The translations under genes were made by a program, and so were the position numbers. From a virus, in IMG/VR virus record IMGVR_UViG_3300017752_003105, positions 1-20,881 of that record: 20,881 bases of DNA, one strand, 5' to 3'. Every line of letters begins with the position of its first letter. Position 1 is the first letter of the stretch. The notes below the pieces were generated by a model, which was given only the letters and a program-made list of their open reading frames with translations, made no database searches and was not told the origin of the DNA. This document shows, piece after piece, positions 1-20,881 of this stretch.

Positions 1-189
1 GAGCCATTTTCATTCATCGACTTAGACCTGAATCCAAGTCACATTACTGAAGCAATCTCTATACACTCAAAGGGTCAACAGACAGAAGATGAAATAGCAG
101 AGGTGAAGAGTCGCGCTGATAGATATAATAAAGAGATAGATCTAAGTTTTAAATTAGATTGGGAAGGTGCTGGTCAATGGCACAAATAA
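1..189 (+). CDS. C-terminal fragment of an unknown protein
   Basis: An open frame enters from the left edge in frame 1 and stops at TAA 187-189, leaving the last 62 residues. The segment begins EPFSFIDLDLN and ends FKLDWEGAGQWHK. It is charged and probably helical in its second half (EDEIAEVKSRADRYNKEIDL). No family was recognised, and no membrane segment or cysteine motif is seen. It overlaps the start of the radical SAM gene by 13 bases, so the two are probably translationally coupled and in one operon. The start lies outside the window. Coding is supported by the uninterrupted frame and the T4-like overlap with the next gene. Confidence 0.7.
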   Translation, partial: EPFSFIDLDLNPSHITEAISIHSKGQQTEDEIAEVKSRADRYNKEIDLSFKLDWEGAGQWHK

Positions 190-2210
190 TGTCAGTTGAG
201 CGTGACCAAGCGATGCTTGATGTCATTTCTCCTAAACGTAAGAAGGTGAGACAAAAAACTTCAGAAGTAGTTATCGATTATGCTACAAGAAATACTAAAC
301 TTGCGCTCGTCGTCATGCCTATGTGGTCGGTTCAGTTTCCACCATACAATCTTGCTCGCCTTGCAGGGGTGACTAAAACTGCTGGTTATGAAACTGATAT
401 TTTCGATTTCAATGTAACTTCATACAATTACTCTCAATTAGAAAATGAAATAGATGATGACCTATGGACGACTGGTAGTTGGCGTTGGCAAGATGCAGAC
501 TTTCATAATGTTATATTACCATGGTTTGAAAGTTTTTGGGAAGATCAAGCTAAAGTTCTAATCGATTACAATCCTGATGTGATAGGATTTACTGAGTATG
601 TGTTTAGTGAACGTGTCACTCATTGGTTTGTTGATAGGATTCGTTCTAAATTACCAGACACAAAGTTTATTGTGGGTGGTTCTAACATTCAATCCATTCA
701 AGATGATTATTCAGGTAAAACAATCTATGACTATATTGTTTCTGGCGAAGGCGAAAATGCAATCCTAAGTGTCCTCAATAAAATCGAAGAAGGAATCGAG
801 GAACCAAAGCCTGTTATTATAAATCAGGTTTCTGATCAGAGATTGAATATTAGTAATTTGCCTTTGCCTGATTATTGTAGTCTAGATTTTAATCAATACA
901 TTATTCCAAATGCAATATCTTCTGAGTTTTCTAGGGGGTGTGTTGCTAAGTGCACCTTTTGTTCCGAGACTCACTTTAACAAATATAGACAAAGAGAATT
1001 TACAGATGCATTCTCTGAAGTAAAATACTTCTATGAAACTAGAGGGTCACAAGTATTCTACTTCTTAGATAGTCTGGTGAACGGAAACCTAAAAGAATTG
1101 AAAGAGTTTGCCAATCTCATTGAAGAACATAAATTGGACGTTATGTGGTTGGGATATGCTCGTCATGACGGAAGGATGGATCTAGATTATCTAAGACAAC
1201 TAGCTGCTGGTAAATGTGCCGCCATGAATTTCGGTTGTGAGTCAGCAAGTCAAAAAGTTCTCGACAGTATTGATAAGAAAGTCACAGTTGAAGCTATGGA
1301 ACAAAACTTTCGAGACATTAAGGAAGTTGGAATAGTAGCATTGACCAACTGGATTTCTGGGTGGCCAACAGAAGAACCGAATGACCACTACCAAACAATG
1401 CAATTTTTATGGAGACATAAAGAGAACAATTTAAATAACATCAGCCTTGGTTATGGACTGATGCCACGCCCCGACTCAATCATGGGGCAAGATTTATCTA
1501 GGTTCAATATCCTACCACACACATATAATGGTCATTGGATCACTGAAGATTATAGAGTTGCTGGACCACATGTTCTAACCAGAATTAAAAATATCTATAT
1601 GATGGTTGACAAACTCGTTGTTCAAAATCCTATGTATAAACCTTCTATGAATGCAAAGGGAACTCCTGTGAGTAAGAGGGATGCACTAGAAAGTAAACAT
1701 TACTCCTTGACTTTTCATGATGAATCATGTATAAAGGAGATCGAATGGGAAAATTTTGATACGAATATTATCGAAATTCCTGATAACCCCTTTGCCGAAA
1801 GCCTAATGAATGAAGTCTGGCCAATTCTTAGGTTTTTCTGGAGAACTAGAGGTGGTTTCAAATTCGAGCACCGTTTCAGCCCAGAACTTGACTTTGAAGA
1901 GTTTGGGACAGGTGAGTGGATTTCGTTTGGCAACGGAGAATATCGAGCGACTTATAAGTTTGAGATCGACGCCGATGGTAATTGGGAAGCAGACTTTGAT
2001 GCCTCATATAAATCTACCGAAGATCCTTGGAAATTCTTTGATTTCAGTAGGCAGACTGGTCGAGTCGTTGACCGAGCAAAGAGATTAGCAAAGGCTGATG
2101 ACCCTCGTTCTGATCAGGACATGCTCGATGGTGAGCAAGAAGCGCAATTACTCAATATGACAGAGGATTTCTCCTTTGAACATACTTGGAAACAAAATGG
2201 TAAATGGTAA
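177..2210 (+). CDS. B12-binding-type radical SAM protein with a C-terminal extension
   Basis: The protein is 677 aa from ATG 177, which has GGGAAGG at 161-167 as ribosome site. An in-frame TTG at 159 and an ATG at 189 are less likely starts. Residues about 40-200 look like a cobalamin-binding-type Rossmann domain (KLALVVMPMW, FIVGGSNIQ, YDYIVSGEGE). The radical SAM cluster motif CVAKCTFC follows with C255, C259 and C262, which would bind a 4Fe-4S cluster and cleave S-adenosylmethionine. A typical barrel segment (FGCESASQKVLDSIDK) comes after it. About 200 further residues, rich in aromatic and acidic residues, belong to no family I recognise. B12-type radical SAM enzymes often methylate unactivated carbons or act in natural-product and lipid pathways. 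The substrate here is unknown. The gene overlaps its neighbours on both sides. The superfamily call is secure, the role is not. Confidence 0.9.
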   Translation: MAQIMSVERDQAMLDVISPKRKKVRQKTSEVVIDYATRNTKLALVVMPMWSVQFPPYNLARLAGVTKTAGYETDIFDFNVTSYNYSQLENEIDDDLWTTGSWRWQDADFHNVILPWFESFWEDQAKVLIDYNPDVIGFTEYVFSERVTHWFVDRIRSKLPDTKFIVGGSNIQSIQDDYSGKTIYDYIVSGEGENAILSVLNKIEEGIEEPKPVIINQVSDQRLNISNLPLPDYCSLDFNQYIIPNAISSEFSRGCVAKCTFCSETHFNKYRQREFTDAFSEVKYFYETRGSQVFYFLDSLVNGNLKELKEFANLIEEHKLDVMWLGYARHDGRMDLDYLRQLAAGKCAAMNFGCESASQKVLDSIDKKVTVEAMEQNFRDIKEVGIVALTNWISGWPTEEPNDHYQTMQFLWRHKENNLNNISLGYGLMPRPDSIMGQDLSRFNILPHTYNGHWITEDYRVAGPHVLTRIKNIYMMVDKLVVQNPMYKPSMNAKGTPVSKRDALESKHYSLTFHDESCIKEIEWENFDTNIIEIPDNPFAESLMNEVWPILRFFWRTRGGFKFEHRFSPELDFEEFGTGEWISFGNGEYRATYKFEIDADGNWEADFDASYKSTEDPWKFFDFSRQTGRVVDRAKRLAKADDPRSDQDMLDGEQEAQLLNMTEDFSFEHTWKQNGKW

Positions 2211-2770
2211 TGTATAAGTTTGATTATGAAGACCCTAAAAAATATCAAGTAATGATTGATATTGAAACACTAAGTAATCGTGCGAATTCTGCTATCTTGT
2301 CTATCGGTGCAGTTAAATTTAGTGTTGAGCAAGGAGTTATTGACACATATTACCAGAACATTGATGCATCATCAGCTAAGAAATATAATCGGCATATTGA
2401 TAAAGGAACTCTTGAGTGGTGGTCTAAGAAAGATAAAGCTGCCCTGAAGTCATTACTCGAGGATGTAAAACCTTTTGATAAAGTAATTCCTGAATTTGTA
2501 GAGTGGTATGGTGTATCAACACCCACATGGGGTAACAGCGCACAGTTCGATCTCGGTATTATCGAATCAGCCTGTCAAGAATTAAAAATACCAGTCCCGT
2601 GGAAGTATTGGCATTGTTATTGTTACAAAACTGTAACACATTTATTTGGCGTCAACAATGCACACATTCGCCAAGTAGAAAATGCCCAAGGCGGGCAATG
2701 GCATAATGCATTAGATGATGCTATTAGCCAAACTAATACACTTGTTAAGATTTTGAGAGGAACACAATGA
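2204..2770 (+). CDS. dexA: DexA-like DEDDh 3'-5' exonuclease
   Basis: The protein is 188 aa from ATG 2204. An in-frame ATG at 2210 overlapping the upstream TAA (TAATG) is an equally good start and would remove two residues. The exonuclease residues are present: D19 and E21 in VMIDIETLS, D116 in NSAQFDLGII, and H167 with D172 in WHNALDDA, giving the DEDDh (RNase T/DexA-type) set. In T4, DexA is a 3'-5' DNA exonuclease acting on single strands, probably in nucleotide recycling or repair. The gene lies a few genes before 47 and 46, which suits a nucleic-acid role. The family is clear. The assignment to the dexA orthologue rather than another phage DEDDh nuclease rests on length and motif layout. 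Confidence 0.85.
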   Translation: MVMYKFDYEDPKKYQVMIDIETLSNRANSAILSIGAVKFSVEQGVIDTYYQNIDASSAKKYNRHIDKGTLEWWSKKDKAALKSLLEDVKPFDKVIPEFVEWYGVSTPTWGNSAQFDLGIIESACQELKIPVPWKYWHCYCYKTVTHLFGVNNAHIRQVENAQGGQWHNALDDAISQTNTLVKILRGTQ

Positions 2771-2988
2771 GTTACCCATATTCGAAAACAGTTCGTCAAT
2801 TCACGGACATTCGCCCAATCCCTTCTGAGAATGGTCTCTACATACACACGAAAGACTTTCGTGGTAAGCCCGTAAAATTAAATGTGCTTGACTTTAATGG
2901 CACAGACCTCTATAATCTAATTAATGAGGTTTACAACTTGGGTAAATCTGATCAAGCGAAAGAAGTGAAGAGGGCACTGAAACTATGA
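2767..2988 (+). CDS. 73-aa protein of unknown function
   Basis: ATG 2767 overlaps the stop of the exonuclease gene (ATGA) and has a good ribosome site, GAGAGGA, just upstream. The product is small, soluble and basic. It opens MSYPYSKTVRQFTDIRPIP and ends in a charged helix (SDQAKEVKRALKL). No motif was recognised. Overlaps of 4 bases at both ends place it in the operon leading to 47 and 46, and the strong ribosome site supports translation. Confidence 0.75.
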   Translation: MSYPYSKTVRQFTDIRPIPSENGLYIHTKDFRGKPVKLNVLDFNGTDLYNLINEVYNLGKSDQAKEVKRALKL

Positions 2989-3521
2989 ATATCTTTTATC
3001 TAGACGAAGACTTTGAAACCGCTGCAAAGATGCACCTTGACAAACATGTTGTTAAGATGATTATCGAGTATGCTCAACTGATGTCAACCGCGCACCGTAT
3101 GCTTGATGGCGATGTCTACATTGACGACTCGTCTGGTCGAAAGATGAAACGTTGGCGTCACCCCAGTGATAATATGGATGCTGTTCTCTACAAAGCGTCT
3201 CATATCAATCATCCGTCAGCCATCTGGACTCGTTCTACATTCACAAACTATCTATGGTTGTATTCTCTATGGGAAGAACTTTGCAAAGAATATACATATC
3301 GCTATGGCAAGGTTCATCTCACACAGCAAAAGCTGCAAGATGTTTTGAATATGCCGCCTAGCAACATCTCCGATGGACCACTGACTAAAATGCCACAAGC
3401 GATGCCCGATGATGTGAAGATGAAAGATTCTATTGCCGCATATCGTAATTACTATCGCACTTACAAAATGGATATGGCTCGCTATACCAAACGTGACTTC
3501 CCTGACTTTATGGTAGCTTAA
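2985..3521 (+). CDS. Conserved phage protein of the MNIFYLD...DKHVVKM type
   Basis: The protein is 178 aa, and ATG 2985 overlaps the upstream TGA. It opens MNIFYLDEDFETAAKMHLDK and continues HVVKMIIEYAQLMSTAHRML, a signature I know from many phage proteins of unassigned function. Later conserved-looking segments are INHPSAIWTRSTFTNYLW and YRYGKVH, then a tail with basic and aromatic residues (YRNYYRTYKMDMARYTKRDF). The many His, Trp and basic residues would suit nucleic-acid binding. Similar proteins are sometimes loosely annotated as pyrimidine-dimer glycosylases, but I cannot align it convincingly with T4 DenV and do not assign that function. It directly precedes gene 47 with a TAATG overlap. 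Confidence 0.8.
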   Translation: MNIFYLDEDFETAAKMHLDKHVVKMIIEYAQLMSTAHRMLDGDVYIDDSSGRKMKRWRHPSDNMDAVLYKASHINHPSAIWTRSTFTNYLWLYSLWEELCKEYTYRYGKVHLTQQKLQDVLNMPPSNISDGPLTKMPQAMPDDVKMKDSIAAYRNYYRTYKMDMARYTKRDFPDFMVA

Positions 3522-4585
3522 TGAAAATTGCACTTATTACTGACACGCACTTTGGTGCGAGGTCAGACTCAATTCCTTTTGATGCATTCTTTGATAAATT
3601 CTACACTGAGTGTTTCTTCCCTGAACTTGAACAACGACAAATCAAAACTATCATTCATCTCGGTGATATTTTTGACCGCCGCAAGTTTATCAACTTCAAT
3701 ACCTATAAGAAATGCCGTGAGTATTTTTTCGACAAGGCACAGGCATTGGATATAGATATGCACATGATTCCTGGAAATCATGATACATATTTTAAGAATA
3801 CAAACGAGGTAAACTCTCCAGATTTGTTGCTCAAAGATTATGGTAACATTAAGATTTACCCTGAAGTATCGGAACTACAATTTGGTGAAAAGAAGATTCT
3901 ATTTACGCCATGGATCTGTTCCGATAATTATCAACAGACTATGGAGGCAATCGATGAGACAGATGCTACAGTATGTTTCGGACACTACGAATTGGCTGGG
4001 TTCCAAATGTATAAAGGTCATGCAAACGACCACGGAATGGATCCAGCAGTATTTAATAAATTCGATCTTGTCTGTTCTGGTCATTTTCATCATCGTAGTT
4101 CTCGCGGTAACATTACTTATCTTGGCAACCCTTATGAAATTACTTGGAGCGATTATGATGACCCTAGAGGATTTCACATCTATGATACAGAGACAGACGA
4201 ACTTGAATTTGTCCAAAACCCATTCAACATCTTTTATAAATTCTATTACAATGACGCAGACGATACTTCTCGAGCAAGTCTCGATGCTATTGATTTTACT
4301 GGCGTTGAGAATGGATCTGTAAAGGTCGTTGTTGTAAACAAATCAGACTTTCATCGGTTTGATAACTTCATCGATAAACTCGAAAGCTGCAACCTTATCG
4401 AACTAAAAATTATCGAGGACTTCTCCGAGTTTGAAGATGAAGCCATCGATGCAGAAAATCTCAATCTAGAAGATACAATGACTCTCTTGGATGATTACAT
4501 TGATAATATCCACACCGACCTCGATCGCGAGAGACTGAAGTCGGTTGTAAAGGGTCTGTATGTGGAAGCAAGAAACACAGCATGA
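3521..4585 (+). CDS. 47: gp47 recombination nuclease subunit (SbcD/Mre11-like)
   Basis: The protein is 354 aa, close to T4 gp47 length. The metallophosphoesterase motifs occur in order: DTHFG (D8, H10), LGDIFDR (D49, D52), PGNHD (N86, H87), FGHYE (H155) and SGHFHH (H188, H190). With gp46 it forms the phage Mre11-Rad50-type nuclease that resects DNA ends for recombination-dependent replication and takes part in host DNA degradation. ATG 3521 lies in a TAATG overlap with the upstream stop and has no clear Shine-Dalgarno sequence, so re-initiation by ribosomes finishing the upstream gene is likely. The gene ends in an ATGA overlap with gene 46, as expected for subunits made in fixed ratio. Confidence 0.96.
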   Translation: MKIALITDTHFGARSDSIPFDAFFDKFYTECFFPELEQRQIKTIIHLGDIFDRRKFINFNTYKKCREYFFDKAQALDIDMHMIPGNHDTYFKNTNEVNSPDLLLKDYGNIKIYPEVSELQFGEKKILFTPWICSDNYQQTMEAIDETDATVCFGHYELAGFQMYKGHANDHGMDPAVFNKFDLVCSGHFHHRSSRGNITYLGNPYEITWSDYDDPRGFHIYDTETDELEFVQNPFNIFYKFYYNDADDTSRASLDAIDFTGVENGSVKVVVVNKSDFHRFDNFIDKLESCNLIELKIIEDFSEFEDEAIDAENLNLEDTMTLLDDYIDNIHTDLDRERLKSVVKGLYVEARNTA

Positions 4586-6252
4586 TTTATTTTGAAAAGC
4601 TACGTTGGAAGAATTTTCTCTCCACGGGTAATGCATTCTCAGAACTAGAATTTACTCGCTCTCCCACCACACTCGTATTGGGTGAAAATGGTGCTGGCAA
4701 ATCTACATTCTTGGATGCCCTTTGCTTTGGTTTGTTTAACAAGCCATTTCGTAACATTAACAAACCACAACTTGTAAACTCCATCAACAACAAGGGTTTG
4801 GAAGTCGAAGTCGAGTTTCGTATTGGTAAACACCAATACAAAGTTCGCCGTGGTATTAAACCAAACTTCTTTGAGATCTATCGTAATGACGAGATGATTG
4901 ATCAGGATGCTGCCTTGCGAGACAGTCAGAAGTTTTTGGAAGAATCAATCCTGAACCTCAATTACAAATCTTTTACACAAATCGTTATCCTCGGTAGCGC
5001 ATCCTTCACACCGTTCATGCAGCTTCCTGCTCATATTCGCCGTGAGGTGATTGAAGATATCTTGGATATTCAGATCTTTACAACTATGAACGGATTGTTG
5101 AAAGAGCAATTGGTTGGTATTCAATCAGACATTCGTGACATTGAAGCACAAGTCGAAGTTGCCAAACAAAAAGCAGAGATTCAAAACAACTATATTGAAA
5201 CTCTAGAAAATAATAAAGCAGAAAAAATAACAGAGATTGAGGGGAATATTAATGAGTTGGACACAGCGATCGCGGAACTCCAAAAAACAGCAACAATCAA
5301 GTCAGAACAGGCGACGGAACTGGGTGACCCCGAAACAAAAAGACGGAAACTTGAGAGGTTCAAAGACAAATTCCAGTCTCAGATAAATAAACTAAATAAG
5401 GAATTGGAGTTTTATGAACAGCATGATGACTGTCCAACCTGTAAGCAGGGTATTCCCCATGAGCATAAAGAAACGATCCAACAAGAACGACAAGAAAAGA
5501 TCGAAGAAATAAATCAAGCATCTGCTGAACTCGATGCTCAATTCATTGAGTTAGACCAGATGATTGCAAAACACACAACACTACAAAGTGAACTGATTGA
5601 GACCAATAATGAGATTACCACGAATCAAAGATATCTTCAACGCTTACATGCGGAGTTGGGCGATGCTCGAAGTAGGGTTGCCGATATTGAGACCGAACAA
5701 GTCAAACTCAAAGAACTCGCAAAAGAAGTAACTTCTAAGAATAAAAATCGTTCGGAGAAAAATGAGCAGATGCATTATATGAATGCGGCTTCCTCGTTGT
5801 TGAAAGATAGTGGGATTAAAACTCGTATTATTAAGCAATATCTTCCTGCTATTAACTCTCTCGCGAATAAATACTTAGCAGCCATGGACTTCTTTGTCAA
5901 CTTCAACCTTGATGAGAAGTTTAATGAGACAATTAAATCTCGTGGTCGTGATAGGTTTTCCTATGCCTCGTTTAGTGAGGGTGAGAAGCAGCGTATTGAT
6001 TTGGCTTTGCTATTCACTTGGAGAACTATCGCTAAGATGAAAAACAGTGCTAGCACTAATCTGTTGATTCTTGATGAGGTGTTTGACAGTTCGCTAGATA
6101 ATAATGGAACTGACTATGTTATGACGCTTCTGAATACAATTGGTGATGACTCTAATGTATTTGTCATCTCCCATAAGGGAGATCAGCTGTTCGATAAATT
6201 TAGGTCAGTAATTAAATTTGAGAAGAAACAAAACTATTCGGTGATGGTATAA
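4582..6252 (+). CDS. 46: gp46 recombination ATPase subunit (SbcC/Rad50-like)
   Basis: The protein is 556 aa, similar to T4 gp46. The Walker A is GENGAGKST (residues 34-42). A long coiled coil follows, broken by a zinc-hook motif CPTC (284-287) that dimerises Rad50-type arms. The ABC signature is FSEGEKQR (from residue 464) and the Walker B is LLILDE (494-499), with a downstream VISHKG that fits the switch histidine. The complex with gp47 processes DNA ends. ATG 4582 overlaps the gene 47 stop (ATGA), and the 3' end overlaps the deformylase start (TAATG). All catalytic elements are intact. Confidence 0.97.
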   Translation: MIYFEKLRWKNFLSTGNAFSELEFTRSPTTLVLGENGAGKSTFLDALCFGLFNKPFRNINKPQLVNSINNKGLEVEVEFRIGKHQYKVRRGIKPNFFEIYRNDEMIDQDAALRDSQKFLEESILNLNYKSFTQIVILGSASFTPFMQLPAHIRREVIEDILDIQIFTTMNGLLKEQLVGIQSDIRDIEAQVEVAKQKAEIQNNYIETLENNKAEKITEIEGNINELDTAIAELQKTATIKSEQATELGDPETKRRKLERFKDKFQSQINKLNKELEFYEQHDDCPTCKQGIPHEHKETIQQERQEKIEEINQASAELDAQFIELDQMIAKHTTLQSELIETNNEITTNQRYLQRLHAELGDARSRVADIETEQVKLKELAKEVTSKNKNRSEKNEQMHYMNAASSLLKDSGIKTRIIKQYLPAINSLANKYLAAMDFFVNFNLDEKFNETIKSRGRDRFSYASFSEGEKQRIDLALLFTWRTIAKMKNSASTNLLILDEVFDSSLDNNGTDYVMTLLNTIGDDSNVFVISHKGDQLFDKFRSVIKFEKKQNYSVMV

Positions 6253-6782
6253 TGGAACTATTGGATTTCAGTGACGAACTCTTAAAGCGTGAGCCGCAAG
6301 AGTTAGACTTTGAAAAAGATAATGCGAAAGAATTTTGCGATAAACTTTTTAAGCGTATGAAAGAACTTGGTGGTGTCGGACTGTCTGCCAACCAAGTCGG
6401 ATTTGATAAGAAAGTGTTCGTTTTTGGTGATGGTAAAGAATTAACTAGATATATTATCAACCCAACGATTATTGCAATTGGAGACGAGACCGTCTCAATG
6501 AAAGAGGGTTGCCTCTCACTTCCTGGAGTATTCCTTATGGTGAGACGACCAACCGAAGTGACATTGCGCTATTATGACACCGATGGTAATGAAGTAGTTG
6601 AGCAGTTTTTAGACTTAGCTGCACGAGTGGTGCTTCATGAGTATGACCATATGATAGGACAAAACTTTACACAGCGTGTGTCAAAGCTGAAACTAGACCG
6701 AGCCATCAAAGCGATGAAAAAGAAGGTCACTAAGAAAGTTCGGTCTGACGTGCGCAAACAACTGGAGGCAAATAATGTCTGA
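6252..6782 (+). CDS. def: Peptide deformylase
   Basis: The protein is 176 aa, a normal length for the family. It removes the N-terminal formyl group from nascent proteins. All three signature motifs are present: GVGLSANQVG (41-50), EGCLSLPG (85-92, metal ligand C87) and HEYDHM (H129, E130, H133). A basic tail follows (KAMKKKVTKKVRSDVRK). Marine T4-like phages, cyanophages in particular, are known to carry deformylases. The gene is locked into the 47-46 operon by a TAATG overlap upstream and an 8-base overlap downstream, so it should be co-expressed with replication genes. It looks complete and active. Confidence 0.95.
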   Translation: MELLDFSDELLKREPQELDFEKDNAKEFCDKLFKRMKELGGVGLSANQVGFDKKVFVFGDGKELTRYIINPTIIAIGDETVSMKEGCLSLPGVFLMVRRPTEVTLRYYDTDGNEVVEQFLDLAARVVLHEYDHMIGQNFTQRVSKLKLDRAIKAMKKKVTKKVRSDVRKQLEANNV

Positions 6783-7149
6783 CGATTTCGATTTTGGTTT
6801 CACTATGGTAGACGAGGACGACCTTGAGTCGAGTCCCGTATCAACACAACCTGTTCAGGCTGAGATTCCGTCTGATCAGATCGACGGTATTATGGATAAA
6901 CTTGAACAGCTTGAGGCTCGTATCCTTACAGCTGATAACTCAGGTATGATTAATGAGCACCGCTCTCTTGTAGAGCAGGATGTAGCGACCAAACTTCGCG
7001 ATGTGGAGGATCTAATCCTCCCGTTGCTACTCAATCTGAAGAAGAATCCTGAAAAGGACATCATCAAATGGCCAAATAGAACGGTCATTATTGACAAACA
7101 GATTGAAAAAATCAAAGCAATTACAAGATATTTTGATAAATTTGACTAA
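6775..7149 (+). CDS. 124-aa acidic conserved phage protein
   Basis: ATG 6775 overlaps the deformylase end and has the strong ribosome site GGAGG. The N-terminus is acidic and phenylalanine-rich (MSDDFDFGFTMVDEDDLE). A predicted coiled-coil or helical part follows (IMDKLEQLEARI). The C-terminal segment KKNPEKDIIKWPN, then RTVIIDKQIEKI, looks like a family I associate with marine T4-like phages, without a known role. It ends the first operon, and a promoter for the VWA gene follows within 20 bases. An acidic tip joined to a helical body could be a protein-protein adaptor, but that is a guess. Confidence 0.8.
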   Translation: MSDDFDFGFTMVDEDDLESSPVSTQPVQAEIPSDQIDGIMDKLEQLEARILTADNSGMINEHRSLVEQDVATKLRDVEDLILPLLLNLKKNPEKDIIKWPNRTVIIDKQIEKIKAITRYFDKFD

Positions 7150-7165
7150 AATCACAAATTAGGTG

Positions 7166-7194
7166 TTGACATTTTGGTCATAATATGCTACTCT
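7166..7194 (+). promoter_or_regulatory. Sigma70-like promoter for the VWA gene
   Basis: A perfect -35 TTGACA (7166-7171) is followed after 17 bases by TACTCT (7189-7194), with TG at 7186-7187 in the extended -10 position. The -10 itself is weak (3 of 6). The predicted transcript would start near 7201, and GAGGAG precedes ATG 7220. The first ten bases, TTGACATTTT, are identical to the promoter at 9993. A 5-bp inverted repeat, CTCTA-AGAA-TAGAG (7191-7204), overlaps the -10 and start site. Confidence 0.6.
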
Positions 7195-7219
7195 AAGAAT
7201 AGAGATTGAGGAGTTTATT

Positions 7220-9418
7220 ATGGAAATCAGCCAAAAAAGCGTATTAGCTAAGTTGCTTGCTACGGAAAACATCACCGTCGAGCATCAAAAAGTCAAAACT
7301 GCTTACTTTGATTTGAAAGAACGTAAAGTCGTTCTACCAATCTTTAATGATATGTCTTCTGACCTTTATGACCTGCTGATTGGTCATGAGGTCAGTCATG
7401 CATTGAACACACCTCTTGAGGGCTGGCACGATGCTGCCAGCGTCAAAGGTCGTGGCTTCAAGTCCTTCCTTAATGTGGTTGAGGATGCTCGTATCGAGGC
7501 TGACATCAAACGTCGCTATCCTGGACTTGTTAAAAACTTCTTCAAAGGTTACAAAGAATTATTCGAACTCGACTTCTTCGGTCTGGAAGGTCGTGACATA
7601 AACGAATATCCTTTGATTGACCGTATCAATATTCACTTCAAAGTTGGTATGTTCGCTGCTGTCGATTTCACCGACGCCGAACTGGTTTATGTAGACAAAG
7701 TCGCCAAGTGTGAAACTTGGGAAGATGTTGTCGCTGTTGCCACTGAGATCTATGAGTTGTCAAAAACTGAAGAAGCCATGACTGACATGATTGAAGAAAT
7801 GCAGTTCAATTCTGATCAGGGTGACAATACTGATGAGAGTGAAACCGAACAGGCTGGTGGCACTGAAGAAGAAACTGAAGAAGAAACTTCAGGTGACGAG
7901 GGTGATTCGCAAGAACAAGAAGATGGTCAAGACGAAGAGACTGAGGGTGATACCGAACAAACAGTATCTTCTGACGACACATCTGATGCAGAGTCTGACT
8001 TTGATCCAGAGTCTGTCACCGATACTGCCTTCCGCCAAAATGAAGACAAGCTGCTGGATGCGCAAGCTGGTGAGTATTTCTATGCCAATTTCCCAAAACT
8101 CGACTACAATAAATGGATTAAGATGGATCCTTGGACAGAGTTTGAGAATCAAAAAACAACAGAGATCATTAAAAAAGTTCGCAACGAAGAAGACTATATG
8201 TGGTTAGATGAGAAAGTATCTCGTAATGATGCTGTCGACTCTATGGTCAAAGACTTCCGCACTAAAAATAATGCCTATATCAATTACATGGTTCAGCAGT
8301 TCGAAGCCAAACGCAAGGCTGCTCAGTTTGCCAAATCTCGTGAGAACAAGACTGGTGTCCTGAATGCAGATAAGTTGTGGGCAACAAAGCTGACTGAAGA
8401 TGTATTCCTGTCCAATACCATCGTTCCTGATGGTAAGAACCATGGCATGCTGATGGTCATTGATTTCTCTGGATCCATGTATGACAAGATGGCTGATACG
8501 ATCGAGCAAATGTTGATTCAAGTATCATTCTGCAAGAAAGTAAATATCCCGTTTGAGGTTTATTCTTTCACCGATCGGTTCCACGAAGATTTCATGCAAC
8601 ATCTGGTAAGAAATCAGAAAGAAAAAGATCTTCGTATTATGGATCAAGCATTAACAATCAACAAACTTATCAGTTCTGATCAGAGCGCAAAGGTCTATAA
8701 AAAATCTTTTGAGAATCTTCTCTTGCTCGCCTCTGCTTATAGTGACAGGTATGATGGTAAACCCCACTTGGAACGTTGCTCCCTGCCTAATCATCTAGAA
8801 CTCGGTGGCACTCCTTTGGCTGAGACTATTGTATTGTTGCGCGATCGTGCTATCGACTTCCGTCGTCAGCATAATATTGAAGTCTTGAATACTCTTTTCC
8901 TGACTGATGGTGGTAACACTGGAACACTTGAGATCGGCAACACTCCATCTTATCGTCACAATGGTCAAAAAGATTCTATTGTCATCAAAGAGGGTGGTAT
9001 CACAACAGTAGCAAGTAGCAATAGTAAAATCTGGACTAAACGCTGGTCTGACCTTGGATGTGAAGCTGCCCTGAAACACTTCGATGAAACTACAGGTTCT
9101 CGCACAATTAATTATTACTTGACAAACTCAAGTAAGAGTGACTTGCGCTGGATGTTCTATAACCTGCATGGTTACGATGACATCAAGTTCGATAAGCAAT
9201 ACAAAGATGAATGGCTGAAAGATGGATTCCTTCAGCTGGATGGCTTGAATGGATTCAAGTCTGCATATGTCCTTCGTGCTAAAGACCTCGGTAATGTCGA
9301 AGATCTGGAAGTCAACGGTGACAAGAAAAACGATCTCGTTCGTGGCTTCCGTAAATTCCAAAAGTCTAAGTCCACTTCGCGTAAATTTCTGGGTAAATTT
9401 ATTGAGAAAATCGCATGA
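7220..9418 (+). CDS. VWA-domain protein with HExxH motif (CobT/MoxR-partner type)
   Basis: The protein is 732 aa. The N-terminal part has GHEVSH (H56, E57, H60) followed by NVVEDARIE (85-93), the zinc-site arrangement seen in metallopeptidase-like VWA proteins. Residues about 199-265 are a very acidic, low-complexity linker of Glu, Asp, Ser and Thr. A C-terminal von Willebrand A domain starts at LMVIDFSGSM, with the MIDAS residues D415, S417 and S419. Such proteins pair with MoxR/CobS AAA+ ATPases. Here that partner lies two genes downstream under a similar promoter. In bacteria CobT and CobS are subunits of cobalt chelatase, but no chelatase large subunit is present, so a MoxR-VWA chaperone or protease-like role is more likely. 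The start follows a good GAGGAG site. Confidence 0.88.
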   Translation: MEISQKSVLAKLLATENITVEHQKVKTAYFDLKERKVVLPIFNDMSSDLYDLLIGHEVSHALNTPLEGWHDAASVKGRGFKSFLNVVEDARIEADIKRRYPGLVKNFFKGYKELFELDFFGLEGRDINEYPLIDRINIHFKVGMFAAVDFTDAELVYVDKVAKCETWEDVVAVATEIYELSKTEEAMTDMIEEMQFNSDQGDNTDESETEQAGGTEEETEEETSGDEGDSQEQEDGQDEETEGDTEQTVSSDDTSDAESDFDPESVTDTAFRQNEDKLLDAQAGEYFYANFPKLDYNKWIKMDPWTEFENQKTTEIIKKVRNEEDYMWLDEKVSRNDAVDSMVKDFRTKNNAYINYMVQQFEAKRKAAQFAKSRENKTGVLNADKLWATKLTEDVFLSNTIVPDGKNHGMLMVIDFSGSMYDKMADTIEQMLIQVSFCKKVNIPFEVYSFTDRFHEDFMQHLVRNQKEKDLRIMDQALTINKLISSDQSAKVYKKSFENLLLLASAYSDRYDGKPHLERCSLPNHLELGGTPLAETIVLLRDRAIDFRRQHNIEVLNTLFLTDGGNTGTLEIGNTPSYRHNGQKDSIVIKEGGITTVASSNSKIWTKRWSDLGCEAALKHFDETTGSRTINYYLTNSSKSDLRWMFYNLHGYDDIKFDKQYKDEWLKDGFLQLDGLNGFKSAYVLRAKDLGNVEDLEVNGDKKNDLVRGFRKFQKSKSTSRKFLGKFIEKIA

Positions 9419-9984
9419 GTGAAATCGCATTAGTATTGGGAAATGGTGAGTCTCGCAAAGAGTTGGATTTGACTCCATACAAACATATCTATGGATGTAA
9501 CCTAGCATACCAAGAGGATATTGATTTCGAATGGATCGTAGCGACAGACCCTGCCATCCAACATCAGATCTATCGTGAATATGGTGGGAATATGTTGTTC
9601 CTAGACTGGGAACCTGTCCCCAGTGAGATGGCTGTAGCAATGCAATCGATGGATACTGGCTTTACCAGTAATGAGTATTCACCATTCGGTTGTGTTATCA
9701 GTGGCGATATGAACGGGCGGCATATGACATATCTCCGCAAGCATGACAATTGTTTGTCAGTTTCAGAGAGTCAGATCCCCTTCGCTATGGCATCTGGGGC
9801 GATGGCTATGTGGGATGCAGCCGAGCGTGGCTTCACCACTATCTATCTATCTGGCTTCGGAGATGTTGGTCACCTACATAGTCAGTCACTGATGGAAGAA
9901 ACTGGTCAACGTTTGGCACGTTGGGAAAAAGAAAGAAGCCAAGTCATTGAAAAATATAAAGAAATAGAATGGATTTACCTGTAA
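9415..9984 (+). CDS. Rossmann-like 'LGNGES' protein, possibly DUF115/sialyltransferase-like
   Basis: The protein is 189 aa, and ATG 9415 overlaps the VWA gene stop (ATGA). The N-terminus ALVLGNGESRKELDL is a glycine-rich nucleotide-binding-type turn. It is followed by IYGCN and IVATDPAIQHQI, and near the C-terminus by MASGAMAMWDAAERGF and IYLSGFGD. The order LGNG-S, then GCN, D, and SG-A--A---G--IYL-G-, recalls the DUF115 and CST-I sialyltransferase-like fold that uses sugar nucleotides. That resemblance is by eye only. No signal peptide or membrane segment is present. Co-transcription with the VWA gene suggests a link, and a sugar-transfer role on protein or DNA is conceivable. Function unknown. 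Confidence 0.82.
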   Translation: MSEIALVLGNGESRKELDLTPYKHIYGCNLAYQEDIDFEWIVATDPAIQHQIYREYGGNMLFLDWEPVPSEMAVAMQSMDTGFTSNEYSPFGCVISGDMNGRHMTYLRKHDNCLSVSESQIPFAMASGAMAMWDAAERGFTTIYLSGFGDVGHLHSQSLMEETGQRLARWEKERSQVIEKYKEIEWIYL

Positions 9985-9992
9985 AAAAGTGC

Positions 9993-10021
9993 TTGACATT
10001 TTGATTATTATAAGAGAGAAT
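9993..10021 (+). promoter_or_regulatory. Sigma70-like promoter for the cobS-type gene
   Basis: TTGACA (9993-9998) is followed after 17 bases by GAGAAT (10016-10021), which matches TATAAT at 4 of 6 positions. The element lies just after the previous stop. A start near 10028 gives a leader containing the purine-rich ribosome site GAGAGAGAGG before ATG 10050. It shares TTGACATTTT and a downstream GAATAGAG with the VWA promoter, so the two units are probably expressed together. Confidence 0.55.
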
Positions 10022-10049
10022 AGAGTATAACTTGAGAGAGAGGTTAGTT

Positions 10050-11174
10050 ATGAGTAAAGTGAATCGTCAAAAATTGTTAGATGCTTTGGCTAGTGAGAGT
10101 CAAGCGATCTTCACACGTCCAGAGATTGCAGGTATCGCCGATCGTATCGGTGTTTCATATCCGCATTGGTTTTTCCGTGACCATAAAGTTGGTCACAATA
10201 AATACGCTGTAGAAGCTGCTGGTCTGAAGGTTGTATCAAACAACCCAACACCACAGCCTGTTCAGGATGCTAAAGTTGTGACCCAAGCCAAACTCGCCGT
10301 TGAAGTTGATAACCTGATTCCTATTCAGGATCCAACATATGTTGCGTTTGGCTTTCACAAAGACCTAACCAAAATCATCAAGTCTGGTTTCTTTTACCCG
10401 ACATTCATCTCTGGTCTATCAGGTAATGGTAAGACCACGATGGTCGAGCAAGTCTGTGCTAAGAACAAGCGCGAGGCTATCCGCGTCAATATCTCTGTAG
10501 AGACTGACGAAGATGATTTGATTGGTGGTAATACGCTGGTCGATGGTAATGTAGTCTATCGCGAAGGTCCAGTTCTCACCGCTATGAAGCGTGGTGCTGT
10601 CCTTATCCTCGACGAGATTGACCGTGGTTCAAACAAGATGATGTGTCTTCAAGCGATCCTTGAGGGTAAGCCATACTTCAACAAGAAGACTGGTGAAGTG
10701 ATTACACCTTCTGCTGGCTTCAATGTTATCGCGACTGCTAATACTAAAGGTCGTGGGTCAGACGATGGTAAATTCATCTCTGCTCAGATCCTCGATGAAG
10801 CATTCCTCGAGCGGTTTGCAGTTACTGTTGAGCAGCAATATCCGACTGAGGCTCAAGAGTTGAAGATCGTTCTCGGTAAGATGAACAAAGTCGGTAAAGT
10901 CGATGAAGACTTTGCTGAGAAACTTGTCCGCTGGGCAGACGTTATTCGTAAGACTTTCAAAGAGGGTGCGATCGAGGATCTCGTTTCTACCCGTCGGATC
11001 GAACATATCGTAAACGCATACGCTATGTTTGACGATCGTCTGAAGGCAATCGAGTTATGTGTAAACCGTTTCGATGAAGATACACGTCAAGCATTCCTCG
11101 ACCTATATACTAAGGTCGATGCTGGTGTTGAACTTAATAATGAGGAAGATAATGAAGTCCAAGAAGATTTCTAA
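10050..11174 (+). CDS. cobS: MoxR/CobS-type AAA+ ATPase
   Basis: The protein is 374 aa from ATG 10050. An in-frame TTG at 10032 would sit at the predicted transcript start and is unlikely. Residues 1-60 look like a small helix-turn-helix or winged domain (FTRPEIAGIADRIGVSYPHW). The AAA+ core has Walker A GLSGNGKT (122-129), a DEDDLIGG loop (153-160), the segment REGPVLTAMKRGA, and Walker B VLILDEID (184-191). The later segments ATANTKGRG and LDEAFLERFA fit sensor 1 and the arginine-finger region. The symbol cobS is the name used for this family in T4-like cyanophages, after the cobaltochelatase subunit. Cobalt insertion is not shown here. The likely partner is the VWA protein at 7220. The acidic C-terminus overlaps the next gene by 23 bases. 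Confidence 0.9.
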   Translation: MSKVNRQKLLDALASESQAIFTRPEIAGIADRIGVSYPHWFFRDHKVGHNKYAVEAAGLKVVSNNPTPQPVQDAKVVTQAKLAVEVDNLIPIQDPTYVAFGFHKDLTKIIKSGFFYPTFISGLSGNGKTTMVEQVCAKNKREAIRVNISVETDEDDLIGGNTLVDGNVVYREGPVLTAMKRGAVLILDEIDRGSNKMMCLQAILEGKPYFNKKTGEVITPSAGFNVIATANTKGRGSDDGKFISAQILDEAFLERFAVTVEQQYPTEAQELKIVLGKMNKVGKVDEDFAEKLVRWADVIRKTFKEGAIEDLVSTRRIEHIVNAYAMFDDRLKAIELCVNRFDEDTRQAFLDLYTKVDAGVELNNEEDNEVQEDF

Positions 11175-11445
11175 AACCGATTACAAATACAATGAGGGTC
11201 AGCTTCTGGCTGACCTTCAAAAATATGTCGATGCTACATATGGCGAGCATTATTCGACGAATCAATTTCAAGCCACTGAATTTATTATCGATGGTGGGCA
11301 TGGTGAAGGTTTCTGTATCGGGAACATCATGAAGTATGCTCAACGCTATGGTAAGAAAGATGGTTACAATCGCAAAGACTTGATGAAAGTTTTGCATTAC
11401 GGATTGATTGCCCTGCATGTCCACGACCTAGAGCATGGCGAATGA
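11152..11445 (+). CDS. DUF3310-type small protein
   Basis: The protein is 97 aa from ATG 11152, chosen because GAGGAAG lies just upstream and the conserved part begins soon after. It overlaps the cobS end by 23 bases. Residues 54-83 carry FCIGNIMKYAQRYGKK, then RKDLMKVLHY, the core pattern of DUF3310 (FC-GN--KY--R---K-----DL-K---Y). DUF3310 occurs in many phages, including T7 gp1.7, a nucleotide kinase that affects dideoxynucleotide sensitivity. A nucleotide-related role is therefore plausible but not shown. A histidine-rich end (HVHDLEHGE) follows. The next gene starts in an ATGA overlap. Confidence 0.85.
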   Translation: MKSKKISKTDYKYNEGQLLADLQKYVDATYGEHYSTNQFQATEFIIDGGHGEGFCIGNIMKYAQRYGKKDGYNRKDLMKVLHYGLIALHVHDLEHGE

Positions 11446-11729
11446 AATACACAAAGAAAATAGATGGCTGTAAGGCACTTGGACCACCAGCCACGAAGAC
11501 TGTCAGCCATTTGAGCCATGCGATTCATGAACATGAAGAAGTAAATGTTGAGGTTTTAAAGTGGCATAAAGATCGCGCAACTATCTTTATTGATCAGGCT
11601 CGCTGGTGTCACGATGACCCTAAAAACTACCCTTCCGATGCTGTTTGGAAAGAACATACTATTCATCTATCCTATTCTCAACTGAAAGAAATTATTGAGT
11701 TTATCGATGAAATCGGTTTCGAAGAATAA
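11442..11729 (+). CDS. 95-aa protein of unknown function
   Basis: ATG 11442 overlaps the DUF3310 gene stop. The product opens MKYTKKIDGCKALGPPATK and ends LKEIIEFIDEIGFEE, with two Cys, four His in the first half and an amphipathic C-terminal helix. No family was recognised. It overlaps the glycosyltransferase-like gene by 23 bases. Coding is supported by both overlaps and codon use like that of the neighbouring phage genes. Confidence 0.75.
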   Translation: MKYTKKIDGCKALGPPATKTVSHLSHAIHEHEEVNVEVLKWHKDRATIFIDQARWCHDDPKNYPSDAVWKEHTIHLSYSQLKEIIEFIDEIGFEE

Positions 11730-12495
11730 TATCCTATTCGCTGTTCTAACCAGCGATAAGCCAGAGAAGTTAAAGCGGTGTCTGCGATCCGTGAACTCTA
11801 ACTCCTCTCCTCATGAGCGGATTGTCGTTATTAATACAACAGACAACGACTTTGCTTCTCTGGCTTCAAGTATATCAACTGAATATGAATTTCCATTTCA
11901 CATCAGTGAATCAAATGGCACTCCAGGACTTGGTAAAAATTCTGTGTTAGATTATTTTCAAGAGTCTGATCAAGACTATCTTGTTCTGATTGATGGTGAT
12001 GATTATCTGACACTTGATGCCAGAGATGAGATTGACCAATTCATAGAGACGCATGAGTTTGATGTCTTGGCATTGGGTGAAACTAATGTTTTGATTCCTG
12101 ATGGTGAGATATCTACTAGAGAATGGCTTCGGTCGAGGCATTTCCTGAGACAAATTTTTAAATCAGTATCGCGTAAAGAGTTATCTGAAGTTATGAGTTT
12201 ATTCAATGAACTTAAACACTATACAACTGGTGGTGTCCCCATGAACAGACCATTCATCTTTACAAAAAAAGGTGCTGATGTGAAGTTCGATGAAGAATTA
12301 CTCGCGGCTGAAGATTCATTACATAATGCTACTTGCTTGAATACTGATGATATTGATTATGTTGTTGTAGAAGATTCTCCAATATATGTCTATGATAATA
12401 CAGAGTTAGGTCGTTTTCATTTAGCACTCAAAGATGGTGTCAATAATCTCGCCGATAAAATTTATGGTAAGTTAGATGCTATCAAGAATCGATAG
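11707..12495 (+). CDS. Family-2-like (GT-A) glycosyltransferase
   Basis: The protein is 262 aa from ATG 11707. It starts NILFAVLTSDKPEKLKRCLRS, the usual first strand and helix of GT2 enzymes. It continues with GTPGLGKNSVLDYF and LIDGDDYLT (D96, D98, D99), the DXD-type site for the metal and nucleotide sugar. No membrane helix is present, so it should be cytosolic. The target could be phage DNA, a phage protein or a host glycan. The gene overlaps the upstream one by 23 bases and has a poor ribosome site, so coupling is likely. Its bases are more AT-rich than those of the cobS gene, which suggests a later acquisition. Confidence 0.75.
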   Translation: MKSVSKNNILFAVLTSDKPEKLKRCLRSVNSNSSPHERIVVINTTDNDFASLASSISTEYEFPFHISESNGTPGLGKNSVLDYFQESDQDYLVLIDGDDYLTLDARDEIDQFIETHEFDVLALGETNVLIPDGEISTREWLRSRHFLRQIFKSVSRKELSEVMSLFNELKHYTTGGVPMNRPFIFTKKGADVKFDEELLAAEDSLHNATCLNTDDIDYVVVEDSPIYVYDNTELGRFHLALKDGVNNLADKIYGKLDAIKNR

Positions 12496-13066
12496 TTCTT
12501 TTGTTGACAATGGTTCGTTATACACCCTATGTTTTGGTGCACAGAGAGATCCGCATGATGCTGCGAGAAATATGGAAGTCCGTTTTTGGCAAGATAGACC
12601 AGAAACATTATACAACCAATTGTATATACAGAAGATATATGATGGTGATAAAAATGGATTCTACATTTATGAGAAAGACAATACAGTAATCTGTTGCGCT
12701 GGATTAACTCATATCCCAGAAGCAAACGCATGTGTCATGTCAAGAGCATACGCAAATCATAGAGTAAATAAATTTACACGGGTTCGTAACTACACTAAAT
12801 TTTTCTATGAAATTTACGATGGTGTTATTAGTAAGCAATATGACGCTTGGATAAATTTCTTCAATGAATATAATCTTGCTGGTAGAAATGTGATCACAAA
12901 CCTAAATGATTCGGAAGACCAATATACGAGAACAAATAGGATAATGAAATTTGTTAATTACGATCGCCCAGTTACTTATAAATATACAAAACAATTTGCA
13001 GCTTATCATATTGTAAACGGTGATGATCAGAAAGTGTTGGAATATTTAGATGGCATACAGAGTTGA
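12476..13066 (+). CDS. 196-aa protein of unknown function, possibly GNAT-like
   Basis: ATG 12476 overlaps the glycosyltransferase end by 20 bases, with GGTAAG as possible ribosome site. The protein is soluble and rich in Tyr, Asn and Asp. The strand-like stretch GFYIYEKDNTVICCAGLTHI, then VMSRAYANHRVNKFTR and later YNLAGRNVIT, loosely recalls acyltransferases of the GNAT type. I cannot identify an acetyl-CoA loop, so this is only a suggestion. The gene is strongly AT-rich (for example 15 G or C in the 60 bases 12601-12660). A perfect TATAAATA lies inside its 3' part. Confidence 0.78.
   Translation: MLSRIDSSFVDNGSLYTLCFGAQRDPHDAARNMEVRFWQDRPETLYNQLYIQKIYDGDKNGFYIYEKDNTVICCAGLTHIPEANACVMSRAYANHRVNKFTRVRNYTKFFYEIYDGVISKQYDAWINFFNEYNLAGRNVITNLNDSEDQYTRTNRIMKFVNYDRPVTYKYTKQFAAYHIVNGDDQKVLEYLDGIQS
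12977..12984 (+). promoter_or_regulatory. Late-promoter-like box inside a coding region
   Basis: TATAAATA (12977-12984) is an exact match to the T4 late consensus and lies within the 196-aa gene. A transcript from it would start near 12990, 60 bases before ATG 13050, and would read into the 13050 gene and gene 45. The box falls in a very AT-rich stretch and encodes Tyr-Lys-Tyr in frame, so chance is quite possible. Confidence 0.3.
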
Positions 13067-13388
13067 ATTTTCTTTAATGCGGAAAAGCATTCGGGATATG
13101 TTTTACCCAAATACTGACCAAGGTAGATTACAGCAACATCAAAAAGAAACTACAGAATTGGTTGATAAGGGTTTATTGATAGACCATGGTTTCGTTTTCA
13201 CTCCTGATGGTTTAAAAGTTACAACTTGGTTTGAATTCAAAGATAAGAAGTCATTTGATGATATAAACGAAAAAATTGGTTCTGGACAAACCGCTTTTGG
13301 TGAACAACTGCAAGATAGCGATTATATGAAATGGTGTGAAGAAAATAATATTGAGTGGGAATGGAAAATAATTGATGATGATGCTTGA
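13050..13388 (+). CDS. 112-aa protein of unknown function
   Basis: ATG 13050 overlaps the previous gene by 17 bases. The product is soluble and opens MAYRVEFSLMRKSIRDMFYP. It contains DGLKVTTWFEFKDKKSFDDI, which reads as a strand followed by a helix, as in small alpha-beta barrels. It ends with a Trp-rich acidic tail (WCEENNIEWEWKIIDDDA). No family was recognised. Its stop TGA (13386-13388) is embedded in the -35 box of the gene 45 promoter, so this gene closes the cobS transcription unit. Confidence 0.75.
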   Translation: MAYRVEFSLMRKSIRDMFYPNTDQGRLQQHQKETTELVDKGLLIDHGFVFTPDGLKVTTWFEFKDKKSFDDINEKIGSGQTAFGEQLQDSDYMKWCEENNIEWEWKIIDDDA

Positions 13389-13413
13389 CATTTCCTTTTG
13401 TATGATGTATAAA
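13385..13413 (+). promoter_or_regulatory. Strong sigma70-like promoter for gene 45
   Basis: TTGACA (13385-13390), then exactly 17 bases, then TATAAA (13408-13413), 5 of 6 to consensus. The same stretch reads TATAAATG (13408-13415), one base from the T4 late box, so it could serve early and late. A start near 13420 excludes the in-frame ATG at 13413 and leaves AGAGG before ATG 13446. Confidence 0.75.
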
Positions 13414-13445
13414 TGATTAATGGTGAAAAGAAAGAGGACTATATT

Positions 13446-14102
13446 ATGAATATTTCGAAACCAACCCTTGAAGTTCTGAAGAACTTCGCAACTATCAACA
13501 CGAACATTCTGGTTCGTGAGGGTAGCACCCTTGCCACTATCAGTAACGGCAAGAATATTTTCTCCCGCGCAACTGTGGGTGAAACCTTTAGTAAAGAGTT
13601 TGCAATCTATGACCTCAACAGCCTGTTGGGTCTGCTGACATTTACTGAAGATCCTGACCTCGACTTGGGTGACGAGAGCCTGAAAATCAATAGCGGTAAT
13701 GCTGAATTTGAATACTTCTATGCTGACCCTTCGATTATCGTAGCTGCTCCCGATCGCACTATCGAAGTCGATAACTTCTATGAGTTTGAGTTGACCAAAG
13801 ATGAGATCGTGAATATTACACGTGCTGCATCTGTTATCAATGCACCTGTATTGAGTGTCGTTGGTCGCGATGGTAAAGTAACTCTGTCTGTTGGCGATCC
13901 GTCAACCCCTCGTAGCAATACTTTCCGTCAAGTAATCGGTGAGACTGACAAAGAGTTTGATTGTCGCCTCGCTGTTGAGAACTTTAAAGTAATTGCTGGC
14001 GACTATCGTGTTGTTCTGTCACAGAAGAAGTTTATGTTCCTTGACAACAAAGCTGCTGACCTGAAGTATTGGTTGGCTCTCGAACCTAACTCAACTATTT
14101 AA
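13446..14102 (+). CDS. 45: gp45 sliding clamp
   Basis: The protein is 218 aa, close to T4 gp45 (228 aa). The N-terminus MNISKPTLEVLKNFATINTN aligns with the T4 start MKLSKDTTALLKNFATINSG. Further shared segments are FAIYDLNSLLGLL and a matching C-terminal part ending LKYWLALEPNST. The trimeric clamp tethers the gp43 polymerase to DNA and, in T4, activates late transcription. ATG 13446 is preferred over 13413 because the promoter -10 covers 13413 and AGAGG lies at the right distance. It is the first gene of the replisome operon, followed after 7 bases by the peroxiredoxin gene. Confidence 0.95.
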   Translation: MNISKPTLEVLKNFATINTNILVREGSTLATISNGKNIFSRATVGETFSKEFAIYDLNSLLGLLTFTEDPDLDLGDESLKINSGNAEFEYFYADPSIIVAAPDRTIEVDNFYEFELTKDEIVNITRAASVINAPVLSVVGRDGKVTLSVGDPSTPRSNTFRQVIGETDKEFDCRLAVENFKVIAGDYRVVLSQKKFMFLDNKAADLKYWLALEPNSTI

Positions 14103-14109
14103 GGTAACA

Positions 14110-14718
14110 ATGATGCCTCCCTTTCCAAGACGCATTCCCAATGTGTTGCATCAGCTACGTGTGCGTGATGAATCCATTGGTGGTGACAATCCCTTCCGTT
14201 GGGAAGAAAAAACTACTCACGAAATCGTGGGTCGCGGGAAGAATATTATCTTCTCACTTCCTGGAGCATTTACACCGACTTGCTCCACATATCAACTCCC
14301 TGACTTTGAAAAACTGTTTTCGGATTTTCAGGAGCAGGGTGTAGAAAATATCTTTTGCCTGTCTGTGAATGACGCATTCGTAATGAACTGCTGGGCAAAA
14401 GATCAGGGTTTGAATAATGTTCAAGTAATCCCTGATGGGTCTGCTAAATTTACATCTTCTATTGGGATGGATGTTTATAAAGATAATCTTGGCTTTGGTA
14501 TTCGCTCATGGCGGTATGCTCTGGTTGTTGAAAACTTCGAAATCACAAAACAATTTGTAGAACGAGGTTTTTGCCACAATGCTACAGATGACCCATATGG
14601 TGTTTCAGCACCTCAAAATATTCTTGACTTCTTACAGGGCAAAGAGTATGATGCAGGTGGTGAAGCGTTACAATTGAATCTATCCGATGGGGTAGGTTCT
14701 GAAGACAAACTTGGTTAG
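14110..14718 (+). CDS. Prx5-type peroxiredoxin
   Basis: The protein is 202 aa from ATG 14110, with AAGG just upstream. A second ATG at 14113 is also possible. The peroxidatic motif PGAFTPTCS (51-59) gives P51, T55 and C58. GIRSWRYALVVEN (130-142) supplies the conserved arginine segment of the Prx5/thiol-specific family. Other cysteines (C83, C94, C155) could resolve the disulfide. The enzyme would reduce peroxides, using host thioredoxin or glutathione systems. The first 40 and last 20 residues extend past the core domain. It sits between the clamp and clamp-loader genes, which are adjacent in T4, so it is an inserted auxiliary gene expressed with the replisome. Confidence 0.9.
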   Translation: MMPPFPRRIPNVLHQLRVRDESIGGDNPFRWEEKTTHEIVGRGKNIIFSLPGAFTPTCSTYQLPDFEKLFSDFQEQGVENIFCLSVNDAFVMNCWAKDQGLNNVQVIPDGSAKFTSSIGMDVYKDNLGFGIRSWRYALVVENFEITKQFVERGFCHNATDDPYGVSAPQNILDFLQGKEYDAGGEALQLNLSDGVGSEDKLG

Positions 14719-14727
14719 GAGTGCCAT

Positions 14728-15669
14728 ATGAACAAGCAAGATGAATTTCTCTGGGTTGAAAAATACCGTCCACAAAAACTGAGCGAGTGTATCTTACCCT
14801 CCTCTCTCTTGGATACATTCCAACAGTTCGTGGATGCAGGAGAAATATCTAACTTGTTGTTATGTGGCACTGCTGGCACGGGTAAGACGACGGTCGCTCG
14901 TGCGTTGTGTAACGAATTAGGATGTGACTATATTATTATCAACGGCTCTGAGGAGTCTGGTATCGATGTTCTTCGGACAAAGATTAAAGACTTCGCCAGC
15001 ACTGTGTCCTTTGAGGGCAAGCCAAAAGTAGTTATCCTTGACGAAGCAGATTATTTGAATCCTAATTCGACACAACCAGCCTTGCGTGCATTTATTGAGG
15101 AATTCTCCTCTAACTGTCGGTTCATATTTACCTGTAACTTCCGAAACAGGATTATTGAACCACTACACAGTCGGACTACTGTGATTGATTTCAAACTCGG
15201 TAAGTCTGAACGGCAACAGATGGCTGCTCGCTTTATGAAGCGAATGTCAAATATCCTAGATGGGGAGAGTGTTGAGTATTCTGAAAAAGTTCTTGCTGAA
15301 CTTTTGATGAAACACTTCCCTGACTATCGCCGTGTCCTCAATGAACTGCAACGCTACAGTGTGTCTGGTAAAATCGACGAGGGAATCCTTTCTAACCTCG
15401 CTGAAGTAAATACCAAGGCACTGATTGATAGTCTGCGTGATAAAGACTGGAAGAAGATGCGACAGTGGGTCGCGAATAATGTTGACGCTGACCCACAAGG
15501 CGTGTATCGTAAAATCTATGATACGCTCCTCGATAAAGTGGCGCAAGTTCCTCAACTGGTTCTTTTGATCGCAGACTATCAATATAAGGCAGCGTTTGTT
15601 GCCGACCAAGAAATTAATTTGACTGCATGTCTAACGGAGATTATGGCAAATGTTGAGTTTAGAGGTTGA
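14728..15669 (+). CDS. 44: gp44 clamp-loader ATPase subunit
   Basis: The protein is 313 aa, near T4 gp44 (319 aa). It opens FLWVEKYRPQKLSECILP, matching the T4 segment EQKYRPSTIDECILP. Walker A is GTAGTGKTT (47-55) and Walker B is VVILDEAD (101-108). The usual clamp-loader SRC motif reads SRT (148-150). The C-terminal collar region aligns in outline (NFPDFRK in T4, HFPDYRR here). Four gp44 with one gp62 load the gp45 clamp onto primer-template DNA. ATG 14728 has GGAG just upstream (TTAGGAGTGCC). The 3' end overlaps the TauD-like gene by 20 bases. Confidence 0.95.
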   Translation: MNKQDEFLWVEKYRPQKLSECILPSSLLDTFQQFVDAGEISNLLLCGTAGTGKTTVARALCNELGCDYIIINGSEESGIDVLRTKIKDFASTVSFEGKPKVVILDEADYLNPNSTQPALRAFIEEFSSNCRFIFTCNFRNRIIEPLHSRTTVIDFKLGKSERQQMAARFMKRMSNILDGESVEYSEKVLAELLMKHFPDYRRVLNELQRYSVSGKIDEGILSNLAEVNTKALIDSLRDKDWKKMRQWVANNVDADPQGVYRKIYDTLLDKVAQVPQLVLLIADYQYKAAFVADQEINLTACLTEIMANVEFRG

Positions 15670-16453
15670 TTTAAAAAACCCAACAGTAGATACAGCTGAT
15701 ATTGTATCAGAGGCACTTGCTGAACATTTAATTGTTGTAGTAAGAAACCAACAGATTACACCAGAAGAACAATTAACATTCTGTAAGATGATTGGTGATG
15801 TTGAAACACATTGGGATAATGACTGGAAACGTGAGCGTATGGGTAGTTTATCCATCGCTGATGGTGTTACTCGTGTTACGGGTGCTATTGGCCATGATGG
15901 TCGCCCAGGATTATTCCACAAACCAGAGACGCTTGAGTGGCATGCCAATTCTGTCACAAAAGACGACCGACATTCGATTGTTTGGATTTATGCGAATAAA
16001 GGTTCACGGGGGTCGAGGACTAGCTGGATCAATATGCTAAAGGTTTACGAATCCTTGCCATCAGAGATACGGACTGAACTTGAAACAATGAAGATACACA
16101 CCAAGCATGTCGCTGAAGTTAATGGTGGTTCTGAAAAATCTTTCTTTAATGATGTGGTCTCAGAGACAGCGTTTGATGTTGTCCGCGAAAACTCTGAGGG
16201 TCAAAAAGGATTGTATTATCCGTTCTTGCAAATATCTCATTCGCCAACACACGAAGATAAATTTGAAGAACTGCATCAAATAATCGTTGAGCATGCACTA
16301 GATCCCTATTATATGTATCACCACGATTGGATCGATGGTGATGTTGTCATTTCTGATCAGTGGCTGACATTACATCAACGCGAAGCATTTGAGAATATCG
16401 AGGAAAGAGAAATGCATAGAATTGCTTTCAATTATGGAGATAGTAATGCTTGA
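15650..16453 (+). CDS. TauD/TfdA-like Fe(II)/2-oxoglutarate dioxygenase homologue
   Basis: The protein is 267 aa from ATG 15650, with GGAG at 15636-15639. The layout matches E. coli TauD closely. The first metal motif is H98-A-N100 (LEWHAN), then GSRTSWIN, then the distal DVVISDQWLTLHQR with H242. R253 and R257 lie 11 and 15 residues after H242, as TauD R266 (2-oxoglutarate) and R270 (taurine) do after H255. The Fe-binding Asp of TauD (D101) is Asn100 here. The family normally oxidises small substrates with Fe(II), 2-oxoglutarate and oxygen. Substrate here unknown, and activity uncertain because of Asn100. The gene lies between 44 and 62, overlapping both, so it is tightly co-expressed with the clamp loader. 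Confidence 0.85.
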   Translation: MLSLEVDLKNPTVDTADIVSEALAEHLIVVVRNQQITPEEQLTFCKMIGDVETHWDNDWKRERMGSLSIADGVTRVTGAIGHDGRPGLFHKPETLEWHANSVTKDDRHSIVWIYANKGSRGSRTSWINMLKVYESLPSEIRTELETMKIHTKHVAEVNGGSEKSFFNDVVSETAFDVVRENSEGQKGLYYPFLQISHSPTHEDKFEELHQIIVEHALDPYYMYHHDWIDGDVVISDQWLTLHQREAFENIEEREMHRIAFNYGDSNA

Positions 16454-16889
16454 GGGGATGGGCGATCCTGTTGTCACGGTCGACGAGGAACAATTTAAAG
16501 TTAAGAAGAAAGCGATTAGTCCATTCGATTTCGCCAATAGTATCAACTATACAAAAGATAATTTAATCGTTGATGACTGGTCGGAAAAACAATACAATGC
16601 ATTTATCGTGAACAAGGCACTAAGCTATGGTGCTGACACTGTCATCGCTGCTAATGAGATGAACAGTCGCCCACATATCGATAAGAAAGCACAGTATGAT
16701 TTTCTTCGCGGTATCGTGCGCAAGAAAAAGCGTTTCAACAAATGGCTGAAGGCAGAAAAAGAAGAACAACTAGAACTGGTCAAAGAGTATTACGGATACA
16801 ACAACACAAAGGCAGCTGCCGCTCTCCGTATTCTGAATCCTGATCAGATTGCAACGATAAAGAAAAAGCTATCTCGTGGTGGTCAATAG
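16446..16889 (+). CDS. 62: gp62 clamp-loader small subunit
   Basis: The protein is 147 aa from ATG 16446, which has GGAGATAGTA before it. In-frame ATG 16434 and TTG 16389 lie deep in the upstream gene. The core SPFDFANSINYTKDNLIVDD, then EKQYNAFIVNKALSYG, RPHIDKKAQYDFLRG and KKRFNKWLK, fits gp62 as found in marine T4-like phages and loosely matches T4 (FMVENALSQFP, RGKRYGKWAK). It is shorter than T4 gp62 (187 aa). It forms the fifth subunit of the clamp loader with four gp44. Position after 44 and before regA agrees with T4. Its 3' end overlaps the opposite-strand gene by 21 bases, tail to tail. Confidence 0.88.
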   Translation: MLEGMGDPVVTVDEEQFKVKKKAISPFDFANSINYTKDNLIVDDWSEKQYNAFIVNKALSYGADTVIAANEMNSRPHIDKKAQYDFLRGIVRKKKRFNKWLKAEKEEQLELVKEYYGYNNTKAAAALRILNPDQIATIKKKLSRGGQ

Positions 16890-17564
16890 TTGTCTTCCAC
16901 CTAATTCCTTGCGAACATCTACATATTTTCTATAGTAACCAAACTGTATAGCCAAGCTATCACCAGTGTATTTTGAACTACCACCACAGTTATGAAATTT
17001 TTTGTTGTTCAATAAGACTGGTGATTTTATTTTGGCATAATCAACTTCACATACCTTACTTGACTCGTCATCAGAATCATAATAATAAGTCGATCTATAC
17101 TTATCGTAATCAGGGAATAGTGGTATGTTAATATTACAAGACCGCACATAGTCTGGATCTTTGTGTATATGATATGGTCTTGTTACGTCTCTTCCATATA
17201 TAAAACAAACTTCATCGGCGTTATACCGTTCCCTTATTTCATCTATTAACTCATTCCCAATCGCTTCGAATGTCTCTGGTGAATTCATCTTATTGTAAAA
17301 GATAAAGGGTGAAGAAAGTGACTCATTATTATATGTATCCCACATTTCTTTGAGATCCCTTTTATTAGGATCTATGCCAAACTGCTTGAGGTAATCTATG
17401 TAGGGGTTGTTTTTAGTATCGATTGCTTTTTCGATTAAGGTTTGTGTGAAGTTAGACCAATATTGTTGCAGATTTTTTTCTCTCCAAGTATTGATCATAT
17501 ACTCTTGCTCTTCAACTGCAAGTAAATTCTTAACAGGTGAATAGTATTTTTCATTTCTAGCCAT
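16869..17564 (-). CDS. Lone minus-strand gene, 2OG-Fe(II) oxygenase-like
   Basis: The protein is 231 aa from ATG 17564-17562 on the minus strand, stopping at 16871-16869. The C-terminal half resembles phage 2-oxoglutarate/Fe(II) oxygenases. It has PYHIHKDPDYVRSCNINIPL with H134-x-D136, then a Tyr-rich strand (STYYYD), a turn PVLLNNKKFHNCGG with possible third ligand H191, and a final strand LAIQFGYY. A clear 2-oxoglutarate-binding arginine is not evident. The N-terminal half is helical (NTWREKNLQQYWSNFTQTL) with no recognised family. It is the only minus-strand gene in the window and is AT-rich (17 G or C in 17281-17340). No ribosome site precedes the ATG, and a late-promoter box ends 5 bases upstream of it. 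Confidence 0.75.
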   Translation of the reverse strand: MARNEKYYSPVKNLLAVEEQEYMINTWREKNLQQYWSNFTQTLIEKAIDTKNNPYIDYLKQFGIDPNKRDLKEMWDTYNNESLSSPFIFYNKMNSPETFEAIGNELIDEIRERYNADEVCFIYGRDVTRPYHIHKDPDYVRSCNINIPLFPDYDKYRSTYYYDSDDESSKVCEVDYAKIKSPVLLNNKKFHNCGGSSKYTGDSLAIQFGYYRKYVDVRKELGGRQLLTTTR

Positions 17565-17569
17565 ACTGA

Positions 17570-17581
17570 TATTTATAAATA
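17570..17581. promoter_or_regulatory. Palindromic bidirectional late promoter
   Basis: TATTTATAAATA is a perfect 12-bp palindrome. It contains TATAAATA on the + strand (17574-17581) and TATAAATA on the - strand (17577-17570), both exact matches to the T4 late consensus. With T4 geometry (box at -13 to -6) the + transcript starts at 17587, giving a 22-base leader with AAGGA before regA ATG 17609. The - transcript starts at 17564, the A of the minus-strand gene's ATG. The two boxes share four bases, so both directions cannot be occupied at once. Confidence 0.65.
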
Positions 17582-17608
17582 AAAATATAATAATAATAAG
17601 GATCTGTA

Positions 17609-18022
17609 ATGAGTGAAGATTTCTTCGACATTGATTATCCTGGATATGCGCCGTTAGAAATCAAACTTAAAAAGTCAGATGACTTTCTTAAGATCCGCGA
17701 GACCCTTTCTCGCATCGGTGTTGCTTCCAGAAAAGAAAAAGTTTTATACCAATCTTGTCATATTCTGCACAAGAAAGGTCGATATTTCATCACACACTTT
17801 AAAGAGTTGTTTGCACTAGATGGCAAGGATGCCGACTTCGGTGAGGGAGATATCGAACGTCGCAACACCATCGCGAAACTTCTCGCCGACTGGGAACTTC
17901 TTGAAGTTATCAGCCCAGAATTATATGAAACTAAAGCCCCATTGAGTCAAATAAAAGTCCTACCGTTCAAAGAAAAGAGTGAGTGGGAATTAATTACCAA
18001 ATATAATATTGGTAAAAAATAG
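17609..18022 (+). CDS. regA: RegA translational repressor
   Basis: The protein is 137 aa. Its core, DFLKIRETLSRIGVASRK, then VLYQSCHILHKKGRYFITHFKEL, ALDGKDADFG and RRNTIAKLLADWELLEVI, fits T4 RegA (122 aa) along nearly its full length. There is a roughly 20-residue N-terminal part with no T4 equivalent in my memory (MSEDFFDIDYPGYAPLEIKL). RegA binds AU-rich start regions of many early phage mRNAs and blocks their translation, its own included. ATG 17609 has AAGGA at 17598-17602. The leader is AT-only apart from this site (repeated ATA units at 17584-17597), a plausible autoregulatory target. Order 62-regA-43 follows T4. Confidence 0.95.
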   Translation: MSEDFFDIDYPGYAPLEIKLKKSDDFLKIRETLSRIGVASRKEKVLYQSCHILHKKGRYFITHFKELFALDGKDADFGEGDIERRNTIAKLLADWELLEVISPELYETKAPLSQIKVLPFKEKSEWELITKYNIGKK

Positions 18023-18051
18023 TTGACTTTTCAACAATAACTCCTTATATA
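18023..18051 (+). promoter_or_regulatory. Sigma70-like promoter for hsp20
   Basis: TTGACT (18023-18028), 17 bases, then TATATA (18046-18051). It begins right after the regA stop (18020-18022). The predicted start is near 18058. A 5-bp inverted repeat GTTGA-CTTT-TCAAC (18022-18035) covers the -35 and could be an operator or a small hairpin in read-through RNA. Confidence 0.7.
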
Positions 18052-18056
18052 TAGAG

Positions 18057-18079
18057 TATCGATGCCTGATGGGTCGATA
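18057..18079 (+). promoter_or_regulatory. Stem-loop at the 5' end of the hsp20 leader
   Basis: TATCGA (18057-18062) pairs with TCGATA (18074-18079). The inner bases add a T-G wobble and, past one unpaired G, two C-G pairs (CC 18065-18066 with GG 18071-18072), closing a TGAT loop. The stem begins at the predicted transcription start, so the mRNA would carry a 5'-terminal hairpin, which usually protects against decay. About 20 bases separate it from the ribosome site TAAGGAG (18098-18104). Confidence 0.5.
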
Positions 18080-18111
18080 TATTTTAACTCGCTTTTTTAA
18101 GGAGAACCAAA

Positions 18112-18576
18112 ATGGTTACGAAAACTTTCCGCGCAAGCGATCTACATGAGATCGCAAAACAACTTACCCCACACACAGTTGGATTCAATACAGTCTTTGA
18201 GAACCTACATCGCGTCTCATTGACCGAGAGTCAATATCCCCCATACAATATTGTAGATAGAGGTGATGACCAGTTTACGATTGAGATTGCAGCTGCTGGG
18301 TTTGACGAGAAAGATCTAGAGATTACACAGCTTCCTGAGACCAATGAATTGGTCATTGAAGGTAAGACCGAAGATGGAGACAAGAAGTATCTACACAAAG
18401 GTATTGCTTCTCGTAATTTTAAACGGTCTTTTGCACTACATCAAGATGTTCAAGTGACGGGTGCATTAATGGTTCAAGGTGTTCTCAACATCCACCTCGA
18501 ACGAGTAGTTCCAGAAGAACGCAAACCTCGTAAGATCGATATCGGTCTAGATGAAAAGCAGTTCTTGCAGGACTAA
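18112..18576 (+). CDS. hsp20: Small heat-shock protein (Hsp20/IbpA type)
   Basis: The protein is 154 aa. Residues about 40-140 form an alpha-crystallin domain: YPPYNIVDRGDDQFTIEIAA, AGFDEKDLEI, LVIEGKTED, KKYLHKGIASRNFKRSFAL and GVLNIHLERVVPEERKPRKI, the IbpA-like order. The N-terminus (VGFNTVFENLHRVS) matches the IbpA feature around TVGFDRLF. It is an ATP-independent holdase that keeps unfolded proteins soluble. Hsp20 genes are widespread in T4-like cyanophages and related marine phages. It has its own promoter, a structured leader and a strong ribosome site (TAAGGAG). An upstream CTCCTTA (18041-18047) is a perfect complement to that site but is present only in RNA reading through from regA. 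Confidence 0.94.
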   Translation: MVTKTFRASDLHEIAKQLTPHTVGFNTVFENLHRVSLTESQYPPYNIVDRGDDQFTIEIAAAGFDEKDLEITQLPETNELVIEGKTEDGDKKYLHKGIASRNFKRSFALHQDVQVTGALMVQGVLNIHLERVVPEERKPRKIDIGLDEKQFLQD

Positions 18577-18583
18577 TAAATAA

Positions 18584-18606
18584 GGGGGAGCAGTGGTTGT
18601 TCCCCC
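18584..18606 (+). terminator. GC-rich stem-loop after hsp20, possible weak terminator
   Basis: GGGGGA (18584-18589) and TCCCCC (18601-18606) form a 6-bp stem with an 11-base loop. ATAA (18580-18583) and TTAT (18610-18613) could extend it past a 3-base bulge. It starts 8 bases after the hsp20 stop. No U-run follows on the + strand (AACTTATAGG), so it is not a standard rho-independent terminator. It may slow transcription or protect the hsp20 mRNA 3' end. Confidence 0.35.
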
Positions 18607-18623
18607 AACTTATAGGATATATT

Positions 18624-18935
18624 ATGATTCAAATTCTAAAACTTTCTTCAGGCGAAGAACTTATCGGCACTGTATCAGACATGGAAGTCGAGGGTCGCCA
18701 AGTTATCAAAATCGAAAAGCCAGCTGTAATTGTTATGCAGCCAATCGATGGTCAGCCAGAAAAATTTGGTATTGGTCTTGCACCATATGCCCCATACGCT
18801 GAAGAAAACAGTGTCACGATTTTACCAAATGGTATCATTGGCATCATGATGCCTTCTGCTGCTTTGAAGAACGAGTATAATACTCATTACGGTTCGGGTA
18901 TCATCACACCACAGAAACCTAAGATTGAAGTTTAA
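18624..18935 (+). CDS. Sm-like (LSm) small protein
   Basis: The protein is 103 aa from ATG 18624, with AGGA at 18614-18617. An in-frame ATG at 18597 lies inside the hairpin and lacks a site. The start MIQILKLSSGEELIGTVSDM matches the Sm1 pattern (strand, then G, then strand) of phage LSm-like proteins. KIEKPAVIVMQP and ILPNGIIGIMMPSAALKNEY fit later strands and an extension. Related small proteins in marine T4-like phages lie near replication genes and have no proven role. LSm folds usually bind RNA, which would suit its place beside regA, but no RNA-binding residues can be assigned. It is followed by a TAATG overlap. Confidence 0.8.
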   Translation: MIQILKLSSGEELIGTVSDMEVEGRQVIKIEKPAVIVMQPIDGQPEKFGIGLAPYAPYAEENSVTILPNGIIGIMMPSAALKNEYNTHYGSGIITPQKPKIEV

Positions 18936-19579
18936 TGTCTACACTTCTCTGCAATCTACCTAACAATAAAGTTTATGTTCGTAAAGAATACCTGATGGAT
19001 CATCAGGAGGGACACGGTGAGTTTGTTGAGGGTCATTGGGTAACTTGTAAGTCTCTTCCAGGAAGAGCATTTTACTTCGAGACATATCTGCCTGAGTATG
19101 GTGCGTTGTATGATAAGCTACCCATCTCAGCTTTTGTATCAGAACCTAAAACACCAGACCCAGATCTTCCACTACAAGACTTACAGTTTTGGAATGCTAT
19201 GGATTATGGTGTCACAGCGATCTATAAGCAGTTTATAGGTAGTATGGACTTCGAGGTTTTCACTCGGAGCCATCAAATTATTAAAGGAACTTACTGTTTC
19301 ACTCTGGATAATTATCACGCACAAAGTGATGAGCCAGATTATAGCACAGCTGAAGTTCCCGAAGAACATAAATCATTCAATGTTCTCGAACTAGAGAACG
19401 GTCAGTATGCTGCATACCCCAATAATCGTATGCGTGTTTATGATAACTCACTGACTCCACCTGAACCAAAGATGCCAGACTTCAAAGTGTCGACCGATTT
19501 CTATCAAGTAGAAAATGGGTATGAGTATCGTTTAGGTGATGTAGATGATTATTTTTGGAAAACCAAAGATAACACTTGA
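18935..19579 (+). CDS. 214-aa conserved protein preceding gene 43
   Basis: ATG 18935 lies in a TAATG overlap with the Sm-like gene. The product opens MSTLLCNLPNNKVYVRKEYL and contains FETYLPEYGALYDKLPISAF, LQDLQFWNAMDYGV and GTYCFTLDNYH, a pattern I associate with a conserved protein upstream of the polymerase in marine T4-like phages. No catalytic motif or membrane segment is visible. Its stop TGA (19577-19579) lies inside a promoter-like -35 box, and gene 43 starts 31 bases later. Conserved position beside gene 43 suggests a replication- or RNA-related role, unproven. Confidence 0.85.
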   Translation: MSTLLCNLPNNKVYVRKEYLMDHQEGHGEFVEGHWVTCKSLPGRAFYFETYLPEYGALYDKLPISAFVSEPKTPDPDLPLQDLQFWNAMDYGVTAIYKQFIGSMDFEVFTRSHQIIKGTYCFTLDNYHAQSDEPDYSTAEVPEEHKSFNVLELENGQYAAYPNNRMRVYDNSLTPPEPKMPDFKVSTDFYQVENGYEYRLGDVDDYFWKTKDNT

Positions 19580-19604
19580 CTATTTACCCTCACTAGGGCA
19601 TAAT
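19576..19604 (+). promoter_or_regulatory. Promoter-like element abutting the gene 43 start
   Basis: TTGACT (19576-19581), 17 bases, then CATAAT (19599-19604; 5 of 6). The predicted start, 7 bases past the -10, is 19611, the A of the gene 43 ATG, so a transcript would be leaderless. It may be a true promoter or a by-product of the packed junction. Confidence 0.45.
19587..19598 (+). promoter_or_regulatory. Small hairpin over the gene 43 ribosome-site region
   Basis: CCCT (19587-19590), loop CACT, then AGGG (19595-19598) form a 4-bp stem that hides the only Shine-Dalgarno-like sequence before gene 43. T4 gp43 represses its own translation by binding a hairpin just 5' of its ribosome site. This could be an equivalent, with a shorter stem and loop than T4's. 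It is outside a transcript starting at 19611, so it matters only for read-through mRNA. Confidence 0.4.
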
Positions 19605-19610
19605 GAAAAC

Positions 19611-20881
19611 ATGGCTGAATTCTACACTTATTGCTGGCAATATGGTAAAAACGTATTGACTAGAGGTTATCGTGATGGCAAACCCTTCACGGAACGAGAT
19701 CCTTCCTTTAGACCCAAACTCTATGTCCGATCTAAAGAGGATTCGGATATTAAGGGTTTGTATGGTGAAAACCTTAAAGCTATGGAGTTCCCAAATGCTC
19801 CTGAGTGCAAAGAATTCATACAAACATATGATGGGATCGGTAACTATCCTATCTATGGTCAAACTGATTTCACATACCAATATCTTTCTGAGAAGTATCC
19901 AGATGAAGTTCCGTTTGATATGTCTCAGATGGGTATTTGGGCATTGGATATTGAGACGTCAACTGATTTTGGATTTCCGAATGTAGATAATCCTCGTGAA
20001 CGAATTACTCTTATCACTGTTATGAATAATAACACCAAAGAGATATTCACTTGGGGCGAGGGTAATTGGACTCCTGCCTCCGATGAGGTAAAGAATCTCA
20101 ATGTCACATATGAGCCATGCGATGAAGAGGTTGAACTACTAACCAAATTTGGTAACTGGTGGGTTCAGAATACACCTGACATTGTTACAGGCTGGAACAT
20201 TGAGTTCTTTGATATTCCGTATCTTATGAATCGCTATGCCCGTGTTCTTGGCAAGGGTGTCGAGCAAATAGAGAATAAGGTAAAAAATTCATTCAGCCCA
20301 TTTGATATGACTCGTAGAAAACAAGTTACTATCATGGGCAAAGAGCATACGCTGTATGACATCAAGGGTGTCTCCCAACTTGATTATCTTGACTTGTATA
20401 AGAAGTTTACATACACAGTCCGTGAGTCATATAAACTCGATTACATCGCTGAAGTAGAACTCGGTCATAAGAAACTCGAAAACAAATTTGACACCTTCCG
20501 CGAATTTTATGAAAATGATTGGAATCGTTTCGTCGATTATAACATCGTTGATACTCAGCTGGTTGATGAACTTGAAGACAAGATGAAACTTATCGAGTTG
20601 ATTGCTACAATGGCATACGATGCCAAGTGTAATCTAACTGACATCTATTCATCAGTTCGGACTTGGGATTGCCTCCTATACAATCATCTTCTAAAGAAAA
20701 AAATTATGATTCCCCAGAAGCGTGAGAATCAGGGACGCACGATTGAGGGTGCATATGTTCAACAGCCTGAGATTGGTGAGTATGACTGGGTCTTGAGTTT
20801 TGACGCCACCTCTCTGTATCCTTCAATCATTATGCAATACAATATGTCCCCTGAGACTCTGGTTGCAGAAGCACCAATTGA
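19611..20881 (+). CDS. 43: gp43 DNA polymerase, N-terminal part (family B)
   Basis: 423 codons are in the window and the gene runs off the right edge (T4 gp43 is 898 aa). ATG 19611 gives MAEFYTYCWQYGKNVLTRGY, matching the T4 start MKEFYISIETVGNNIVERYI. The 3'-5' exonuclease motifs are LDIET (D113, E115), TGWNIEFFDIPYLMNRY (N196, D201) and YNIVD (Y310, D314). Polymerase motif A, SFDATSLYPSIIMQYNMSPET, carries the metal-binding D398. It replicates the phage genome with the gp45 clamp. An out-of-frame ATG at 19603 overlaps the start. No frameshift or split is seen in the visible part. Confidence 0.96.
   Translation, partial: MAEFYTYCWQYGKNVLTRGYRDGKPFTERDPSFRPKLYVRSKEDSDIKGLYGENLKAMEFPNAPECKEFIQTYDGIGNYPIYGQTDFTYQYLSEKYPDEVPFDMSQMGIWALDIETSTDFGFPNVDNPRERITLITVMNNNTKEIFTWGEGNWTPASDEVKNLNVTYEPCDEEVELLTKFGNWWVQNTPDIVTGWNIEFFDIPYLMNRYARVLGKGVEQIENKVKNSFSPFDMTRRKQVTIMGKEHTLYDIKGVSQLDYLDLYKKFTYTVRESYKLDYIAEVELGHKKLENKFDTFREFYENDWNRFVDYNIVDTQLVDELEDKMKLIELIATMAYDAKCNLTDIYSSVRTWDCLLYNHLLKKKIMIPQKRENQGRTIEGAYVQQPEIGEYDWVLSFDATSLYPSIIMQYNMSPETLVAEAPI

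Follow-up and report, generated by a model that had tools for sequence, protein, structure and literature searches.

A conserved palindrome as the predicted shared core of two divergent late promoters between regA and an oxygenase-like gene in marine T4-like phages

Genomic context of the palindrome

Can a single 12-bp palindrome serve as the late promoter of two genes that are read away from each other, and what would this mean for the control of regA? The question is raised by a 20.9-kb fragment of a marine T4-like virus (IMG/VR record IMGVR_UViG_3300017752_003105; the whole stretch of 20,881 nt is referred to here as the window). Its gene order is 45, peroxiredoxin, 44, TauD-like oxygenase, 62, a minus-strand open reading frame (ORF), regA, and Hsp20, with a DNA polymerase, assigned by eye, further on. 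The nearest relatives of its regA belong to marine phages (Pelagibacter phage Mosig and cyanophages), with ~70% DNA identity. The minus-strand ORF overlaps the 3' end of gene 62 by 21 bp, and gene 62 is listed from its first TTG, with an internal ATG as the probable true start. The clamp-loader cluster holds two probable oxygenases, the TauD/TfdA-type gene and the minus-strand gene. A few other genes in the window have TTGACA-type sigma-70-like sequences at their starts, and two such sequences, at 7166 and, just before gp45, at ~13389-13412, would fit early promoters.

The palindrome sits in the 44-bp gap (17565-17608) between the minus-strand ORF and regA (Table 1). A preliminary description of this DNA had placed it there, between regA and the only minus-strand gene, with an exact TATAAATA on each strand and four bases shared by the two boxes (17574-17577), and the sequence bears out each of these points. 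T4 late promoters carry their box at -13 to -6 (PMC1524935). In both directions the position of TATAAATA fits this arrangement, and the T4 rule returns the same predicted start sites as had been proposed. TATAAATA by itself is not unusual in such AT-rich DNA, with 3 occurrences in the window against 1.2 expected. For the exact 12-mer, Markov models of order 1 to 3 predict ~0.004 occurrences per window; as it was picked by eye, this post hoc figure is weak evidence alone, and the conservation described below is stronger.

Table 1 Features of the palindrome junction and neighboring genes (coordinates are those of the window)
Feature	Coordinates	Strand	Basis or remark
gp45	13413-14102		phrog_223; late-machinery component present in the fragment
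TauD/TfdA-type 2OG dioxygenase	15650-16453		PF02668; between genes 44 and 62
Gene 62, clamp-loader subunit	16389-16889	+	PF16790, phrog_225
Divergent gene (231 aa) with HxD...H and a probable Fe(II)/2-oxoglutarate oxygenase fold	16869-17564	-	Predicted structure and motif
Perfect 12-bp palindrome TATTTATAAATA that contains two overlapping late-promoter boxes	17570-17581		Sequence; conserved in 17 junctions
TATAAATA, predicted late-promoter box for the minus-strand gene	17570-17577	-	Exact match; predicted start 17564
TATAAATA, predicted late-promoter box for regA	17574-17581	+	Exact match; predicted start 17587
Predicted 22-nt regA leader AUAAUAAUAAUAAGGAUCUGUA	17587-17608	+	RB69 RegA consensus-like, beside Shine-Dalgarno-like AAGGA
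regA, translational repressor	17609-18022	+	PF01818 (Pfam, E 3.7e-45), phrog_242

Conservation of the palindrome with the divergent gene

Among 80 regA loci fetched by protein similarity, 50 have an ATAAATA-type box no more than 90 nt upstream of regA. Only two of these boxed loci (L004 and L005) have the palindrome, and both have the divergent gene; in the remaining 48, which lack a divergent gene of this family, TATT never precedes the box. Searches with the minus-strand protein family, and with the palindrome plus the regA start, brought the number of contigs with the divergent gene and regA to 16 (L004 and L005 included), or 17 with the window. The preliminary description held that loss of the palindrome in relatives with the same divergent pair would count against it, and the exact palindrome is kept in all 17 contigs in which a gene of the divergent family adjoins regA; no protein-search match that covers the junction is without it.

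The 17 contigs represent 8 regA lineages at a cutoff of 85% identity at fourfold sites. These sites are on average ~51% identical between lineages, and 28 to 56% identical for pairs that include the window. Fisher's test of the 8 lineages against the 48 loci gives p 7e-10, a value that overstates independence, as the loci in each set are partly related by descent. Because the 12 bases are kept across 8 lineages with strongly diverged fourfold sites, we infer that selection maintains them, among them the TATT, which would serve only the minus-strand box. A palindrome arising by chance was likewise rejected on conservation. Outside the palindrome, the sequence of the gap varies between relatives.

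The plus-strand box is conserved also where the minus-strand gene is missing and so has a role of its own. Judged from these loci, having a late box before regA goes with the marine relatives and not with the palindrome, since T4 has no TATAAATA near regA (none between 27 and 34 kb). The earlier proposal that regA is under late control thus gains support as regards its box but loses its dependence on the palindrome, given that 50 of 80 relatives are boxed.

The minus-strand gene

The minus-strand protein is probably an Fe(II)/2-oxoglutarate (2OG) oxygenase with predicted metal binding. Residues H134, D136, and H191, which make up an HxD...H motif, are invariant in 19 sequences (the minus-strand protein and 18 relatives). 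The AlphaFold model has a mean pLDDT of 84.6, and its best Foldseek matches in the PDB consist almost entirely of Fe(II)/2OG dioxygenases, so that the model resembles double-stranded beta-helix folds at E values of about 1e-5 but with modest TM scores of only 0.3 to 0.4. Pfam, PHROGs, and PDB sequence searches returned no credible family. A protein search with the single sequence from the window found no match, its relatives being reached only via an alignment, and the isolate phage collection contained no convincing relative of the family.

Between gene 62 and regA this oxygenase-like family is fast-evolving and sometimes forms tandem repeats of up to four copies (16869-17564 in the window; L216-L223, L378, L441, L456, and L457). 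In contigs L441, L456, and L457 regA is almost the same and the regA leader identical, and the minus-strand proteins of the first two share only 50% and 41% identity with the L457 protein. L374 and L458 have exactly the same regA leader with different left sides, and the left side of L458 matches that of L405, whose regA leader differs. In these few contigs the left and right histories seem to join close to the palindrome or right at it, which would suit an exchange of cassettes up to the shared promoter.

Box-to-ATG spacing and predicted leaderless mRNAs

A point absent from the preliminary description is that the predicted minus-strand start, with the start codon of this gene assumed, coincides with the A of its ATG. 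In 12 of the 17 junctions the distance from the minus-strand box to the ATG is exactly 5 nt; in the other five it is 21 nt from the box, and one left-side sequence is common to all five. With a spacing of 5 nt, transcription from a T4-type start would begin at the A of the ATG and the mRNA would therefore be leaderless.

The same spacing recurs beyond this locus. Across 12 marine T4-like sequence sets, 21 genes have a TATAAATA-to-ATG distance of exactly 5 nt, some of them orthologues common to related genomes and so not all independent, against 1, 0, 1, and 0 genes at distances of 3, 4, 6, and 7 nt. The reversed motif gives no gene at 5 nt in these sets, boxes that begin with C, A, or G give no 5-nt spike, and T4 has no TATAAATA-to-ATG distance of 5 nt. 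The spike, seen in L271-L279 (G024), L280-L286 (Mosig), L287-L293 (Melnitz), and L316-L331, is compatible with the start geometry expected of a T4-type late promoter. Reading from the spacing, we infer that marine T4-like phages have a class of late mRNAs without leaders, one not seen in T4. For pelagimyophages, a published late-promoter prediction performed poorly (PMC7029224).

A wider scan for CAT-N5-palindrome gave many unrelated matches and is biased by its own pattern, and it was excluded as evidence on spacing. Perfectly symmetric CAT-N5-TATTTATAAATA-N5-ATG junctions occur in L086, L109, L124, L139, L142, and L182, and both divergent genes of such pairs would be leaderless.

The conservation and the spacing together bear on the possibility that only the plus-strand box is a promoter, serving regA, with the minus-strand box incidental and inherited by descent and the minus-strand gene expressed from elsewhere. 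A plus-strand box is indeed widespread before regA, and any TATAAATA already contains the TATA center, so that the palindrome needs only four more bases. Those four bases, however, are kept in 8 lineages despite strongly diverged silent sites and are absent in the 48 loci without the minus-strand gene, and the minus-strand spacing of 5 nt equals the genome-wide spike. We therefore regard a solitary plus-strand promoter as improbable.

The regA leader

The predicted regA leader begins AUAAUAAUAAUAAGGA and carries, at the ribosome-binding site, an A/U-rich sequence that resembles AAUAAUAAUAAnA, the sequence that RB69 RegA protein selects by SELEX (PMC3014915). AAUAAUA-like 7-mers are present in 19 of 50 boxed regA leaders, in 0 of 30 unboxed ones, and at 32 of 472 other starts. 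The leader is thus a possible autogenous RegA operator, with AUAAUAAUAAUAAGGAUCUGUAAUG as the candidate stretch, and RegA may limit its own late mRNA through this site.

The stretch from gene 62 to regA showed no terminator-like site, so early read-through into regA is possible. An exact TATAAT at 17586-17591, considered as an early -10 element for regA, was rejected, as it has no good -35 and is unconserved in relatives.

A proposed shared core for two divergent late promoters

We propose that the palindrome is the shared core of two divergent T4-type late promoters. Together with the sliding clamp and gp55, the phage's sigma factor for late genes, RNA polymerase would open it in either direction, yielding rightwards from ~17587 a regA mRNA whose short leader resembles a RegA operator, and leftwards from ~17564 a leaderless mRNA for the probable Fe(II)/2OG oxygenase. 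Each box is probably a genuine late promoter; the two diverge and overlap, and they would not be occupied together, since they share four bases and the geometry would exclude two polymerases from one copy. A single DNA copy would therefore be read in one direction at a time. With the many genome copies expected late in infection, both genes would be expressed, and the palindrome would set their ratio rather than act as a switch. Taken as a whole, this reading, with its directional choice, leaderless minus-strand mRNA, and ratio, is one that we hold with good confidence. Of the either/or switch put forward in the preliminary description, mutual exclusion on each DNA copy survives on geometric grounds, but nothing indicates a regulated choice, and at the T4 counterpart described below both directions are reportedly transcribed late. 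Antisense RNA over the 3' end of gene 62 is a plausible further prediction, because the two ORFs overlap and no terminator-like site intervenes.

In T4, a late promoter is activated in a direction that depends on which strand is nicked, and hence on how the clamp is oriented (PMC2988020). The choice between regA and the oxygenase at a symmetric promoter might then be set by the direction of the replication fork or by the nicked strand. We consider this unlikely; if true, the palindrome would naturally report the polarity of replication.

A host sigma-70 early promoter over the gap might instead mainly drive the minus-strand gene or regA, the late boxes mattering little. There is a 9-of-12 match on the minus strand (17617-17590) and another match on the plus strand (17566-17594). 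Such weak matches, however, occur at chance level (6 found against 7.4 expected in shuffles), and the gap that would hold such a promoter differs between relatives outside the palindrome. We find this explanation as hard to credit as that of a lone plus-strand promoter. Least of all do we favor a binding site for a dimeric regulator, instead of or besides a late promoter: perfect twofold symmetry within a divergent gap would suit one, but each half is exactly a T4 late-promoter box positioned for its gene, and one half persists in relatives that lack the symmetry, which leaves this explanation very improbable.

Comparison with known systems

The preferred reading, two late promoters sharing one core, has a counterpart in T4 itself, where the identical 12-mer TATTTATAAATA occurs once (116450-116461), between the divergent genes 26 (-) and 51 (+). 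Overlapping promoters and divergent late transcription of this T4 baseplate gene cluster (26/51) were reportedly described by Scarlato et al. in Virology in 1989. The two loci have the same overlapping 12-mer between divergent genes and differ in what flanks it: the T4 pair are both baseplate genes with leaders, the box lying 17 and 21 nt from the ATG, whereas in the window the palindrome separates regA from a probable oxygenase gene, whose minus-strand mRNA is predicted to be leaderless. Together with the presence of the palindrome in 17 of 17 junctions with the divergent gene and 0 of 48 loci without it, the T4 12-mer lends good support to the original suggestion of two overlapping divergent late promoters, and the junction is very probably a new, well-conserved example of a known shared-promoter type, its transcription being predicted from sequence. 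With respect to RegA control as known from T4 and RB69, the predicted leader here resembles the RB69 SELEX sequence, and T4 regA has no consensus late box.

Such a junction would tie regA, which represses early genes, to the late program. Being conserved and naturally symmetric, it would also allow the choice of direction by polymerase and clamp to be addressed on one short DNA.

In the cyanophages S-PM2 and Syn9 the late-promoter box is NATAAATA, with the same box and position rule (PMC2984593). The exact palindrome is absent from Syn9, S-PM2, Syn33, Mosig, and Melnitz. In all, 13 T4-like sequence sets hold five palindromes, four of them between divergent genes, and two marine genomes, G024 and G014, have one between another divergent gene pair. 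A conserved gene whose product starts MAYQGKFRPKN or similar also has the palindrome with the 5-nt ATG spacing in many contigs, opposite a longer divergent ORF (L084, L099, L100, L121, L122, L131, L133, and L200); its protein may resemble a T4 head-completion protein.

Follow-up and report, generated by a model that had tools for sequence, protein, structure and literature searches.

The question raised by this locus is how the hsp20 gene of a T4-like phage is controlled at the level of translation, and which part of its leader covers the ribosome site. The window analyzed (the whole stretch of 20,881 nucleotides) is a fragment of such a phage with the gene order sliding clamp, clamp loader, regA, hsp20, and its features are collected in Table 1. 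We consider it highly probable (about 0.83) that the hsp20 leader (18057-18111) acts as an RNA thermometer of the short, two-hairpin ROSE-like kind, in which the Shine-Dalgarno sequence (SD) opens on warming. Computation established the structure of this leader, its conservation, the covariation of hairpin I, the association with hsp20 and dnaK and the resemblance to proteobacterial ROSE leaders.

Table 1. Positions of the features of the hsp20 locus in the window and of the dnaK leaders in other contigs
Feature	Position	Strand	Details and basis
regA (translational repressor)	17609..18022	+	Pfam PF01818, E 3.7e-45; PHROG 242; directly upstream of the hsp20 unit
Predicted hsp20 promoter	18023..18051	+	-35 TTGACT 18023-18028, 17 nt, TATATA 18046-18051; from sequence
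CTCCTTA, upstream anti-SD of the first-pass annotation	18041..18047	+	Overlaps promoter spacer/-10
ROSE hairpin I	18057..18079	+	TATCGA-U-g-CC(UGAU)GG-G-TCGATA; pairs 18057-18062 with 18074-18079, U18063.G18073, C18065-G18072, C18066-G18071; loop 18067-18070; covariation and covariance model matches
ROSE hairpin II, presumed thermosensing SD hairpin	18088..18104	+	CUC 18088-18090 and CUU 18092-18094 with AAGGAG 18099-18104; G18091 bulged; loop UUUU; UCGCU motif, pair counts, folding
hsp20 Shine-Dalgarno TAAGGAG	18098..18104	+	Sequence
Whole ROSE-like leader, start codon included	18056..18114	+	Model R2 58.5 bits; Rfam ROSE_3 27.9 bits
hsp20, small heat-shock protein, IbpA-like	18112..18576	+	PF00011, E 3.3e-15; PHROG 432; alignment
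ROSE-like leader before virus-encoded dnaK	L096:10557-10613	-	
ROSE-like leader before virus-encoded dnaK	L145:1717-1771	+	
ROSE-like leaders before virus-encoded dnaK	L295-L374, near 2950-3003		

With respect to the promoter, the spacing of TTGACT, 17 nt and TATATA predicts from the sequence a start at approximately 18057-18058, and native hsp20 RNA would consequently lack CTCCTTA. The first-pass annotation had placed the start after CTCCTTA near 18058, and the promoter letters agree with this, but a stricter promoter pattern scan did not include 18023-18051 among its listings. Using 193 distinct phage hsp20 leader sequences as the comparison set, a TATAAT-, TAAATA- or TATATA-like sequence was present in 177 within 22 nt of the 5' end of the extracted sequence. 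The same element stands behind TATAAT-type promoters in some hsp20 leaders and behind a T4-late-like TAAATA in others, a mixture of promoter types hinting that expression timing may differ between phages. Promoter, ROSE leader and hsp20 form a unit behind varying genes (regA in the window, L002 and L051, other genes in L001 and L003), which gives the impression of a cassette that moves as a whole. Directly 3' of hsp20, a hairpin GGGGGA..TTCCCCC (18584-18606) is kept in L001, L002 and L003 with its loop and stem base altered; since it has no trailing U run, it may serve at an RNA end or in processing and not as a terminator. A 231-aa open reading frame (16869-17564), read from the opposite strand, separates the clamp-loader gene from regA; no Pfam or PHROG match was obtained for it.

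The part of the leader conserved in relatives includes a local complement of the SD, CUCGCUU (18088-18094), which the first-pass annotation had overlooked. The block 18057-18104 is 94-96% identical to that of four relatives, with the coding sequence at 65-87%. In an alignment of 79 leaders, hairpin I carried double-sided compensatory changes at eight of its nine pairs, the number of such changes being 76 versus 25.5 in shuffles and the covariation score 0.264 versus at most 0.095 when the pairing was slid. The signal was also obtained in a sequence-only alignment (0.274 versus 0.126 in shuffles) and in dnaK and hsp20 leaders from other phages (0.316 versus 0.142), and the loops of hairpin I interchange between UUCG, GNRA and others. 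Hairpin II, CUYGCUU with AAGGAG, is near-invariant as would be expected for an SD, and because its pairs mostly do not vary its covariation is thin. CTCGCT with its bulged G was found in 80 of 80 leaders selected by protein alone (59 distinct sequences), the bulged G (G18091) being without variation in this set. Compensated forms of hairpin II were observed before hsp20 in L127, L160 and L171 (GTCGCT..AAGGAC) and in phages S-TIM5 and S-TIM54 (CCACGCTT..AAGGTGG). In four loci (L276, L078, L120 and L142) hairpin I is preceded by a further hairpin, ending in TTTGACGC or similar, which gives a three-hairpin form.

When native window RNA was folded with ViennaRNA, local pairing depended on the 3' end chosen: with one it dropped between 10 C and 37 C from 0.94 to 0.24, with another it stayed at 0.87-0.88. 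The L001 leader was predicted to misfold. These melting curves are at most suggestive and were set aside as direct evidence, since E. coli ibpA, a known thermometer used as a control, barely melts in the same calculation.

The distribution of the element was followed by motif, by protein and by covariance model, and hundreds of phages from aquatic settings were found to have it ahead of hsp20 or dnaK. CTCGCTTTTTTAAGGAG was located in 47 viral stretches, nearly all directly before hsp20 with L006 as a clear exception, and a scan for the hairpin I motif with AAGG returned at least 120, again nearly all before hsp20. Loci were also fetched by Hsp20 protein, so that selection was independent of the motif (an alignment of 17 Hsp20 proteins was too diverse for locus search), and the 80 IMG/VR loci obtained all carried CTCGCT and the hairpin before hsp20. 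Many IMG/VR records are related fragments, viral status being taken from the collection, and such counts are therefore not counts of independent events. Among 21 diverse GenBank phages, 18 had the plain motif, S-TIM5 and S-TIM54 the compensated variant, and DSL-LC02 a divergent leader. A search with the leader only matched 127 GenBank records, all from Synechococcus or Prochlorococcus phages and other cyanophages, and among the matches listed most carry a heat-shock protein annotation under the match. Model R2, which was built without the clade of the window, recognized the window leader with 58.5 bits (E 6.6e-16). C48C1 and DSL-LC02 gave only weak model matches. One further match (L182:2586-2629, 27.8 bits) lies before a gene whose product repeats a lectin-like (LamG-like) sequence; this record is filed as a gammaproteobacterial genome, may be a phage, and its gene may not be a chaperone.

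A second such leader was found before dnaK in two contigs. Following a DnaK protein search, the motif U(U/C)GCU..AGGA was present before dnaK at 79 of 80 viral loci, the remaining locus being cut by the contig end. At most of these loci a second leader stands just after dnaK, with hsp20 then following in L096 and L145. DnaK has been described in large aquatic phages (PMC12619734), a report in which no mention of a ROSE-like leader before phage dnaK was found.

With respect to the identity of the element, the best Rfam match of the window was ROSE_3 (RF02523), which aligned with 18056-18117 end to end at 27.9 bits, a score below the gathering threshold of 43 bits. Other phages scored 22-29 bits on ROSE_3, none of them over the cut-off, and hsp20 leaders of Polynucleobacter, a Burkholderiales genome and a Comamonadaceae genome scored 27-33 bits; the positive control, E. 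coli ibpA, gave 100 bits on ROSE_2. At gathering thresholds Rfam matched none of 20 loci, and in e-value mode four whole loci gave no matches although they carry the element; either the public models are drawn too narrowly, or the element was lost at the speed filters. A leader of the pattern GGATGCC-loop-GGGTCC..CTYGCT..GGAG also precedes hsp20/ibpA in alpha-, beta- and gamma-proteobacteria, and was seen before hsp20 in Acetobacter, Polynucleobacter, Sheuella and Ferrovum. The window leader has these features of the ROSE-like class: a position 5' of a small heat-shock gene (hsp20 at 18112), UCGCU (18089-18093) of the U(U/C)GCU type facing AAGGAG in the SD hairpin, imperfect pairing of that hairpin with G18091 bulged, and two hairpins, where the class has two to four, with covariation in hairpin I. 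From the sub-gathering score, the scores of the proteobacterial leaders and the Pseudomonas-type anatomy, we therefore place it in the ROSE-like class, outside ROSE_3 as curated. Other thermometer and Rfam assignments were rejected. A fourU thermometer does not fit, the conserved partner of the SD being CUYGCUU and the U run being the loop in the window and unconserved in relatives; matches to Rfam freshwater-2 (13.8 bits) and the PutA thermometer (11-18 bits) were far below threshold and probably due to chance.

The closest characterised relatives are the short ROSE-like elements of Pseudomonas ibpA, which are thermometers and in which hairpin II alone suffices for thermoregulation (PMC3669281). 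These share with the phage leader the two hairpins, a length of about 60 nt and a U(U/C)GCU paired with the SD in hairpin II, and ROSE_3, the nearest Rfam model by score and layout, has the same GAUGCC..GGGUC hairpin I and ACUCGCU..AGGAG hairpin II. Unlike both, the phage leaders lie in phage genomes behind sigma70-like or late-like phage promoters, often have UUCG or GNRA loops in hairpin I, occur also before dnaK and score below the gathering threshold, and their thermoregulation is a prediction. The E. coli ibpA element (ROSE_2, RF01832) has the same motif in its SD hairpin (CUCGCU..CAGGAG) and an IbpA-like product, but is longer with other upstream hairpins, and the window reached only 10.2 bits on ROSE_2. 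The cyanobacterial hsp17 thermometer also serves a small heat-shock gene, and many of these phages infect hosts of that kind, but it is summarised (PMC4477652) as a single hairpin which also holds the start codon.

A different mechanism had been proposed in the first-pass annotation, namely that CTCCTTA in RNA reading through from regA hides TAAGGAG, so that promoter choice sets translation. CTCCTTA (18041) is indeed the exact 7-nt complement of TAAGGAG (18098), each occurring once in the window, the hairpin at 18057-18079 between them is real, and ViennaRNA predicted that in read-through RNA the long-range pairing displaces the local hairpin, with P ~1 throughout the range 10 to 42 C. The window scan found no terminator-like site between regA and hsp20, and CTCCTTA is shared with the sister locus L002. 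The proposal fails, however, on conservation, a check which the annotation had itself suggested, as the conserved or covarying upstream complement that such a lock requires was not found: the window and L002 were the only 2 of the 193 distinct leaders to carry CTCCTTA. It is missing from L001 and L003, which have other upstream genes, and from L051, which has regA, the SD being kept in all three of these close relatives; Bellamy, in which regA is also directly upstream, lacks it too, and in L051 and Bellamy the predicted read-through RNA retains the local hairpin. Ten other leaders of the 193 have a different 7-mer complement of the SD, in several cases CCTTTTT or CTCCTTT within a run rich in T. 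When 18023-18080 was shuffled with dinucleotides preserved, CTCCTTA arose in 0.5% of cases and some perfect 7-nt complement of the SD region in 2-5%; these odds are suggestive but not strong once the many noticeable features are counted. Situated in the promoter spacer and -10 region, CTCCTTA is probably incidental and part of the promoter. Nor would melting of the long-range stem provide the heat sensor that had been envisaged, since the predicted lock stays closed even at 50 C. Because it is unconserved, the lock is rejected as a general mechanism and is very unlikely to control this gene; a lock peculiar to the lineage of the window and L002, which the folding predictions would allow, gained no support. 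The proposed RNA thermometer on hsp20 was supported in RNA from the gene's own promoter, with the local CUCGCUU and not CTCCTTA as pairing partner, and the intervening stem-loop is hairpin I of that thermometer rather than a spacer.

Two further explanations accept the local hairpins and give them another role. In one, the leader is mainly a binding site for Hsp20, with thermometry secondary or absent: E. coli IbpA represses translation via its own ROSE-bearing 5' UTR and needs R93 to do so (PMC10474464). All phage Hsp20 proteins aligned have arginine at the R93 column (R101 in the window protein), and IbpB, which is without the activity, is also without that arginine. This arginine is, however, near-invariant in these proteins anyway, and with the leader standing before dnaK too, that gene would have to be regulated in trans. 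Feedback of this kind coexists with thermometry in E. coli and is therefore not exclusive; by analogy it is compatible with the thermometer as an extra layer, and we regard it as rather unlikely to be the main function. The other explanation, in which the hairpins are a generic element for mRNA stability or ribosome presentation, or hairpin I is a palindromic DNA operator, and temperature is not sensed, would account for a hairpin at the predicted 5' end and for the stable tetraloops in many members. It is highly improbable, given that hairpin II with UCGCU and its bulged G is equally conserved and that both hairpins are tied to heat-shock genes; an operator in particular is unlikely, because the changes in the stem are compensatory and rewrite its sequence.

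In the thermometer reading, RNA from the hsp20 promoter would begin at or near hairpin I and fold into hairpins I and II, where the CUC-G-CUU strand of hairpin II, its G bulged, would pair imperfectly with the SD AAGGAG. At lower temperature hairpin II would cover the ribosome site; on warming it would open, release the SD and allow phage Hsp20 to be made. Melting and translational response of the phage leader are expected here from their occurrence in characterised ROSE-like elements.

Three phage RNA thermometers were found described, those of lambda cIII, SPbeta blyA (a fourU element) and a Caudoviricetes sigma70 gene (PMC10586365, PMC11182007). These are likewise temperature-sensing RNAs in phage gene leaders, but none is described as being of ROSE type or as controlling a chaperone, and that of lambda cIII responds to temperature in the opposite sense. 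None of the open-licence papers searched was found to report an RNA thermometer, of ROSE type or otherwise, in cyanophages or on phage hsp20 or dnaK. If the present reading is true, a new family of phage thermometers would comprise at least 193 distinct hsp20 leader sequences in addition to the dnaK leaders.

Such a family also suggests that thermometer-chaperone units are exchanged between proteobacteria and phages. It is also reasonably likely that this is a widespread phage chaperone module, by which phage-encoded Hsp20, joined in some phages by DnaK, is translated via separate ROSE-like leaders in T4-like cyanophages, pelagiphages and large freshwater phages alike, the virus thus sensing temperature without the host heat-shock regulator and perhaps, through Hsp20 feedback, misfolding as well. 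A conserved ROSE-like leader would tie phage hsp20 to temperature, which can be tested in cultured phages such as S-RIM2, P-SSM2 and Bellamy, and is relevant to the response of phage infection to warming of the water.
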